Of a DNA stretch of 64,000 nucleotides, positions 1 to 64,000 are shown one piece after another. Numbering within the stretch: the first letter of the stretch is position 1; every line of letters begins with the position of its first letter. The notes under the pieces were generated by a model. That model did no database searches. It was not told where the DNA came from and saw only the letters and a program-made list of their open reading frames with translations. Made by a program: the position numbers and the translations under genes. This stretch comes from Gemmatimonadota bacterium (GTDB lineage: Bacteria > JAAXHH01): the NCBI GenBank assembly GCA_009841265.1, contig VXMB01000007.1:472163-536162 (forward strand), in the 5' to 3' direction.

Positions 1-1
1 C

Positions 2-409
2 TTCGGCAACAGCGTGGAAAGCGCCATGGGGGCGGGCCGCTACCTGCTCTTCTACCTCCTGACCGGCCTGTGCGCCACCATGGTGCACGTGATATCCGAG
101 CCCGATTCCGCCATCCCGATGATCGGCGCCAGCGGGGCGATCGCGGGCATCCTGGGCGCCTACTTCATCCTGTATCCCAAGGCCTACATCAAGACCTTCG
201 TCCTGCTGTTCATCTTCATCCAGATCATCCACGTGCCCGCCATCATCGTACTCGGGATCTGGTTCCTGAGGCAGATCCTGGGCATCGGCAGCGACGGCGT
301 GGCCTGGTACGCCCATATCGGGGGATTCCTCGTCGGAATGGTCCTCGTGCGGCGCTTCCTGCAGCGGCGGCCCCGAACGATTCATATCCGTCCGGGGGGC
401 GAGTGGTGA
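2..409 (+). CDS. Rhomboid family intramembrane serine protease, C-terminal part (5' truncated by window edge)
   Basis: Rhomboids cleave transmembrane substrates inside the membrane with a Ser-His dyad. The visible frame opens with FGNSVE and AMGAGRYL, the conserved segment after the first loop of bacterial rhomboids. It continues with GASGAIAG, which holds the nucleophile Ser in GxSG, and AHIGGFLVG, which holds the catalytic His on the last core helix. At least four hydrophobic segments are present. The frame is open to the window edge, so the true start lies upstream. The GTG at base 14 is inside the conserved region and is not the start. The stop overlaps the GTG of the next gene by four bases, suggesting translational coupling. 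Substrate cannot be told. Confidence 0.93.
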   Translation, partial: FGNSVESAMGAGRYLLFYLLTGLCATMVHVISEPDSAIPMIGASGAIAGILGAYFILYPKAYIKTFVLLFIFIQIIHVPAIIVLGIWFLRQILGIGSDGVAWYAHIGGFLVGMVLVRRFLQRRPRTIHIRPGGEW

Positions 410-1185
410 GCGGACCGGCGGTGGAAACACCCTTTCTCGACACGCTCGGGATTCGCCGGGGAGACGCCGTGGCTATCGTCGGCAGCGGCGGCAAGGCCAC
501 GCTGATGTACCGGCTGGCCGGCGAGGCCGTCGATCGGGGAGACGCCGTCATCACGACGTCCACCACGCATCTGCATCCGCCGACGTCGAAGCAGACGCGC
601 GGGTTCTACGTGACTAGCGAAACGCCGGACTGGCTGGCGCTTGTTCCTCCTGAACTGAAAACGCGCCGACACGTGACCGTCCTGGGCGACCGGCCCCGGC
701 CCGACAAGCTCAAGGGGCTGGACGCGGAGGAATTGGAGAAGTTGCGGGAGGTTTGCGCGCCCGACCTGCTGCTCATGAAGGCCGACGGCGCCCGCGCCCG
801 TCTGTTCAAGGCCCCGGGGGACCACGAGCCCGTGGTGCCGGAGGGTACAACACGGGGCGTGGTCGTCGCCACCGTGAGGGCCGTCGGCATCCCGCTGGAC
901 GAGCGGCAGGTGCACCGGCCGGAGCGCGTGGGCCGTCTGACCGGGTTGGGACAGGACGAACCGGTAACGCCCGAGGTCATTGCCGGCGTCGTGAGTCATC
1001 CCGACGCATACCGGCGGGCCTTTCCGGATTCCGTACCTCTTTCACTGTACCTCTCCTGCGCCGGCGACGGGGAGAGCCGGGACCTGGTCCGGCGAATCGT
1101 CGCGGCCGTACCCGGCTCGGTTTTCGAAGGGATCTACTGCGGGGATATTCAGCGGTCGCGGGCGGTGGTGTTTCGGCTTGCCTGA
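406..1185 (+). CDS. yqeC: YqeC-like selenium-dependent hydroxylase accessory protein
   Basis: This resembles YqeC, an accessory protein linked by genome context to selenium-dependent molybdenum hydroxylases. The N-terminus has GDAVAIVGSGGKATLMYRLA, a P-loop-like segment typical of the family. It is followed by TTTHLHPP-type and LLMKADGARARLFKAP motifs, where the family has the conserved ADGAR segment. I chose the GTG at 406 because homology starts right after it and it overlaps the rhomboid stop (GTGA). A longer upstream extension in this frame only reads through the rhomboid gene. Length is about 259 residues, normal for the family. No molybdenum hydroxylase or selenium gene is in the window, so the role is inferred from family alone. 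Confidence 0.85.
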   Translation: MSGPAVETPFLDTLGIRRGDAVAIVGSGGKATLMYRLAGEAVDRGDAVITTSTTHLHPPTSKQTRGFYVTSETPDWLALVPPELKTRRHVTVLGDRPRPDKLKGLDAEELEKLREVCAPDLLLMKADGARARLFKAPGDHEPVVPEGTTRGVVVATVRAVGIPLDERQVHRPERVGRLTGLGQDEPVTPEVIAGVVSHPDAYRRAFPDSVPLSLYLSCAGDGESRDLVRRIVAAVPGSVFEGIYCGDIQRSRAVVFRLA

Positions 1186-1290
1186 TGTGGGTTGAGGGCC
1201 CCGGCGGAACCGTGTCCCCGCCGACTTGCGCGACCCTGTGCAGCCGTGTCCTCGCCGCCTTGCGCGCCCCGGCGTTCCGCCAAAACCGCG

Positions 1291-1319
1291 TTGACACTCG
1301 ACGCCCGCCGTGGTACTTT
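1291..1319 (+). promoter_or_regulatory. Sigma70-type promoter for the ABC importer operon
   Basis: A consensus -35 TTGACA (1291-1296) is followed after 17 bases by TACTTT (1314-1319). It sits about 90 bases upstream of the binding-protein start, giving a leader of roughly 80 bases. The start is preceded by an AGGA ribosome-binding site. Confidence 0.6.
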
Positions 1320-1409
1320 CTTGCCACGTCCCTGGGCTTTCCGGTTTCGGAGAAACGGAGCGGCGCGGCGAAGGTTACGCAGGATTACCGGTGATTTCTG
1401 AGGAATGCC

Positions 1410-2462
1410 ATGAAGATGGGTATGCGCTTTTCGACATTGGTTCTGTTCACGGCCGTTTCGGCGTGCACGGTCATCCTCGCCTGGGGCTGTGGCGGCGGCG
1501 ATCCGGACCGGCGTGTCGTGACGGTCTATTCGCCCCACGGCAAGCCGATCCTGCCCGAGTTCGAGAAGCTCTTCGAGGCCGCTCATCCCGATGTGGACGT
1601 CCGCTGGCTCGACATGGGCTCGCAGGACGTGCTGGACCGGGTGCGTTCGGAGCGATCCAATCCCCAGGGCGACGTCTGGTGGGGCGCGCCGGCGACCAAT
1701 TTCATCCAGGCCGCCGACGAGGGCCTGCTCAGTCCCTACCGGCCGACCTGGGCGGACGCCCTGCTTCCCGAGTTCAGGGACGAGGAGGACCGGTGGTACG
1801 GCACGGCGCAACTGATTCCGGTCATCGCTTTCAACAGTCTCGAGCTGACGAAGGAGACGGCGCCCGGGGACTGGGACGAACTCCTCGACCCCCGGTGGCG
1901 GGACCTGATCGTGATCCGGTACCCGCTCGCGTCCGGCACAATGCGGACGGTCTACTCGGGGATGATCTGGCGCACGTACCGGGATACCCGGGTCCCCGAC
2001 GCGGGGTATGAGTGGCTTACGCGGCTCGACGCCAACACGAAGGACTACGCCGCCGATCCGAACATGATGTTCCAGAAACTCGCCCGCAAGGAAGGGCTGG
2101 TGTCCATCTGGCTGATGAGCGACATCATGCTGCAGGTGGACCGGTACGGCTATCCCTTCGATTTCGTAGTGCCGAGGAGCGGCGCGCCCGTGTTGACCGA
2201 CGGCATCGCGCTGATCGCCAACGGCAAGAACCTCGACGACGCCCGGCTGTTCTACGAATTCGTCACCAGTGTGGACCACACCGTCCTGCAGGCCACGGAG
2301 TACTACCGGATCCCGACCCGGGGCGATATCCCGAAAGACCGCCTGCCCGCGTGGATGGCCGATCTCTCCGTCGCCCCCTTCGACATCGACTGGAAGGTCT
2401 TCTCCGAACAGTCCAGAACCTGGATGAAGTACTGGGACGACAACATCAAGGACCGGGGATAG
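1410..2462 (+). CDS. ABC transporter substrate-binding lipoprotein (Fe3+/phosphonate-type family)
   Basis: This is the periplasmic binding protein of an ABC importer. It has a short charged N-terminus, a hydrophobic signal segment and a lipobox ending AWGC near residue 27, followed by Gly residues. It is therefore predicted to be a lipid-anchored protein. The mature part begins with VVTVYSPHG and contains the DVWWGAP segment, typical of the extracellular solute-binding family used by FbpA/AfuA iron and 2-aminoethylphosphonate systems. Length (350 residues) fits. The ATPase and fused permease follow directly, so the three form one importer. The ligand cannot be fixed from sequence: ferric iron is the commonest for this architecture, but sugars, phosphonates or polyamines remain possible. 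Confidence 0.88.
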   Translation: MKMGMRFSTLVLFTAVSACTVILAWGCGGGDPDRRVVTVYSPHGKPILPEFEKLFEAAHPDVDVRWLDMGSQDVLDRVRSERSNPQGDVWWGAPATNFIQAADEGLLSPYRPTWADALLPEFRDEEDRWYGTAQLIPVIAFNSLELTKETAPGDWDELLDPRWRDLIVIRYPLASGTMRTVYSGMIWRTYRDTRVPDAGYEWLTRLDANTKDYAADPNMMFQKLARKEGLVSIWLMSDIMLQVDRYGYPFDFVVPRSGAPVLTDGIALIANGKNLDDARLFYEFVTSVDHTVLQATEYYRIPTRGDIPKDRLPAWMADLSVAPFDIDWKVFSEQSRTWMKYWDDNIKDRG

Positions 2463-2490
2463 CTCTTTTCGCCTGCTGTTGCGGCCGGTT

Positions 2491-2548
2491 CTGATCCGCG
2501 GCCCGTTTTGATCTAAGCTTCATACTGATCCGCGCCCTATTCTGATCT
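2491..2548. repeat. Imperfect direct repeat of about 24 bp between binding protein and ATPase genes
   Basis: CTGATCCGCG begins both copies (2491 and 2525), each continuing with a C-rich stretch and ending in TGATCT, 34 bases apart. The second copy ends just before the ATPase ATG, which has no obvious ribosome-binding site of its own. Confidence 0.6.
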
Positions 2549-2554
2549 CCGCCC

Positions 2555-3688
2555 ATGGCCCAGGTCACCCTCAATCGCCTCACCAAGCACTTCGATGACA
2601 CCCCGGTCGTGAAAGGCATCAGCCTGACGGTGGCCGACGGCGAGTTCTTCAGTCTCCTGGGACCGAGCGGTTGCGGCAAGACGACCATCCTCCGCATGAT
2701 CGCCGGGTTCATCTTCCCCACCTCCGGCACCGTGCTCTTCGACGACCAGGACGTCACCCACGTGCCCGCCAACCGGCGAAACACCGGGATGGTATTTCAA
2801 AACTACGCCCTCTTTCCCCACATGACCGTCTTCGAGAACGTGGCCTTCGGCCTGCGCACCCGCAAGGTGGCTGCAACCGAGACCAGGGATCGCGTGGCGC
2901 GGGCCCTCGACCTGGTGGGACTGGCCGGGCTGGAACAGCGTCCCGTGCCTCAGTTGTCCGGTGGACAGCAGCAGCGGGTGGCCCTCGCGCGGGCCGTGGT
3001 CATTGAACCCGACCTGCTGCTGCTCGATGAGCCGCTGTCCAACCTGGACGCCAAGTTGCGGGAAGAAACCCGGGACCAGATCCGGGAGCTGCAGACCAAG
3101 CTGGGCATCACGGCCATCTACGTCACCCACGACCAGGAGGAGGCGCTGGCCGTTTCCGACCGGATCGCGGTCATGGAGGAGGGTGTGTGCCGGCAGCTGG
3201 ACCGCCCCGACGCGATCTACCGCAGGCCGGCCAACCGGTTCGTGGCCGCCTTCATGGGCAACATGAACCTCTGGGAGGGGGTGCTGGATAAGGACGGGGG
3301 CAGGACGGTTTTCCGCCACGCGAGCGGACTGGCCGTCGCCTTGCCCGCACCGGCCGCGTCAACCTCGTCGGCCGATGACTCCGTGCCGCCGGCCGATGAC
3401 ACCTCCGCCCCGGCCGGCACCGCGCCGCCGGCTGATCCCAAAGGCCCCATTCACCTGGCCTTGCATCCCCAGGCCGTACGGTTGACCGACGAGGATACGG
3501 AAGACACGGTGGGCGGCGTCGTGACCACCCGGCGATTCAAGGGCGCGACGGTCGAGTTCACCGTCGATGCCGGCGGCGTCTCCATCCAGGTCGTGGAGAA
3601 CGCGGAAGGCCCCATGGCCGCGCGTCAGCCCGGCGATACGGTGCGCGTCCGCATCCCCGGCGACCAGGCGATCATCCTGAGGGATTGA
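2555..3688 (+). CDS. ABC transporter ATP-binding protein (FbpC/PotA-like)
   Basis: This is the ATPase of the importer. Walker A GPSGCGKTT is near residue 45. The Q-loop, the signature LSGGQQQRVALARA near 138 and Walker B LLLLDEPLSNLD near 157 are all intact, followed by the switch His in YVTHDQEEALA. The C-terminal part (about 240-377) is a TOBE-like domain. It is interrupted by a Pro/Ala/Ser/Asp-rich linker (about residues 265-300) that is longer than usual. The gene lies 92 bases after the binding protein and ends where the permease begins. The ATG at 2555 lacks a clear Shine-Dalgarno sequence. Confidence 0.95.
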   Translation: MAQVTLNRLTKHFDDTPVVKGISLTVADGEFFSLLGPSGCGKTTILRMIAGFIFPTSGTVLFDDQDVTHVPANRRNTGMVFQNYALFPHMTVFENVAFGLRTRKVAATETRDRVARALDLVGLAGLEQRPVPQLSGGQQQRVALARAVVIEPDLLLLDEPLSNLDAKLREETRDQIRELQTKLGITAIYVTHDQEEALAVSDRIAVMEEGVCRQLDRPDAIYRRPANRFVAAFMGNMNLWEGVLDKDGGRTVFRHASGLAVALPAPAASTSSADDSVPPADDTSAPAGTAPPADPKGPIHLALHPQAVRLTDEDTEDTVGGVVTTRRFKGATVEFTVDAGGVSIQVVENAEGPMAARQPGDTVRVRIPGDQAIILRD

Positions 3689-3696
3689 ACCGGACC

Positions 3697-5391
3697 ATGA
3701 ACCTGTACGCATTCCTCCGGCAACCCCGCGCCCTCGTCTTCATCCCCCTGGGATTCATCCTGCTCGGTTACATCGTCTATCCCGCAGCGCTCGTCCTGTG
3801 GGAAAGCCTGTTCCGGGAAGGGCAGTTCGGCTTCGGCAACTACGGGGAGTTCTTCGATCCGGACAGCCCGTCCTACATGGAAGGCCTCTTCAACAGCGTC
3901 ATGGTCTCCGTGGGCAGCGTGCTGCTCTCGGCCCTGATCGGCGTCCCCCTGGCCCTCATCTTCACCCATTACGATTTTCCCGGCCGGTCCGTGTTTTCCG
4001 CGCTGGCCATCCTGCCCATCGTCCTCCCGCCCCTGGTGGGCGTGCTCGCCTTCCTGTTTCTCTACAGCGAAAGCGGCATGGTCCCGCGCCTCATCCAGGC
4101 GGCCCTGGGACTGGAGCGCCCGCCCTTTTCGCTGAACGGGGTGTGGGCCGTGCTGCTCGTGCACGGTTACACCATGTACGTCTTCTTCTACCTCTTCACT
4201 TCGGCGGCGCTCCGGGGCATCGATCCCGCGGTCATGGAAGCGGCCCGCAACCTGGGCGCGTCGTCCTGGTTCAGCTTCCGGACCGTCACCCTGCCCCTGC
4301 TCACGCCCGCCATGGTGGGGGCGACGCTCCTGGTCTTCATGACGTCCATGAACTCCTTCAGCGCACCCTTCATCTTCGCGGGCGGATTCCGCTTCCTGAG
4401 CCTCAACATCTACACGTCCAAACTGAACGGCGATATGGCTATGGCCGTCACGCAGACCGTGGTCCTCTCCGCCTTCTCCATCGCCTTTCTGTTCTGGATG
4501 CGCCGGTACGAGGGGCGGCGGCAGTACGCCATGAGCACCAAGGGTACTGCGAACGTCCGGCGCGAAATCCGGGGACGCTGGGCGCGCCTGCTCACGGGCG
4601 CCGCGGGAATCGCCATGGTGGTGGTGCTCCTGCTGCCCCACCTGACCATCCTCCTGCTGTCCTTCGTCCAGGACGGCACGTGGACCCACCAGATCCTGCC
4701 CCAGGTCTATACTTCGGACAACTACGGCCGCCTCTTCCAGGATTCCACCTTCTGGGAACCGATCCGGAACAGCCTGAACATGGCGGTGGTTTCCACGGCG
4801 GCCGACGTGGCGATCGGCGTCACCGCGGCCTACCTGGTCGTCAAGGGCACGTTCCGGGGCCGCAAGCTGCTCGATGCACTCGTGATGGTGCCCTGGGCCC
4901 TGCCCGGCACGGTGGTGGCCATCAACCTGATCGTCGCCTTCAGCCAGGGCACGCCCTTCAGCTTCGGACAGGTGCTGGTGGGTTCCTTCTGGCTCTTGCC
5001 CATCGCGTACTTCGTCCGCCACCTGCCTATCGTGTTCCGGGCGTCCTCGGCGGCCTTCAGGCAGCTGGACGACTCCCTGGAGGAGGCGGCGCGCAACCTG
5101 GGCGCGGGGTGGTTCTACGCCTTCCGCCGGGTTACGCTGCCCCTCATCGGTCCGGGCGTGCTCGCCGGCACGCTGCTGGCCTTCGTCACCGCCCTGGGTG
5201 AATTCGTGGCCTCCATCCTGCTCTACGTCTACGACAACCGGCCCATCGCCATGGAGATCCTGTCCCACCTGCGCCAGTTCAACATCGGCAGCGCCGCGGC
5301 CTACGCCGTCCTGCTCCTGCTCCTCGTGTCCGTCGTGCTGCTGGGCTCCAACTACTTCTCCCGCGGCACGGCGCAGCGCAGCCTGTCATAG
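3697..5391 (+). CDS. ABC transporter permease, two fused BPD_transp_1 domains (FbpB-like)
   Basis: This is the membrane subunit of the importer, in the one-chain FbpB/AfuB layout. About 12 hydrophobic segments form two homologous halves. Each half has the cytoplasmic EAA loop that docks to the ATPase: EAARNLGASSWFSF near residue 180 and EEAARNLGAGWFYAF near 462. Length of about 564 residues is usual. I chose ATG 3697. A TTG at 3685 would overlap the ATPase stop and add four residues. A fused permease favours an iron-type importer, but substrate remains inferred. Confidence 0.92.
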   Translation: MNLYAFLRQPRALVFIPLGFILLGYIVYPAALVLWESLFREGQFGFGNYGEFFDPDSPSYMEGLFNSVMVSVGSVLLSALIGVPLALIFTHYDFPGRSVFSALAILPIVLPPLVGVLAFLFLYSESGMVPRLIQAALGLERPPFSLNGVWAVLLVHGYTMYVFFYLFTSAALRGIDPAVMEAARNLGASSWFSFRTVTLPLLTPAMVGATLLVFMTSMNSFSAPFIFAGGFRFLSLNIYTSKLNGDMAMAVTQTVVLSAFSIAFLFWMRRYEGRRQYAMSTKGTANVRREIRGRWARLLTGAAGIAMVVVLLLPHLTILLLSFVQDGTWTHQILPQVYTSDNYGRLFQDSTFWEPIRNSLNMAVVSTAADVAIGVTAAYLVVKGTFRGRKLLDALVMVPWALPGTVVAINLIVAFSQGTPFSFGQVLVGSFWLLPIAYFVRHLPIVFRASSAAFRQLDDSLEEAARNLGAGWFYAFRRVTLPLIGPGVLAGTLLAFVTALGEFVASILLYVYDNRPIAMEILSHLRQFNIGSAAAYAVLLLLLVSVVLLGSNYFSRGTAQRSLS

Positions 5392-5447
5392 ACCCACGGA
5401 TGCAAGCGTCTCCCTCCACCCAGGCCACACGGAGTCATACGTAACCC

Positions 5448-6590
5448 GTGCTCAAGCGTTCCGACTACTTCCTCTTCACAGCCGCTTTCGTCATGGACTT
5501 CTGCACAGGCCTGGTGTCCTTCGCCGTGCCCCTCCGGGCCCTCGACCTGGGCGCATCCGTGGTGGAACTCGGGTTCATAGGCACGGCGGGCTCCCTCAGC
5601 TTCACCCTGGCCTGCACCTTCACGGGCAAACTGGCCGACCGCTTCGACCGGCGCCGGATCCTGGCCATCGCCGCCGGGTTGACCGCGCTGGTGTTCGGCA
5701 TGCTCTTCCTGGCGGTGAACTACTGGATGCTGCTCGCGGGCACGGCCATGGGATGGGGGCTGCTGGCCCTCTTCTGGCCGTCGGTGCAGGCGATGCTGGC
5801 CGAGGGCCGTAGCCGGACCCAGCTGGTCAAGACCCTCGGCACGTTCAACATGTTCTGGACCATGGGATTCATGCTGGGCCCGTTGGCGGGGGGCTATCTC
5901 TACCTCGTGGGTCCATCCGTGCCCTTTGCCACCGGCACGATCGGCATGGTCCTGCTTACGCTGGCGATCGCCTTTCTGCGCTTCCGGTCCGCCACAACGC
6001 AGGATGAGGATCCGGTAGAGGAGGCACAGGGACACTCGCGCGAGGACACGGCGCGCTTCCGCTGGATCGCCTGGACGGCCAATTTCACGGCATTCTTCAT
6101 GATCGGCATGCTCAACAACCAGTTCCCCAAGCTCGCCACCGAGCTCCTCATCCGGCCCGATACGCTCGGTATACTGCTCGCCATCCCGCGGCTTCTGCAG
6201 ATGACGGTCTTCCTCATCGCGCGGTACACGACCTGGTGGCAGTTCCGCCTCAGGCCCCTCGTCATTCCCCAGATTGCCGCCGTAGCCGGCATGATCGTCG
6301 TCGCGACGCAGGATGCCACCGTGGTGCTGGCCTTCGCCTTCGGAACCGTCGGGTTGCTGGTCGGCGCCGCCTTTTCGGCCAGCCAGTTCTATTCCTTCTT
6401 CCAGGAGGAACGAAAGGGGGAAAAGGGCGCGCGCAACGAGATGATCGTCGGCATGGGCATGGTTTCGGGACCCCTGGTCGGAGGCCTGCTGGCGCAGCTC
6501 ATCGGACTGCGCATGCCCTACGTGCTTTGCTGCATCGTGCTGATCGCGGGAATGATCGTCGAATACCGGTGGTACCGGAAGCGGGATTAG
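5448..6590 (+). CDS. MFS family transporter
   Basis: A 380-residue protein with about 12 hydrophobic helices. The loop between helices 2 and 3 carries the major facilitator signature GKLADRFDRRRIL (about residues 62-74). A charged central loop follows helix 6. The start is GTG 5448. It lies 56 bases after the ABC permease on the same strand and may be co-transcribed with the importer. Possible roles are export of a siderophore-like ligand or uptake of a related compound, but the substrate is not determinable. Confidence 0.88.
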   Translation: MLKRSDYFLFTAAFVMDFCTGLVSFAVPLRALDLGASVVELGFIGTAGSLSFTLACTFTGKLADRFDRRRILAIAAGLTALVFGMLFLAVNYWMLLAGTAMGWGLLALFWPSVQAMLAEGRSRTQLVKTLGTFNMFWTMGFMLGPLAGGYLYLVGPSVPFATGTIGMVLLTLAIAFLRFRSATTQDEDPVEEAQGHSREDTARFRWIAWTANFTAFFMIGMLNNQFPKLATELLIRPDTLGILLAIPRLLQMTVFLIARYTTWWQFRLRPLVIPQIAAVAGMIVVATQDATVVLAFAFGTVGLLVGAAFSASQFYSFFQEERKGEKGARNEMIVGMGMVSGPLVGGLLAQLIGLRMPYVLCCIVLIAGMIVEYRWYRKRD

Positions 6591-6595
6591 GGATC

Positions 6596-6630
6596 GGGAT
6601 CAGGGGCTTGGGATCAGGGGCTTGGGATTG
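6596..6630. repeat. Tandem 14-bp repeat after the MFS gene
   Basis: GGGATCAGGGGCTT occurs twice in tandem (6596-6609 and 6610-6623), followed by a partial third copy GGGATTG. It starts six bases after the MFS stop. Confidence 0.75.
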
Positions 6631-6743
6631 TTCGAACGCAGCAATCACGATCCCTGAAAATAAAATGCCGAGATGTCTTCGCTCAAATCTGACTAATCCG
6701 TAAACAGTCCGATTTACCGCATTCAACCGATGCAGGAGACGCC

Positions 6744-7283
6744 GTGTCCTATTATCCCATAGATACCCACGCCACGGTCCGCGAATTCGAAGCCGCGGGC
6801 ATCGAGACGAGGCAGGCGGAAGCCATCGTCAAGGCGATGACGTGGAGCCGGAACGACCTGGTGACGAAGACAGATCTCGCGGGATTCGCGAAGAAAGAGG
6901 ATCTGGAGGAACTTAAATCTCGTTTGGATGCACTAAGCGCGAAGATGGAGCGATTCGCAACGAAGGCCTATCTTGAAAAGTTCGCGACGAAGGAGGACCT
7001 GGAGCGATTTGCGTCGAAGGAAGACCTGGAGCGATTCGCCACGAAGGAGGATCTGGAGGAACTTAAATCGCGTGTTGATTCCTTAAGTGCGAAGATGGAG
7101 CTTTTCGTGACAAAGGAAGAATCGAAGCGATTCGCCACGAAGGAGGATCTAGTTGTTTTAAGGGCCGAGATGGCCGCGATGAAATCGGACCTTGAGAAGC
7201 AGATCAGCAGCGCCGTCAACAAGATGATGATATGTATGATCAGCATGTCCGCGCTGATAGTGGGTTTGATGAAATACCTTTGA
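6744..7283 (+). CDS. DUF1640-like coiled-coil protein with C-terminal membrane anchor
   Basis: The first 45 residues (PIDTHATVREFEAAGIETRQAE) match the N-terminal pattern of DUF1640/CCDC90-type proteins. Residues 45-155 are a long charged coiled coil built from near-identical nine-residue units such as FATKEDLER. A larger internal duplication repeats EDLEELKSR...LSAKME at about residues 51-70 and 101-120. A hydrophobic segment (about 161-179) ends the protein, predicting a tail-anchored membrane protein. The start is GTG 6744 behind a GGAGAC ribosome-binding site. Function in bacteria is unknown. It may relate in style to the small anchored coiled-coil proteins at 59.2-60.1 kb. Confidence 0.75.
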   Translation: MSYYPIDTHATVREFEAAGIETRQAEAIVKAMTWSRNDLVTKTDLAGFAKKEDLEELKSRLDALSAKMERFATKAYLEKFATKEDLERFASKEDLERFATKEDLEELKSRVDSLSAKMELFVTKEESKRFATKEDLVVLRAEMAAMKSDLEKQISSAVNKMMICMISMSALIVGLMKYL

Positions 7284-7326
7284 CCACCCACGAGCACCTA
7301 GGCGTAGAACGACGGTAAAACGCCTG

Positions 7327-7782
7327 TTACCCTTCGGCGATCCGCTTGATCTCGTCCAGCCCTTTGGGCCAGGTCTCGTTGAAGTACTCCACGTAGTCGT
7401 TAAAGGTGTCCGTTTCAACGGTCAGGTGGGTGCCGCCTTCCACGTCCTTCAGCGTGTAGTTCTCGAACGCCGGCGTCCATGATTTCACTTCGTCGCTATC
7501 CGTATCCTCCACGCCATTGACAATATACCCGAGATGCCGTATGGACATGAACTCGTGGGGTCGGTTTGCGTCGATCATGCTGATCATTCCGTCGTTGCCC
7601 GCATTCAGGAACCGTATTTCACTGCCTTCGCTCCAGTCCCCGACAAAGTAGGACCCCTCGGCGAACAGGCTCGTCCACTTCCGAAACGATTCGTCCTCGA
7701 ACAGGGCCTGCCACACCCGTTCCCTCGAAGCGTTTACCGTAATCGAGTAGCTGAGTTTCTCGGTGGCGTTTTGTTCTGACAT
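7327..7782 (-). CDS. SRPBCC/AHSA1-domain protein
   Basis: A 151-residue single-domain protein of the START/AHSA1 fold, a hydrophobic-pocket family. Typical features are SYSITVNASRERVWQAL at the N-terminus, SFRKWTS, a WSEGSEIRF strand, and a final helix WPKGLDEIKRIAE. ATG 7782 is preceded by a strong GGAG site. Upstream codons in frame lack family similarity. It is downstream of gltX on the same strand with a 106-base gap. Ligand and role are unknown. Confidence 0.85.
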   Translation of the reverse strand: MSEQNATEKLSYSITVNASRERVWQALFEDESFRKWTSLFAEGSYFVGDWSEGSEIRFLNAGNDGMISMIDANRPHEFMSIRHLGYIVNGVEDTDSDEVKSWTPAFENYTLKDVEGGTHLTVETDTFNDYVEYFNETWPKGLDEIKRIAEG

Positions 7783-7888
7783 TGCTCTACTCCTTCTCCA
7801 AGTCTGTTTTCTCTCCGGTTTTTTTACCCTTTTACTTTCCAAGTTTGGTTTCGTCAACTTCTTCACGCTTCGTCTTGCGTCATGGGCA

Positions 7889-9361
7889 CTATCCTTCGCC
7901 AATCGCCGCCTGTTCGACCACCTCCGGCAGGCGCACCAGTGCCATTTCCAAACGGTGGGCACACGTCTCTTTCCCCAGGACGGCGATAAGATGGAACAGG
8001 GACGGACCAGCCATTTCGCCGGTCAGCGCCACGCGGCAAGGATGGATGAACTGGGCCGCCTTCAATCCTTCCCGTTCCGACAGGTTCCGGACGACCTCCT
8101 CCACTGCTTCCGTGTCGAACGCTGCAAGCGCGGCGAATTCGTCGCGAAGCCAGCTGATCCGCGCAACAACGCCATCCGGATCTTTCGACCAGTGCTTCCG
8201 GACGGCCTTGGGATTGTACTCGAATTCGTCCGTGAAGAAGAACCTGCCCTGGACCGCAAAATCGGCCAGCGTGCGGCACCGTTCCCGCAGCAGGCCGACG
8301 ACCTCCAATGCGTAGTCGTGGTTTATAGGCTGTTCTCCGCCGAGGAGCCCCGCGCGTACCAGAAACGGCTTCGCCAGCGTCCACAGTTCCTCGTTGGACA
8401 GGGCCATGATGTGCTGGCCGTTGAGCCACTCGAATTTGCGCAGGTCGAAGACGGTGTCCCGCTTGTGGACCTGGTCCAGGGAGAACCGCTCCATGAGCTC
8501 GGCGCGGGTGAAGAACTCCTGGTCGTCGCCGGTCTGCCACCCGAGCAGCGAGAGGAAGTTGACCACGGCGTCGGACAGGTAGCCGGCGTCGCGGTATTCG
8601 GAGACGGACACGGCGCCGTGACGCTTCGATAGCTTCTTCTTGTCCTCCCCGAGGATGCTGGGAAGATGGGCGAACTCGGGCAGCTCGGCACCCAGGGCGC
8701 GGAACAGGTGGATATGCTTGGTGGTATTAGTGACGTGGTCGATACCTCGGATGACGTGAGACACGTTCATGTCCACGTCGTCGGCCACCACGGCCAGGTG
8801 GTACAGGGGCGTGCCGTTGGACCGTACGATGACGAAATCGTCGATGGTCTCGTTCTCCACCGCGATCTCACCCAGGATCCGGTCCTGGAATACGGTTTTC
8901 CCCTCGGGGATCTTGAGCCGGATGACCGGCTTGCGGCCCTCTGCCTCCAGGGCTTCGGCCTCGGCATCCGTGAGGTCCGCATAGCGGAGGTCGTTCCGCC
9001 AGGACCGGCCCTCGGCGAGGGCTTCCTTCTTTTTCGCTTCCAGCTCTTCGGGCAGATAGTAGCACCGGTAGGCTTTGCCGCTATCGACCAGGGCCCGGGC
9101 CCTGGCGACATGCCGGTCGGACCGCTGGGACTGATAGACTACCTCTTCGTCCCAGTCCACGCCCATCCACTCCAACACCTCGAATATGGCATCGACCCAC
9201 TCGGATCGGGAGCGGGCGGTGTCGGTGTCTTCGATGCGCAGGAGGAAACGGCCCTTCTCCCTGCGGGCGAAGAGCCAGTTGAACAGGCCCGTGTGGGCGC
9301 TGCCGATGTGGAGCAACCCGGTGGGACTGGGGGCGAAGCGAACGCGTACGGGCCGGGACAT
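7889..9361 (-). CDS. gltX: Glutamyl-tRNA synthetase
   Basis: This enzyme charges tRNA-Glu and, in organisms with GatCAB, often also tRNA-Gln. The class I HIGH motif is in PSPTGLLHIGSAHTG (about residue 10). RIEDTD follows, and the KMSKS motif appears as KLSKRHG (about 243). Length is 490 residues, full size, with a C-terminal anticodon-binding helical domain. gatA and gatB at 56.2-59.2 kb make an indirect Gln-tRNA pathway plausible, so the enzyme may be non-discriminating; that is inference. It starts six bases after the upstream DUF3566-like gene. Confidence 0.96.
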   Translation of the reverse strand: MSRPVRVRFAPSPTGLLHIGSAHTGLFNWLFARREKGRFLLRIEDTDTARSRSEWVDAIFEVLEWMGVDWDEEVVYQSQRSDRHVARARALVDSGKAYRCYYLPEELEAKKKEALAEGRSWRNDLRYADLTDAEAEALEAEGRKPVIRLKIPEGKTVFQDRILGEIAVENETIDDFVIVRSNGTPLYHLAVVADDVDMNVSHVIRGIDHVTNTTKHIHLFRALGAELPEFAHLPSILGEDKKKLSKRHGAVSVSEYRDAGYLSDAVVNFLSLLGWQTGDDQEFFTRAELMERFSLDQVHKRDTVFDLRKFEWLNGQHIMALSNEELWTLAKPFLVRAGLLGGEQPINHDYALEVVGLLRERCRTLADFAVQGRFFFTDEFEYNPKAVRKHWSKDPDGVVARISWLRDEFAALAAFDTEAVEEVVRNLSEREGLKAAQFIHPCRVALTGEMAGPSLFHLIAVLGKETCAHRLEMALVRLPEVVEQAAIGEG

Positions 9362-9367
9362 GGGTCG

Positions 9368-9820
9368 TCAGGATGCCTGCGGATCCGAACCGCCGGCGTC
9401 TGTCGCCGAGGTCGAAGCATCGGTGGCGGGAGGCGTGGCAGGGGGCGTGGCGTCCGCCGGTGCGGGTGTTGCCGCTGGCACGACGGAAGGTGGCGGCTCC
9501 AAGGTCATGGTCACCCCACCTATCGCGCCTGCCAACAGGTTGTACAACCAGGTGGCCAGCGAGACCACCAGGGCACCGAGCACGGCGTACAGGATGGTAA
9601 TCACGATCCAGGCTAAGACCGCGATGAAGCCCGTGGCCCCCACGATGTAACCCATCTCGTCGGGCATGCCTTCGGACATCCCCACCATGCCCATGAAACT
9701 CGCCATCAACGTGATCATCACGGCGTATAGCGCTCCGACCACGAAACCCACGGCGCCGGCGATGAGGAAGGTGATCTTGCACGCGGACCATGGGTCGATA
9801 CGCTTTAGCTGGTACCTCAT
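9368..9820 (-). CDS. DUF3566-like integral membrane protein
   Basis: A 150-residue protein. It starts MRYQLKRIDPWSACKI, the RIDPWS pattern seen at the head of DUF3566 membrane proteins. Two or three hydrophobic helices follow (about 20-50, 70-110), then a Pro/Ala/Thr-rich low-complexity tail (about 115-150). I chose ATG 9820 because GGGAG sits eight to twelve bases upstream; an ATG at 9841 adds seven residues. It lies between tRNA-Ser genes and gltX on the same strand. Function unknown. Confidence 0.7.
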   Translation of the reverse strand: MRYQLKRIDPWSACKITFLIAGAVGFVVGALYAVMITLMASFMGMVGMSEGMPDEMGYIVGATGFIAVLAWIVITILYAVLGALVVSLATWLYNLLAGAIGGVTMTLEPPPSVVPAATPAPADATPPATPPATDASTSATDAGGSDPQAS

Positions 9821-9932
9821 AGGTGGTGCTCCCGTTGGCATTACGTGGATGGGGCTCCCGAGGTTCCGGTTCGGTCCGGAACCCGGTGGCGGCCGCCATG
9901 CTGCCGATGAAGAACAGCGAACTGACTACGAA

Positions 9933-10020
9933 CGGAGAGGGAGGGATTCGAACCCTCGGTAGGTTTTTGACCCACAATCGCTTAGCAGGCGATCCGATTC
10001 AGCCACTCTCGCACCTCTCC
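9933..10020 (-). tRNA. tRNA-Ser(GCU)
   Basis: On the minus strand the acceptor stem GGAGAGG (from 10020) pairs with CCTCTCC (9940-9934), with discriminator G at 9933 as in serine tRNAs. Anticodon GCT is at 9986-9984 within loop CTGCTAA. The T arm contains GGTTCGAATCC (GGGTTCGAATCCC on the minus strand). The extended variable arm typical of class II tRNA is present. CCA is not encoded. Confidence 0.95.
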
Positions 10021-10043
10021 CAAGAGATTTCCGCGTCGCTGGA

Positions 10044-10130
10044 CGGTGGGGGTGGGATTCGAACCCACGGTACCCGCAAAGGTACAACGGTTTTCAAGAC
10101 CGTCTCTTTCGGCCACTCAGACACCCCACC
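10044..10130 (-). tRNA. tRNA-Ser(UGA)
   Basis: On the minus strand the acceptor stem GGTGGGG pairs with CCCCACC (10051-10045), with discriminator G at 10044. Anticodon TGA is at 10096-10094 in loop CTTGAAA. It has a long variable arm and a T loop GGTTCGAATCC. CCA is not encoded. It lies 23 bases upstream of the tRNA-Ser(GCU) gene and is probably transcribed with it. Confidence 0.95.
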
Positions 10131-10141
10131 TGACAGGCGGC

Positions 10142-10171
10142 AATATAGGCCGATAAAGTGACGGGTGTCAA
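10142..10171 (-). promoter_or_regulatory. Promoter of the tRNA-Ser pair
   Basis: Minus strand TTGACA (10171-10166), 18-base spacer, TATATT (10147-10142). The expected start is about five bases before the mature 5' end of tRNA-Ser(UGA). It may also serve the DUF3566-like gene and gltX downstream. Confidence 0.7.
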
Positions 10172-10297
10172 TCTAAAACAGCGGTCTGAACCGCCTTTGA
10201 CGTCCCGGAAGGTACGTCCTTCGGCTCCCCGGAGCGCTTGACCTGATTTACAGGTTTCTTAGTATATATTTTAAACCATTTACAGGAGACAAGTACC

Positions 10298-11707
10298 ATG
10301 AAACGGCGAATCTGGCGGCTCACCGGCTACGTGCTGTTCTCCCTGTTCATCGGGACGTACACGGCTTCCCACTTTGCATCGCCATATGAATCTACGAACG
10401 AGGACGGCTCATACCCTGTGGATGGCACGAAATCGGTGGATGGCAAGCACTCGGGGAATGCCACGCCGGGGAATGCCGCGCCGGGGAATGCCGCGCCGGG
10501 TGATGCCGTGCCGGGCGATGAGGACTGTTATGCGGAGATCGCGTCCATCGACTACGGGGACGGGAGCGAGAAGCTCGAGAACAACCGGTTCCGCCATGTC
10601 TTCCAGTACATCGATACGTATCCCTACTTTCGTCGAATCAGCGACGTGTACGTGGGCATCGAGACGGTCCGGTACTTTCCAAATTCGACCCGGCCGAACC
10701 GGTCCTACTGGAGAATCGTGGACGGAAGAAAGGGCGTCGGCGCCGAGGGACACTACTCGTTCATCCAGGACTTCCGCGGTGAAGCGAACGTCCTGGGCGT
10801 CGCCGTCGGTGTGAATGTGGCCGACGAGTTTGCGTTCTTCTTCTACGACCGGGACAGCGATACAAACGCCAGTCATTATGCGCACGGCGCGAGGGAGGGC
10901 CTGCTCGACGTGATGACGACCATTGAGGACAAGGCGGAGTTCATCATCGTGGAGAAGGCGTCGAGCTGGCGCATCGGTACCAATACGAAGCTGCGAGCGT
11001 GGAGCTCGCGTTTCGTGGATTCGGACGGCGATTGGAACGAAGGGATTTACTCGAACAAGCTGTTCAGGACGTTGTACTTCATCAAAAGCCAGGTGACCGT
11101 TGCGGGCGTCGAGCGTGAAGTGAACGGGATCTGCAGGCTCGCCTGGTCTCCCGTGGCCGTGACGAATTCAGACAAACTGGTACCGGCCATCGAGGCGGAA
11201 CTGTTGCGCCGGGCTGATAGGATACACGCGTTGCGGATCGTCAACAACGAAGTGCCGGCATCGCGGGCGGAATGGAGGTCCGCTTTCAACAGCTTAAGAC
11301 CCGAGACGTTCATTCATGTGCTGACGGTCCCGAGGAGTCATTCCGGTGACTTCGGCGTGAGCACTGAAGTCGGTGAAATCGCGATCACCTTTACGCGTGA
11401 TCCTTACAGCGACCAGATCCGCTATCGCCCTGAAAAGGTGTGGAGGCTGGATGGAGCACAGCACAACTCCGGATTGTATCACTTCGACATTCAGGGACGT
11501 CTGTCCGTCGACGGACGGGACTTGGGATGGATCATCGACGCCAGGATCGGTACCTACTGGCGGTGCTGCGACGAGAACACCTACAATCTGAAGCACCAGA
11601 AGTTCGGGATGCAATGGAGGAATGTCGACAGGGATGACTACCGTATGCGATGCGGGTCCGAGGAGTGCAAGGTGTACATCAGGAAGGGGATCCTGCGGTT
11701 TCGCTGA
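10298..11707 (+). CDS. Secreted/membrane-anchored protein of unknown function
   Basis: I do not recognise a family. A hydrophobic N-terminal segment (about residues 8-28) looks like a signal peptide or anchor. It is followed by a low-complexity stretch (about 35-75) made of tandem GNAAPGNAAPGD-like pentapeptides, then a globular domain of about 390 residues rich in Tyr, Trp and Arg. Cysteines cluster near the C-terminus (WRCCDEN, MRCGSEECK), possibly disulphide-bonded. ATG 10298 follows an AGGAGA site. An AT-rich promoter-like stretch lies at about 10238-10272. It is convergent with the ABC permease gene, with a six-base gap. Confidence 0.7.
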   Translation: MKRRIWRLTGYVLFSLFIGTYTASHFASPYESTNEDGSYPVDGTKSVDGKHSGNATPGNAAPGNAAPGDAVPGDEDCYAEIASIDYGDGSEKLENNRFRHVFQYIDTYPYFRRISDVYVGIETVRYFPNSTRPNRSYWRIVDGRKGVGAEGHYSFIQDFRGEANVLGVAVGVNVADEFAFFFYDRDSDTNASHYAHGAREGLLDVMTTIEDKAEFIIVEKASSWRIGTNTKLRAWSSRFVDSDGDWNEGIYSNKLFRTLYFIKSQVTVAGVEREVNGICRLAWSPVAVTNSDKLVPAIEAELLRRADRIHALRIVNNEVPASRAEWRSAFNSLRPETFIHVLTVPRSHSGDFGVSTEVGEIAITFTRDPYSDQIRYRPEKVWRLDGAQHNSGLYHFDIQGRLSVDGRDLGWIIDARIGTYWRCCDENTYNLKHQKFGMQWRNVDRDDYRMRCGSEECKVYIRKGILRFR

Positions 11708-11713
11708 GCCCTC

Positions 11714-13492
11714 CTACACCCGTACCGTCAGCCCATCGTGGAGGGCCGTGCGGTAGGCTTTGAGGGCGGGGACGAAGCCCATCAGGAAACCGGCCGTCAC
11801 CACGGCGCCCATGAAGAGCAGCTCGACGGAACCGGGGGGCCGGATGGGGATGAAGAGCCCTACCTGTGCTTCGACGATAGACTGTCCGACTGAGAGCAGA
11901 ACATACACCAGGCCAAGTCCGGCGAGCGCTCCCGCCGCGGCCAGGCAGGCCGATTCGAGCACCAGCAGGGGAACGATCCGGTTGGGACCGGCTCCGACGG
12001 CGCGAAGGATCGCCATCTCCCGGCGGCGCTCGTTGAGCGACGTGTAGAGCGAGACCAGCATGCCCAGCAACCCCACCATTACGACGAAGATGGTCACCAG
12101 CCGCAGGCCGGTCTCGGCGTAACCCAGGCTCCGCCACATCTCGTTCAGGGCGACTCCAGGGATCACGGCCATCATCGGCTCGTCCTCGAAGTCGTTGATC
12201 TCGCGTTGCAGCATGAGCACGTCCCGGCGGTCGGTCGTGCCCACGAAGAACGAGGTCACCTGGGTGACTTCGACATCTTCAATCGAGAGATTCGCTTCGC
12301 CGTGTGCGTGTCCGTCGTCGGCGGCAGCCACCTCGGACTCGTCGTCATGCGTGTGTCCGTCGTCCGCAGCAGCTGTCTCCGTCTCTTCCTCGTGGTCGTG
12401 TTCGTCTTCTGCCGGAACCACCTCGGCCTCCTCCTCGTGGGTGTGTCCGACGTCCGCGGGGGCCGCCTGCGCTTCTTCCTCGTGGGCATGGCCGTCTTCT
12501 GCCGAAGCCGCCGCCGTCTCCTCCTCGTGTGCGTGTCCGTCGTCTATCGGGGTCGCCTCGGTCTCCTCCTCGTGGGCGTGCCCATCGTCAACAGGGTCCT
12601 CCTCCTCGTGTGCGTGCCCATCGTCGGCCGGGGCCGCTTCCATCTCTTCATCATGGGCGTGCCCATCGTCAACAGGGGCCTCCTCCTCGTGTGCATGCCC
12701 GTCGTCCGCGGCAGCCGCCTCAGGCTCCGCCTCGTGTGCGTGTCCGTCTTCTGCCGGGGCCGACTCTTCCGCTTCCTCGTGCACATGACTATCGTCCGTC
12801 GGGGCCTCCGCCTCATCGTGGGCGTGCCCGTCGTCCGATGCCGACGACGTACCTTCCTCCAGGTGGATAGCCTCCATGCCCTCGAGGGTCACGTAGAGGG
12901 CGCGGTCGACGGGGGTGAACGTCTTGGCGAGGACGCCCACTACCGTGAAGGGCATGTGGTCGTGGACCAGGAAGCCCACTTCGCCGATCCCGTGGGTCAC
13001 CGCGATCTCGTCGCCCAGTGTATAGTTCAGTTCGGTCGCCACGTCTGCGCCCAGGGTCACGTCGTACAAACCCTCGCTCGCCCGTCCCTCCGCCAGCGCG
13101 ATCTCCTGGCCTCCACGGTAGCGGTAGCGGTGATAGAAGTCGTCATTCGTTCCGATGACCCGGAATCCTCGGTGGCTGTCCCCCAGGCTGTAGGGGATGG
13201 TCCATGCGACGGCGGGGTGCTCCGCCCACTGCCGGTAGGCCTCCCACGAGACGTTCTCCGTCGGCGCGCCCATGCCGAAGACCGAATACAGCAGCAGCTG
13301 GATCGTGCCGCCCTTGGTACCCACGATCAGGTCGGTCTGGCTGATGGTGTTGGAGAAGCTTTCTCGCATGCCTACGCGCACGTTCTCAACACCGATAAGA
13401 AGGGCGACGCTGAGGGCGATGGAGCCCACCGTGAGCGAGGTGCTGAAGGCGCGGTTGCGGAGCGACTTGAGCGCGAGGTCCAAAACCAGCAT
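11714..13492 (-). CDS. FtsX/MacB-type ABC permease with an inserted His/Asp/Glu-rich repeat domain
   Basis: A 592-residue permease. One transmembrane helix lies near residues 18-36, then a long extracytoplasmic domain (about 40-455) and three C-terminal helices (about 465-485, 508-535, 558-577). This is the MacB/LolE-type layout with the FtsX core, including SLNERRREMAILRAVGAG. Residues 219-399 form an inserted block of 13 HxH units (mostly DDGHAHEEE), spaced 12-15 residues apart and rich in acidic residues, predicted to bind Zn, Cu or Ni outside the membrane. I chose ATG 13492 because it overlaps the ATPase stop (TGATG). The adjacent ATPase and DUF3299 gene recall the zinc-regulated Zrg system of Vibrio, where I recall the His-rich part being a separate protein. 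Metal transport is inference. Confidence 0.85.
   Translation of the reverse strand: MLVLDLALKSLRNRAFSTSLTVGSIALSVALLIGVENVRVGMRESFSNTISQTDLIVGTKGGTIQLLLYSVFGMGAPTENVSWEAYRQWAEHPAVAWTIPYSLGDSHRGFRVIGTNDDFYHRYRYRGGQEIALAEGRASEGLYDVTLGADVATELNYTLGDEIAVTHGIGEVGFLVHDHMPFTVVGVLAKTFTPVDRALYVTLEGMEAIHLEEGTSSASDDGHAHDEAEAPTDDSHVHEEAEESAPAEDGHAHEAEPEAAAADDGHAHEEEAPVDDGHAHDEEMEAAPADDGHAHEEEDPVDDGHAHEEETEATPIDDGHAHEEETAAASAEDGHAHEEEAQAAPADVGHTHEEEAEVVPAEDEHDHEEETETAAADDGHTHDDESEVAAADDGHAHGEANLSIEDVEVTQVTSFFVGTTDRRDVLMLQREINDFEDEPMMAVIPGVALNEMWRSLGYAETGLRLVTIFVVMVGLLGMLVSLYTSLNERRREMAILRAVGAGPNRIVPLLVLESACLAAAGALAGLGLVYVLLSVGQSIVEAQVGLFIPIRPPGSVELLFMGAVVTAGFLMGFVPALKAYRTALHDGLTVRV
12296..12838 (-). repeat. 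In-frame tandem repeats encoding 13 HxH metal-binding-like units
   Basis: This is about 543 bases of in-frame repeats of 36, 39 or 45 bases inside the ABC permease gene. Each encodes [D/E]DGHAH plus an acidic/Ala/Pro spacer. Unit lengths are 13, 15, 15, 12, 15, 12 and then mostly 15 residues. The repeat also creates long open antisense frames, which I regard as shadows. Copy number is likely variable among strains. Confidence 0.93.
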
Positions 13493-14175
13493 CAAAGCAC
13501 CGCCTTGTTGATGTCGGGGAGCGAAATGGTGCGGGAGAACATGCCTTCTAGGGCGCGGTCGTGGCTCACGAACACCAGCGTTGCGCCCGCGCGCTCGCAC
13601 TCCTGGAAGAGCAGCTCGAGGAAGTCCTCTCGGCGGTCGAAGTCCAGGGAGGAGGTCGGCTCATCGGCGACGATGAGCTCCGGTGCCCCGATGAGCGCGC
13701 GGCAGGCCGCCACCCGCTGTTGCTGGCCCACCGAGAGTTCGGTCACCGGCTTATTCAGTAGATCGCCGATGTGGAGATGACCGGCCAGCAGTGCGGCGGA
13801 CTCCTTCACGCCTGCGCCGTCCAGCCGGGCACGGCGCCCCGCGTGCATGCGCACCGGAAGGGTGATGTTGTCGAGCACCGACAGGTAGGGGATGAGGTTG
13901 AACATCTGGAAGACATAGCCGATGTGCTCCGCCCGGAAGGCATCCCGCTGTGAGCCCGAAAGTGAGGTGAGGTCTTCGCCCAGCACCGTGACCTCGCCCT
14001 CGTTCGCTTCCAGGACCCCCGCAAGTACGCCGAGCAGCGTGGTCTTGCCGCTGCCGCTGGGGCCGAACAGGAACGCGCGCGTTTCCCGTTCGAGGGTCAG
14101 CTCGGGGATGTCCAGCACCCAGGGGCCGCTGCCGTAGCGGAAGCGCAGATTCCGGATGTCGATGGCGAGACTCAT
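13492..14175 (-). CDS. ABC transporter ATP-binding protein (LolD/MacB-like)
   Basis: This is the ATPase partner of the His-rich permease. Walker A GPSGSGKTT is near residue 38, the Q-loop is in YVFQMFNLIPYL, the signature is LSVGQQQRVAACRAL (Gly to Val at the second position, as in some LolD/MacB relatives), and Walker B is LIVADEPTSSLD. A switch His is in FVSHD. Length is 227 residues, usual for this class. Its stop overlaps the permease ATG by one base, so the two are translationally coupled. Confidence 0.93.
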   Translation of the reverse strand: MSLAIDIRNLRFRYGSGPWVLDIPELTLERETRAFLFGPSGSGKTTLLGVLAGVLEANEGEVTVLGEDLTSLSGSQRDAFRAEHIGYVFQMFNLIPYLSVLDNITLPVRMHAGRRARLDGAGVKESAALLAGHLHIGDLLNKPVTELSVGQQQRVAACRALIGAPELIVADEPTSSLDFDRREDFLELLFQECERAGATLVFVSHDRALEGMFSRTISLPDINKAVL

Positions 14176-14295
14176 CTGTAGCCTATCCCTGCGAAACGTT
14201 GTTCAAAAAAAACCGCGCGTCCCGGCACAATCGAGTGCGCGCGCTGAGTGCATGCTGGAGACCGCGTCGTGCCTTGCAGGCGTCCGCGTCACGGA

Positions 14296-14835
14296 TCAGT
14301 ACTCGTACGGATAGACCCGCTTGCCGGTGATGGTGAAGCCGACGTAGCCGTACACGCTTTTGGTCATCTCGATCTTGAGCACGCCTTCGACCCACACCGG
14401 GTTCCACCCGTTCAAAAACGCCCATTTGTCCTTTTCCATCTCGATGTAGATGAGCTGGTTGGGCGGCGGAGGCGGCGTATGGATGCAGGCGCCGACATAG
14501 GGTACAAGGAGGAACTCCGTCACCGAGGACGCCCAGTCTTCAAGTGGAACAGCAAATCCGGGGACCTTGACGACTTTACCGTCGAGTTCCGCCAACTCCT
14601 CGCCCGGTTTGCCGGTGCGGTAGTCGAGACTGGCCAGGAGGTGCCAGCCCACCTTGATGGGCTCGTCGGCCGATTCGACCGACGGTACATCCGGCGGTGC
14701 GTACACCGGTGCGACGACCGGATGATTAGGAGCGGGCTTCGGTTCGGCCTTCGGGGATTCGCGCACAACGCTGAGGGACACCGTGACCAGCAGGGCGGCG
14801 GAAACAAAAAGTAGTTTGCGGGTGACGCCGATCAT
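14296..14835 (-). CDS. DUF3299 family secreted protein
   Basis: A 179-residue protein with an N-terminal hydrophobic signal segment (about 7-22) and a Pro-rich linker. The DUF3299 core follows: GWHLLASLDY, LDGKVVKVPGF, PLEDW, VTEFLLVPYVGACIHTPPPPPNQ (Cys and His suitable for metal or disulphide chemistry) and a closing strand GYVGFTITG. ATG 14835 has a GGAG site eight bases upstream. It is first in the three-gene operon with the ABC ATPase and His-rich permease, 120 bases ahead of the ATPase. Known family members sit beside such ABC genes; biochemical role is not established. Confidence 0.88.
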   Translation of the reverse strand: MIGVTRKLLFVSAALLVTVSLSVVRESPKAEPKPAPNHPVVAPVYAPPDVPSVESADEPIKVGWHLLASLDYRTGKPGEELAELDGKVVKVPGFAVPLEDWASSVTEFLLVPYVGACIHTPPPPPNQLIYIEMEKDKWAFLNGWNPVWVEGVLKIEMTKSVYGYVGFTITGKRVYPYEY

Positions 14836-14870
14836 CGAAAAACTCCGTTTGTCAGGTCGTCTGTTCAATA

Positions 14871-14914
14871 TATATAGCATACAGCCATCTATTGGCAATA
14901 TAAACGTATATGCT
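14871..14914 (-). promoter_or_regulatory. Promoter of the DUF3299-ABC operon with a flanking inverted repeat
   Basis: Minus strand TTGCCA (14898-14893) is followed by TATATA after 16 bases (14876-14871) or 18 bases (14874-14869). An imperfect inverted repeat, AGCATAC (14876-14882) and GTATATGCT (14906-14914) on the plus strand, brackets the -35 element and could be an operator. The regulator is unknown; a Zur-type site is only a guess. Confidence 0.5.
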
Positions 14915-14938
14915 CCTTTAACGCGTTCACTGCTTGAA

Positions 14939-15802
14939 ATGAAAACACGAACCGGTCATTTCCATCTGATCCTTTTTCTGGCGATCGCGCTCCTGGCGTT
15001 CACGACCTTTGGTTGCGACAAACCGACGTCCAGTGTCTTCAGCGAACTGCAGATCCGGCTGGCGGCGCAATCACCGAACCAGCAGCACGTCGGATCCGTC
15101 GTCGTGCGATTCTCCGAGATGGCCGTACGCTCCGCCGCGAACAGCGAGTACGGAACCCCTGGCGCCGTGCCCCACACGATCGACCTGGCCGAACTCGGCG
15201 GGAGCGGAACCCGTATTCTGGATGTCTTTTCCGTGGCCGAAGGCAGATACGACGCGGCTCGGCTCAAACTCGACGGCGTAACCGTGACGCTGACGAACGG
15301 TTCTCAGTTCAGCGAAGTGTTCTCGCCACCGCTCGACGTGGAGATCGTCGTCCAGGGATCTACCCCCGTAGTCGTCGAGCGAAATCGAAAAGCCGATGCG
15401 GTCATCGATTTCGACCAGATGCGATCGATCACCCTCGAGGGGGGCACCCGGCGACCCCACGACATCACCGGCTTCAGGTTCCAGCCGAGGGCCCGGCTAG
15501 TCGACCTGGCGAGTTCGGGACAGGTCTCCGGAACCGTCAAACACGATAACGGCACGCCCTCGGTCCTCCGGGACGACGTGCCATTGCCCGGATACCCGGT
15601 TACCCTCTTTCAACCCGGCGGGACGGATTCGGTGACGGTCCGTACCAATGACGCGGGCCGGTACACCGCCTTCTTCATGCCGGCCGGGTCGTACGCCCTG
15701 TACGTTCCGCAGACCGAAGCAACCGAAGCCTGGGCATCGGAAAACGTCGAGGTGACGACCGCCAGCACCACCCGCCAGGATATCGTCCTCGCCAGGCGCT
15801 GA
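14939..15802 (+). CDS. Lipoprotein with DUF4382-like and carboxypeptidase-regulatory-like domains
   Basis: A 287-residue protein divergent to the metal/ABC operon. Signal peptide and lipobox TFGC put the lipidated Cys near residue 26. Residues 40-195 resemble DUF4382 (a beta domain with YDAARLKLDGVTV). Residues about 200-287 look like a CarboxypepD_reg fold (GQVSGTVKHDNG, NDAGRYTAFFMPAGSYALYV). ATG 14939 is chosen because the signal peptide begins there. Role is unknown; surface carbohydrate or matrix interaction is typical of such lipoproteins but not shown. Confidence 0.75.
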   Translation: MKTRTGHFHLILFLAIALLAFTTFGCDKPTSSVFSELQIRLAAQSPNQQHVGSVVVRFSEMAVRSAANSEYGTPGAVPHTIDLAELGGSGTRILDVFSVAEGRYDAARLKLDGVTVTLTNGSQFSEVFSPPLDVEIVVQGSTPVVVERNRKADAVIDFDQMRSITLEGGTRRPHDITGFRFQPRARLVDLASSGQVSGTVKHDNGTPSVLRDDVPLPGYPVTLFQPGGTDSVTVRTNDAGRYTAFFMPAGSYALYVPQTEATEAWASENVEVTTASTTRQDIVLARR

Positions 15803-15860
15803 AGTCACGGCCGGGCGGCTGATTTCGCCAGGCGCTGGAGTCGCGGTCGGGCGGCTGATC
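15789..15860. repeat. 36-bp tandem repeat at the 3' end of the lipoprotein gene
   Basis: Two 36-base copies (15789-15824 and 15825-15860), each beginning TCGCCAGGCGCTG, differ at about four positions. The first copy contains the last codons and stop of the lipoprotein gene, so the duplication copied a gene end into the spacer. Confidence 0.85.
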
Positions 15861-16000
15861 TCCCGGGAAATGAAGCCTTGACGGTACCGGGGCCGGCCTG
15901 CACATTGTCTTTCTGTTTTCAGGCAAAATGGCTGGCCGAATGCGAGCGATACCGATGCCGCGGCCCGGTGCGTTTGCCACCGCGTGGGAAGGGGCGTTTG

Positions 16001-17017
16001 ATGGCATTTTACATGTACCTGTCCATCACCGGCGAGGGTAAAATCGCCCTTTACGAAATGGACCCGGATAGCGGCGGATTGACCTTCAGGGAAGATGTCG
16101 CCGCGGGTGCCGGCGTGATGCCCCTGGTTGCGGATAGCGACCTTGAACGTCTCTACGCCGGACTGCGCGGCGAGCCGTCGGTACAGACCTACAGCCTGGA
16201 TCGCGGAACGGGCCGCATCACGCTGCTGGGCACCACGCCTTTCGACTGGGACACGACATACATGTCCCTGGACAACACCGGTCGATTCCTGCTGTCGGCT
16301 TCCAACGGGCACGCCGTGGCGGGCGTCCATGCCATCGGTTCGGGCGGCATCGTCCAGAAAGCGCCGGTAGACCGGCAAAAGACGGCGCGGGGCGCCCACT
16401 ACATCCAGACCGACCGGTCGAACCGTTTCGCCTTCGTGCCCCACGTGTCCGAATCGAACACGATCTGCCAGTTCAAGTTCGACGAGCACACCGGCAGGCT
16501 GACACCGAACGATCCGCCCCGGGTGGAGCAGCCCCCGGATACCGAGCCGCGGCACTATTGCCACCATCCCACGCTGGATGTGCTATACGTCGACAATGAG
16601 AAGGCAAGCAGCGTGACGGCCTACCGGTTCGATCCGGACCGGGGGACGCTGGAGGCGATGCAGACGGTGTCGACGTTACCCGCGGGGTTCACCGGCGAGA
16701 ACACCTGCGCGCAGTTCCATATCCATCCGACCGGCCGGTTCGTGTACGTGAGCAACCGGGGGCATGACAGCATTGCCGGATTCGCGATCGACCCGGACTC
16801 CGGGCTGCTGCGTGCCATCGGGCAGACGCCGACCGAGAAGACACCCCGCGCCTTCAACCTGGATCCACACGGTCGGTTTCTCTACGCCGCGGGACAGGCA
16901 GACGGAAGACTGGCGTCCTACCGAATCGACCAGGACACGGGCGCGCTTGCGCCGCTCGACGTGTACGACGTGGGACCTTCGCCGGCCTGGGTGATGGTCC
17001 TGGACATGGATGCGTAA
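16001..17017 (+). CDS. Lactonase family seven-bladed beta-propeller protein (Pgl-like)
   Basis: A 338-residue protein with repeated blade motifs of the 6-phosphogluconolactonase/muconate-lactonizing-type propeller, such as HPTGRFVYVSNRGHDSIAGFAID, DPHGRFLYAAGQADGRLASYRID and DNTGRFLLSASNGH. No signal peptide is visible, so it is probably cytoplasmic. ATG 16001 is preceded by GGAAGGGG. It leads a same-strand cluster with an amidohydrolase and a DapA-like enzyme, suggesting opening of a lactone or cyclic substrate in a catabolic route. Exact substrate unknown. Confidence 0.85.
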   Translation: MAFYMYLSITGEGKIALYEMDPDSGGLTFREDVAAGAGVMPLVADSDLERLYAGLRGEPSVQTYSLDRGTGRITLLGTTPFDWDTTYMSLDNTGRFLLSASNGHAVAGVHAIGSGGIVQKAPVDRQKTARGAHYIQTDRSNRFAFVPHVSESNTICQFKFDEHTGRLTPNDPPRVEQPPDTEPRHYCHHPTLDVLYVDNEKASSVTAYRFDPDRGTLEAMQTVSTLPAGFTGENTCAQFHIHPTGRFVYVSNRGHDSIAGFAIDPDSGLLRAIGQTPTEKTPRAFNLDPHGRFLYAAGQADGRLASYRIDQDTGALAPLDVYDVGPSPAWVMVLDMDA

Positions 17018-17060
17018 AGCCGGACTGCGCACCGTTTCATCGGACTGACGGGAGTAAGCC

Positions 17061-18437
17061 ATGGCTTCCACCTTTGATCTACTCGTAACCGACGGCCTGG
17101 TCGTCAACCACGATGACGTGACCGCCGCCACGGTCGCCGTGCGGGACGGACGCATCGCGGGCGTGCTCGAACCCGACGCCCGGCCCGATAGCGCACAGCA
17201 GATTTCCGCGAAGGGCCTGCACGTACTGCCCGGCCTGATCGATCCCCACGTGCATCTCAGGTCGCCCGGCCACGAGGAGCGGGAAGATCCCGTCTCCGGC
17301 ACGAGCGCCGCGGCGGCCGGCGGCATCACGACCCTGCTCGAGATGCCAATCTCTCCGGTCGCTGCCAGCTCCGCCGAGGGTCTCCGCACGCGGGGCGAGG
17401 CCATCGGCGCGCAGTCGCTGATCGACTTCGGCCTCTACGGCGCGGCCGGCCATCAGAACGTGGACCTCATCGCCGAAGTGGCCGAGGCGGGCGCCGTGGC
17501 CTTCAAGACCTTCCTGACCGCGCCGCCGACCCATCGCGAGGGCGAGTTCTTCGGCCTCTGGTGCCTGGACTACTCGCTGTTGCGGGACGTCATGGCCGCC
17601 ACGGCCGCCACGGGCCTGCGCCACAGCTTCCACTGCGAGAACTGGCCCATGATCGAGACGCTCATCGCGTGGTTGTCCGCCCAGGGCCGAAACGACGGCC
17701 TGGCCCACGCGGAAAGCCGGCCCTCCATCGTCGAAGACACCTCGGTCGCCATGATGATGAGCCTGGCCGCCGAGGCGGGCGGTCCCGTGGAGGTCGTGCA
17801 CCTTTCGAGCCCTCGGGCCGCGCAGATGGTGAAGGAGGCCAAGGCGCGGGGTCTCGACGTCATCGCCGAGACCTGTCCCCAGTACCTCTTCCTGACCGAC
17901 CAGGTCCTTGCCGCGCACCGCGGCTTCGCCAAGTGCAACCCGGCCCTGCGGCCGGCCGAAGAGGTCGAAGCGCTCTGGTCCTACCTGCACGACGGCACCC
18001 TGGAGTTCGTCGGCAGCGACCATTCCCCTTTCCGGCCGGAAGAGAAGGAAGGGGAGGACATCTTCGCCATTCCGCCCGGCCTGCCCGGCCTGGAGTCTAT
18101 GGCGCCCCTGATGCTGACTGCGGTTAACGACGGCCGGCTGTCGATCACCGACCTGGTTCGGCTGATGTCGACCCGCCAGGCCGAGATCTTCCGGCTTCCC
18201 GGCAAGGGACGCATCGCCATTGGAAACGATGCCGATCTCACCTTCGTGGACCTGGACGCGCGGTGGACCTTCGACCGGAACCAGTGCTTCACCAAGGCGA
18301 GGGACGTCATGCGCATCGTGCACGGTATGCCCATGAAGGGCCGCGTCCGACGTACCATGGTGCGCGGGGAGACGGTGTACGAGGACGGCAGGATCACGGG
18401 CCGGCCCGGCTACGGCCGGTGGCTTAAGCCCAACTGA
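17061..18437 (+). CDS. Dihydroorotase/allantoinase-like cyclic amidohydrolase
   Basis: A 458-residue TIM-barrel amidohydrolase that hydrolyses cyclic amides. The metal site DPHVHLR is near residue 62. Other key residues are a candidate carbamylated Lys in AFKTFLTAPP (about 153), His in RHSFHCEN and VEVVHLSSP, and Asp in FVGSDHSPF. GNDADLTFVDLD near the C-terminus is the usual DHOase/hydantoinase ending. No pyrimidine genes adjoin, so a catabolic allantoinase, hydantoinase or similar role is more likely than dihydroorotase. It lies 43 bases after the lactonase gene. Confidence 0.87.
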   Translation: MASTFDLLVTDGLVVNHDDVTAATVAVRDGRIAGVLEPDARPDSAQQISAKGLHVLPGLIDPHVHLRSPGHEEREDPVSGTSAAAAGGITTLLEMPISPVAASSAEGLRTRGEAIGAQSLIDFGLYGAAGHQNVDLIAEVAEAGAVAFKTFLTAPPTHREGEFFGLWCLDYSLLRDVMAATAATGLRHSFHCENWPMIETLIAWLSAQGRNDGLAHAESRPSIVEDTSVAMMMSLAAEAGGPVEVVHLSSPRAAQMVKEAKARGLDVIAETCPQYLFLTDQVLAAHRGFAKCNPALRPAEEVEALWSYLHDGTLEFVGSDHSPFRPEEKEGEDIFAIPPGLPGLESMAPLMLTAVNDGRLSITDLVRLMSTRQAEIFRLPGKGRIAIGNDADLTFVDLDARWTFDRNQCFTKARDVMRIVHGMPMKGRVRRTMVRGETVYEDGRITGRPGYGRWLKPN

Positions 18438-18470
18438 CCGAGGAAACCCGGCCGATCGAAAGGATAAAGT

Positions 18471-19364
18471 ATGGCAGTTCCAGATCCCAGGGGCGTGTAT
18501 ACCATTGCGCCAACGCCCTTCGAAGAAGACGGCAGCCTGGATACGGGCAGCCTCTCGACGCTGACCAATTTCCTTATCGACCTGGGGATCGACGGGATTA
18601 CCGTCCTGGGCGTAATGGGCGAAACCAGCAAACTGGTCGAAGCCGAACGGGACCGGGTCATCGCCGGCGTGGTCGAAGCCGCCGCGGGTCGTATACCGGT
18701 CTGCGCCGGAACCAGCCACACGGGGACGGACGGATGCGTCGCGCTCAGCCGGCGTGCCGAGGAGCTGGGCGCCTCCTCGCTCATGGTGGCGCCGTCGAAA
18801 CTGGCCAAGGGCACGGACGAGGCCCTGCTCGCCCACTACCTCAAGGTGGCCGACGCCGTATCCATACCCCTCGTGATCCAGGACCATCCCACCAGCAGCG
18901 GTGTCCAGATGAGCATCGACTTTATCGCGACGGTGGCCGACCGGTCTCCGCAATGCCGCTTTCTCAAGTTGGAAGAAGAACCGTCGCCGCGCAAGGCCAG
19001 CCAGGTGCTCGCGGCCAATCCCGACGTGGAGATCTTCGGCGGCCTGGGTGGCGTCATGCTCCTGGAGGAACTCCGCCACGGGTGCATGGGCACCATGACC
19101 GGCTTCGCCTATCCCGATATCCTGAAGGACATCCACACGAAGTACATGTCCGGCGACCTCGACGGCGCCACCGAGACCTTCTACAGGTACTGTCCCCTGA
19201 TCCGCTTCGAGGGCCAGCCCGGCATCGGGCTGTCCATCCGCAAGAACGTCTACCAGCGTCGCGGCGCTATCAAGACTGCACGGGCACGCCAGCCCTACGT
19301 CCCCCTGGACGACGGGACCCTGGCGGACCTGAACGATCTGCTGACGAGACTCGGATTGGAGTGA
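18471..19364 (+). CDS. Dihydrodipicolinate synthase-family aldolase/lyase
   Basis: A 297-residue DapA-superfamily TIM barrel using a Schiff-base Lys. Motifs are GITVLGVMGETSKL (GxxGE substrate loop, about residue 45) and FLKLEEE, with the Lys near 164. The Tyr normally found in the YNxP segment is replaced, with IQDHPTSS at about 134-140, so it is unlikely to be true DapA. It follows the amidohydrolase by 33 bases and likely acts on a keto-acid product of that pathway. Confidence 0.87.
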   Translation: MAVPDPRGVYTIAPTPFEEDGSLDTGSLSTLTNFLIDLGIDGITVLGVMGETSKLVEAERDRVIAGVVEAAAGRIPVCAGTSHTGTDGCVALSRRAEELGASSLMVAPSKLAKGTDEALLAHYLKVADAVSIPLVIQDHPTSSGVQMSIDFIATVADRSPQCRFLKLEEEPSPRKASQVLAANPDVEIFGGLGGVMLLEELRHGCMGTMTGFAYPDILKDIHTKYMSGDLDGATETFYRYCPLIRFEGQPGIGLSIRKNVYQRRGAIKTARARQPYVPLDDGTLADLNDLLTRLGLE

Positions 19365-19380
19365 TCGAAGAGGCTACCGC

Positions 19381-20388
19381 TCAATCCCGCCAGTCGAGCA
19401 GGACTCCCAGCGCTTCGCCCGGTTTCTGATAGAGCAGCGCGAAGGCGTCTGCCGCCTGGCGCCAGTGGAAACGGTGCGTGGTCATTCGATCGGTCCGGAT
19501 CGCGCCCGACGCGAGGAGTTCCATGGCGCGGCGGGACTGGCGGGCACCCGCACGCGTCCGGAAGTACCCGCCCAGCAGTTTGCGACCCTGGATCTTGTTC
19601 GAAGGCAGCGAAAGCGGCTGGTCTTCGTACAGCCCGATCAGGTGCATCAACCCGCCTAAGGCCAGCATGTCGAGTCCCTGCCCGAAGGCGACCGGACCCG
19701 CCGGACCGCCCACTGCATAGACCACGATATCGGCGCCGAGGCCGTTGGTCAGGCGCTTCACGGCCCTGACGGGATCCTCCTCGCGGGCGTTGATCACCGT
19801 GTCGGCGCCGCATTCCGCCGCCATGGCACACCGGTTGGCCAGTGCGTCCACGGCCACCGTCCTGCCCACGCCATTGGCCTTGATGACCTGAAGGATCAGG
19901 TTGCCCACGAGGCCCTGGCCGAGCACGACCACGGTGTCCTGGGGCTGGATATCCTCCACTTCCACCCAGGTGACCGCACCCGCCGTCAACGGGTAGTACG
20001 GGGCGCGGTCGAAGGAAAGGTCCGCCGGCATGGGCATGACGACGGTCTGGTCCCACGGAAAGACGAGCCGGGCCGGCCGGACCACGTACTGGGCGTGGGG
20101 CGCCAGGGCGACGACGCGGTCGCCGGTTTCCAGGTGTTCGACCCCTTCTCCGAGCGCATCCACCGTCCCCGCCATGGAATAGCCCATGATGTCCGGGCTC
20201 ACGGCGTGTTCCCGCGTGTACCGGCCGCCGAGTTCGGAACCCCGGCTGATGAGGCTGCACGCCGCCTTGATCCGTATCTCTCCGGGACCGGGGTCGGGAA
20301 TCGGCACCTCCTCGATCTCGATCCGGTGAAGTCCTTCGGGCTTGATGACGCGCTTCATGGTTGGGGGTTTCTTTTTCGACATACCCAT
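19381..20388 (-). CDS. MDR-family zinc-type oxidoreductase lacking the catalytic Cys
   Basis: A 335-residue medium-chain dehydrogenase. The GroES-like N-terminal half has GEIRIKAACSLISRGSE, where a Ser/Arg replaces the usual catalytic-zinc Cys, as in BchC-like members. A Rossmann fold carries VVVLGQGLVGNL. Convergent with the DapA-like gene, which ends 16 bases away. Several ATGs are possible: 20388, 20382 or the family-like MKRVIKPEG at 20358; none has a strong ribosome-binding site. It may reduce or oxidise an intermediate of the neighbouring catabolic cluster; this is inference. Confidence 0.83.
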   Translation of the reverse strand: MGMSKKKPPTMKRVIKPEGLHRIEIEEVPIPDPGPGEIRIKAACSLISRGSELGGRYTREHAVSPDIMGYSMAGTVDALGEGVEHLETGDRVVALAPHAQYVVRPARLVFPWDQTVVMPMPADLSFDRAPYYPLTAGAVTWVEVEDIQPQDTVVVLGQGLVGNLILQVIKANGVGRTVAVDALANRCAMAAECGADTVINAREEDPVRAVKRLTNGLGADIVVYAVGGPAGPVAFGQGLDMLALGGLMHLIGLYEDQPLSLPSNKIQGRKLLGGYFRTRAGARQSRRAMELLASGAIRTDRMTTHRFHWRQAADAFALLYQKPGEALGVLLDWRD

Positions 20389-20391
20389 ATA

Positions 20392-20769
20392 TCAATCCAA
20401 TGTGAACTTCGCCAGGGTCCTTTGAACGTCGGTTACGTCAATCCCCTTCTTGAACTCTTTCTTGACTGGCAATTCGTTACCTGAAATCCATACCTTCATC
20501 TCGGAGTCGAGATCGACCCGCCCCGCAGTCTCGAACGAAAAATGGGTGATCGACTTATACGGGATGGAGTGGTACTCCGTCTTTCGGCCGGATATCCCCT
20601 GTTTATCCACCAGGATCAGCCGCCGGTCCGTGAAAGCGAACAGGTCTCTGACCAGCTTGAAGACCCTGACCAGTTTCTCTTCCTCGATCAGTATCTGCGA
20701 GAACTCCTTTTCCATCTCTTCAACTTCAACCTCCGAAGCGTTGCCCATGACGGCGTTCAGAATCGACAC
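20392..20769 (-). CDS. Bacterial PH-domain protein (DUF1696/YvbH-like)
   Basis: A 125-residue cytoplasmic protein with the bPH pattern: AFTDRRLILVDKQG, TEYHSIPYKSITHFSFETAG and DLDSEMKVWISG. The fold is a single PH-like barrel. GTG 20769 is preceded by GGGAGG four bases upstream. It ends three bases before the MDR gene start, so the two may be co-transcribed. Function unknown; related proteins have been linked to membrane stress. Confidence 0.85.
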   Translation of the reverse strand: MSILNAVMGNASEVEVEEMEKEFSQILIEEEKLVRVFKLVRDLFAFTDRRLILVDKQGISGRKTEYHSIPYKSITHFSFETAGRVDLDSEMKVWISGNELPVKKEFKKGIDVTDVQRTLAKFTLD

Positions 20770-20776
20770 AATGCCT

Positions 20777-20802
20777 CCCTGTGGTTTCTCCCTGTGGTTT
20801 CT
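20777..20802. repeat. Tandem 13-bp repeat upstream of the PH-domain gene
   Basis: CCCTGTGGTTTCT occurs twice in tandem. Further imperfect copies of a CTGA(A/T)-rich motif (TCCTGATTCTTCCTGAACAG) follow at about 20836-20856. Confidence 0.75.
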
Positions 20803-20880
20803 CCTGATATGCGCTACCCGGGTTCTTATTGAACAGTCCTGATTCTTCCTGAACAGTAATGCCGATTGAACGGCAGCCCG

Positions 20881-21237
20881 TCAAGACCGGTCTTCCTCGT
20901 CCAGCAGCGCCGCGGCCTTTCGCAGGACGTCATCCATGGCCTCGGCGGGCAATGTGCAGATCCGCACCACCGTGCCGGACCGCCAGTCCACGCTTTCCAG
21001 TTGGTCGGCCAGGATGATCCCGGTTGCCGCAAGCCCCCCGGGGATCGAAACTTCAAACGGATACCCCTTCTCCTCGTCGGTAATCGGACAGAAGAGGGCC
21101 AGGCCGGACCTGCGGTTATAGGCCTCGGGCGAAACCGTGACGGCGGGCCGCCCGGAAGGCAGGTAGGTGCCCTTCCCCGACCGGGAATAGATCCACACGA
21201 TTTCACCCCGAACCGGTACGTAGCTTGGTGTAGCCAT
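20881..21237 (-). CDS. mazF: MazF/PemK-family endoribonuclease toxin
   Basis: MazF toxins cut mRNA at short single-stranded sites. This 118-residue protein has the family core VPVRGEIVWIYS, RPAVTVSPEAYN, LALFCPITDEEKGYPFEVSIP and ILADQLESVDWR. ATG 21237 has a GGAGA site. It lies 24 bases after the mazE start-to-stop unit on the same strand, the usual antitoxin-toxin order. It appears intact. Confidence 0.92.
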   Translation of the reverse strand: MATPSYVPVRGEIVWIYSRSGKGTYLPSGRPAVTVSPEAYNRRSGLALFCPITDEEKGYPFEVSIPGGLAATGIILADQLESVDWRSGTVVRICTLPAEAMDDVLRKAAALLDEEDRS

Positions 21238-21261
21238 TGTTCGTCTCCTTTTGTCTCGCCT

Positions 21262-21489
21262 TCAGCGGTGGCTGCCGATGCTTATTCTGCCGTGCAGGTT
21301 GCGTTTCGAGATGCCCGGAAGCAGGTCGGGAAGTTTGAACCGGGTTCGTTCCAGCGGCACCAGGGTCAATTCCTTGCCCCGGAGCATGAGTACCACCGGT
21401 GAATCGTCCCGGACACCCATCTGGACGGCGACCGGTTTCGGTATGCGCAGCGCCAGGCTGTTGCCCCATTTCTTAATGCGGGATTTCAT
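21262..21489 (-). CDS. mazE: MazE-family antitoxin (AbrB/MazE fold)
   Basis: A 75-residue antitoxin. The N-terminal swapped-hairpin DNA-binding domain begins MKSRIKKWGNSLALRIPKPV, the typical MazE start, with an acidic/hydrophobic tail to bind the toxin. ATG 21489 has a consensus AGGAGG six bases upstream; an upstream ATG at 21540 is not needed. It is expected to repress its own operon with MazF. Confidence 0.92.
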   Translation of the reverse strand: MKSRIKKWGNSLALRIPKPVAVQMGVRDDSPVVLMLRGKELTLVPLERTRFKLPDLLPGISKRNLHGRISIGSHR

Positions 21490-21510
21490 GCGAGCCTCCT
21501 GTAAGAATGA

Positions 21511-21553
21511 TGTAGATGCCTCGTCTAGACACACTGCCAATGGGTGTATCTAC
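21511..21553 (-). promoter_or_regulatory. Candidate mazEF promoter/operator
   Basis: Minus strand TTGGCA (21540-21535), 18-base spacer, TCTACA (21516-21511). The inverted arms GTAGAT (21512-21517) and ATCTAC (21548-21553) flank this region and could be the autoregulatory site. Evidence is weak. Confidence 0.35.
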
Positions 21554-21666
21554 CATGGTTCGTTAATTGATTAGTCGAGGTAGTTGCCGGAGTCTCGACT
21601 GAATAGGTAACACGATCAATTTCATCGAAGGCAGTTTGCTAGGAATAGACTACAGGAGGAGTGGCG

Positions 21667-22068
21667 GTGCTCAAATACGACTCAGTCAGATATCCTGCAT
21701 TGATCGATGGCCAAAAAGGTGCCTATGGCGTGGCCTTCCCCGATCTTCCAGGCATCGTTGCCGTGGGAGACACCATAGACGAGGCCCTGATGAACGCGGA
21801 AGAAGCACTCAGGGATTATGCGATTGAAACGGAAATGGACGGCGAGGCGATCGTGCAGCCATGCGAACTGGACGAAGTCGTGGTTGAACCGGGCCAGATA
21901 CTGACGGCCGTTCCACTGATCCGTCAATCCGGACGAAGCGTACGCATACATATGGCCATCAACGAGGGCGTGGCCGTTTTCATAGACAGCGAGGCGAATC
22001 GGCGAGGAATGACGCGTACGGCTTACGTGGAGTGGATGGCGCGGTGTATCGCCAAGATGGGTGGTTAA
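21667..22068 (+). CDS. HicB-family antitoxin-like protein without an adjacent hicA
   Basis: A 133-residue protein. The N-terminal HicB fold has YPALIDGQKGAYGVAFPDLPGIVAVGDT and a helix DEALMNAEEALRDY. The C-terminus (about 90-133) looks like a ribbon-helix-helix segment. GTG 21667 is chosen because AGGAGG (21654-21659) is seven bases upstream; GTG 21661 is only one base from it. No HicA toxin lies within the 120 bases upstream or downstream, where the convergent GNAT gene begins. It may be an orphan antitoxin or a regulator. Confidence 0.8.
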   Translation: MLKYDSVRYPALIDGQKGAYGVAFPDLPGIVAVGDTIDEALMNAEEALRDYAIETEMDGEAIVQPCELDEVVVEPGQILTAVPLIRQSGRSVRIHMAINEGVAVFIDSEANRRGMTRTAYVEWMARCIAKMGG

Positions 22069-22074
22069 GGCGAG

Positions 22075-23019
22075 TTACTTTATCGTCTTCCGCAGCGTAT
22101 ACCGTCCCGGTTCGGGAACATATCCCAGCTTGCGGTTGAGCGCCAGCATGGGACTGTTCGTCGAGTCGTTGTGCGTACTGATCGACCGTGCGCACTGGCT
22201 TCGGGCATAGCGTATCGCGGCGAGTTTCAGCGCGAGGGCGATGTTTCGCCTGCGGTACGACCGGATCACCCCGGTGTGCACGTTGAAAGCCTGGCCCACC
22301 TCCGGGTAAAGCCGGACGGCGCAGATCCCAACCCAACGATCGCCGTCGGCCGCGATTAACTGGCCGTCCGGACGGTACCAGCCCGCCTCGTAGACCCACT
22401 CGTTGAACTCCTCGAAGGACAGCCCGGGCCCGGTCCAACCCGGCACATCCCGGTCGGTGATCGCATTGACTTCGTAGAGTTTCCTGCGCGCCTCCCGCGT
22501 ATCTCCGAAATCCGCAAGGGAGTGGATCCGCAGACCCGAAGCCGCATTGTCCGCGATGATCTGCGCAAAAGGTGATTCGTCGAAGTGTTCCAGATCCAGG
22601 CTCGACTGAAACAGATGCTGGTCGTTTACGAAACCCCGCCGCTTTGCGAAGGCCTGCGAAACGGCACAGTCGTCCCGGACCTCGCTGGTAACCGTGCCGG
22701 CGTTGTGGTGCTGAAGAAACGCCAGCATGTCCGCATACAATGCCGCGCCGATGCCCCGTCCGCGCCACTCCGGCGCGACCCCTGCCCATGCGTAGAACTG
22801 CCCTTCCGGATCCCAGGTCTCGTGAACCGACACCGCGTAGCCCACCACGGCATCGTCCTCGTTTACGGCGACCCGGCGATAGCTGATTCTGCCAGGCGCA
22901 TCGTGGGTCAACCACTCGTGCACAGTCTCCACGGATACGGGATTCTGCTCGAAGGTATTGACGACGGAAGCGATGCCGGGTTCGTCGGTGGAGGGAAGGG
23001 CAGGGCGGAGGCGGAACAT
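22075..23019 (-). CDS. GNAT N-acetyltransferase (tandem domains)
   Basis: A 314-residue protein with two GNAT-like halves. The first has the acetyl-CoA loop in VAPEWRGRGIGAALYADML (about 81-99) followed by a helix-strand SQAFAKRRGF. The second has VIRSYRRRNIALALKLAAIRYAR and ALNRKLGYVP. ATG 23019 starts at the domain. A GTG at 23073 overlapping the upstream stop (TAGTG) would add 18 residues and allow coupling to the RACo-like gene. Substrate unknown. It is last in the corrinoid operon and may be unrelated to it in function. Confidence 0.85.
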   Translation of the reverse strand: MFRLRPALPSTDEPGIASVVNTFEQNPVSVETVHEWLTHDAPGRISYRRVAVNEDDAVVGYAVSVHETWDPEGQFYAWAGVAPEWRGRGIGAALYADMLAFLQHHNAGTVTSEVRDDCAVSQAFAKRRGFVNDQHLFQSSLDLEHFDESPFAQIIADNAASGLRIHSLADFGDTREARRKLYEVNAITDRDVPGWTGPGLSFEEFNEWVYEAGWYRPDGQLIAADGDRWVGICAVRLYPEVGQAFNVHTGVIRSYRRRNIALALKLAAIRYARSQCARSISTHNDSTNSPMLALNRKLGYVPEPGRYTLRKTIK

Positions 23020-23072
23020 GAGATTGGACAAGTGGGTAGGAAGCTGAATTCCAGAAGCCTCGTGGGTAACCA

Positions 23073-24980
23073 CTACACCAGCACCCCGGGCATGGGCTTG
23101 AACTGGCAGGCCTCGACGAAGACCTCGAAGAAGTCGGGGGTGGTCTCGAGTTCGACGTGCTCGATGTCCTTGACCAGCGCCTCCAGCTCCGCGCGGCGGG
23201 AGCGGGACAGGAGGATCTCCCGGGCACCCTGGACGGCGGCGTTGCCGACCTTGACGATGCGGTCCTCGGGCACGGGGGCGAGGAACCCGATGTCGATGGC
23301 GTTGCGCACGTCCACGTAGTTGGCGAAACCCCCGGCGAGGAAGAGGCGGTCCACGTCGCCGGGCGCGACGCCGAACGTGCGCAGCACGATGTACTGCCCG
23401 CAGTAGTTGGCGGCCTTGGCCTGGGCCAGGTTGCTTGCGTCCTGCCGGGACAGGGTGATGCCGGCCTCGGCCACAACGTCCACTTCGAACTGTTTCCGAT
23501 CGGAAAACACGCCCTTCGGGCTCATCATGCCGTGGCGGCGCAGTTCGGCGAGGAGGTCGATCAGTCCGGAGCCGCAGATGCCCTGGGGCGCGGTATCGCC
23601 GATGGTGCTCCAGGCAAACCGCCCGTCTTCCCATTTCAGCGATTCGATGGCGCCCTCGTAGCCCGGCATGCCGTACTGGATGCCGCCGCCCTCGAAGGCC
23701 GGTCCGGCGGGGCACGAAGCCGTGATCATGCGCCCGTTACCCGCCACGACCACCTCGGTGTTGGTGCCCACGTCCACAAGCATGGATACGCCAGGCTGCG
23801 CGGCCAGTTCGACGGTAGCCAGATCGGCCGCCACGTCGCCGCCCACGTGGCTGGCGATGAGGGGCATACCGTAGACCCGGGCCTTCGGATTAGCCCGGAG
23901 CCCCAGGCGGCGGGTGCCGATGGTGAGCGCCGTAGTCTCCCGCTCGCCCGCGAGGTATTCGTTTTCGATTTGTGACTTGTAGGGCTTCTGGCCGATGCTC
24001 TGCACGTCGAGCCGGAAGAAGAGGTCCCGCATGGTGGAATTGCCCGCGACGACGATCTCGTAGATCTCCTGCCGTGCGGTTCCCGTGCGCTCGCACCAGT
24101 CCATGATCTCGTGATTGACGGCGTTGATGATGGCGTTCCAGAGTTCGTCCTCGAAGGCGCCGTCGTAGGAAATCCGGTGCATCACGTCGCTGCCGCCGAA
24201 GCGCTGGGGGTTCTCGAAGGAGCAGACGTGGACGCTCTTGCCGGTCTCGAGGTCTACAAAGTCCATGACCACCGTGGTCGTGCCCAGGTCGATCGCGAGC
24301 CCGTAGACGTGTCCGCGGTACTGGTCCACCTGTTCGCCGTCGTAGAAGACGTCATCTCCCCGCCTGGTGACCATGGGGTCGAGCGGCGTGTCTTTTTCTT
24401 CGGTAACGGTCAGGATCTTGGGCGTGCGGCGCAGGGGTGCGAAGGCGACGTCCACGTTCGGGTCGATGACGCGGGCCTGGCAGGCGAGGCGATAGTTCTC
24501 CCGCAGGAAGGACTCCGGCTTCGTCCGGGGCGCCAGGCCTTCCATCCCCTGCTGTATTTCCACGATGCACTCGTGGCAGATTCCGTTGCGGAAGCAGGAC
24601 GTAGGCACCTGCACGGCGAGGTCGTCGGCGTAGTCGAAGATGGACTTGCCGATGACCGCGGGCCGGGTCGTCGTGCCGTCGGTCACCGATCCGCCAGCTG
24701 GATCCGCGGCCGGATCCGCTGATATGTCCAAAGGCGCTTCCTCCGTCTCCCAGGCGCTGCGGTAGTCGAGCTTGTCGTCGCCGCCGCATACGAGCAGTCC
24801 GCCGGCTTCCCGGGGCTTGCGCTGGTTGCGGCACCCGAACCGGGCGGTGCATTCGTCGAAACGGTTCTTGTAGGGGCAGCGGTAGGTGGCCTGCTCGGTC
24901 GCGTGGGCCATCATGTCCTTGAAGATGGCCGTAATGCGGTCCAGCCGCTCCTGGTACGCCGCCTTGTCGATCTTTTTCAT
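23073..24980 (-). CDS. RACo-like corrinoid activator: [2Fe-2S] ferredoxin domain plus ASKHA/DUF4445
   Basis: RACo proteins use ATP and a 2Fe-2S cluster to reduce inactive Co(II) corrinoid proteins. This 635-residue protein has an extra Cys-containing N-terminal region (about 30-70: RCPYKNRFDEC, ARFGCRN). It continues with a ferredoxin-like segment CFRNGICHEC with a later Cys (about 128-170), a linker, and the ASKHA ATPase-like core with GLAIDLGTTTVVMD, VVAGNSTMRD, LVDVGTNTEVVV and a C-terminal LAGGFANYVDVRNAIDIG. It lies 28 bases after the corrinoid protein gene, its likely client. Confidence 0.9.
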   Translation of the reverse strand: MKKIDKAAYQERLDRITAIFKDMMAHATEQATYRCPYKNRFDECTARFGCRNQRKPREAGGLLVCGGDDKLDYRSAWETEEAPLDISADPAADPAGGSVTDGTTTRPAVIGKSIFDYADDLAVQVPTSCFRNGICHECIVEIQQGMEGLAPRTKPESFLRENYRLACQARVIDPNVDVAFAPLRRTPKILTVTEEKDTPLDPMVTRRGDDVFYDGEQVDQYRGHVYGLAIDLGTTTVVMDFVDLETGKSVHVCSFENPQRFGGSDVMHRISYDGAFEDELWNAIINAVNHEIMDWCERTGTARQEIYEIVVAGNSTMRDLFFRLDVQSIGQKPYKSQIENEYLAGERETTALTIGTRRLGLRANPKARVYGMPLIASHVGGDVAADLATVELAAQPGVSMLVDVGTNTEVVVAGNGRMITASCPAGPAFEGGGIQYGMPGYEGAIESLKWEDGRFAWSTIGDTAPQGICGSGLIDLLAELRRHGMMSPKGVFSDRKQFEVDVVAEAGITLSRQDASNLAQAKAANYCGQYIVLRTFGVAPGDVDRLFLAGGFANYVDVRNAIDIGFLAPVPEDRIVKVGNAAVQGAREILLSRSRRAELEALVKDIEHVELETTPDFFEVFVEACQFKPMPGVLV

Positions 24981-25008
24981 GGGAGAATTCTGGGGAGGTT
25001 GCCGGTGC

Positions 25009-25773
25009 TCAGGCTTCCTGTTCCTGCTTGAGCTCTACGAGGAGACGCTGGGCCAGTTCCACGCAGCCCACCGCGTCCTCGGCGGTGCCGTCGGCGCCCA
25101 TGTCGTCGGCGAACTCCTGGGTGACCGATGCGCCGCCCACCATGATCTTGACGTCCTCCCGCATGTCGTTGTCGATGAAGGCGTCAATGGTCTTGCCCAT
25201 GTTGGGCATGGTCGTGGTGAGCAGGGCCGACATGCCCAGCAGGGGCGCTTCATACTCCTCCACCGCGTCCATGAACTCGTCCTCGGAGGTGTCCACCCCC
25301 AGGTCGTGGACCACGAACCCGGCGCCGCGCAACATCATGATGCACAGGTTCTTGCCGATGTCGTGGAGGTCACCCTTGACCGTGCCCATTATGACGGTGC
25401 CGACGGGTTGGATGCCCGATGCGGAGAGGATGGGTTCGATGTGGGCCATCCCGGCCTTCATGGCCCGGGCGCAGGCGAGGACTTCCGGGACGAAGATGAA
25501 GTTCTCCCGGAACTTGATGCCCACGACGCTCATGCCGGCGATCAGGCCGTCGTCCATCACCTCCAGCGCCTCGACCCCGCCGTCCAGGGCCGCCCGGGTC
25601 AGCGTGTCGACCGTCCCGTTGTCCCCATCGATGAGGGCCGCGGAGATCTCCTGCATGGCGGGCGTCGCCCGAGCGAAAGCGTCGATGATCCGCGTCCGCT
25701 CGTTGGGCCTTTCGATGAACTCTTCTATTTCGTCCTTCAGAAAGTCGTTGGCGATATCGTTTAGTGCTGCCAT
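25009..25773 (-). CDS. Cobalamin-binding corrinoid protein (MtbC/MtaC/MtmC-like)
   Basis: This is the methyl-carrying corrinoid shuttle. An N-terminal four-helix cap (about 1-90) is followed by a Rossmann B12 domain with the His ligand motif GTVKGDLHDIGKNL (DxHxxG) and later SALLTTTMPNM and GGASVTQEFADDMGADG. Length 254 is slightly long for the family. It is flanked by a UroD-type methyltransferase upstream and the RACo-like activator downstream, a functional trio for methyl transfer. Confidence 0.93.
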   Translation of the reverse strand: MAALNDIANDFLKDEIEEFIERPNERTRIIDAFARATPAMQEISAALIDGDNGTVDTLTRAALDGGVEALEVMDDGLIAGMSVVGIKFRENFIFVPEVLACARAMKAGMAHIEPILSASGIQPVGTVIMGTVKGDLHDIGKNLCIMMLRGAGFVVHDLGVDTSEDEFMDAVEEYEAPLLGMSALLTTTMPNMGKTIDAFIDNDMREDVKIMVGGASVTQEFADDMGADGTAEDAVGCVELAQRLLVELKQEQEA

Positions 25774-25798
25774 GCGCTCCTGTCCGGTCCTCCCGGTT

Positions 25799-26842
25799 TC
25801 ATGCCGTGTGAGCCTTGTGCCAGTCCTTCACCGCCTGCGGGATCGCCTTCAGGTTCTCGACGGACGCCTGCAGGGGCACCGCGCACTCCGGTCCCACCAT
25901 ATGAATACCATGTTCCAGGTTCTGGCAGACTTCCTGGCCCACTTCTTCGGGTCCTCGAGCGAAAAGCGTCTCGGGATTGTTGATGTTGCCCACGAGAGCG
26001 ATCTTGCCGTCCACGGCCTCCATGGACTCCTCGGGCTTGTTCTTCGAATCGAAATGAAAGGCCGCGAAGCCGGTCTCCGAGATGTAGCCCATGCGGTCCA
26101 CGGTGCGCCCGCAGATGTGCATGATCAGCGGGATGGGAATCCGTTCGGCCATCTCGATGTGCAGGTCCCGCAGGAAGCGGCGGTAGTATTCGCCGCTCAC
26201 CAGGTCGCCCGTGGCATGATCCGGCAGGGTCAGGGCGTCGGCCCCGGCCTCGATCTGCGCGATGCCGAATTCCACCGTGGCTTCCTTCATGCGGTCCAGG
26301 GCGAGATGGGTCCTGCCGGGGTCGTCGAGGGACATGAGCAGGAAGGGTTCCACGCCGAAGCAGTGGTATCCCAGGGACCAGGGCCCCATGGTCTTCCCGA
26401 TGACCGCCACCTCGTCGCCGTATTCCTTCTTGAGCTTGCTGATGGCGTCGAGGACGCACTTCGTGTCCCGGTGCGTCAGGAAATCCGAAGGGAGCTTGAT
26501 ATCGTCCACGTCGGTCCAGATGGGCTCGCGCATCTTGACCGTGGGCCAGTTGTCCTTCTGCTCCCACTGGATCTTGCAGCCCAGCGCGGAGGACTCCTGG
26601 ATGATGGTAAAGACCGGCATGATGGTGTCGAATCCGAGTTCCGTGTAGCTCGTGGCCGCCAGACGGGCCATGAGCTCCGGGTCCCGGTTGGCGTCCGGGA
26701 AAGGCGCGTCGACGAGATCCATCAGTTCCACCGTGGCGACGGACGTCGGGTTGCACACGGGCGTGCGGTCCACGGGCTCTCCCCGCAGTGCGGCGAGTAC
26801 CCGGTCCCGGCCCTTCATCTGCTTGATGGTGTCTTCGCTCAT
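25799..26842 (-). CDS. UroD/MtaA-CmuA-type corrinoid methyltransferase
   Basis: A 347-residue uroporphyrinogen-decarboxylase-fold protein of the methyltransferase branch, not heme biosynthesis. It has the zinc-type pattern IMHICG with a distal Cys in GPECAVPL, as in MtaA/MtbA (methylcobamide:CoM) and the CmuA methyltransferase domain of chloromethane degraders. ATG 26842 has GAGGAG seven bases upstream; a longer in-frame extension lacks similarity. It ends 26 bases before the corrinoid protein gene and presumably methylates or demethylates it. Direction and substrate are unknown. Confidence 0.88.
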   Translation of the reverse strand: MSEDTIKQMKGRDRVLAALRGEPVDRTPVCNPTSVATVELMDLVDAPFPDANRDPELMARLAATSYTELGFDTIMPVFTIIQESSALGCKIQWEQKDNWPTVKMREPIWTDVDDIKLPSDFLTHRDTKCVLDAISKLKKEYGDEVAVIGKTMGPWSLGYHCFGVEPFLLMSLDDPGRTHLALDRMKEATVEFGIAQIEAGADALTLPDHATGDLVSGEYYRRFLRDLHIEMAERIPIPLIMHICGRTVDRMGYISETGFAAFHFDSKNKPEESMEAVDGKIALVGNINNPETLFARGPEEVGQEVCQNLEHGIHMVGPECAVPLQASVENLKAIPQAVKDWHKAHTA

Positions 26843-26852
26843 GACTGTCTCC

Positions 26853-27491
26853 TCATCCTTCCTGCTGGCTCGGCGCGGCCAGGACGCCCCGGCTCGCGAC
26901 GGCCTCCTGTTCGCGCAGGACGGCCCGGACGTTGGGCGCGCGGACCAGCAACAGCCCGACCAGGGCGTCGTGGACTTCTCCACAGGGGAAAGCCACCTGG
27001 TCCAGGGTGCCGCTTACCTCGTCCATCTCGGCCAGCTTCATCAGGCCGCCCGCGATGAAGGAGATGCGGCGGTCGCGGTCCTTTCCCTCGCCATGGGCCG
27101 TGACCCGGTAGACGCCGTCTCCCTCGCTCAGGACCTTGATCTGCAAGCCCGACTTCTTGTCCAGGATCTCCAGCGGCCGCGGTTCGACGGGGCCGGCCGA
27201 ATCCAGTTTGCAGGCTTCGAGGAACACCCGCTTTACCGCCAGGTGGTGTGCATAGCCGCAGTGAAACCGCAGGCGCCCGCCGCCGGCCGGCTCCATGCCT
27301 CCGAGGACTTCCATGGCCTTCACCACGAAGGCGATCCGGTCCTCGACGCCTTCCCGCCGGCTGTAGGTGAATACCTGGTAGACCGGTCCCGTATCGTCCT
27401 GCTGGCGATACAGGCCGATCGAAATGTCGTCGAAATGGGGATCTAACGGAACCAGTTCGATGCGCCTGCCTATGTCGACCGTCTGTCCCAA
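26853..27491 (-). CDS. Unknown protein in the corrinoid operon
   Basis: I do not recognise the family. The 212-residue protein has a mixed alpha/beta composition, no signal peptide and no membrane segment. A short Cys/His-containing region FHCGYAHHLAVKRVFLEACKL (about 77-97) could be a ligand or metal site. It lies 10 bases before the UroD-like gene and is evidently co-translated with it. The operon position suggests a partner of the corrinoid methyltransferase, perhaps a substrate-specificity or chaperone component; this is inference. Confidence 0.7.
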   Translation of the reverse strand: MGQTVDIGRRIELVPLDPHFDDISIGLYRQQDDTGPVYQVFTYSRREGVEDRIAFVVKAMEVLGGMEPAGGGRLRFHCGYAHHLAVKRVFLEACKLDSAGPVEPRPLEILDKKSGLQIKVLSEGDGVYRVTAHGEGKDRDRRISFIAGGLMKLAEMDEVSGTLDQVAFPCGEVHDALVGLLLVRAPNVRAVLREQEAVASRGVLAAPSQQEG

Positions 27492-27516
27492 ATCCCTACC
27501 TCGTTCGTGGTTGGCC

Positions 27517-27798
27517 CTATCCTTTGTCGTAACCGTCTTCCAACTGCTTCAAAAGGGCTTCGGCCACCGCTTCGGCCTCTGCCTCCTCGCCGGTCCATTC
27601 CTGCTTGTCGGACCAGTGCCACTCGTCCAGGTAGGCGTCTGTGCCCGTCAGTCCGTCCCGCATGGCCACCCGGTCGATTTCCTGCTGGAACCAGTCTGGC
27701 ATCTGGCGCGAAAGGGGCCGGCGGCCCCCACTTCGCCCTCCGTAGACGCGTACCTGCGCCGGGATGTCCCGCCAGTACAGTACCTGGTAAACCGCCAT
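27517..27798 (-). CDS. PF13769-type small protein ('virulence factor' family)
   Basis: A 93-residue protein matching the small family misleadingly named virulence factor: MAVYQVLYWRDIPAQV at the start, then GRSGGRRPLSRQMPDWFQQEIDRVAMRDGLTGTDAYLDEWHW. I chose ATG 27798 at the family start. In my recollection the family often sits beside C1, folate and corrinoid methyltransferase genes, which fits this operon. No enzymatic role is known. Confidence 0.8.
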   Translation of the reverse strand: MAVYQVLYWRDIPAQVRVYGGRSGGRRPLSRQMPDWFQQEIDRVAMRDGLTGTDAYLDEWHWSDKQEWTGEEAEAEAVAEALLKQLEDGYDKG

Positions 27799-27879
27799 GC
27801 CGACCGATCCCGTGCTCAGGCCACAAGCGCTTCGTTTACGCTGCCGCAGGCCGTCCGTCGGCACGCTGCTTCCGTGTGC

Positions 27880-28887
27880 TCATGCCGCCCCGTTCATCGC
27901 CTCGCGAAAGGCGCGGATGTGGGCGACACCCGTGCCGCAGCATCCGCCGATGAAATAGGCGCCGGCCTCGAGGAGTTCCGGTATGTAGGCGGCCATCTGT
28001 TCCGGAGTGTTGTCGTAGTAGGTCCGGTGTTGATCGTCGAGCCGGGCCCTGCCCGCGTTCGGATAGGCCATCATGCGTCTCGGCGTCTCCCCCCGGGCCT
28101 CCATGGCGCGCTTCAATTGGCCGATTCCGTTGATGGCGTAAGGCATCCCCGTGTGCTCGTCGCGCCGGGACTCGGCGCCGCAGTTGAGTCCGACGACCTG
28201 CACGTGATCGAGCAGGTCGCGTCCGCCGGACTGCGCGCCTCCCAGGCCGGCCGCAAGGATCTCCAGGAGATTGGCCGCCGAATGGCCCCAGTCTGTCTTG
28301 TAAATGACCTCGCCCGTGGCACGGTCCTTCGTATACTTGTACGTCTGGTTCACGGCAATCGGCAGATCGAACTGCCTCAGTACGTCGACGGCCAGGGCCG
28401 CCTCGTTGGCGGAGAACATGGTCTCGACGCAGAAGAAATCCACGCCGCCCTCCGCGAGCGTCGTGCCCACACGCTCGTGGGCGTCCCGCGCAATGCTGTT
28501 CGCGATGCCGAACTCCGTGTCGCCGCTGTCGGCCTCGATGGCGCCCGGCAAGGGACCGATGGAACCGGCGAGGTACACGTCCCTTCCGCTGCGTTCGATG
28601 GCGGCCCGGGCATGCTCCACGGACAATCGGATCAGCCCGTCGGATTCCGAGGCATCCTTGCCGGCCATTTCGAGATGGGGAAAAGACGCCACGAACGTGT
28701 TCGTGCCAATCGCTTCCGAGCCTGCTTCAATATAGTCGAAATGGATGTCCCTGACAATGTCGGGGTACAGCTCGTTGGCCAGCGCGCTGTTGGCCAGCTC
28801 GATGCCGCGGGCGAAGAGTTCGGTGCCGAAACCGCCGTCGTAGAGGAGGGGGCGGTCGTCGGCGATGCGTTCAAGAAAAGATATCAT
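27880..28887 (-). CDS. Homocysteine S-methyltransferase-family protein
   Basis: A 335-residue barrel with the zinc-thiolate sites of the betaine-homocysteine methyltransferase/MetH-N family: GLNCG (about 212-216) and GGCCGT (about 317-322). The N-terminal DGGFGTELFARG is also typical. It could pass a methyl group to homocysteine or, with its corrinoid neighbours, act as the substrate methyltransferase. Separated by 60 bases from the upstream PanE-like gene and on the same strand. Confidence 0.9.
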   Translation of the reverse strand: MISFLERIADDRPLLYDGGFGTELFARGIELANSALANELYPDIVRDIHFDYIEAGSEAIGTNTFVASFPHLEMAGKDASESDGLIRLSVEHARAAIERSGRDVYLAGSIGPLPGAIEADSGDTEFGIANSIARDAHERVGTTLAEGGVDFFCVETMFSANEAALAVDVLRQFDLPIAVNQTYKYTKDRATGEVIYKTDWGHSAANLLEILAAGLGGAQSGGRDLLDHVQVVGLNCGAESRRDEHTGMPYAINGIGQLKRAMEARGETPRRMMAYPNAGRARLDDQHRTYYDNTPEQMAAYIPELLEAGAYFIGGCCGTGVAHIRAFREAMNGAA

Positions 28888-28947
28888 GCGGTATGCTCCG
28901 GAAGACCAGTCCGTCCGCTACCGGCGCCTGTAGACTGCCGCCGCGGC

Positions 28948-29895
28948 TCAGGGCGCCTCGAAGGACACCTGCTCGCGGGTGCGCAGTTCCATCGGCCGAA
29001 GCGCATGGTAGATGAATTCGTTGACCGGCGTGGGCACGCCCGCGTCCCTTCCCATGCGGACCAGCGCGCCGGTCTGGGCCTCCAGTTCCGAGAACCGTTC
29101 TTCCATGATGTCCCGCTGCATGGAGGCGGTACCGCCGTATTCCACACTGTCCAGGATGGCCAGGGTCTGGGCCACGATGTCTTCCGGGAGGTTGACCTCC
29201 AGGGCGGTGGCCACCTGGTGGATTTCCTCCATGGCCGTCTCGAGGAGATGCCGCGTCCCGGGCTGGCTGCGGACGACGCCGATCGGCGCGCGGGTCACGC
29301 CGCCGATCCCGCTCCACGAGGCGATGAGGATGTACTTGCGCCACATGGCGGCCTGAATGTCCGCCGGAGTGTCGACGATGAGTCCCCTGGTGCCTTCGAA
29401 GGCCCGTCGCAGCCGGTCGACCCGTTCACTGGGCCGGTTGTCCCATTCGCCGAAATTGACGAAGGGTTCGTAGGCGACGTGCCGGATGAGACCCGGTTCT
29501 GCGATGAACGAGACGATCCCGCATACGCCGCCGAGTACGTGACGCCAGCCGAATTCCTTTGCGAGTTGCTCCGGGGTCTCCACCCCGTTTTCCATGGGCA
29601 GAATGCAGGTGTCCGGGCCGAGCAGGGGCCGGAGACCGTCGAGTGCGTCGGGCACCTGCCAGCACTTGACGCAGAGCATGACGACGTCCACGTCTCCGGC
29701 CTGCCTGGAATCTCCGATGGCCTCGATGGAGGGCAGCGTAAAGTCGCCCTTGGTGCTTTCCACGCGGAGACCGTCCCGCTGAAGGGCTTCCAGGTGCTCG
29801 CCGCGCGCGATGAAAACGACCTCTTCCCCCGCCTCGGCAAGCCGTCCGCCGTAATAACCGCCTACGCCTCCTGTACCGAATACCGCAATGCGCAC
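28948..29895 (-). CDS. panE: 2-dehydropantoate 2-reductase-family protein (PanE/ApbA)
   Basis: A 315-residue NADPH-dependent reductase. The N-terminal nucleotide loop is GTGGVGGYYGG, followed by VVFIARGEHLEAL, MLCVKCWQ (the Lys region of the catalytic site) and GVETPEQLAKEFG. The C-terminal helical domain has the EGRGLIVDTP and SSMQRDIM-like segments of ketopantoate reductases. It is first in the operon, after the promoter at about 30.03 kb. Because other CoA genes are absent, it may act on another 2-keto substrate. Confidence 0.85.
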   Translation of the reverse strand: MRIAVFGTGGVGGYYGGRLAEAGEEVVFIARGEHLEALQRDGLRVESTKGDFTLPSIEAIGDSRQAGDVDVVMLCVKCWQVPDALDGLRPLLGPDTCILPMENGVETPEQLAKEFGWRHVLGGVCGIVSFIAEPGLIRHVAYEPFVNFGEWDNRPSERVDRLRRAFEGTRGLIVDTPADIQAAMWRKYILIASWSGIGGVTRAPIGVVRSQPGTRHLLETAMEEIHQVATALEVNLPEDIVAQTLAILDSVEYGGTASMQRDIMEERFSELEAQTGALVRMGRDAGVPTPVNEFIYHALRPMELRTREQVSFEAP

Positions 29896-30021
29896 ATGTG
29901 CCTCCGCTGGTCCGGGAATCCCGGTCGATGAATCTATTGCCTTATGACGCCTTCCATATGACGCCGCGCCAGGTCGTTAGCCGCCTTCGACTCCGGTCCG
30001 GCGCCGTCAAGCAAGCAGGCC

Positions 30022-30051
30022 AATATAATGGAATGAAGTTCGGGAGATCAA
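30022..30051 (-). promoter_or_regulatory. Promoter of the corrinoid methyl-transfer operon
   Basis: Minus strand TTGATC (30051-30046), 18-base spacer, TATATT (30027-30022), about 120 bases before the PanE-like start. All genes from there to the GNAT (29.9-22.1 kb) run in the same direction with small gaps. No cobalamin riboswitch was recognised in the leader. Confidence 0.5.
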
Positions 30052-30117
30052 CTGCTTTTCGAGCGTTTTGGCAGGAGACTACGGCCAGCGTGACGCACGG
30101 AGAACAACGCGCTCGCC

Positions 30118-30152
30118 CCGCGGTTACGTCACGACCCGCCGCGGTTACGTCA
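30118..30152. repeat. 21-bp-period direct repeat next to the NagB/PIG-L stop
   Basis: CCGCGGTTACGTCA occurs at 30118-30131 and 30139-30152. The second copy contains the stop codon of the fusion gene. The GGTTACG core recurs on the other side of the gene. Confidence 0.7.
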
Positions 30153-32000
30153 ACCCCCGCCGCGCTCGAGGACGAAGGCTTCCATGGCGTAGTACTGGGG
30201 AAAGCCCAGCTTGTCGAGACGCCGGGCCGTGTGGGTGTTGCGGTCCTGCACCCGCTCCCAGAATTCCCGGTCGTCGTAAGCGCCGGGGAACATGGCGGTG
30301 TCCTTCTGGGATTCGTGCCGGAAGATGGCCTGGATCTTGCGCTGGAGGTCTTCATAAGAAAGGGGGATGAAAACGTCCGCCTCGTCCACTTCCCACTCCT
30401 GCCAGGCGCCCCGGTAGAGCCATACGTCCGGGTCCGTCCGGTCATAGACGGCGAGGGCCTGGTCGATGACCTCCTTGCACATGCGGTGGGTGCCGTGGGG
30501 ATCGGAAAGGTCTCCCGCGACGAAGACGACTTCGGGACGGATGTCGTTCAGCAGGTCGAGGACGATCCCCACGTCTTCTTCGCCGATGGGAAGCTTCTTC
30601 ACCTGGCCGGTCTTGTAGAAGGGCAAGTCCAGGAACCGGGTCTTTTCCGGCGGGATGTCGAGCGTCGAAGCCGCCGCGATGGCTTCGGACCGGCGGATGT
30701 TGGTCTTGATGACCTGGACTTCGGGGATGTCCACCTGGCCGGCCTGTTTCGTCTCGATGAAGGACCGTACCTTGTCCACGATGCCGTCGAACTTCGCGTG
30801 CGCGCATCCCAGGTCCCGGAAGGTCAGGCCGATGAAATCGATGAGCCGCTTCACGTCCTCGTCGAAGACGGCGATGTTGCCGCTGGTCATGTAGGCGATG
30901 GTGATGTCGTTCCCGGCGCCGGACAAGCGGTACAGCGTGCCGCCCATGGAAATGACGTCGTCGTCGGGGTGGGGCGAGAAGCAGATGCATCGCTTGTTGG
31001 AGAAGAAGTCCTCGCGGCCGTAGATCTTGGCGCGGACCGCGTCGAAGGTCTTCCGGTTGAGCTCGTCGACCGAAGGGACGGTATCGACCAGGGAGTAGAG
31101 GTCGCAGGCGTTGTAGTCCCTTCGCTGCAGGTGCAATACCGGCTTTTCCACCTGCTCGCACAGCCAGAGCACGGCCCGTTGCGAGAGCTGGTCGGTCCAA
31201 TCCACCGCGTGGTTGTTCAGCCAGGGACGCTTTACCCGGGTCAGCTCGCTGGACGCGGGCGGATCGATGAAGACCGTCGCGTTCGGGTGGTTCTGGAGGT
31301 AGCTGGCCGCCACCAGGGGGCTGACTTCGCCCTCCACCGCCTGGCGGATGATGGGCGCCTTGTGTTCGCCCGTGGCCATGAGGATGATGCGTTCGGCGTC
31401 GAGTATGGTACCCACACCCATGGTCACCGCCTCGATGGGCACGTTATCCTCGCCGAAGAAATCGGAGGCGGCGTCCTTGCGCGTGCTCTCGTCCAGCCGG
31501 ATCAGCCGGGTGCGGGTGTTCGGCAGGGAGCCCGGCTCGTTGAATCCGATGTGGCCGGTGCGCCCGATGCCCAGGAGCTGGATGCCGATGCCGCCCACGG
31601 ACCGGATCCGTTCCTCGTACCAGGCGCAGTGATCCTCGATCTCCTCCGGGGCCAGGTCGCCCAGGGGGATGTGGACCTGGTCCGTGGGTATGTCGACGTG
31701 GTCGAAGAGATACTCGTGCATGTAGCGGTGATAGCTCTGGGTCGACCGCCGCGACATGGGGTAGTACTCGTCGAGGTTGAAGGTGACGATGTTCTCGAAA
31801 CTGACGCCGCCGCGGTGAAGCGCGATCAGCTCCCCGTACACGTCGATGGGCGTGGAACCCGTGCAGAGGCCCAGCACGGCCATCTTGCCCGCCTGTGCGC
31901 GCGCCTGCGCGTACGATACGATCTCCGCGGCGACGGTCCGCGAAAGCGCCTTGTGGTCGGGACAGAGGGCGACGGGAATGTGTTCGGTGGCGGGATGCAT
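30150..32000 (-). CDS. NagB-like deaminase fused to PIG-L/LmbE-like deacetylase
   Basis: A 616-residue two-domain protein. Residues 10-290 match glucosamine-6-phosphate deaminase: GLCTGSTP, TFNLDEYYP, LLGIGRTGHIGFNEPG. Residues about 340-515 match PIG-L/LmbE zinc deacetylases: SPHPDDDVIS (metal AHPDD motif) and GDLSDPHGTHRMC. It could deacetylate an N-acetylglucosamine-type substrate then deaminate and isomerise it in one chain. Similar fusions are known in several phyla. ATG 32000 has GGAACG upstream; a TTG at 32018 adds six residues. Confidence 0.92.
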   Translation of the reverse strand: MHPATEHIPVALCPDHKALSRTVAAEIVSYAQARAQAGKMAVLGLCTGSTPIDVYGELIALHRGGVSFENIVTFNLDEYYPMSRRSTQSYHRYMHEYLFDHVDIPTDQVHIPLGDLAPEEIEDHCAWYEERIRSVGGIGIQLLGIGRTGHIGFNEPGSLPNTRTRLIRLDESTRKDAASDFFGEDNVPIEAVTMGVGTILDAERIILMATGEHKAPIIRQAVEGEVSPLVAASYLQNHPNATVFIDPPASSELTRVKRPWLNNHAVDWTDQLSQRAVLWLCEQVEKPVLHLQRRDYNACDLYSLVDTVPSVDELNRKTFDAVRAKIYGREDFFSNKRCICFSPHPDDDVISMGGTLYRLSGAGNDITIAYMTSGNIAVFDEDVKRLIDFIGLTFRDLGCAHAKFDGIVDKVRSFIETKQAGQVDIPEVQVIKTNIRRSEAIAAASTLDIPPEKTRFLDLPFYKTGQVKKLPIGEEDVGIVLDLLNDIRPEVVFVAGDLSDPHGTHRMCKEVIDQALAVYDRTDPDVWLYRGAWQEWEVDEADVFIPLSYEDLQRKIQAIFRHESQKDTAMFPGAYDDREFWERVQDRNTHTARRLDKLGFPQYYAMEAFVLERGGG

Positions 32001-32034
32001 AAATAACGTTCCGGTCAAACGTGTGACGATGTGT

Positions 32035-32091
32035 GGCGACGGTTACGCCGGGTGACGACAATTACGCCGTGCGGCGACGGCTACGCCGTGG
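32035..32091. repeat. Three tandem 19-bp repeats between NagB/PIG-L and methyltransferase genes
   Basis: Units at 32035, 32054 and 32073 share a GACGRYTACGCCG core. The third copy runs through the stop codon of the minus-strand methyltransferase gene, so the duplication touched a gene end. Confidence 0.75.
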
Positions 32092-32713
32092 GTTTCTGTC
32101 CCGAGGCCACGAAGATCCCGATGCGGGCGAAATCGTCGCAGCAGGTCGACTGTACTTCGCAGCATGTACCGGCGTCGTCCACGCGGACGTCCCGCAGCCC
32201 CGCCGCCTCGAACCAGGTCCTGATATCGGTTCGCTTGAACCCCAGCCACCGGTCGTGGTGCTCTTCGCGCAGAAACTCGAACTCGTGCTCGTCCGCGTCC
32301 GTGATCACCAGTTTCCCTCCCGGTTTCAGGATTCTCGCCATCTCCCGGATGGCGTCCGGCGGGGATTCAACGTGATGGAGACACATGTTGGCGAAGGCGT
32401 AGTCGACCGCTTCACCGGGAATGGGCAGGTCCTCCGCGTTTCCGACGCGATAGTCGATCGCCGGGTACCCGGCAAATTTCGTCTTCATTTCGTCCAGGAT
32501 GACTTCGGACTGGTCGACGGCGATCACCCGCAGTCCTTCCACGATCAGGCCCTGCGAGATAAACCCCGTGCCCGCGCCGATGTCGGCGGCGACTCTGCCC
32601 GGTTCGACCGAGGCGGCCGCAAGAGCGCTTACACGGACATCGTCGGAATAATACCCTTCGCGCATTTCGTCCCAGTCCGGGGCGACGCGATCGAAGAAGT
32701 CCTTGCTGCTCAA
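32081..32713 (-). CDS. Class I SAM-dependent methyltransferase
   Basis: A 210-residue Rossmann methyltransferase with motif I VAADIGAGTGFISQ, an acidic motif II AVDQSE, the LHHVESPPDAIREMARILKPGGKLVITD segment (motifs IV-VI), and Cys residues near the end (GTCCEVQSTCCDD). TTG 32713 has AAAGG seven bases upstream; a longer TTG frame begins at 32755. Its C-terminal di-Cys pairs could bind metal. Substrate unknown. Confidence 0.83.
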   Translation of the reverse strand: MSSKDFFDRVAPDWDEMREGYYSDDVRVSALAAASVEPGRVAADIGAGTGFISQGLIVEGLRVIAVDQSEVILDEMKTKFAGYPAIDYRVGNAEDLPIPGEAVDYAFANMCLHHVESPPDAIREMARILKPGGKLVITDADEHEFEFLREEHHDRWLGFKRTDIRTWFEAAGLRDVRVDDAGTCCEVQSTCCDDFARIGIFVASGQKPTA

Positions 32714-32793
32714 TGGCAAGCCTTTCCCTGGGTGTGCCTTCCTGCGGAATCGCAACCGGCACCTTGATATAATTGCCTACGTTCAATATACAT

Positions 32794-32823
32794 ATATTAT
32801 CAAATTACACGCGAAAGTGTCAA
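32794..32823 (-). promoter_or_regulatory. Promoter of the methyltransferase gene
   Basis: Minus strand TTGACA (32823-32818), 18-base spacer, TAATAT (32799-32794). Transcription would begin about 32787, a leader of about 30-75 bases depending on the start. It is in the AT-rich divergent spacer facing the isomerase gene. Confidence 0.65.
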
Positions 32824-32901
32824 TTCCTTCGCGAACCCGTGACCGGTCGTTCACGTAACTGATTTAAACAACAAGAGTTAATTCATCATTTCCCATCCCT
32901 C

Positions 32902-33756
32902 ATGAGACTTTGCCTGGATAGTTTCGTCCCGCCTCTCGACCGGATCACGAAGGGAACCGCAAGCTGGGTCAGGGAGCTGGGTTTCTCCGTCGTGGGCGTG
33001 GACCTGGAACCGGCCGTGCCGGTCGATGCGAACGCCTGTCGCGCAGTCCGCGAGATCCTCGAGCGGGAAGGCGTCTCCATCGGACAGGTCTGGAGCGTGG
33101 GCACGCCGCTCGTGCGTCCGGATCCCGATGATTCCGCGACCCATCTCGAGGTCCTGCGCGAGCGCGTGCCCCTGGCCGCGGCTCTCGGCTGCCGGGTGCT
33201 GCTCACGGAGGCCGGCGGCATGCACCCGGCGAACGCCTGGTATCCCCACCCGGAGAACCACGGCGAAGAAGCGCTGGCACGCCTCGTCGCGGCGTTGAAG
33301 GACGTCGCGCCCTTCGCCGCGGACCACGGCGTTATCATCGCGCCGGAGATGTCGCTGATGACGATCCTGTCTACGGTAGCCCGGGCGGAAGCCATGGTCG
33401 CGGAAGTCGGCCACCCCGGCGTCGGGATCAACTTCGATCCCGCCAACATCCTGGATCCCCTGTCCCTGTTCGATTCCGGTGCGTTCGTGAACGACGCCTT
33501 CGACCGCCTGGGAAGCCGCATCGTGAACGTCCACGCCAAAGACGCGGCGGCCCGGGACGTGCCGCTCATCGTGCATCTCGAGGAACGGCCCGCCGGGCAG
33601 GGCGTGCTGGACTACGATCGCCTGTTGCGCCGCGCGGCATCCCTGCCGGAGTGGACGTGCATCGTCGTGGAGCACCTGGCCGATTACGGACAGGTGGATG
33701 TGGTGAGGCGGTTCCTGGTGGAATCGGCCGAAAAGGCGAGCGTGCGGTTCGAGTAA
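32902..33756 (+). CDS. Sugar phosphate isomerase/epimerase family TIM barrel
   Basis: A 284-residue AP-endonuclease-2-type barrel with metal ligands typical of sugar epimerases: VLLTEAGGMHP, HGVIIAPEMS, GVGINFDPANILD (Asp), VNVHAKDAA (His) and IVLVEH-like HLA at the end. ATG 32902 has no clear ribosome-binding site. It may act with the neighbouring PhyH or amino-sugar genes, but no substrate can be assigned. Confidence 0.85.
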   Translation: MRLCLDSFVPPLDRITKGTASWVRELGFSVVGVDLEPAVPVDANACRAVREILEREGVSIGQVWSVGTPLVRPDPDDSATHLEVLRERVPLAAALGCRVLLTEAGGMHPANAWYPHPENHGEEALARLVAALKDVAPFAADHGVIIAPEMSLMTILSTVARAEAMVAEVGHPGVGINFDPANILDPLSLFDSGAFVNDAFDRLGSRIVNVHAKDAAARDVPLIVHLEERPAGQGVLDYDRLLRRAASLPEWTCIVVEHLADYGQVDVVRRFLVESAEKASVRFE

Positions 33757-33836
33757 CCGGCCGCGGGTGACCTCCCGGCTCGGGACAGGTTGGTGCGCTG
33801 CGCGGTGCCGGCATCATGGGCAACCGGCCGCGGGTG
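33755..33836. repeat. 15-bp direct repeat at the isomerase 3' end
   Basis: AACCGGCCGCGGGTG occurs at 33755-33769, overlapping the isomerase stop, and again at 33822-33836, immediately before the PhyH stop. Confidence 0.75.
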
Positions 33837-33840
33837 GCTC

Positions 33841-34812
33841 CTACGCGCAGAGCTCGTGGTCTTTGCTCCACCGGTTGAAGGACGGGTTGGGCAGACCGGC
33901 GAGGGCGTCCCTGGCATCCAGCCACATCTGGTTCCAGGCCACGGGATCAGTCAGGATACGCTCCGGGTTGGCCGAACTGCGGGCCACGAATCCGGGAAAA
34001 GCGCCTCGTCCCGACGCCTGGCCGATGGGGTTGTAGCGCAGGTCGTAGCTCCACCGGATCTCGTTGCTCTTGTTGGGCAGCGACGAGTGGCAGGTGTGCT
34101 TGTGCAGGAACAGGACGTCGCCGGGCTTTGTCGGCTGGGGAACGGCCGTGGACCGGTCCTTTACCTTCTCGGGGATTTCGAGGCCCCAGATATCGGGACA
34201 GTGGTGAAGCAGCCCGTCGCGGTGGCTTTCGGGGATGACGGCCAGGCATCCCTGGTCGACGGTCGCCTCCTTCAGCGAAAACCAGACCGTCAGCATGTCA
34301 GTGTCGTCGGCCTCTTTCGTGACGACGCCGTTGTCCTGGTGCCACGGGGATATTCCGAGTTGAATGCGACCCGTGTTGGGGTTGATCGGCGTCAGGTGCT
34401 CGGGCAGCTTGATGCGCACGTGCTGGACCGGGTTGGAGTAGATCTCCGGACCGATGAAGCACTCCACGGCGTCAAGCAGCCGGGGGTTGGTCAGGACGTT
34501 GAACACCGCGGGACCGCACCAGAACGGTGTGTCTTCCTTGATATTACCCTGGGGCAGGGTGAAATCGAAATACTGCTGGTGTACCATGCCGCTCTCACCC
34601 CAGACTTTCGTGATGCGTTCGCCGAACGGCAGGTCTTCGTACCTGGATTCGATTCTACCAGCCAGGAAGAGCTCTTCCGCCAGTTGATCGAGCACGGTTC
34701 CGTACTCCTCGATCACGGGGTCGAGTACAGATTCCTGGTCCAGCAGGCCCCGCACCATCAGGTATCCCTGGTCTTCGAAGAAGGCCATCTGTTCGTCGGA
34801 AATGGGTGACAT
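33841..34812 (-). CDS. Phytanoyl-CoA dioxygenase (PhyH) family protein
   Basis: A 323-residue Fe(II)/2-oxoglutarate oxygenase. Iron ligands are visible as WHQD (HxD, about 151-154) and a distal His in KHTCHSSLPNKS (about 245), with a 2OG-binding Arg in EIRWSYDLRY. ATG 34812 has AGGGAGG upstream. Substrate unknown; family members oxidise diverse metabolites. A second, shorter PhyH is at 61.2 kb. Confidence 0.9.
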   Translation of the reverse strand: MSPISDEQMAFFEDQGYLMVRGLLDQESVLDPVIEEYGTVLDQLAEELFLAGRIESRYEDLPFGERITKVWGESGMVHQQYFDFTLPQGNIKEDTPFWCGPAVFNVLTNPRLLDAVECFIGPEIYSNPVQHVRIKLPEHLTPINPNTGRIQLGISPWHQDNGVVTKEADDTDMLTVWFSLKEATVDQGCLAVIPESHRDGLLHHCPDIWGLEIPEKVKDRSTAVPQPTKPGDVLFLHKHTCHSSLPNKSNEIRWSYDLRYNPIGQASGRGAFPGFVARSSANPERILTDPVAWNQMWLDARDALAGLPNPSFNRWSKDHELCA

Positions 34813-34924
34813 TACAACCTCCCTATCGCCTTTCGCCGGGGTCTGGCGGGTCGTCCGCGTCAGGACGCGTCAACATATAGACAAGAATTCGGCGCGTCAG
34901 CGGTATATTCTGGGTGGAACCGGG

Positions 34925-34971
34925 TTCGACGTTATACTATTCATATTGTATAGTCGGCAAGTATAGTCGGC
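34925..34971 (+). promoter_or_regulatory. Promoter-like region with direct repeats upstream of the ECF sigma gene
   Basis: TTCGAC (34925-34930) then TATAGT (34949-34954) after 18 bases. GTATAGTCGGC is directly repeated at 34948-34958 and 34961-34971. ACTAT/ATAGT arms (34936-34954) also form an inverted repeat. The ECF start is about 140 bases downstream. Promoter strength or operator function is uncertain. Confidence 0.4.
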
Positions 34972-35110
34972 CGGTCATATTATAGCGGCCGTTCGGACCG
35001 CGCGCAAGGGAAGATGGTTCGCGGTTCTCGATAGCGGTTCCATAAATTCGCAACCGGTGTTTGTGTTGGCGGCGCCCGCGTCGTGCCCGATCCGCCGCAT
35101 TGACTGAAAG

Positions 35111-35701
35111 GTGCCGTTGACCGTGGCCGAAAACCATCGATCTGGACCGGGACGGGATGATGCGCCGGATGACCGGCAGGAGGTCTTTCAAAGGCTCTTC
35201 GACGCGTGGCACGGACGCATCTACCAGACCTGCTTCCGGCTCATGGGACACCCGCAGGAGGCGGAGGACATCACCCAGGACGTTTTCGTACGGGCCATGC
35301 AGGCTTACGACCGGTTCCGGGGCGACGCCGACCCGGGCACGTGGCTTTACCGTATCGCGGTGAACCAGTGCCTCAACGTCCGGCGCCGAAAACGCCGGCT
35401 GCAGTGGCTGGCCCTGGACTTCTGGAACGAGGGCGTTGACGAGACGACATCGACCGGAGACCGAAGCGGCGGTGTCGAGGACGCACTTCAGCAGACGGAC
35501 CGGGAGCGCATCGTCGGGAAGGCTATCGACGCGCTCCCCGAACGGCAGCGCACGGCCCTGATCCTCTCTCATTTCGAGCGCATGTCCTACAAGTCTATCG
35601 CCGAAGCCATGGACTGCACGCCTTCCGCGGTGGAGTCCCTGCTGCACCGGGCCAAGACCAATCTCGCCAGGCGCCTGCGGCCGCACCTGGGCGAGCTGTG
35701 A
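35111..35701 (+). CDS. ECF-type RNA polymerase sigma factor (RpoE-like)
   Basis: A 196-residue sigma with region 2 (WHGRIYQTCFRLMGHPQEAEDITQDVFVRAM, about 33-63), the conserved DPGTWLYRIAVNQCLN, and region 4 (DALPERQRTALILSHFERMSYKSIAEAMDCTPSAVESLLHRAK, about 142-184). GTG 35111 sits close to a GAAAGG; TTG 35117 and GTG 35123 are alternative starts. The downstream anti-sigma, Spy-like and RND genes suggest it controls an envelope-stress/efflux regulon. Confidence 0.93.
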   Translation: MPLTVAENHRSGPGRDDAPDDRQEVFQRLFDAWHGRIYQTCFRLMGHPQEAEDITQDVFVRAMQAYDRFRGDADPGTWLYRIAVNQCLNVRRRKRRLQWLALDFWNEGVDETTSTGDRSGGVEDALQQTDRERIVGKAIDALPERQRTALILSHFERMSYKSIAEAMDCTPSAVESLLHRAKTNLARRLRPHLGEL

Positions 35702-35872
35702 TTCGTTCGCGCGGCCCCGCCGCAATACGTGGGCCGGTCCAGCCGCATCGAGTTGCACAAAAAACGAATGGATCGGGTGATCGGGTTGTCTAAGCGTACA
35801 GATAGGGACAGTCAGTGAAGCGACCGCACCGTCCCACGGACCCACAGGATCATCAACAGGCGGGCGAACATC

Positions 35873-36367
35873 ATGAATCAACGGTACTTCGAAGACCGGA
35901 TCATGCTCTATATCGACGGAGATCTTCCGCCCGATGAAAGGACCCGGTATGAAGAATACCTGCGTACCCATCCGCGATACCGCGAGCGGGTCGACGCGCT
36001 TCGTCAGGCCTGGAATTCGGATAACCTGCTGAACGTGACCGGGCCTACCCTGCGGCTGCGTACGCGTTTCGAGGCCGCGCTCCGGGGCGAAGACATCATC
36101 GAAACCGGCCCGACAGTGGGGACGCGGATCGCCTGGCTTGCCCGTCCGGCGCTGATGGCCGTTACGCTGGTCGCGGGCATCCTGATCGGGACCTATCTCG
36201 GCAGCGGCACCAACGGAGATATGGCGGGGATCGAACCGTTACCCGTGCAAACCGGCGTAGTGGCTTACTCTTTTGCCAATGACCTGCAGGAAATCTCATC
36301 CGAGCCGGTGGAACAGGAATTCCTGCTGCTGGACTGGGTCGAAACAGGGGACGATACCGGACGATGA
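35873..36367 (+). CDS. Putative transmembrane anti-sigma factor
   Basis: A 164-residue protein with a short N-terminal helical domain (about 5-60: EDRIMLYIDGDLPPDERTRYEEYLRTHP) like the anti-sigma zinc-finger families. It lacks the usual HxxxCxxC, so a non-zinc variant is likely. One transmembrane helix is at about residues 92-110, with a small periplasmic tail. It follows the ECF gene by 171 bases and overlaps the next gene by four bases (ATGA). Function is from context and layout. Confidence 0.7.
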   Translation: MNQRYFEDRIMLYIDGDLPPDERTRYEEYLRTHPRYRERVDALRQAWNSDNLLNVTGPTLRLRTRFEAALRGEDIIETGPTVGTRIAWLARPALMAVTLVAGILIGTYLGSGTNGDMAGIEPLPVQTGVVAYSFANDLQEISSEPVEQEFLLLDWVETGDDTGR

Positions 36368-36822
36368 AGAAGAAGCTGATCATATGGGGCGTGGTCCTGC
36401 TGACGGTCATCAACCTGGCTTCGCTGGCGACGCGCGCATACCATCGCTGGGGCGACGACGAGCGCCGCAGCCGGGAGGACCGGCGCGAGGCAAGGATGTC
36501 CATCACCGAACGGCTCGGCCTCACCGAGGCCCAGGTGGAACAGGTCAGGCAGATGCGGACCGAACTCGGAGATCAACTGACGCCCTACCGGGATGGTTAC
36601 CGTGAAAAACGGGACCAGTTGTACGATCTGCTCATGGCGCCGGACGTCGACCGCGGGGAGATCGACCGGGTCAAGGCGCAGATGGATTCGCTCCAGGCGG
36701 AGCGGGAAGCCATCGTCTTCGACTACATCGTGGCACACAAGGAAGTGCTTACCCCGGAGCAGCAGACGGAATTCTTCACCATGATCAAGGAGCGGTTCCG
36801 AAGCGGATACCGTCGTAGATAG
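36364..36822 (+). CDS. Spy/CpxP-like periplasmic protein
   Basis: A 152-residue protein with an N-terminal signal/anchor segment (about 4-20) and an all-helical charged domain carrying two LTxxQ motifs, LTEAQ (about 53) and LTPEQ (about 133), the hallmark of Spy/CpxP chaperones and CnrX/ZraP-type sensors. No clear metal-ligand His cluster is present. Its start overlaps the anti-sigma stop, so they are coupled; it likely modulates envelope stress signalling or chaperones periplasmic proteins. Confidence 0.83.
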   Translation: MKKKLIIWGVVLLTVINLASLATRAYHRWGDDERRSREDRREARMSITERLGLTEAQVEQVRQMRTELGDQLTPYRDGYREKRDQLYDLLMAPDVDRGEIDRVKAQMDSLQAEREAIVFDYIVAHKEVLTPEQQTEFFTMIKERFRSGYRRR

Positions 36823-36939
36823 CGGGGCCGGCCGCGTGTGTGCCCGGGAAAGCCTGGAGGGCGTCGGAAAAAACCCGCGGCGCAGCTGGGAAGACGTTGA
36901 AACCGGATTGTGAAGGATCTACCATCGGAGGAGCAGTTC

Positions 36940-38364
36940 ATGTTCAAGCGGCTTGGGATAAGTAAACTGGCGTACTGGCCCGTTGTGCTGGCGATCGCAG
37001 GCGTCCTCGCCTGCGGCGGCGGTGAGGAGGAGTCGGAAGACGCTGCGCAGAATCAGCGCGGCGGCCGGCCCGGGATGGGCGCCATGGCGCGTACCGGCGC
37101 TTCCATACCGGTGGAGGTGAAGACCGTGGGCCGCGGCAACATCGCCGCGACGCTGCTGACCTACACGTCCCTCGAGGCGGAGCGGCACGTGGACGTGGTC
37201 TCGCGCACGCAGGGGCTCGTGAAGTCGATCCTGGTCGAGGAGGGAGACCGGGTGACGGAGGGGCAGCCGCTGGCCCAGCTCGACACCGACGCGCTGGAAT
37301 TGACGCTCAGGGAGCGGGAAGTGAACATGAACAGCCTGGAATCGAACTACAAGCGGTCCCAGGAACTGTTGGAGCAGGAGTTGCTCAGCAGCCAGGAATT
37401 CGAGCAGACCAAGTTCCAGTACGAGGCCGCCGCGACCCAGTACGAGTCGGCGAAGCTTCAACTGGAATACGCCACGATCCGCAGCCCTTTCTCAGGCATC
37501 GTCACGGAGCGGCTGGTCGAGGTCGGCAACCTGGTGAACGCGAATGACGTGGTATTCCGGACGGCGGACCTCGATCCGCTGCTCGCCCGCATTCACGTGC
37601 CCGAGAAGGACATCGGACAGGTTCGGCCGGGGCAGTCGGTGCGCATCAACGTGGAAGGGTCTGACCAAACCCACACGGGCCGGGTCGCTCTGATCAGTCC
37701 CATCGTGGATCCCGAGAGCGGCACGGTAAAGGTCACGGTGGAAATCCGGGACCGGATGGGCACGTTGAGACCGGGCATGTTTACCACGGTGAACCTGGTG
37801 ATCGCGATCCAGGAGAACGTGCTGCAGGTCGAGAAGAAGGCCCTGGTAGCCGAGGCCGAGGGATCCTACGCCTTCCTGTTCCAGGACGGTACGGCCGAAA
37901 AACGGCTCCTTGAAATCGGCATCGCGGAAGGGGATTACGTGGAGGTGCTGTCGGGTCTGTCAGACGGCGACTCCATCATCACCGTGGGCCAGGAGGGGCT
38001 CCGAAACGGCGCGCCCGTTCGCATCGCGGGACAGATACCGCCCGCCGCGGAAGGCATGGGCGGTGGACCGGCGGGCATGGGCGGTTCAGCCGGTGAAGCG
38101 TCCCAGGCGCCCGCCGCGCGGCCGGCGAGCGCAGGAGAAGGAACCGGCGGCCAGCCAGGCGGGATGGGCGGCGGACGCATGATGGCCATGGACCTAGACC
38201 AGATGAAGGAGCGGATGTTCCAGAACCCGGACATCAAGGCGGCTTATGACAAGCAGGTGGAAGAAGATCCGAGCTTCGCGGAAGACGAAGAAAGGCAACG
38301 TACGTTCCTTATCCAGCAGATGCGCCAGATGCGTGCGCAGCGCGGAGGGGGACGGCAGCAGTAA
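36940..38364 (+). CDS. RND efflux periplasmic adaptor (membrane fusion lipoprotein)
   Basis: A 474-residue AcrA/HlyD-type adaptor. Lipobox LAC sits near residue 22. It is followed by the biotinyl-lipoyl fold, a helical hairpin (ELLEQELLSSQEFEQTKFQYE), the second lipoyl half (ATIRSPFSGIVTERLVEVGNLV) and beta-barrel/MP domains. The C-terminus (about 375-474) is unusual: a Gly/Met-rich low-complexity stretch followed by a charged helix. ATG 36940 has GGAGGAG upstream. It connects the RND pump to an outer-membrane channel, which is not encoded here. Confidence 0.92.
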   Translation: MFKRLGISKLAYWPVVLAIAGVLACGGGEEESEDAAQNQRGGRPGMGAMARTGASIPVEVKTVGRGNIAATLLTYTSLEAERHVDVVSRTQGLVKSILVEEGDRVTEGQPLAQLDTDALELTLREREVNMNSLESNYKRSQELLEQELLSSQEFEQTKFQYEAAATQYESAKLQLEYATIRSPFSGIVTERLVEVGNLVNANDVVFRTADLDPLLARIHVPEKDIGQVRPGQSVRINVEGSDQTHTGRVALISPIVDPESGTVKVTVEIRDRMGTLRPGMFTTVNLVIAIQENVLQVEKKALVAEAEGSYAFLFQDGTAEKRLLEIGIAEGDYVEVLSGLSDGDSIITVGQEGLRNGAPVRIAGQIPPAAEGMGGGPAGMGGSAGEASQAPAARPASAGEGTGGQPGGMGGGRMMAMDLDQMKERMFQNPDIKAAYDKQVEEDPSFAEDEERQRTFLIQQMRQMRAQRGGGRQQ

Positions 38365-38406
38365 CATGTACGCTCTATCAACTTTCACATTCGTGGGAGG
38401 TGAGTC

Positions 38407-38871
38407 ATGCGTTGTTTGATCATTGCACTCATATTGGTGATTGCATTACCGGCCGCGGCCCAGGACGATCAGAAACTCGAGGAACTGATCCAGCGGTCCC
38501 TGACCTTGGAAAGCCCCGATCCGGCCAAGCTGGAAGAGGTCGAAAAACAGTTTCGGACCGCCTATGCGAAGCTGCACGAACTGTGCAACTGCGAACCGGC
38601 CGATATAGGCGAGGTGCTGGCCACTGCATGGGATGAAGTGCGGAAGGCGGAATTCAAGGACGGTTTCCTCGAGACGGTCGAGATGTTTCAACTGACGCTG
38701 GACGGCGTTCGCAGCGAGCTGGATTCGGCCGGCGCATACACGCCGTCGCTTCAGATATGTCAGCAGTATGCAGACCTCTACGTCTCTGCCCGCCGCGAGG
38801 CGCCGACCATGGATGACGCGCGAAAGGCCCTGGTCGAGATGATCCACAATCTGATCGGCGACGAGCATTGA
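38407..38871 (+). CDS. Small periplasmic protein of unknown function
   Basis: A 154-residue protein with a clear signal peptide (cleavage likely after AAA near 19) and an otherwise helical, acidic domain with three Cys residues (CNCEP and a later C). No family recognised. It is between the adaptor and first RND gene with short gaps, so it is probably part of the efflux operon, perhaps an accessory or heavy-metal-responsive factor. Confidence 0.65.
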   Translation: MRCLIIALILVIALPAAAQDDQKLEELIQRSLTLESPDPAKLEEVEKQFRTAYAKLHELCNCEPADIGEVLATAWDEVRKAEFKDGFLETVEMFQLTLDGVRSELDSAGAYTPSLQICQQYADLYVSARREAPTMDDARKALVEMIHNLIGDEH

Positions 38872-38898
38872 AACGAAAGGTAATACGGTAGAGGATTC

Positions 38899-41800
38899 AT
38901 GAAAATCATCGGTTTCTCCATCGGCAGGCCCGTCACGATCATCATGCTGATGACGGCGATGCTGCTCTTCGGTACCATCGCCTTCTCGCGGCTGCCCATC
39001 AATCTGCTCCCGGACATCACGTACCCGACCCTTACGGTGCGCACCGAGTACGTCGGCGCCGCGCCGAACGAGATCGAGAACCTCATTTCCGAGCCCATCG
39101 AAGAGGCGGTGGGCGTGGTGACCGGCGTGGTGCGCGTCAGCTCCATTTCCCGCCCCGAGCGGTCCGACGTCATCCTGGAGTTCGAGTGGGGCACCAACAT
39201 GGATTTCGCCAGCCTGAACGTGCGGGAGAAAATCGACCTGCTCAACCTGCCCCAGGCGGCGGAGAAACCCATCCTCCTCCGGTTCGACCCGAGCCTCGAT
39301 CCGATCCTGCGTATCGCGCTGTCCGGCAACGAAAGCCTCACCGCCCTTCGGATCATGGCGGAAGAGGAGATCAAGCGCGAGCTGGAAGCCCTCGAGGGCG
39401 TCGCCGCCGTCAAGATCAGCGGCGGCCTGGAAGAGGAAATCCACGTGGAGCTGGACGAGTCCAGACTGGCCAGCCTCGGCATACCCATCACCCAGGTGGC
39501 CACCCGGCTCGAGCAGGAGAACGTCAATCTCGCGGGCGGCACCATTAAGGACGGCGAGACGGAATACCTGGTGCGCATCCTGAACGAGTTCCAGGCCGTG
39601 GACGAGATCGGCGACATCATCGTCGGGCAGGTCAACACCGTGCCCATCCTGCTTTCCGACGTCGCCTCGGTGACGAAAAGTCACAAGGAACGCAAGCTTT
39701 CCGCGCGGATCGACGGCCGGGAGAGCATCGAGATCGCCATCTACAAGGAAGCCGGGACCAATACGATACAGGTGGGGCGCGTGGTCAAGGACCGGTTGGA
39801 TTCGGTGCGGGAGACCGTGGCGGGACTCACCTCCGGGGTGAACCTGGAAGTCGTCTTCGACCAGTCGATCTTCATCCAGCAGTCGGTGGACGAGGTGCTC
39901 AAGACGGCCATTTACGGCGGTATCCTCGCCATCCTGGTCCTGTACCTGTTCCTGCGCAGCTCGAGCAGTCTCATCATCGGCGTGTCCATCCCGATCTCGG
40001 TGGTCACCACCTTTTTCTTCCTCTACGCCTTCGACGTCTCGTTGAACATCATGTCCCTCGGCGGCCTGGCCCTGGGGGTGGGGATGCTGGTGGACAACTC
40101 CATCGTGGTCCTGGAAGGCATCGACCGGCACCGAAGGCGAGGGGGCGACCAGCCCGTTGCGGAACGGGTGCGCCTCGGCGCGTCCGAGGTCGGACAGGCC
40201 GTCGTGGCCGCGACGCTGACCACGGTGTGCGTATTCGTGCCTATCGTCTTCGTGGAAGGCATCGCCGGGCAGTTGTTCCGGGACCTGGCGCTGGCCGTTA
40301 CTTTTTCGCTTATCGTGGCCACCCTGGTGGCCGTAACCCTGATCCCGGTGATATCGTCGATCCTGCACCGCGAACGGGATGCGTTCGCGGATGACGGGGA
40401 CGACCTGTCCGCGCAGGATCCGGCCACGGCGATGGGAAAGATCCGGTCCGTGATCGGGACCGTCTGGACCGCATTCTCCCGTGGGCTGGGATACATCATT
40501 ACCGGCGTATTCTACCTCGTCAGGTGGGTGCTTTTCTCGGCCTGGGGACTGGTGCGCGTCCTGCTCTGGCCAGCGGGCTGGGTGTTCGACCGGATCTTCC
40601 CGGTCATCCGCCGGGCCTACCCGCCTTTCCTCCGCTGGGCCCTGGCCAACCGCGTGCTTACGCTGTTCACCGGGACCGCCCTGCTGGCGGGTTCCCTCTA
40701 TGTTGTCCCCACGATCGGCATCGAGCTGATCCCCCAGATGAGCCAGGGCGAGTTCTTCGTCAACGTGAAGCTGCCCGTGGGCACGCCGCTGCCTGTTACC
40801 GAGGACGCATTGAATCGCATGTCGGCGATCGCCCGGGACTACCCTGAAGTAAGCACGGTGTACGTGCTGGCGGGAACCATGGGCCAGTCCGGCGGCAACG
40901 CGGGCGAGGAGCGGGAAAACATCGGGCAGTTGCACATCCGGCTGGAACCGGGCCTTCGCGGCGCGGTGGAAGAGGACGTCATGAACCGCCTGCGGGACAG
41001 CTTCGCGCCCATTCCGGGCATCGAGGCGCCCGAGTTCGCCCGTCCCGCGCTCTTCAGCTTCAAGAACCCGGTGGAGGTGGAAGTCAGCGGGTACAACCTG
41101 ACCCGGCTCACGGAAGTCTCCGAGGAACTCGCGGCGGAGATGTCCACGGTACCCGGCCTGACCGACGTGAAAGCCAGCATGGAGGGCGGGAACCCGGAAG
41201 TGCAGATCCTTTTCGACCGCCGGAAGCTCGCCAACCTGGGGCTCAACCTGGGCACGGTCACGCAGATCGTGCAGAACAAGGTCCAGGGCAACGTGGCCAC
41301 GGAGCTCACCCGCCGCGACCGGAAGATCGACATCCGCGTGTGGGCGGAGGACGAGACCCGGCTGAGCCTGGACGCCATCCGGCGGCTGGTGGTGAACCCG
41401 GAGGGCACGGTGCCCGTGCCGCTGGCGGCCGTGGCGGAAGTCCGCGTCGCCCAGGGTCCGAGCGAGATCCGGCGGGTCAACCAGCAGCGGGTGGCCATCG
41501 TGTCCGCGGGTCTTACGGACCGTTCGCTCGGCGATGCGGCTGAAGACATCCAGGGGATCATAGACGGCTTCATGCTGCCCATCGATTTCGTCGTGGGCAT
41601 CAAGGGGCAGAACGAGGAAATGCAGGTGGCCTTCGCGAGCCTGCAGTTCGCCATTCTGCTCTCGATCTTTCTCGTCTACCTGGTCATGGCGTCCCAGTTC
41701 GAATCGCTGCTCCATCCCTTCGTGATCATGTTCACTTTCCCCTTCTCGATCATCGGCGTCGTCGCGACGCTGGTGCTCACGGGCCAGACGATCAGCGTCG

Positions 41801-42189
41801 TCGTGCTGATCGGGGTGATCATGCTCACCGGGATCGTGGTGAACAACGCTATCGTACTGGTGGATTATATCAACCAGTTGCGACGCGGGGGCACCGAACT
41901 GCAGGAGGCCATTGTCGAGGCGGCGCAGACGCGCCTCTGGCCCATCATGATGACGACGGCGACCACGGTCCTCGGCCTGCTTCCGATGGCCATCGGCGTC
42001 GGTGAAGGCGCCGAGTTGCGTGCGCCTATGGCCATCACCGTGATCGGTGGCCTGATCGCCGGAACGATGGTGACGCTGGTCCTGGTGCCGCTCATCTACA
42101 TGACGATCGAGTCGGCCATGGCAAGAGTGTACGGGCTGTTTACAAGAACCGCCGGGCAACCGGTGTCCCAGGAGGTGGTAGAGGCATGA
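38899..42189 (+). CDS. RND transporter inner-membrane pump 1 (HAE1/AcrB-like)
   Basis: A 1096-residue proton-driven efflux pump with the two-fold RND layout: one N-terminal helix, a periplasmic porter domain, helices 2-6 with VDNSIVVLEGIDRHRRR (about residues 400-415), a second porter domain and helices 8-12. It is about 60-70 residues longer than typical because of an extra hydrophobic segment (about 510-570) between the two halves. It ends in an ATGA overlap with the second RND gene, suggesting a heteromeric MdtBC-like pair. Confidence 0.94.
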   Translation: MKIIGFSIGRPVTIIMLMTAMLLFGTIAFSRLPINLLPDITYPTLTVRTEYVGAAPNEIENLISEPIEEAVGVVTGVVRVSSISRPERSDVILEFEWGTNMDFASLNVREKIDLLNLPQAAEKPILLRFDPSLDPILRIALSGNESLTALRIMAEEEIKRELEALEGVAAVKISGGLEEEIHVELDESRLASLGIPITQVATRLEQENVNLAGGTIKDGETEYLVRILNEFQAVDEIGDIIVGQVNTVPILLSDVASVTKSHKERKLSARIDGRESIEIAIYKEAGTNTIQVGRVVKDRLDSVRETVAGLTSGVNLEVVFDQSIFIQQSVDEVLKTAIYGGILAILVLYLFLRSSSSLIIGVSIPISVVTTFFFLYAFDVSLNIMSLGGLALGVGMLVDNSIVVLEGIDRHRRRGGDQPVAERVRLGASEVGQAVVAATLTTVCVFVPIVFVEGIAGQLFRDLALAVTFSLIVATLVAVTLIPVISSILHRERDAFADDGDDLSAQDPATAMGKIRSVIGTVWTAFSRGLGYIITGVFYLVRWVLFSAWGLVRVLLWPAGWVFDRIFPVIRRAYPPFLRWALANRVLTLFTGTALLAGSLYVVPTIGIELIPQMSQGEFFVNVKLPVGTPLPVTEDALNRMSAIARDYPEVSTVYVLAGTMGQSGGNAGEERENIGQLHIRLEPGLRGAVEEDVMNRLRDSFAPIPGIEAPEFARPALFSFKNPVEVEVSGYNLTRLTEVSEELAAEMSTVPGLTDVKASMEGGNPEVQILFDRRKLANLGLNLGTVTQIVQNKVQGNVATELTRRDRKIDIRVWAEDETRLSLDAIRRLVVNPEGTVPVPLAAVAEVRVAQGPSEIRRVNQQRVAIVSAGLTDRSLGDAAEDIQGIIDGFMLPIDFVVGIKGQNEEMQVAFASLQFAILLSIFLVYLVMASQFESLLHPFVIMFTFPFSIIGVVATLVLTGQTISVVVLIGVIMLTGIVVNNAIVLVDYINQLRRGGTELQEAIVEAAQTRLWPIMMTTATTVLGLLPMAIGVGEGAELRAPMAITVIGGLIAGTMVTLVLVPLIYMTIESAMARVYGLFTRTAGQPVSQEVVEA

Positions 42190-45100
42190 GCATCGCCGAA
42201 TTTTCCGTAAACCGACCGGTGACGACGATCATGATCATCGTCAGTGTCGTCACCCTGGGTATGATTTCCTATACCAAGCTGCCGCTGATGTTCCTGCCGG
42301 ACATGTCCTTCCCGTCCCTGAACGTCAGCGTGCCGTATCCTTCCTCGTCGCCCGAGGAAGTGGAACGGCTGATCACGCGGCCGCTGGAGGACGCCTTCGG
42401 CACGCTGAGCAACATGAAGAGCATGGAGTCCCGTTCCAACGACGACAACGCGCGTGTCCGCATCGAGTTCGAGACGGGGACGGACATGAACATGGCGGCC
42501 ATGGAGGTCCGGGACCGGATCGACCAGGTCCGGGGTGAACTGCCCGACGACGTCGAACGCATAACCATCCGGCGCTGGAACCCGAACGATATGCCCATCT
42601 ACAACTTCAGCGTCGCATGGAATGGGGACCCCGCCGAGTTCTACAACATCGTCACCAAGGTGATCCAGCCGCGCATCCAGCGCGTGGACGGCGTGGCGAA
42701 CGTTGAAATCAGCGGGATGATCGACAAGCAGTTGCTCGTGCACGTGGACAGCGAGAAGCTGCAATCCCACAACCTCGATCTATTCAATCTCAGCCAGACC
42801 CTGACGCAGAACAACGTCACCATGACGGCCGGGACCGTCACCGAGGGCGGGAAGAAGTACTCAGTGCGTTCCGTGAACGAGTACCGGGCCGCCGAAGAGG
42901 TGGCGAACCTGCCCATACCGGGCACGACCCTTTCGCTTCGCGACGTGGCGGAGGTAAAGTACGACTATCCGGAAGACAACAGTTTCCAGCGCCTGAACGG
43001 GGTCGACGCAGTCACGATCCGGGTGTACAAGACGTCTACGGCCAACATCGTGGACGTAGCGCAGCGCACCCAGTCCGTGCTGGACGAACTCGAGACGCAG
43101 CCCCAGTTCGCGGACCTTGAAACGCGGGTCTTCTTCGACCAGTCGCAGAGTATATCGGACCGGCTTTCGGACCTGCGGAACACGGGACTGCTGGGCGGCA
43201 TGCTGGCCGTCATCGTGCTGTTCCTCTTCTTGCGGAACGTGCGGAGCACCATGATCATCGGCCTGGCGATCCCCATATCGATCATCTGCACCTTCACCTT
43301 CATGTACCTGCTGCGCCAGGGCGCCGGGTCCACGGTTTCCATCAACCTGATCTCGCTCATGGGCCTGATGCTGGCGGTAGGCATGCTCGTGGACGCGGCC
43401 GTCGTGGTGCTCGAGAGCATCTACCGGCATCGCCAGGAGGGCAACCTGCCGGCTCGGATCGCGGCCGTCGTGGGTACCCGCGAGGTAACCATGGCCATCA
43501 TCGCGGCCACGGCGACGACCCTCTGCGTGTTCATGCCCCTGGTCTTCCTGGGCGGCGGCAGCCGGTTCATGCTCTTCATGAAGGACTTCGTCGTCACCTT
43601 CTGCATCGTCATGGTCGCGGCCGTCTTCATCGCGCTTACGCTCATACCGCTGGTATCGTCGAGGCTGTTCAACCGGCCGTTGGGCAAGCCCTCGGCGTTC
43701 TTCGCGAGGCTGTCGGGCTTGTACACGACGGTCCTGGCCTGGAACCTCAAGCACCGCTTCGTCACGGTAGTTTCCTTCGCCGCGATCCTCTACGGCAGCT
43801 ACTGGCTGTACCAGAACATCGAGACGGAGTTCCAGCCCATGGCGCCGACACGGGACATCGCGATAGCCGCGGACCTGCCGGGCAGCTACAACATCGAGGA
43901 CGTCAAGGCCGTATTCACGGACGTGGAGACGCTCCTGCTGGACCGCAAGGAGGACTTCCACATCGAATCCATTTCGTCCTACGGCAGCCTGCGTCGGGCC
44001 AATATCCGCATCGTGCTGACTCCGCCGGAGGAGCGGCAGGAGTCGGCCACGCAGCTTCAGACCCGGATCACCAGGGCGCTGCCTGAAATCGCCGGCGTAC
44101 AGTGGAGACCCGGTCGCATGCGGCGTTACGGCGGCGGGCAGTCGGGTGTGGACGTCGAGCTGAAGGGCGACAACATGGCGGTGCTTTCCAACATCGCCCA
44201 GGATATCCGGACCCGGATGGAGGTCATCCCGGGCCTCAAGGACGTGGATACCAGCCTGGAGCGGGGCGACGAAGAGATCCAAGTACAGGTCGACCGGGCC
44301 GTGGCGCAGACGTACGGGATCTCGCCGAGGCAGGCTGCACGTACGGTACAGGCGGCGCTGAGCAGCCGGGCGAGGGGCAAATTCAAGGCCGACGACCGCG
44401 AGGTGGACATCCTGCTGCACCTCGAGGAAGAGGACCGCGCCAGCATGCAGAAGCTGCAGAACATGACGTTCGAGCGGGCCGAAGGCGGCATGATCCCCGT
44501 GGGGAACCTGGCCAGTTTCTCCAGGCAGAAGGGACCCGACGCCATCGAGCGGAAGGACCGGGAATCGCAAGTTGAAGTAGGCGGAAATACGACAGGGCCG
44601 GGCACGCGTGCCATAAACACCCAGGTGACGGAGATGATGGAAAGCATCGAACTGCCGCCGGGCTATTCGTGGAGCATGGGGCGCAATTTCAACATGATGC
44701 GGGAATCCCAGGGCGAGTTCCTCTTCGCCATCATGCTGTCCGTGGTCCTGATCTACCTGATCATGGCGGCCATATCGGAGTCCTTCATCCAGCCCTTCAC
44801 GATCCTGTTGTCGGTGCTCTGCGGACTGGTGGGCGCCTTCATCGTGTTCTACCTGTCGGGGACGACGCTGAACACGAACTCGTACCTCGGGGTCATCGTG
44901 CTATCCGGACTGGCGGTCAACAATGCCATTGTGCTCATCGACCACGTGAACCATTTGCGCCGGGAGGGGATGACCCGCACGGAGGCCCTGCTCCTGGGCG
45001 GCCGGCACCGGTTGCGGCCGATCCTGATGACGTCGTTGACGACCATCTTCGGCCTGATGCCCATGGTGGCCCCCCTCCTCTTCCCCGAGTTCTTCGGTCC

Positions 45101-45266
45101 CGTGGAAGACCGCGGCGCCAACCAGTGGGGCCCGGTCAGCCTGGCCCTGGTGGGCGGCCTGACCACTTCCGGCATCCTGACGCTCATCCTGCTGCCGACG
45201 GTCTACACCATCTTCGAGGACCTGAGCAACTGGGTCACGTCGAGCGTCAAGCGGGCCTGGGCGTAG
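42186..45266 (+). CDS. RND transporter inner-membrane pump 2 (HAE1/AcrB-like)
   Basis: A 1026-residue RND pump with the same double-repeat layout, GVGMLVD-type LAVGMLVDAAVVVLESIYRHR in helix 4 and intact C-terminal helices. It overlaps pump 1 by four bases and its last 20 coding bases overlap the convergent ECF-ankyrin gene. Together with pump 1 and the upstream adaptor it forms an efflux system; the outer-membrane channel must be elsewhere. Substrates unknown. Confidence 0.94.
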   Translation: MSIAEFSVNRPVTTIMIIVSVVTLGMISYTKLPLMFLPDMSFPSLNVSVPYPSSSPEEVERLITRPLEDAFGTLSNMKSMESRSNDDNARVRIEFETGTDMNMAAMEVRDRIDQVRGELPDDVERITIRRWNPNDMPIYNFSVAWNGDPAEFYNIVTKVIQPRIQRVDGVANVEISGMIDKQLLVHVDSEKLQSHNLDLFNLSQTLTQNNVTMTAGTVTEGGKKYSVRSVNEYRAAEEVANLPIPGTTLSLRDVAEVKYDYPEDNSFQRLNGVDAVTIRVYKTSTANIVDVAQRTQSVLDELETQPQFADLETRVFFDQSQSISDRLSDLRNTGLLGGMLAVIVLFLFLRNVRSTMIIGLAIPISIICTFTFMYLLRQGAGSTVSINLISLMGLMLAVGMLVDAAVVVLESIYRHRQEGNLPARIAAVVGTREVTMAIIAATATTLCVFMPLVFLGGGSRFMLFMKDFVVTFCIVMVAAVFIALTLIPLVSSRLFNRPLGKPSAFFARLSGLYTTVLAWNLKHRFVTVVSFAAILYGSYWLYQNIETEFQPMAPTRDIAIAADLPGSYNIEDVKAVFTDVETLLLDRKEDFHIESISSYGSLRRANIRIVLTPPEERQESATQLQTRITRALPEIAGVQWRPGRMRRYGGGQSGVDVELKGDNMAVLSNIAQDIRTRMEVIPGLKDVDTSLERGDEEIQVQVDRAVAQTYGISPRQAARTVQAALSSRARGKFKADDREVDILLHLEEEDRASMQKLQNMTFERAEGGMIPVGNLASFSRQKGPDAIERKDRESQVEVGGNTTGPGTRAINTQVTEMMESIELPPGYSWSMGRNFNMMRESQGEFLFAIMLSVVLIYLIMAAISESFIQPFTILLSVLCGLVGAFIVFYLSGTTLNTNSYLGVIVLSGLAVNNAIVLIDHVNHLRREGMTRTEALLLGGRHRLRPILMTSLTTIFGLMPMVAPLLFPEFFGPVEDRGANQWGPVSLALVGGLTTSGILTLILLPTVYTIFEDLSNWVTSSVKRAWA

Positions 45267-47532
45267 GCTGGCGCAGCAGCGCCGCCACGTCCCCGTGGCC
45301 TTCCTTCTCGGCACCGTAGAGCGGTTGGGCCCAGACCGACTCGGCCGGTACGGTCGGGTCGGCGCCCTGGTCCAGCAGGAAACGCACCATTTCCGCCTTC
45401 CCGCTGCGCGCCGCTGCCGCCAGGGGTGTTCCCCCGTATTCGAGCTCGATCGCATCGATGTCGGCACCGAGTTCCAGGAAAGCACGAGCCGCCGCGACAT
45501 CGCCCTTTTCGGCACAGCCGTGCAGAAAGGTCCGGCCGATCCAGTTGGCGCGGCACAGGTCGAGGCCGTGGCCGGCCAGGGTGCGGATCATATCGGGATC
45601 CGAGGGGTAGTTTCCACCCCATATGTCCGTCAGACGGAAAAGATCGCCGACGTCCGGCGTGTTTTCCAGAAAGACGTTGATGAGTTCGGCATTGTTCCGT
45701 CCCATTAACTCATGCAGAAACTGAGGATGCGAAACGACGGCTCCTCCCTCGCGCACGGCCCGTTCCAGTTCCGAATCGTCCACCATGGCAAAGGGCGGCG
45801 TCACGGCGCCATACTCGTGCAACATGGCCTGCATCCGATGGCCGTCTGTGCCATGATTGTACTCGACAGTAGTCAAACAAGATCCGGATGAGTCCACCTC
45901 GGCGTTTGGATCGGCACCGCGTTCGAGCAGCAGTTTCGCCGTCTCAATGTGGTTGCCCGAGCAGGCGCCGAATAGTGCTCCGCCGCGCGGTGCGTTTTCT
46001 TCCGGCAGGTTGGGGTCGGCACCCAGGTCCAGCAGTTTTTCGACGATCTGTGTGTGTCCCCTGCCGGCGGCATAGGCAAGCGGACTGCGTCTGCCGGCAT
46101 CGAGCGTGCGGGCCAGGACCGGGTTGGACGCCAGTACCGCATCGACCCGGTTCTCATCGCCGGCCGCACAGGCGACGCTCAGGGCGTACTCCGCGCCGCA
46201 GGCGAGAAGGTGCCGCGTGATGACCCAGGTATCTTTCGGGGCCTCCGTCGGCAGATCGCGCGATCGGAACCAGTAGTCCCCGTTGAGTGAGACCAGCAGT
46301 GGGGTCTGGCCGTCGGCGCGGCGGGCTTCCAGGTCGGCGCCCCGAGCAACGAAGATATCCACCAGGTCGTTCTGCCGCGTGATCACCGCCCAGTGCAGGG
46401 GGCCGTTGCCCAATGCGTCTGATGCGTGTATCAAGTTGGCCCGGGCGGCCAGCACCACCTCCACACGCGCCTGGTCACGGCTTTTTATCGCGTCCGCCAG
46501 CTCCTCGAAAGCTGGATCGTACCCGAATCGTTCCCGCATCGCCGCCTCGAGCAGCGCCTGTACGCTGTTGAAGCCGCGCTCCTGCGAGATGTCCAGCAGC
46601 TTGTCCCACGAATTGTACGTATATCGCGACTGGCCCGGGTCGGCACCGGCCTGCAACAGCAGTTGGACCACCTCGGCATGGCCCTCGCGCACTGCCATGT
46701 GGATGGGAAACTGGTACCAGTACTGGGCATTGACCAGCCTGGGGTCGCGGTCCAGCATCGCGCTGACCCGCGCCAGGTCGCCTGCTCCGCTGGCGCAAAA
46801 CAACGCCCAGGCCTGGTGGCCGTCTACGGCTTCGATCCCATACTGGTAGCGTTCGGTCTTCAGGTCATCGGGCTGGAGCAGACTTGCGATCCGTTGCGCG
46901 AAGCGATCGTCGCGCGAGGGTGCCTGTCCAGGTATTTCCCTTTCAGCCATTTTCAACATCTCCTTTCGTAGCCGTTTGCGAGCCGATCGCAGCCGGTTGT
47001 TGACCGTCGACGCCGACAGGCCCAGAAACGAGCCGACTTCCCGGTGCGAATACGTCGAAATGTAGAACAGCAGGACCGACATGCGCTCTTCGTCGGGCAA
47101 CCGGCCTATCGCGGCCATGACCCGGGTTTTCTCATCACGCGACTCCAGTTCCTCTCCCGGGTCGGCCGTCACCAGCGATCCCACCGTCGCCAGCGATTGA
47201 GCCGCCACCAGCGTTTCCGCCGCCGCGTGTTCGATGGCCGCAACATGCTCGATCGCGACGGGTTGCCGCTTGCGCAATACACGGCTGCAGCGCATGAAGA
47301 CGATCCGCTTGAACCATCCTGGAAACGCAGCCGGTTCGTGCAGGCGCGGCAGTTCGGTCCAGGCGCCGACGAAGGCCTCCTGTGCGGCGTCTTCGGCAAG
47401 GTGGAAATCGCCCAGCAGGGCGGAGGCGTAGCCCACCGCCATGTCCTGGAACCGGAGGACGATGTCGTCGTAGGCTGCGCGGTCGCCGGTCTGGGCACGG
47501 ACGACCAGTGAAGAGAGATTGGATTCGCTCAT
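45247..47532 (-). CDS. ECF sigma factor fused to an ankyrin-repeat domain
   Basis: A 761-residue fusion. The N-terminal 195 residues are an ECF sigma: region 2 AYDDIVLRFQDMAVGYASALLGDFHLAEDAAQEAFVGAW and region 4 RLPDEERMSVLLFYISTYSHREVGSFLGLSASTVNNRLRSARKRL. The rest contains many ankyrin repeats such as PIHMAVREGHAEVVQLLLQAGADP, PLHWAVITRQNDLVDIFVARGADL, PLAYAAGRGHTQIVEKLLDLGADP and PLAAAARSGKAEMVRFLLDQGADP. ATG 47532 fits a GGGTG site better than ATG 47538. The C-terminus may sense or bind a protein and control sigma activity. Its 3' end overlaps the RND pump by 20 bases. Confidence 0.9.
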   Translation of the reverse strand: MSESNLSSLVVRAQTGDRAAYDDIVLRFQDMAVGYASALLGDFHLAEDAAQEAFVGAWTELPRLHEPAAFPGWFKRIVFMRCSRVLRKRQPVAIEHVAAIEHAAAETLVAAQSLATVGSLVTADPGEELESRDEKTRVMAAIGRLPDEERMSVLLFYISTYSHREVGSFLGLSASTVNNRLRSARKRLRKEMLKMAEREIPGQAPSRDDRFAQRIASLLQPDDLKTERYQYGIEAVDGHQAWALFCASGAGDLARVSAMLDRDPRLVNAQYWYQFPIHMAVREGHAEVVQLLLQAGADPGQSRYTYNSWDKLLDISQERGFNSVQALLEAAMRERFGYDPAFEELADAIKSRDQARVEVVLAARANLIHASDALGNGPLHWAVITRQNDLVDIFVARGADLEARRADGQTPLLVSLNGDYWFRSRDLPTEAPKDTWVITRHLLACGAEYALSVACAAGDENRVDAVLASNPVLARTLDAGRRSPLAYAAGRGHTQIVEKLLDLGADPNLPEENAPRGGALFGACSGNHIETAKLLLERGADPNAEVDSSGSCLTTVEYNHGTDGHRMQAMLHEYGAVTPPFAMVDDSELERAVREGGAVVSHPQFLHELMGRNNAELINVFLENTPDVGDLFRLTDIWGGNYPSDPDMIRTLAGHGLDLCRANWIGRTFLHGCAEKGDVAAARAFLELGADIDAIELEYGGTPLAAAARSGKAEMVRFLLDQGADPTVPAESVWAQPLYGAEKEGHGDVAALLRQPTPRPA

Positions 47533-47605
47533 AGGCATTCACCCATAAGCACCGGCGACGAGGTTGTTCTGGTAGGTTTTTTCGAATTGGCGGGCGATCG
47601 TACCG

Positions 47606-49183
47606 TCACATCGCCGAATGGAAGACCCGGTCGTAGATCTGGTGGACGCGTGCGGTGTGCTTCCCGTAGGCTTCGAGCATTCGTCCGGGTCCGGCCTGCC
47701 GTTCCCGGGGGGTCGGTCCGGACAGCCCCATCATGCCGGCCAGGACGGCCTGGGCGCCGTGTTCCCGGGGGATCTCGTGGGTCTGGTGGCCCGAGGTCAT
47801 CTGGATGCGGTTCTCCAGGTCCCGCAGGAAGAGATAGGCTTCGTCCAGGTCGGACGCCTCTTCATCGGACAGATACCCCTTTTCCGCCAGCGCGGCCAGC
47901 ATTCTGCGGGTGCCCCGTTCCCAGGGCCAGCCCTGGAACCCGCCGTACACCAGCTGGAATCCCTGGGCGATGAACTCGATCTCCCGGATGCCGCCCTTAC
48001 CCAGCTTGACGTGGTAGTCGCCGCTGCCCCGTTCGATCAACGCCTTCGCGATGCGTTCCCGCATGTGGTTGATATCTTCCAGGATCAACGGCTGGTCGAG
48101 GGCGGGGTAGAACACGAAGGGCTGGATCGTGTCGAGGAACCGTTCGCCGACCTCCCTGCTCCCTGCCGAGTGCCGGGCCTTCAGGAGCGCCTGGCGCTGC
48201 CAGGCCTGTCCCTGGATCTCGTAGTGCCAGCGGTAGCCTTCGATTGAGTTTGCGATGTCGCCAGCCCGCCCCTCCGGTCGCAGGCGCAGGTCGACACGGA
48301 AAACCTGGCCGTCCGGCGTGAGCCGGCTGATGAGGTCGGTGATGGCCCGGGCGAGTTTCGGGTAGTACTCGTAGGTGGAGGTCCCGTCCTTCTCGGTGCG
48401 CCCGTTCGTGACGTCGTAGACATAGAGCAGGTCGATGTCCGAGCTGAAGTTCAGGTCCCTGCCCCCCAGCTTCCCCATGCCGATGACGGCGAAGCCGCTC
48501 GGTTTCGATCCCTCGAGCATCGGCCTTCCGTGACGGGCCTGCAGTTTCGCGCCGCACACATCGTGGGCGGCCTGGAGGCAGAGATCGGCCACGTCCGTGA
48601 GCCGTTCCAGGACCGCCGGCGTACCGGACTGCCGCATCAGATCGCACACGGCGATGCGCAGGTAGGCCTGCTGCTTGAACGTGCGCAGGGGTTTCATGGC
48701 CTCGTCCGGCGTAGACACGCCGTCGAGCATGCCCGTCAGTGCCTCTTCCAGTTCCTCCGCCGGCTGCAGCGCGCGCCACGCATCGCCCGCGAAAGTGTCG
48801 AGCAGGAAGCCCACGTCCTGGACGAGCGTCGTGGTGAGGTACGGGCTGGCCGAAAGGATCGTGAGCAGCGCGTCCCGGGATTCCGAAGGCGCGGCCAACA
48901 GGTCCAGCAGGGCCGGGACCTGCGCATCGCCGCTTCGCGTAATAAGCGCGTGCATGCTGATGAGGGCCCGGTCGGGTTGCAGTGAACTGCCCGCCGCCTC
49001 GGTCAGCGCGGGCATGAGGTGCTCCGTGTCGCCCACGCCCAGCGGGGTCAGGCGCACATCGATCTGTCCCAGCATGCGCCAGGCGTCTTCCGGCTGCTCG
49101 AACCCGGAGGTGCGCAGGTGGTCGGATACCGCGGCCGGCAACGGCGAGGAAAGCGCGCCGCGGTCAAATGTGAGGGTCGTCAT
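47606..49183 (-). CDS. glnE: Half-length glutamine synthetase adenylyltransferase-like protein
   Basis: GlnE normally has about 950 residues with two nucleotidyltransferase halves. This 525-residue protein has a single NTase domain, IGMGKLGGRDLNFSSDIDLLYVYD (about 226-248) with the catalytic DxD, DLRLRPEG, then the helical GlnD_UR_UTase-like domain (GKGGIREIEFIAQGFQLVYGG, about 397-417). The SSDIDLL form resembles the N-terminal (deadenylylating) half. It lies 88 bases after glnA, separated by a terminator. Whether it adenylylates, deadenylylates or both is unknown. Confidence 0.85.
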   Translation of the reverse strand: MTTLTFDRGALSSPLPAAVSDHLRTSGFEQPEDAWRMLGQIDVRLTPLGVGDTEHLMPALTEAAGSSLQPDRALISMHALITRSGDAQVPALLDLLAAPSESRDALLTILSASPYLTTTLVQDVGFLLDTFAGDAWRALQPAEELEEALTGMLDGVSTPDEAMKPLRTFKQQAYLRIAVCDLMRQSGTPAVLERLTDVADLCLQAAHDVCGAKLQARHGRPMLEGSKPSGFAVIGMGKLGGRDLNFSSDIDLLYVYDVTNGRTEKDGTSTYEYYPKLARAITDLISRLTPDGQVFRVDLRLRPEGRAGDIANSIEGYRWHYEIQGQAWQRQALLKARHSAGSREVGERFLDTIQPFVFYPALDQPLILEDINHMRERIAKALIERGSGDYHVKLGKGGIREIEFIAQGFQLVYGGFQGWPWERGTRRMLAALAEKGYLSDEEASDLDEAYLFLRDLENRIQMTSGHQTHEIPREHGAQAVLAGMMGLSGPTPRERQAGPGRMLEAYGKHTARVHQIYDRVFHSAM

Positions 49184-49194
49184 GGTCGTGACCT

Positions 49195-49237
49195 GAAAAA
49201 GACCGCGCCTCCCCGCGTCGAAACGGAGGAGGCGCGC
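49195..49237 (-). terminator. Rho-independent terminator after glnA
   Basis: On the minus strand a GC-rich stem (CGCGCCTCC paired with GGGAGGCGCG, with a loop of about 10-14 bases) is followed by a T-run (plus-strand A-run at 49196-49200). It lies between glnA and the glnE-like gene, so the latter may depend on readthrough or its own promoter. Confidence 0.72.
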
Positions 49238-49271
49238 GTTACGATGAAACGCTACAGCACTACGATCCGGA

Positions 49272-50687
49272 CTAGATGTCGTAGTAGAGACCGAACTCCC
49301 ACGGGTGCGGACGCAGGCGAATCTGGTCCAGCTCGTTCTCCCGCTTGTAGTCGAGATAGGTCTCGACCAGGTCCGGCGTGAACACGTCGCCCTTGAGGAG
49401 GTATTCGTGATCGTCCTCCAGGGCGTCCAGCGCCTCGCCGAGGTCCTGCGGGGTGTGGGACACTTCCGCGGCCTGTTCCGGCTCGAGATCGTAGAGGTCG
49501 AGGTCGATCGGCTCCGGCGGCTCGATCCGGTTCTCGATACCGTCCAGGCCGGCCATCATCATGGCCGTGAACGCCAGATAGGGATTGGCGCCCGGATCCG
49601 GCGTACGGAACTCGATCCGCTTGGCCTTCTCGCTCTTCGAATACATGGGGATCCGCACGCAGGCGCTTCGGTTGCGCTGCGAGTAGATCAGGTTGATCGG
49701 CGCTTCGTAACCCGGGACGAGCCTCCGGTAGGAGTTCGTCGTCGGCGCGGCGAAGGCCAGCACGGACGCGCAGTGATGGAGCAGGCCGCCGATGTAGTGC
49801 CGGGCCATGTCGCTCAGGTCGGCGTACGTGCCGGCCTCGAAGAAGAGGTTCTTGCCTTCCTTCCAGAGGCTCTGGTGCACGTGCATGCCCGAGCCGTTGT
49901 CCTCGAAGATCGGCTTCGGCATGAAGGTCACCGTCTTGCCCGCCTGCCGGGCGACGTTCTTGACGATGTACTTGTACATGAGCAGGTCGTCGGACATGCG
50001 CAGCAGCGTGTTGAAGCGGATGTCGATCTCGGCCTGCCCCGCCGTGCCCACCTCGTGGTGGTGCACTTCCGACTCGATGCCCATGCTCCGGAGCGTCAGC
50101 ACCATGCGCGTGCGCAGGTCCTGGTGGGTGTCGGACGGCGGCACGGGGAAATACCCGCGCTTATAGGGAATCTTGTTGCCGAGGTTGGGACTCTCGGCGC
50201 GTCCCGTGTTCCACCAGCCCTCGCCGGCGTCGATCCGGTGGAAGCTGGCGTTCGGCTTCTGGGCGAACCGCACGTCGTCGAAGATGTAGAACTCGGCTTC
50301 CGGACCGAAGTAGGCCGTGTCCGCGATGCCCACGGACTGCATGTAGGCCTCGGCCTTCTGGGCGACGTACCGCGGGTCGCGTGTATACATCTCAAGCGTC
50401 ACCGGGTCCTTGACATTGCAGACCAGGATCAGCGTCTTCGCCTCCATGAAGGGATCGATCTTGGCCGACAGCGGGTCCGGGATCAGGATCATGTCGCTCT
50501 TGTCGATGGTCTGGAATCCCCGGACGCTCGAACCGTCGAACCCGACGCCTTCCTCGAAAGTATCTTCTTCCAGCGTTTCGATCGGCGCCGAGAAATGCTG
50601 CCAGGTTCCCGGTACGTCGATGAACCGGAAGTCGACCATTTCCGCGCCCTGGTCCCTTGCGAATGCAATTACATCGATTGGGGTCAC
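49272..50687 (-). CDS. glnA: Glutamine synthetase type I
   Basis: A 471-residue GSI, length typical. Motifs include FDGSSVRGF (about 50), the EAEFYIFD metal ligands, [18 protein letters not shown], the [26 protein letters not shown]/glutamate site, and [14 protein letters not shown]. The adenylylation Tyr region LYDL (about 396) is conserved, indicating GSI-beta control by GlnE. GTG 50687 is chosen because AGGAG is eight to twelve bases upstream; an in-frame extension lacks similarity. Confidence 0.96.
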
Positions 50688-50825
50688 GAGTATTGCTCCT
50701 CCCTGTTGATTATCCGATGAATCGGTGACCGGGAACCCGGTCCCGGAAAGGACCAGGCAGATCCGCCGGATCACCGCGTCGATTTGCACCTCTTCGTACA
50801 CGTAGTCACTGGAACAACCTAGCAA

Positions 50826-50854
50826 ATTTAATGTACACGGTCATTGTTTCGCAA
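50826..50854 (-). promoter_or_regulatory. Candidate glnA promoter
   Basis: Minus strand TTGCGA (50854-50849), 17-base spacer, TTAAAT (50831-50826), leaving a leader of about 130 bases. No obvious sigma54 GG-N10-GC element was seen. Confidence 0.45.
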
Positions 50855-51025
50855 GTGTTTCCCCGAGGTTAAATCCTTGTTAATTCGCGATTTTTTTATT
50901 TTGCACCTCGTGGATATTTCACCGTTGCCGGCCAGGTTTGGATACCGCGCATCGTGCCGGTCTGTGGCGCGGTATCATGCCGGTCGCGACGCGGTTGACG
51001 GCGCTGCGGACCCCGGAAAAAGGTA

Positions 51026-51054
51026 TTGACTCCATACCCCTCCGCGCATATAAT
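51026..51054 (+). promoter_or_regulatory. Near-consensus sigma70 promoter for the htrA-psd-pssA operon
   Basis: TTGACT (51026-51031), 17-base spacer, TATAAT (51049-51054). The downstream genes htrA, psd, pssA, DUF4321, FG-GAP, gatA and gatB run on the same strand with small gaps or overlaps. Confidence 0.75.
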
Positions 51055-51199
51055 GAGGTAACTGTTTCAGGAGCCGGAAAACCGATTGGAGCATGGTGTT
51101 TCCGGGTCTTTCAAACACACGACTTTTCCAGGCATTTCCGACTGAAATCAGCGTTGTTCAGCCCTGCATGGTTGCGGTGCGGATGCCCGGTGCCGATCG

Positions 51200-52549
51200 A
51201 TGCAGAACTTGGGAGAACGCCATACGGGCTACGCGACGGCCAGACGGACCCCGATGGCGGTGTGGTACATCCTGGCGGCCTTCGTAGGCGCGTTGTTGGG
51301 TATCGTCTTCCTGGTCGTGGCCTATCCCGAAGCACTGAGCACGCTCAGCGGGGGACCGGCGGCCGGGAACGCGAATTCAACGCAAACGTATATACATGAA
51401 AGCCCGGCATCGTCCGGTCAGCCCGGGCGCAGCAGTGCTTTCGGGACGCCGGGGACCGGCGGAATCGCGGATCCCCGCGCGGAATCCCGGCGTTCGCCGG
51501 CGGGACTGATCGCCGCAAACGAAGCGATCACCACGTCCCGGCGCACATCCATCGTATCCGCGGTGGAACGGGCGGGACCGGCTGTCGTGAGCATCGTCGC
51601 GACGTTCCAGATGCAGCGGCGCGGATTCTCCTCGATGTTCGACGACCCCTTCTTCGGCCATTTTGTGGTGCCGCGGCTGTACACCCGCGAAGAGCCGAAC
51701 ACGGGGTCGGGCGTAATTATCGACGAAGCGGGCTACATCGTCACCAACGCCCACGTGGTTCAGCTCGGCGACTATACGGCCCGGCGGATCCGGGCGGTGC
51801 TGACCGACGGCCGAAGCCTGGCCTGCACCCTGGTGGGCGTGGACGTCATGTCGGACCTGGCCGTGCTCCACGTAGAAGGCGAAGACATCCCGGTGGCGGC
51901 GTTGGGCCGGTCCGACGACATCATGACCGGCGAGTGGGCCATTACCATCGGCAATCCGCTGGGCTTGGCCGTGGAGGACGCCCAGCCGGCCGTGGCGGTC
52001 GGCGTGGTCAGCGCCCTGGGACGGAACTTCCGCCGTCAGCAGGGGTCGAGGACGGTCTACCGGGACATGATTCAGACCGACGCGACCATCAATCCGGGCA
52101 ACAGCGGCGGTCCGCTGGTCAACGCCTTCGGCGAGGTCATCGGCATCAACACGTTCATCCTGTCCGAAAGCGGCGGCTCGGAGGGCGTGGGTTTCGCCAT
52201 ACCCATCGACCGGGTCCGGCGCGTCGCGGACGAGTTGATCCAGTACGGCGGACCGAGACGGGGATGGACGGGCCTGTCGGTGATCGACATCACGGAATAC
52301 GTGGCCCAGGAGTTGAACATCGACAACCGCCTGGGCGTGCTGGTGAACGAGATCGATCCGGACAGCCCGGCGGACGAGGCCGGCATCCTGGTCATGGACG
52401 TGATCAGGAAGATCAACGGGGAAGTGGTCGCCAGCTACCCCGAAGCGCGGGAAGCGCTGTACGGCAGCCTGGTGGGCGATTCCATCGAACTGGAGGTCGA
52501 GCGGGACGGCCGCCTCATGCCCCTGGTCCTGCATATCGCCGAGTTGTGA
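51200..52549 (+). CDS. HtrA/DegP-like serine protease with PDZ domain
   Basis: A 449-residue membrane-anchored periplasmic protease. One N-terminal transmembrane helix (about 19-42) is followed by a Ser/Gly-rich linker, then the trypsin-like fold with catalytic His in TNAHVV, Asp in MSDLAVLHV and Ser in GNSGGPLV, and a C-terminal PDZ (NEIDPDSPADEAGILVMDVIRKINGE). It has one PDZ, unlike two-PDZ DegP. ATG 51200 lacks a good ribosome-binding site. It likely handles envelope stress and protein quality control. Confidence 0.93.
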   Translation: MQNLGERHTGYATARRTPMAVWYILAAFVGALLGIVFLVVAYPEALSTLSGGPAAGNANSTQTYIHESPASSGQPGRSSAFGTPGTGGIADPRAESRRSPAGLIAANEAITTSRRTSIVSAVERAGPAVVSIVATFQMQRRGFSSMFDDPFFGHFVVPRLYTREEPNTGSGVIIDEAGYIVTNAHVVQLGDYTARRIRAVLTDGRSLACTLVGVDVMSDLAVLHVEGEDIPVAALGRSDDIMTGEWAITIGNPLGLAVEDAQPAVAVGVVSALGRNFRRQQGSRTVYRDMIQTDATINPGNSGGPLVNAFGEVIGINTFILSESGGSEGVGFAIPIDRVRRVADELIQYGGPRRGWTGLSVIDITEYVAQELNIDNRLGVLVNEIDPDSPADEAGILVMDVIRKINGEVVASYPEAREALYGSLVGDSIELEVERDGRLMPLVLHIAEL

Positions 52550-52557
52550 GGATTTGA

Positions 52558-53199
52558 ATGGTACGTGACGGTTGGGTCATGGTCATCCCCCTGGCTGCGC
52601 TTGCGGCCGTCAGTGTGGTGATCGGCTACCTGGCCCCCGGTGCGATCTGGATCATACTGGCGGGGGTGTTCTGCGGTCTGGCCCTGTTCGTTGCGTTCTT
52701 CTTCCGTGACCCGGCCAGGCAGGTGCCGCCGGGCGACGGACTGGTGATCTCCGGCGGCGACGGCAAGGTCGTGACCGTCGAGAATATTGAGCACGACGCC
52801 TTCATCGGCGGACCGGCCACGCAGATCAGCGTGTTCCTGTCCATCGTGGACGTGCACGTCAACCGGATTCCCATCACCGGCGTGGTCAGATTGCGCCGGC
52901 GGATCGAAGGGAAGTTCAAACTCGCCTTCAAGGACGAGGCCTCGGGCGACAACGCCCAGATGGTCCTGGGCATCGAAGGGGAAAAGGGCCGCGTCCTGAT
53001 CAAGCAGATCGTCGGTTTCGTGGCCCGGCGGATCGTCTGCAACGTCAACGAAGGCGACGAGGTGTGTATAGGCGACCGGTTCGGCCTGATACGCTTCGGA
53101 TCGAGGATAGACGTCATCGTGCCGGCCGACGCTGAAATCCGGGTTAAGAACGGAGACCGGGTCCGGGGCGGTGAAACGATACTGGGAGTACTTCAATGA
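52558..53199 (+). CDS. psd: Phosphatidylserine decarboxylase (short form)
   Basis: A 213-residue enzyme forming phosphatidylethanolamine from phosphatidylserine. Hydrophobic N-terminus, then the family core VISGGDGKVV, ISVFLSIVDVHVNRIPI and the self-cleavage segment FGSRIDVIVP (pyruvoyl Ser). It starts eight bases after htrA and overlaps pssA by four bases, the usual psd-pssA pairing. Confidence 0.94.
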   Translation: MVRDGWVMVIPLAALAAVSVVIGYLAPGAIWIILAGVFCGLALFVAFFFRDPARQVPPGDGLVISGGDGKVVTVENIEHDAFIGGPATQISVFLSIVDVHVNRIPITGVVRLRRRIEGKFKLAFKDEASGDNAQMVLGIEGEKGRVLIKQIVGFVARRIVCNVNEGDEVCIGDRFGLIRFGSRIDVIVPADAEIRVKNGDRVRGGETILGVLQ

Positions 53200-53954
53200 A
53201 AAACTGGGTGCGCGTCGCGTTACCGAACGTGTTCACGCTGGGCAGCATCTTCTGCGGGGTTTCCGCCATCTTCTACTGTATCGACGGGTTCAACGCCCTG
53301 ACCGGCGACCCCGGCCGCGCGCCATGGCTCATCATAGCCGCCGCCCTTCTGGACAGCATCGACGGCAAGGTCGCGCGCTACAGCCAGGGGGCGACCCGGT
53401 TCGGCATCGAACTGGATTCCCTGGCGGACGTGATCTCCTTCGGGGTCGCGCCCATGGTCCTCGTGTATACGCTGAAACCTTTCGGCGAGATCACCTGGGT
53501 GCTCTGCCTGCTCTTCCTGATGTGCGGCGCCATTCGCCTGGCCCGGTACAACGTGATGACGCTGCGCCGCGTCGAGCGGATCAACCAGGAGAAGGACAAC
53601 TTCATGGGCCTGCCGATTCCCGTGGCGGCTATCGCCGTGGCGTCCTACGTCATCTTCTGCTGGGATCGGTGGGAGGAACTGCACCTGGAAGGCCCGTTCA
53701 TGGGGTTCATGCTCGTGCTGTCCATTCTCATGATCAGCCCCCTGTCCTACCGCACCCTGCCTTCCCTCGCCTTCAAGAGCAAGTGGTCCATCCTGAAGCT
53801 GATCGCCATTGCCGTGGCCCTGGTGGCCCTGGTCTGGAATCCGCAGCTCACGATCTTCCCCATCGTGCTGCTGTACATCCTCTCCGGCATCGCGGCCTGG
53901 GGCGTCCACATGGTCCGTCACGACGAGGACATGGCGTTGTCCGTGGAAGAGTAA
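53196..53954 (+). CDS. pssA: CDP-diacylglycerol-serine O-phosphatidyltransferase
   Basis: A 252-residue multi-helix membrane enzyme making phosphatidylserine. The CDP-alcohol phosphatidyltransferase motif DGKVARYSQG...ELDSLAD (D-G-x2-A-R-x7-8-G-x3-D-x3-D) is intact at about residues 52-74. It overlaps psd by four bases (ATGA), so the two-step PE pathway is coupled. Confidence 0.95.
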   Translation: MKNWVRVALPNVFTLGSIFCGVSAIFYCIDGFNALTGDPGRAPWLIIAAALLDSIDGKVARYSQGATRFGIELDSLADVISFGVAPMVLVYTLKPFGEITWVLCLLFLMCGAIRLARYNVMTLRRVERINQEKDNFMGLPIPVAAIAVASYVIFCWDRWEELHLEGPFMGFMLVLSILMISPLSYRTLPSLAFKSKWSILKLIAIAVALVALVWNPQLTIFPIVLLYILSGIAAWGVHMVRHDEDMALSVEE

Positions 53955-53966
53955 AGGAGTCCGGCC

Positions 53967-54242
53967 ATGGCACAACGTAAAGGGATGGGCCTGCTGGTGT
54001 TCTACATCCTGGTAGGCGCCATCGTCGGCGGAGTGGTCGGTGAGTTGATCGGACTGCTGTTCGGACACTTCATGCCCGGCAGCATGGTGGAGAAGTTTTT
54101 CCTGGAAGCCTTCGTCTACACCTTCCCGCCCGCCACGCTGCCGCTCGTCATCCTCTCCCTCACCTTCGGCTTCACGGTCAAGGTGAACGTCATCAGCCTC
54201 CTCGGGATCGGTTTCGCCACCTATTACTATCGCTGGTACTAG
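53967..54242 (+). CDS. DUF4321 small membrane protein
   Basis: A 91-residue protein with two or three hydrophobic helices and the DUF4321 pattern: LLVFYILVGAIVGGVVGELIG, PPATLPLVILSLTFGFTVKVNVISLLGI. Function unknown. It follows pssA by 12 bases, probably in the same operon. Confidence 0.85.
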   Translation: MAQRKGMGLLVFYILVGAIVGGVVGELIGLLFGHFMPGSMVEKFFLEAFVYTFPPATLPLVILSLTFGFTVKVNVISLLGIGFATYYYRWY

Positions 54243-54254
54243 CACACTGACGAG

Positions 54255-56174
54255 ATGACGAAACCATTTTCCAGCGGCATCCATCCATTCCGCAGTATTC
54301 TACCCTCGACACACAAGCACCAACGGCGGCCATACAGGCGGCTAGAGCTGCGTTCGATCGTGGGGCTCGTCCGGCTGCCGATCGTGTTGGCGGTCGCGTT
54401 GTTTCTCACGGGCGGCTATGTTCTCGCCGGCCAGGCAGACACCGCCGCGCAACCCGCCGGTTACACTTTCGACCGCCACGAGATCGACATCGGTCCGGCG
54501 GTCCGGCAGGCGGTGCTGGCGGGATTCCTGCTGGGTGGTGAAATGGCGGATCTAGCCGTGGTGAAGATTGGCGAAGACGGCGATCGACGCCTGCGTATCT
54601 ATTCATTCGAACAAAAATCCGATAAAGGTGGACCGGGGATGGTTGAAGCGCGCACGTCGCCCCCGGCAAAGGGAACCTGGTCACTGCGGATGGATACGCG
54701 GCTGCGTCCCGGTGTGACCTTCGTAGACGTGGCCCGCATTGATGGCCGAGATCGCCTGATTACTGGCGAACCCGGGCGGATCAACGTGTGGAATCCCGGT
54801 TCGGACACGGAGAATGAACTCGTGTCCATCGCGAATACCACGGCCATCGCGGCTGTAACGCCCGCCGCGACCGGTTTCCAATCACCTCGCGAGGGTGAGG
54901 TGCCGCACGTAGACGTCACCCGGGACGTGAACGGCGACGGCCGGATCGACCTGGTCGTTCCCGGCGACAATGGATTCCATGTTTTCATCCAGATGGAAGG
55001 CGGCGCTTTCGCCGATCCGGTTGTAACCGGTCCTCCACCCAACCTGGACCCGATTCTCGGTGCCGACGGTTATCGATTCGACCCCTGGAGCGTGAGCCGG
55101 ATCCACGAATTAGACTGTGACGGCGACGGCCGCGTCGACCTGGTGTCATGGAACGGAAACCACTTCGAAGCGCATGTACAGGACGAACAGGGCCTCTACG
55201 ACCCCGAACCATTGATTTTCACCACCGACGTGTCTTTCGATACCGATGATGTTACCTCGCTTGCCGAGGGGGAAATGACGGGCCGCGCGCTTCACTCGTT
55301 CGGCGACCTGAACAGCGACGGCATCGCCGACATGGTGGCCTACGTCCTCGAGGGAGCACGGATCAAGGACAGACGATCCGCTTACGAAGTGTATTTTGGG
55401 GCGCGCGGAGTTGATGGCACGGGTGAATCCGATGGCGCGCTCGGAACTGGTGGCGACGGTTCCGACGCTCGCGGGTCCGATACTCGTGGGCCAGGCAGCC
55501 TCATCCAATTCGCGTCGAGTCCGGATGTATCGATTCAGACCGAAAACCAGGTCCAACTTGCCATGGAGCGCCGCGATCTTGATGGGGACGGCGAAGGCGA
55601 CCTTGTCGTCACCTCGATCGAGAACAAGTATCTCGAAGGCAGCCTTTTCAAGCGGATCAAGGGCTTCATGGGCGATGACGTCTGGTTGAATCTCGCTTTC
55701 TACCACGTGCGCGACGGCCGCATCCCGGACCGCGCTACAGTCACGCGTCGCATCCAACTGGACGGCGCCCCGAGTCCGCGGGAGCCGGGTTGGGTTCCAC
55801 TGGAAGTCGTGCTCCAGGGCGGAAAACACGCACAGCGAAGGGACCGCGAACAGTACTTGCGCGCGTTCAACAAGAACCTGTTCATTGGGGACGTGACGGG
55901 AAACGGCCGTACCGACCTGCTGATCGAGTGGACCCACCGGGAACTGCATATCTACGAGGGCGTGCCTGCCCCTGGACTGTTTGCGGACGAGCCACAGAAG
56001 GTGGCGATCGAACTGCCCAATGACGAGGAATTCGCGTGGATGACCGACCTCAACCGGGACGGCCGTCAGGACATCGTATTGCACCATCCGTTTACGAACC
56101 GGGACGCGCACGGGGCGCCTATGGAACTGCCGGGTACGGAGTCTCACCGTGTGACCCTGTTGATCGCGCGGTAA
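54255..56174 (+). CDS. FG-GAP/VCBS repeat protein, exported
   Basis: A 639-residue protein with a 33-residue Arg-rich N-terminal extension and a hydrophobic signal/anchor (about 42-59). At least six calcium-binding-type repeats follow: DVNGDGRIDLVVPG, DCDGDGRVDLVSW, DLNSDGIADMVAY, DLDGDGEGDLVVTS, DVTGNGRTDLLIEW and DLNRDGRQDIVLHH. They suggest an integrin-like beta-propeller outside the cytoplasm. Partner unknown. Confidence 0.85.
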   Translation: MTKPFSSGIHPFRSILPSTHKHQRRPYRRLELRSIVGLVRLPIVLAVALFLTGGYVLAGQADTAAQPAGYTFDRHEIDIGPAVRQAVLAGFLLGGEMADLAVVKIGEDGDRRLRIYSFEQKSDKGGPGMVEARTSPPAKGTWSLRMDTRLRPGVTFVDVARIDGRDRLITGEPGRINVWNPGSDTENELVSIANTTAIAAVTPAATGFQSPREGEVPHVDVTRDVNGDGRIDLVVPGDNGFHVFIQMEGGAFADPVVTGPPPNLDPILGADGYRFDPWSVSRIHELDCDGDGRVDLVSWNGNHFEAHVQDEQGLYDPEPLIFTTDVSFDTDDVTSLAEGEMTGRALHSFGDLNSDGIADMVAYVLEGARIKDRRSAYEVYFGARGVDGTGESDGALGTGGDGSDARGSDTRGPGSLIQFASSPDVSIQTENQVQLAMERRDLDGDGEGDLVVTSIENKYLEGSLFKRIKGFMGDDVWLNLAFYHVRDGRIPDRATVTRRIQLDGAPSPREPGWVPLEVVLQGGKHAQRRDREQYLRAFNKNLFIGDVTGNGRTDLLIEWTHRELHIYEGVPAPGLFADEPQKVAIELPNDEEFAWMTDLNRDGRQDIVLHHPFTNRDAHGAPMELPGTESHRVTLLIAR

Positions 56175-56204
56175 AAAACGCCGACTATGCATTTGGAGTA
56201 ACGC

Positions 56205-57704
56205 GTGGCAAACTTAAACGATCTGGCGGCCCACGAACTGGCGCCACGAATCAAGTCCGGCGAGGTCACCGCGGAAGAGGTGGCCAGGGAAGTCCTGCGC
56301 CTTATCGAAGAGAAAGACCCCGCCATCAACGCCTATCTCGCGGTCGACCCGGATTCGGTGATTAAAGACGCGCAGGAAGTGGACCGCTGTATCGCCACCG
56401 GCGAAACGACCGGACCGCTGGCTGGCGTGCCCATCGCGATCAAGGACGCCATCTGCACGAAGGGCCTGGAAACCACCTGCGCTTCCCGGATCCTCGAGGG
56501 ATTCGTGCCGCCCTACGACGCCACCGTCATCGCCCGGCTGCGCGCGGCGGACGCCGTGATCGTCGGCAAGACCAACATGGACCAGTTCGGCATGGGGTCC
56601 TCCAACGAGAACTCCGGATTCGACGTCTGCCGGAACCCCGTGGACACCTCTCGCGTACCGGGCGGCTCGAGCGGAGGTTCCGCCGCGGCCCTGGCGGCGG
56701 GCACGGCCGTCCTGGCCCTGGGAGAGGACACGGGCGGTTCGATCCGCCAGCCCGCGGCCTTCTGCGGTATCGTGGGACTCAAGCCCACCTACGGACGGGT
56801 CTCCCGCTTCGGCATCATCGCCTACGGATCCTCCTTCGACCAGGTTGGTCCCATGGCCCGGAACGTGGAAGACTGCGCGCGGCTACTGGGCGTCATCGCA
56901 GGCCACGACCCCATGGACACCACGTCGGCATCGGAAGCGGTGCCGGATTACGCGGCTGACCTGAAGCGCGGCATCGAAGGGGTGCGCATCGGCGTTCCCG
57001 AAGAATACCTGGCCGAGGGCCTCGACCCGTCCGTGAAGGAAAGCGTAAGCGGGGCGATCGAACGCATGGAATCCCTCGGTGCCCGCGTGGAAAGCGTCCA
57101 CCTGCCCCACACAGAATACGCCGTGGCCGCGTACTATATCCTGGTCACCGCGGAAGCCTCTTCCAACCTGGCTCGATATGACGGGGTGAAGTACGGGTAC
57201 CGGGGTGAGGATGGCGCCGCGCCTGCCGTTGATGCGCCGGCCGGAGGATCAGGTGGTGCGCTCGCGCCCGAAGACCGGCTGGACGACATGTACGGATCGA
57301 CCCGCAGCGGGGGGTTCGGCCTGGAGGTGAAACGCCGGATCATGCTCGGTACCTACGTGCTCAGCGCCGGCTACTACGACGCCTACTACGACAAGGCCCA
57401 GCGCGTGCGCACGCTCATCAAGGGCGACTTCGACCAGGCCTTCGAAAAGGTCGATCTCCTGGTGGCGCCCACGACGCCCACCACCGCCTTCCGTATCGGC
57501 GAGAAGATCGACGATCCGCTGCAGATGTACCTGTCCGACGTATATACCGTGCCCATCAACCTCGCCGGCGTGCCGGCCATCTCCCTGCCCTGCGGTACGG
57601 ATCCCGACGGCATGCCCATCGGACTGCAGATCATCGGCCCCCATTTCGGCGAGGAGCGGATTTTGCGAGCAGCCTACGCCTTCGAGGAGGCGACGCGGAC
57701 ATGA
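56205..57704 (+). CDS. gatA: Asp-tRNA(Asn)/Glu-tRNA(Gln) amidotransferase subunit A
   Basis: A 499-residue amidase-signature enzyme supplying ammonia for transamidation. Catalytic triad segments are visible: [12 protein letters not shown] (Lys), [14 protein letters not shown] (Ser/cis-Ser nucleophile) and [17 protein letters not shown] 56205 starts after the FG-GAP gene. It overlaps gatB by four bases (ATGA). gatC is not in the window and must lie elsewhere or be missing. Confidence 0.95.
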
Positions 57705-59173
57705 GCGATGCAGTGATGAACTACGAATCCGTGATCGGGCTGGAAGTGCACGCCCAGCTCCTGACCAACTCGAAGATCTTCTGCGGATGCCCCGTGGCCT
57801 TCGGCGGTGAGCCGAATACCCGCGTCTGCCCCATCTGTCTCGGCATGCCCGGCGTCCTGCCCGTCCTGAACCGCCGCGCCGTCGAATACACGATCCGCAT
57901 GGCGTTGGCGGTGGATGGGCACGTAGCCGAAACCAGCGCCTTCGCCCGCAAGAACTACTTCTACCCCGACCTGCCCAAGGGCTACCAGATCTCGCAGTAC
58001 GACCGGGCAGGCGAGCCCATTTCCCTGGCCGGCGGCATCGAGATCGAGGGCGAAGACGGCCCCCGGTTCGTCCGGCTCCGGCGGATCCACCTGGAGGAGG
58101 AAGCCGGCAAATCCATCCACAACGAACCCGGGTACGATCCCGACCTGAGCTATATCGATTTCAATAGGACGGGCGTGCCCCTAATGGAGATCGTCAGCGA
58201 ACCGGACATCCGCAGCCCCCGCGAAGCCTCGGCCTACCTCGCCCGGCTGCGGCAGATCCTGCAGTACATCGGCGTCTGCGACGGCAACATGGATGAAGGC
58301 AGCCTGCGCTGCGACGCCAATGTGTCTATCCGCAAGCCCGGCGATCCCCTGGGCGAACTCGTCGAGATCAAGAACATGAACTCCATGCGGTCCATGGAAA
58401 GGGCGCTCGAGTTCGAAATCGCCAGACAGTCCGAGTTGCTCGATGACGGCGGCACCGTCGTGCGCCAGACCCGATTGTGGAACGAGGAGAAACGGGAGAC
58501 CTTCCCCATGCGGTCGAAGGAGGAAGCTCACGACTATCGGTACTTTCCCGACCCCGACCTCGTCACCGTCGAGATCGCCCATTCCTGGGTGGACGAGATC
58601 GGCGAGGACCTGCCCGAACTCCCCGACGTGCGCATGCAACGCTTCGTCGATGAATACGGACTGCCGCAGGACATGTCGCGGCAACTGACGGAGAACCGGG
58701 CCCGGGCCGACTTCTTCGAGGCATGCGTCTCCCATGCGACCGACGAAGCGCGCACCGTCAGCAACTGGATGCTCAGTGAACTCCTGCGCGTCCAGCACGA
58801 GAATCACATGGACCAGGGAACCCTCGAAGCCCGTATTCCGCCCGATCACCTGGCCCAGCTCCTCGGACAGATCAAGGAAGGCAAGATCAGCGGCAAGATC
58901 GGCAAGGACGTCCTCGACATCATGGCCGAAACCGGCAAGGCACCGGCCAAGGTCATCGAGGAACAGGGCCTCGTGCAGATCTCGGATACTGGCGAACTCG
59001 AAGGCGTCGTCGACGGCATCCTCGCCGAACATCCCGACGACGTGGCCGAATACCGGGCCGGCAAGACCAAGCTCCTCGGCTTCTTCATGGGCCAGGTCAT
59101 GCGCGCGACCCAGGGCAAGGCGAATCCGAAGATGGTGAACGAGTTGCTCCAGAAAAAGCTGGCGGAAGGTTGA
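57701..59173 (+). CDS. gatB: Asp-tRNA(Asn)/Glu-tRNA(Gln) amidotransferase subunit B
   Basis: A 490-residue protein with the kinase-like activation domain ([40 protein letters not shown] with zinc-type Cys, the [14 protein letters not shown] segment) and the C-terminal YqeY-like tail that binds tRNA. Together with gatA and gltX it supports an indirect Gln- and/or Asn-tRNA route. Confidence 0.96.
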
Positions 59174-59188
59174 GACCGTTCGCAGGTA

Positions 59189-59446
59189 TCAACCGGAATC
59201 CGTGATCTTCAGCAGCCCCTCGACGCGGCCGAGTCGCCCGTTCATGTCGTGTATTTCTTCCCGGATGGCGGTAACTTCCGTACGCACGGACGCGATCTCC
59301 CCCTTTAACTCCTCCTTCATTTCCTTCATATCTGACTTCAGTTCCCGTCTCAGTTCGTTACTTATGGCCTTGGTCTGTTTCCAGAAGAAGATGAAGGCCG
59401 TTAGCAGTGTAACTGGTGTCAGGAGAAGCTGGGCAAGTTCCATCAT
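59189..59446 (-). CDS. Small membrane-anchored coiled-coil protein (paralogue 1)
   Basis: An 85-residue protein: N-terminal helix (LAQLLLTPVTLLTAFIFFWKQ), then a charged coiled coil and a conserved C-terminal EEIHDMNGRLGRVEGLL. A strong AAGGAGG precedes the ATG. It is the third in order of three tandem paralogues. Family not recognised; layout recalls phage XhlA/holin-accessory-like small proteins, but no phage genes are near. Confidence 0.7.
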   Translation of the reverse strand: MMELAQLLLTPVTLLTAFIFFWKQTKAISNELRRELKSDMKEMKEELKGEIASVRTEVTAIREEIHDMNGRLGRVEGLLKITDSG

Positions 59447-59533
59447 GGTCTTTCCTCCTTCTTGGATAGAGGACGCAGTCCGGCGGTTATTCCAGTTATT
59501 TTCGTTATACTGTTTGCTACAAGTTGACTATCG

Positions 59534-59836
59534 TTACTCCTTGTTCGATCGTGCGACGTCGGAGGTCATCAGCAGGCCTTCGACGCGGCTGAGACGTCCG
59601 TTCATGTCGTGCATTTCCTCCCGCATGGAGGAAACTTCCGTGCGCACGGACCCAATCTCTTCCTTTAACTCTTCCTTCAGTTCTTTCATATCTGTTTTCA
59701 GTTCTGACTTCAAATCCCTCATATCTGCCTTCAATTCCCGCCTCAGTTCTTCCCTGCCGGTTTTGGCCTGCTTCCAGAAGAAGATGAATGCCATCACTAA
59801 AGTGGTTGGTGTGACAAGAAGCTGTGCAACCTCCAT
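59534..59836 (-). CDS. Small membrane-anchored coiled-coil protein (paralogue 2)
   Basis: A 100-residue relative with the same start MEVAQLLVTPTTLVMAFIFFWKQ and end EEMHDMNGRLSRVEGLLM, but a longer coiled coil containing a repeated LK(S/A)(E/D)(L/M)K motif. ATG 59836 has AGGAGG upstream; an upstream in-frame ATG at 59944 is in the preceding spacer. Spacing and leader sequences are shared with its neighbours, so whole gene units were duplicated. Confidence 0.7.
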   Translation of the reverse strand: MEVAQLLVTPTTLVMAFIFFWKQAKTGREELRRELKADMRDLKSELKTDMKELKEELKEEIGSVRTEVSSMREEMHDMNGRLSRVEGLLMTSDVARSNKE

Positions 59837-59921
59837 GGTCTTACCTCCTATTTGTGAGGGACTCAGTTCGGCAATCGATCCAGCCATTCTCGTCCCGGCC
59901 ATGGCGCCAGAAGGAATTCGA

Positions 59922-60146
59922 CTACTTCTTACGTAGTTTTTCAAAGTCCAGGGTCATCAACAGACCCTCGACGCGGCCGAGACGTCCATTCATGTCGTGC
60001 ATTTCGTCACGGATGGATTTGATCTCCTCGCGCAGCGACACGATATCTCTCTTCAGTTCGTCGATGATGATTCTGTTCTGTTTCCAGAAGAAGATGAAGG
60101 CCGCCAGCAACATGCCTGGCGATATGAGAAGTTGAGCGAGTTCCAT
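59922..60146 (-). CDS. Small membrane-anchored coiled-coil protein (paralogue 3)
   Basis: A 74-residue shortest relative: MELAQLLISPGMLLAAFIFFWKQ at the start and EMHDMNGRLGRVEGLLM at the end, with a shortened coiled coil. GAGG precedes the ATG. Differences in coiled-coil length among the three suggest repeat gain or loss. Function unknown. Confidence 0.7.
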   Translation of the reverse strand: MELAQLLISPGMLLAAFIFFWKQNRIIIDELKRDIVSLREEIKSIRDEMHDMNGRLGRVEGLLMTLDFEKLRKK

Positions 60147-60559
60147 GTTCAGATTCCTCTCTTGCAGTTCGGGTGAATGGTCTCATTCGAGCGTCGAGTC
60201 GATCGCATGTCGAATCGATGTGAGCGACCAACGCTCCTTTACGAATCAGTCGTAGAAAACGCAGCGAATCTGGAAACAATCGTGCGATAATGGGATTTTC
60301 GTGCAGGACTTGCGTAACTGAGGCGACTGTTGTGCGGATTCACTAAGCGGAATTGGGCGAGCGTTATATTGCGGGCGTAATAGGAGAGGAAAAAGCGAAC
60401 CCGGTAGTGGGAATCTACGATTGGGTCACTAGACGAACTTGTTTCGTGTATACATTGTGAATACCTTGTTTACCGTATTCCTGGGAAGGGATACAACAAA
60501 GGTATCTTGTTACCGAAGGAGCTGGCCGATCATAATATATGAAGGAGTGATGACCAACA
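60147..60559. other. Intergenic region upstream of the GGCT gene
   Basis: About 410 bases with no supported gene. It is AT-richer than the average and contains a GGTA...TACC inverted repeat near 60510. An ATG at 60551 in another frame overlaps the GGCT start region but does not match any family. Confidence 0.5.
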
Positions 60560-61132
60560 ATGCCGTTATGTTACTTTGCTTATGGCTCGAACATGCTGAC
60601 CAAGCGCCTGCAAAAACGCTGTCCGGGGGCGGTTTCGAAGGAGCGTGCCTACGCCGACGACTGGATCGTTAAATTCAGTAAGCCCAGTAAAGATTGTTCC
60701 GGAAAAGCGACGCTTAGTCCGAAGAATGGTTGCCAAACTCCCGGCATGCTGTTTGAGATCCCGGATTCGGAGGTTTGCCGCCTCGACAAGTATGAAGGGG
60801 TTGGGTATGGCTACGAACGTTGCAACACGTTTTGCGTTCGCCTGGCTGAAAGCGGCAAAATGGTCCCAGTGGCGACCTACCTGGCCACGTTTACCAAACC
60901 TGATCTCAAGCCCTACGACTGGTATCTTGCTCTCGTGATTGCAGGCGCGCGGGAGCACATTCCAGACGAGGACCATCTCGTGATGCTGCGCCACGTAACT
61001 TACATGCGCGATCCCCGTTGTGACCGAGAAGAACGGAGCAAAGCAAAGAAGGTTCTGGCCGAGGCTGGTTACACTGACTATAGGTGTCTCCTGAATCGTG
61101 ACTTATGCGAGTCAGCAACGTGGGCGGTCTGA
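60560..61132 (+). CDS. Gamma-glutamylcyclotransferase family protein
   Basis: A 190-residue GGCT-fold enzyme. The N-terminal YFAYGSNM and the catalytic Glu in LDKYEGVGYGYER are intact. Members cyclise gamma-glutamyl amino acids or gamma-glutamylamines to 5-oxoproline. ATG 60560 is 12 bases after GGAG, a long but workable spacing. It is AT-richer than neighbours and may be horizontally acquired. Confidence 0.88.
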   Translation: MPLCYFAYGSNMLTKRLQKRCPGAVSKERAYADDWIVKFSKPSKDCSGKATLSPKNGCQTPGMLFEIPDSEVCRLDKYEGVGYGYERCNTFCVRLAESGKMVPVATYLATFTKPDLKPYDWYLALVIAGAREHIPDEDHLVMLRHVTYMRDPRCDREERSKAKKVLAEAGYTDYRCLLNRDLCESATWAV

Positions 61133-61198
61133 CCACAGGCTAGCTCCAGCCACGTATAACTTGGCGACCTGGCTTCACCACATTTTAACGAGGATCCC

Positions 61199-61984
61199 AT
61201 GTCCCCCGAACAAGCTATTGAAAAGCGCCAACAGCTAATGCGCGACGGATTCTGCGTGGTCGACGATATCCTCGGCAGTACTTTCCTTCAGGAGTTGCGC
61301 ATCGAAACCGAGCGCATGATGGAAGACTGGGTACCGCCACCGGATGTCAGGTACCAGGGCCAGCACGTCACCGCGCAAGGGACCGAGAACCCGACCATTC
61401 AGAAGCTGCTCGACTGGCCCGCCACACGGCACGCCCTTGAACAGATGGGTCTGGGCGACTTTGCCAGCACCGGTGGTGTCATCCTCCTCACCAAGGATCC
61501 CGGAGAACCGGCACTGTACTGGCACCAGGACTGGATGCAGTGGAACGATCCGATGAGCTGCTCACCCTGGCCGCAGATCATCTTCGTTTCGTATTACCTG
61601 AGCGATACATCGCGTGAGAATGGATGCCTCAAGATCATTCCCGGCACCCACCTCAAGCGCATCCCGCTGCACGACCAACTGGTGCCGGCTCATGAACAGG
61701 GCGCCCGCTTCATTGCCGAAGACCATCCCACCATGTTCGGCGACCACCCCGACCAGATCGAGGTCTGCGTCAAGGCCGGCGACCTGGTACTGGCCGATGC
61801 CCGTGTGCTGCACTCGGCACATCGGAACCTGACCGACGAGCGCCGCACCCTGGTACTGGCCTGGCACCGGCGACCCGACACCGTACCGGCCTATTGGACG
61901 GATCCGGTGCCGGCCATCATCGCCGAGCGCGACCTCGAGGCGGAATATCCGGGGTCCAGGATTCCGGGTGAGCTTTTGCGGTAG
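61199..61984 (+). CDS. Phytanoyl-CoA dioxygenase (PhyH) family protein, short
   Basis: A 261-residue Fe(II)/2OG oxygenase with the HxD motif YWHQDWM (about 108-110), a distal His in VLHSAHRN (about 205-208) and Arg in DERRTLVLAWH. It is smaller than the PhyH at 34 kb. GAGGATC precedes ATG 61199. Substrate unknown. Confidence 0.88.
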   Translation: MSPEQAIEKRQQLMRDGFCVVDDILGSTFLQELRIETERMMEDWVPPPDVRYQGQHVTAQGTENPTIQKLLDWPATRHALEQMGLGDFASTGGVILLTKDPGEPALYWHQDWMQWNDPMSCSPWPQIIFVSYYLSDTSRENGCLKIIPGTHLKRIPLHDQLVPAHEQGARFIAEDHPTMFGDHPDQIEVCVKAGDLVLADARVLHSAHRNLTDERRTLVLAWHRRPDTVPAYWTDPVPAIIAERDLEAEYPGSRIPGELLR

Positions 61985-62084
61985 GTGTGAGGTAAATCAG
62001 TCGGAAAGGCAGGAACTACAAAAAAGGCAGGAGAATCGATAACGGACCGTACAACGGCGTTTTGAGGTTTGGCCTTTGTTTAGG

Positions 62085-63236
62085 TCACGGCCACAGATCG
62101 TCATCAGCCAGCATGTTAGAGAAAACCGAGAACGGCAGGACCTCGATCCCGTCCTCGGTACGTAGTTCGGGACCTTCAGGATAGACAATGATCCGCCGGC
62201 AAAGGCCGACCAGGTCGGCCACCGCTCTCAAACCTGTGCACCAGGAACGTGAGAACGAGCTGCCGGATTTTACTTCGATGGCCACAAACGCGCCTCCGCG
62301 TTCAAGCAGGAAATCCACTTCCGTCCTGTTCTGAATGGCCGTCGCCCAGTAGTACCACTCGTCGCATAGGTCATGGTAGTCCTTGTACGACCGGATCAAC
62401 TGTGCGACCAACCCTTCAAACAGTACACCACGTTCTTCCGGTGCAGCCGGTCCCTTCTGGTGTTTCATGGTACGCACTATGCCCGGATCGCACCAGAACC
62501 ATTTGGGCAACTTCCTTTCCCGCACACGCAGTTTTGCTTCGAACGCTGGCAATCGGAAGCACAATAGCGTCTCCTCAAGAATGTCCAGGTAACTGTTCAC
62601 TGTCGGCCGTGTCACCTGCGCTTCCCGGGCAATGTTGTTGGCGTTCAGCACCTGACCGTGAAAGAGCGCGGCAACAGGAAGGAAACGCGCGAAACCGGGC
62701 AGGTTGCGCACCAGTGCTTCGGACTGTATCTCTTCCCTGAGATACATCTGCGTGTAAGCGGAGAGCGTCTCCGACCGGTCCTCCGAGTCCCATACAATGG
62801 GCAACAGCCCGTTTCGCAGTGCGTCCTCGAGGTCGAAACGTTGCCCCAGTTCCTCCGGTACGAAAGGATGCATCGCGCGGCGCAATGCCCTACCTGCCAG
62901 CAGATTCACGCCGGCTCGCTTGAGTTTCCTGGCGCTAGATCCGCACAGGACGAACCGCAGCTTACGCTCCTCAATGAAACGATGCACTTCGTTCAGCAAG
63001 GAAGGTAGTCGCTGTATTTCGTCCAATATGACCCAACGATCTTCCGGTACGGTGCGCAGCTCCGCGGCCAGGAGTCCTGGATTCGCCAGCAGGCGGTGAT
63101 AGGTAGCTTCCGAAAGCAAATCGATAACATGGGCATAGGGGAATGCACTCCGCAGATAAGTGCTCTTGCCCACACCTCTCGGTCCGAGAAGAAAGAAGCT
63201 TCTGTTAGGCGGTTTGAATATCCTGGAGATTGTCAT
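62085..63236 (-). CDS. AAA ATPase with DUF4143 (restriction/defence-like family)
   Basis: A 383-residue protein. Walker A GPRGVGKST is near residue 18 and Walker B WVILDEIQRLP near 68-79. A sensor-like LCGSSARKL follows. Residues about 200-380 form DUF4143 with a PD-(D/E)xK-like NRTEVDFLLERGGAFVAIEVKSG. Such proteins occur in accessory and defence islands. No partner operon is complete here. Confidence 0.86.
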   Translation of the reverse strand: MTISRIFKPPNRSFFLLGPRGVGKSTYLRSAFPYAHVIDLLSEATYHRLLANPGLLAAELRTVPEDRWVILDEIQRLPSLLNEVHRFIEERKLRFVLCGSSARKLKRAGVNLLAGRALRRAMHPFVPEELGQRFDLEDALRNGLLPIVWDSEDRSETLSAYTQMYLREEIQSEALVRNLPGFARFLPVAALFHGQVLNANNIAREAQVTRPTVNSYLDILEETLLCFRLPAFEAKLRVRERKLPKWFWCDPGIVRTMKHQKGPAAPEERGVLFEGLVAQLIRSYKDYHDLCDEWYYWATAIQNRTEVDFLLERGGAFVAIEVKSGSSFSRSWCTGLRAVADLVGLCRRIIVYPEGPELRTEDGIEVLPFSVFSNMLADDDLWP

Positions 63237-63543
63237 TTGTATACCTTGACGTCATTTTTCATAGTTATTTTACAACAAGGTATACAAATTGCATAAATTG
63301 TCAAGTTATGACTTATAGTCACCTACGCTATCATCTGGTCTAACAACCTGGGAGAATCTGCGAACTCCTGACGAGGATTTGTTGACCTTGCATAATAGTT
63401 TCGATCTTGGTATATTTTTTGGTCATTTCTTTACGATGAAATACTGAGGTTGAATCATAGTAGAGAGACCATGACAGGTATGTTAGATTTGATTAAAATG
63501 GCGGACGTTTGCTGGATGGGAATTTAAGGAAAGGACTCGAGGT
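63237..63543. other. AT-rich spacer between the ATPase and Mrr-N-like genes
   Basis: About 307 bases with clearly lower GC than the window. It contains the candidate promoter at 63388-63416. A tiny frame ATG 63471 to TAA 63527 (18 codons, preceded by GAGAG) could be a leader peptide but has no other support. Confidence 0.55.
63388..63416 (+). promoter_or_regulatory. Candidate promoter of the Mrr-N-like gene
   Basis: TTGCAT (63388-63393), 17-base spacer, TATATT (63411-63416), about 120 bases before the ATG. Confidence 0.5.
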
Positions 63544-63849
63544 ATGAAGGGCGAACGAAAGCTTTTTCTCACACGAGCCGGTCGAGTTGGTGAAGACGAA
63601 TCCTACGCGCTGGAGAACAATCGTGCTATTGTCGGATTTAGGCAAGTAGGGTCGTTAAAAGGCGCAAAGAACCACGATGAGATTAAGAATATCGCAAAGG
63701 AAGCATATCCAGAAGAGAAACCTAGAGCCGTTGGTAACTACGCAGGACAACTCTGGGCTTTCGCACTTAGCATGCAACAGGATGACATCGTCGTGTTGCC
63801 ACAAAAGCTTACATCGCAAATCGCAGTCGGTACCGTCTCAGGGCCTTAA
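63544..63849 (+). CDS. Mrr-N-like restriction system protein, N-terminal part (likely truncated by an assembly end)
   Basis: The 101 residues match the N-terminal domain of restriction-system proteins: TRAGRVGEDESYAL, VGFRQVGSL, PRAVGNYAGQLWAFALSMQQDDIVVLP and AVGTVSGP. The family usually continues with Tyr in a GPY motif, then a nuclease domain. Here the stop TAA is formed exactly at the junction of a 152-bp perfect tandem duplication, so the end is probably artificial and the true gene longer. Confidence 0.6.
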   Translation: MKGERKLFLTRAGRVGEDESYALENNRAIVGFRQVGSLKGAKNHDEIKNIAKEAYPEEKPRAVGNYAGQLWAFALSMQQDDIVVLPQKLTSQIAVGTVSGP

Positions 63850-64000
63850 AGGAAGCATATCCAGAAGAGAAACCTAGAGCCGTTGGTAACTACGCAGGAC
63901 AACTCTGGGCTTTCGCACTTAGCATGCAACAGGATGACATCGTCGTGTTGCCACAAAAGCTTACATCGCAAATCGCAGTCGGTACCGTCTCAGGGCCTTA
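63696..64000. repeat. Perfect 152-bp tandem duplication at the window end
   Basis: Bases 63696-63848 equal 63848-64000 with an offset of 152 and no mismatches. The second copy ends exactly at the window end. The size and position suggest a contig-end artefact rather than biology. Confidence 0.95.

Follow-up and report, generated by a model that had tools for sequence, protein, structure and literature searches.

A thirteen-unit His-rich insert in the permease of a Zrg-type operon from a Gemmatimonadota bacterium, a candidate built-in metal antenna

The closest described counterparts of the locus analyzed here are the Zrg system of Vibrio and a related gene set in Pseudomonas aeruginosa. In the Zrg system, zrgE encodes a DUF3299 protein, zrgB the permease, zrgC the ATPase and zrgA a DUF2796 protein (PMC9817125); by these gene identities, the original prediction was right to connect DUF3299 and ABC genes with Zrg. 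Work on V. cholerae and V. parahaemolyticus supports a role in zinc acquisition (PMC9820375, PMC9817125). The V. cholerae ZrgA protein was reported to bind up to 10 Zn, a number that drops by about 5 when its His-rich loop is removed; according to the same source, ZrgA is essential to the system while its loop is dispensable, and zrgE knockouts grow normally (PMC9820375). The P. aeruginosa PA4064-PA4065 pair was reported to be a pyochelin-cobalt exporter, in a source that describes type VII transporters as working by mechanotransmission (PMC11481552). Accounts of zinc handling by a MacB-type machine differ, with an importer proposed from the Vibrio work and an exporter from the Pseudomonas work.

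We analyzed a 64,000-nucleotide stretch of a Gemmatimonadota contig (hereafter, the window), in which three minus-strand genes proved to encode the predicted DUF3299 protein, ABC ATPase and FtsX-type permease (PF11736, PF00005, and PF02687 with PF12704, respectively). The ZrgE-type DUF3299 protein (14296..14835, 179 aa; PF11736 at 117.9 bits) carries a signal- or anchor-like segment at its N-terminus and a GACIHTPPPPPNQ motif, and matches PDB 4hsp (E 4e-23), identified as PA4066 in PMC8561739. The ZrgC-type, LolD/FtsE-like ATPase (13492..14175, 227 aa; PF00005 at 99.6 bits) fell under the cut-off of every model among the 25 NCBIfam models listed. The ZrgB-type permease (11714..13492, 592 aa) is predicted to adopt the MacB/LolC (type VII) fold, based on PF12704 and PF02687, an AlphaFold2 model and PDB matches to LolCDE and MacB; it is of the FtsX type with four transmembrane (TM) segments and a MacB periplasmic core. 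Its start was taken as the ATG at position 13492; the GTG chosen by the ORF caller lies further upstream and would give 628 aa. The ATPase and permease genes overlap by one base, but the DUF3299 gene is separated from the ATPase gene by 120 bp, making “three coupled genes” slightly strong. Judged from sequence, this combination of DUF3299, LolD-like ATPase and MacB-like permease genes, found together in the window, is a Zrg-type operon. Both partner genes were located near the permease in 32 of 36 loci compared; in the other four, the permease lies near a contig end (L028, L033 and L034) or the DUF3299-like gene was recognized by eye (L037).

The His-rich insert spans residues 215-401 of the 592-residue permease (12290..12850, minus strand) and therefore lies inside the permease itself, as predicted. 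The predicted count of 13 units also held, although the length is 187 aa by the present borders instead of 181. The units follow the pattern [DE]-x-x-H-x-H with a spacing of 15 residues and three exceptions of 12-13. All 26 unit histidines are retained even though CAT stands in for CAC in 5 of their 26 codons, and histidine makes up 13.9% of the insert versus 2.0% of the remainder of the permease. A stringent unit pattern had 17 matches in the genome, nine of them inside the insert, and the equivalent loop of relatives contains 3 to 23 HxH, in frame. Taken together, these observations argue that the insert goes beyond chance. The segment is predicted to be disordered (pLDDT below 50 nearly throughout residues 218-398) and periplasmic. 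A ZrgA domain fused inside the permease was rejected, as Pfam found the two permease domains only and the segment is predicted to be disordered; with no trace of such a fusion, the insert is read as a loop expansion. Two antisense ORFs that cross the repeat (12195-12788 and 12206-13780, plus strand) were treated as high-GC shadow frames.

The insert begins five residues past H210, the last of four residues, H167, H177, D196 and H210 (HHDH), in the stretch 12863..12994 (minus strand). These residues were invariant in 72/72, 48/48 and 98/98 aligned permeases; the three sets overlap, and the largest included 37 hand-picked rows of the 81 in the Gemmatimonadota-type set described below. The permease is homologous to that of DUF2796-ATPase-permease-DUF3299 operons. 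A P. aeruginosa plasmid carries one such operon, with no gene lying between the four, and its permease shows 51% identity across the 67% that is covered. We propose HHDH as a mark of the ZrgB-type permease family. When solved structures were searched with a profile, the alignments fell mainly in the C-terminal TM part and are therefore silent on whether HHDH is absent from MacB/LolC.

A profile search did not find ZrgA (DUF2796/PF10986) in this genome (97% complete), nor was it over the cut-off in any of 12 other genomes from the same genus. As a positive control, the same model gave matches in insert-free relatives, with a best E of 1.5e-38. In the Gemmatimonadota-type set plus the genus, duplicates removed, ZrgA was present in 0/21 genomes with at least three HxH versus 31/45 with fewer. 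The set contains 81 permease rows from 80 genomes, and 15 of these rows were left out of this count: seven are duplicate copies of genus genomes, L028 covers half a gene, L102, L121, L034 and L134 are partial or broken genes, L105 is distant, and L036 and L037 come from outside the set. In the four partial or broken genes and L105, the His-rich loop and ZrgA are both missing, which would enlarge the “neither” class by five, while L036 (ZrgA, no loop) and L037 (loop, no ZrgA) agree with the pattern. The partial permease of L012 was retained, and G080, G172, G012 and G013 were without a usable permease.

The same association was seen in Rhodobacterales, with ZrgA in 0/23 operons with at least three loop His versus 18/19 with fewer. 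These 42 operons, which are no census, come from L194, L036 and 40 chosen regions, with one copy discounted; the chosen regions comprise 24 of a high-scoring loop type and 16 of a lower-scoring type, from 91 matching genomes. ZrgA was sought there with a purpose-built profile (23 seeds) and could be missed in four regions ending near the operon (L200, L202, L217 and L218). The cut for “His-rich” varies among the comparisons, being three HxH in the Gemmatimonadota-type set, three His in the Rhodobacterales operons and five His in the 98-permease set. Phylogenetically independent contrasts gave four pairs in the Gemmatimonadota-type set (about two as expected, none opposite, two without difference) and nine pairs in the 98-permease set (about two as expected, none opposite, seven without difference), agreeing in direction and too few for significance. 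Neither a loop of at least five His nor ZrgA was found for 19 of the 98 permeases. Both operon kinds coexist in seven Rhodobacterales genomes, where ZrgA could therefore act in trans; on one contig (L213), the two kinds are 1.9 kb apart.

The position of zrgA also varies. It adjoins the permease operon in L113, L122, L133 and L142, but in 13 ZrgA regions taken from no-insert genomes (L057-L069) there was no permease nearby, with a second DUF3299 gene near ZrgA in five of them (L057, L059, L060, L062 and L069). One locus, L141, looks intermediate, with insert-type flanks, one DDEHDHEH unit and ZrgA present.

His-rich loops recur at the same permease site in Gemmatimonadota, Flavobacteriaceae and Rhodobacterales. 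The architecture, put forward as possibly undescribed, is hence not unique, but no His-rich FtsX/MacB-like zinc permease was found described in the titles and abstracts searched, which came from an open-access collection. Among 149 Flavobacteriaceae genomes, 14 carry the permease and none has ZrgA over the cut-off; at least three HxH occur in 64 of 117 related proteins (117 of the best 120 of 6789). A FUR-like gene lies directly 3' of the operon in L037 (PF01475), L177, L185 and L190.

A promoter-like element, TTGCCA-16-TATATA, was read by eye upstream of the DUF3299 gene (14871..14898, minus strand), and its core is conserved across nine aligned upstream sequences. Possible Zur control of the operon was looked into through two kinds of box: upstream of it, neither the znu-type Zur box derived from the genome's own znu cluster nor a box like that of relatives' zrgA promoters was found. 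In the window, linkage to metal genes is through DUF3299 and family identity only; the znu/zur cluster sits on this contig too, at a distance of about 225 kb.

We give roughly even chances to the insert being a built-in periplasmic metal antenna that replaces the missing ZrgA in a Zrg-type ABC system. The insert likely assumes the metal delivery of ZrgA, because same-site His-rich chains are found in several groups without ZrgA in the compared operons or genomes. The homology to ZrgB, the invariant HHDH residues, the FUR-like gene beside some operons, the intermediate-looking L141 and the reported zinc binding by V. cholerae ZrgA also speak for this reading. The HxH units would hold Zn(II) (or Co/Ni) weakly and concentrate the metal at the permease, so that a soluble carrier would be unneeded. 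H167, H177, D196 and H210 may form or line a candidate receiving site, and cytoplasmic ATP hydrolysis would power a MacB/LolCDE-like mechanical stroke in which the periplasmic domain hands the metal on, perhaps with help from the DUF3299 protein. The most likely use would be periplasmic zinc hand-over supplying the cell. It is a more tentative suggestion that Zrg-kind ABC systems repeatedly dropped their soluble zinc-binding protein and grew a His-rich antenna within the permease, beside the invariant HHDH metal-receiving site that defines the family, with the window as the 13-unit case. The reported V. cholerae results lower our confidence in both proposals, since ZrgA works there without its own His-rich loop and the part needed is the folded domain, which the insert does not contain; the insert would therefore be no simple loop-for-loop substitution (PMC9820375). 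Also weighing against the antenna are the missing Zur-type box, the small number of independent contrasts, the 19 permeases with neither feature, the genomes with both operon kinds and the export reported for PA4064-PA4065.

The permease could also belong to a MacB-type exporter that clears the periplasm of a metallophore or metal complex, its loop gathering surplus metal or complexes for extrusion. The MacB/LolC fold, the reported export of pyochelin(-Co) by PA4064-PA4065 (PMC11481552) and an HlyD-like adaptor gene (PF16576, PF13437) in a Ruegeria loop-type operon are consistent with such export. However, a Pfam scan of nine window genes named no adaptor, an adaptor gene like that of Ruegeria was flagged in only 3/40 Rhodobacterales regions (L199, L209 and L210), and the Vibrio work favours zinc acquisition (PMC9820375, PMC9817125), making an exporter rather unlikely. 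A device without net transport, in which the insert acts as a store or sensor of periplasmic zinc that gates the ATPase, or in which secreted zinc enzymes receive their metal from the complex, would fit mechanotransmission (PMC11481552) and, as a buffer, the dispensable ZrgA loop (PMC9820375). Alkaline phosphatase genes adjoin family members on plasmids of Shinella and Deinococcus (PF00245 in both) and of Thermus, but this linkage was seen in distant members only, and Pfam revealed no evident zinc-enzyme partner among the same nine window genes; we regard this explanation as quite improbable.

A neutral low-complexity expansion that arose by slippage, is tolerated by a permissive loop and plays no part in metal handling would account for the rapid change in unit number between near-identical proteins of 577, 592 and 538 aa (a comparison that drew on 91 of 120 proteins) and for the long His-poor loops of some relatives (L120, L109, L124, L127, L135 and L143). 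It is hard to reconcile with unit histidines kept despite synonymous change, with same-site His enrichment across several lineages, or with the association between His-rich loops and ZrgA absence, and we hold it to be very unlikely. If the antenna proposal is true, a disordered tether has taken the place of a binding protein on more than one occasion. Permease-borne His-rich segments, and genomes carrying both kinds of operon, offer a way to study the contribution of ZrgA, and the invariant HHDH set provides named residues for mutation.

Like Vibrio ZrgABCDE, the locus combines a DUF3299 protein, an ATPase, a 4-TM MacB-like permease and a His-rich, here putative, metal-binding segment. It differs in that this segment is in the permease rather than in soluble ZrgA, the genome search for ZrgA found none and no Zur-type box was seen. 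The gene set is shared with P. aeruginosa PA4063-PA4066, except for ZrgA/PA4063, present only there. The P. aeruginosa plasmid-operon permease, used as comparator and distinct from PA4065 of PAO1, has HHDH but, unlike the permease here, a short loop with one His. The ZnuA proteins of ZnuABC also have a flexible His-rich loop (PMC9820375, PMC8561739), but this cluster A-I zinc importer has another type of permease and binding protein, and the znu/zur cluster is separate here. The permease shares fold and topology with MacAB-TolC and LolCDE, with mechanotransmission as the likely principle; its His-rich loop, perhaps its HHDH set and the lack of a named adaptor beside the operon set it apart, while the ATPase and permease are separate chains, as in LolCDE.

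The window (C7:472163-536162 in a 3.74 Mb genome, completeness 97%) carries three consecutive minus-strand genes, encoding a DUF3299 protein (14296-14835), an ATPase of the ABC type (13492-14175) and a 592-aa permease with FtsX and MacB_PCD domains (11714-13492). Residues 215-401 of the permease form an insert of 13 DDGHAHEEE-type units, spaced mostly by 15 residues. All 26 unit histidines are retained, with the synonymous codon CAT used in 5 of the 26, and a stringent unit pattern gave 17 matches genome-wide, 9 of them within this insert. The insert is predicted to be disordered and periplasmic, and the permease to adopt a MacB/LolC fold. Among the 120 closest listed of 5,059 proteins found, 91 could be parsed; their inserts ranged from 20 to 196 aa with 0 to 16 HxH, and none contained cysteine. 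Convergent with the permease, a plus-strand gene (10298-11707) encodes 469 aa that gave no Pfam match; a 15-bp tandem repeat occupies 10452-10515 within it. At the window's end (63696-64000), a perfect 152-bp tandem duplication, either recent or an assembly artefact, lies within a plus-strand ORF (KGERKLFLTRAGRVGEDESYALENNRAIVGF...) that meets a stop in the second copy.

Scanning genome contigs for the permease gave 36 loci, mostly titled Gemmatimonadota or Latescibacterota, four without the insert being Gammaproteobacteria; DUF3299 and the ATPase were both near the permease in 32. Permeases with a His-rich insert recur in public genomes, insert-bearing ones like that of the window being found in 15 of those scanned. 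ZrgA (PF10986) was detected in none of these 15 genomes and in 14 of 18 with the no-insert permease (421 residues where complete). Amylibacter likewise has no insert and has ZrgA, while Sinomicrobium has a His-rich loop and ZrgA was not found there. A further search of 48 genome entries, some being already-searched genomes under new handles, detected ZrgA above the cut-off in 17 and in none of the 12 window-genus genomes, with a 21.6-bit sub-cut-off match in genome G012. Once duplicates and partial genes were removed, ZrgA was present in 0/21 genomes with at least three loop HxH versus 31/45 with fewer (Fisher p 2.7e-8, which assumes independent rows, and these rows are not independent). The permease tree of this set requires four changes of the His label; of four independent pairs, about two differ as expected, none in the opposite direction and two not at all. 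Both His-rich lineages in this tree have a ZrgA-bearing sister: locus L116 for L118/L119 and, for the window's clade, L141, whose loop has flanks of the insert type and one DDEHDHEH unit. DUF3299 itself was found in 13/13 genomes of the window's genus versus 0/4 others of the phylum; in the class to which genome G039 belongs, 56 of 198 genomes have it. Long (105-156 aa) His-poor loops occupy the insert site in six loci (L109, L120, L124, L127, L135 and L143), ending in an HDHGD motif in all except L143.

In the Flavobacteriaceae, to which Sinomicrobium belongs, the permease was found in 14 of 149 genomes and ZrgA above the cut-off in none of the 149, one permease-bearing genome giving a 22-bit sub-cut-off match. 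At least five loop histidines were present in 12 of 15 permeases of this family. Among 117 relatives of the Sinomicrobium permease (from the best 120 of 6,789), the same loop had at least three HxH in 64 and at least one in 94. The next gene after the operon is FUR-like in four loci (L037, L177, L185, L190), and four others (L180, L181, L182, L187) have such a gene no more than a few kb away.

In the Rhodobacterales, which include Amylibacter, 91 of 390 genomes carry the permease. Among 42 chosen operons, ZrgA accompanied 0/23 with at least three loop histidines versus 18/19 with fewer. Locus L213 has an operon of ATPase, His-loop permease and DUF3299, followed 1.9 kb on, on the same strand, by ZrgA, ATPase, loop-free permease and DUF3299; we assigned its ZrgA to the second, loop-free operon. 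Since both operon kinds coexist in seven genomes, loop and ZrgA are here separated between operons rather than between genomes. Ruegeria (L194, 2179-3288) has an HlyD/MacA-like adaptor gene immediately upstream of a Zrg-type operon with a His loop; similar genes were flagged in L199, L209 and L210. On plasmids of Thermus, Deinococcus and Shinella (L196, L197, L198), distant relatives of the permease have alkaline phosphatase genes nearby, and small CPFC-containing proteins occupy the expected DUF3299 place; in the Shinella permease, too, the loop is His-rich. A selected set of 98 permeases was placed in one combined tree, parts of which are unsure owing to long branches; ZrgA accompanied 0/46 with at least five loop histidines versus 33/52 others, and 19 had neither feature. 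Nine independent pairs gave about two as expected, none opposite and seven without difference.

A 72-sequence permease alignment has 31 invariant columns, in which H167, H177 and H210 are the sole histidines and D196 is one of three aspartates. All four residues are retained in 48/48 and 98/98 permeases, loop present or not, and may form a metal site. A loose Cys-Pro-Asn pattern matched 192 times in the loci retrieved (overlapping loci counted repeatedly); 189 of these matches show the motif of DUF3299, GAC[IVL]H, making it a second candidate ligand set. The His-rich loop would capture metal and hand it over at H167, H177, D196 and H210, with an ATP-driven stroke and the DUF3299 protein as a possible partner. 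The main published counterpoint comes from V. cholerae, where, according to PMC9820375, ZrgA is essential, its His-rich loop is not, and zrgE knockouts grow unaffected. The insert would therefore have to do more than replace that loop: by keeping metal tethered to the permease, it would have to remove the need for a folded carrier.

The only FUR-family gene that PF01475 detected in the window's genome adjoins znuA (PF01297) in a zinc cluster read by eye as znuC-znuB-znuA-zur-cobW (L192); znuB, znuC and two CobW-like genes of this cluster were identified by eye. The palindrome GTTACGTTATAACATAAC lies upstream of this cluster; in 400 bases around the window operon start, its best match was 10/18 positions, no better than the shuffled mean of 10.5. 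A TGATAACGAGAATACA-TATCATT-type box occurs in the ZrgA promoters of relatives; the window operon has no such box, and has instead a partly conserved promoter-like element, TTGCCA-16-TATATA. As both boxes are lacking, this kind of operon, with a His-rich loop and no ZrgA, may not be induced by zinc starvation, which argues against its regulation being simply that of Vibrio. In ten loci (L057, L059, L060, L062, L069, L108, L112, L130, L137, L140), ZrgA has as its neighbour an additional DUF3299 gene in the opposite orientation; the nine intergenic regions read (L069 excluded) share what looks like a Fur/Zur-type box, TGATAACGAGAATACA-TATCATT or a variant of it.

Published transport directions disagree: zinc acquisition is described for the Vibrio Zrg system (PMC9820375, PMC9817125) and pyochelin-cobalt export for P. 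aeruginosa (PMC11481552). Among the titles and abstracts listed in searches of an open-access library, none describing a ZrgA function moved into the permease was found. The window permease belongs to the ZrgB family; as no ZrgA was found in the genome, the system falls outside a strict ZrgABCDE. It nevertheless likely works like a Zrg system in which the metal-delivering function of ZrgA has moved into the permease.
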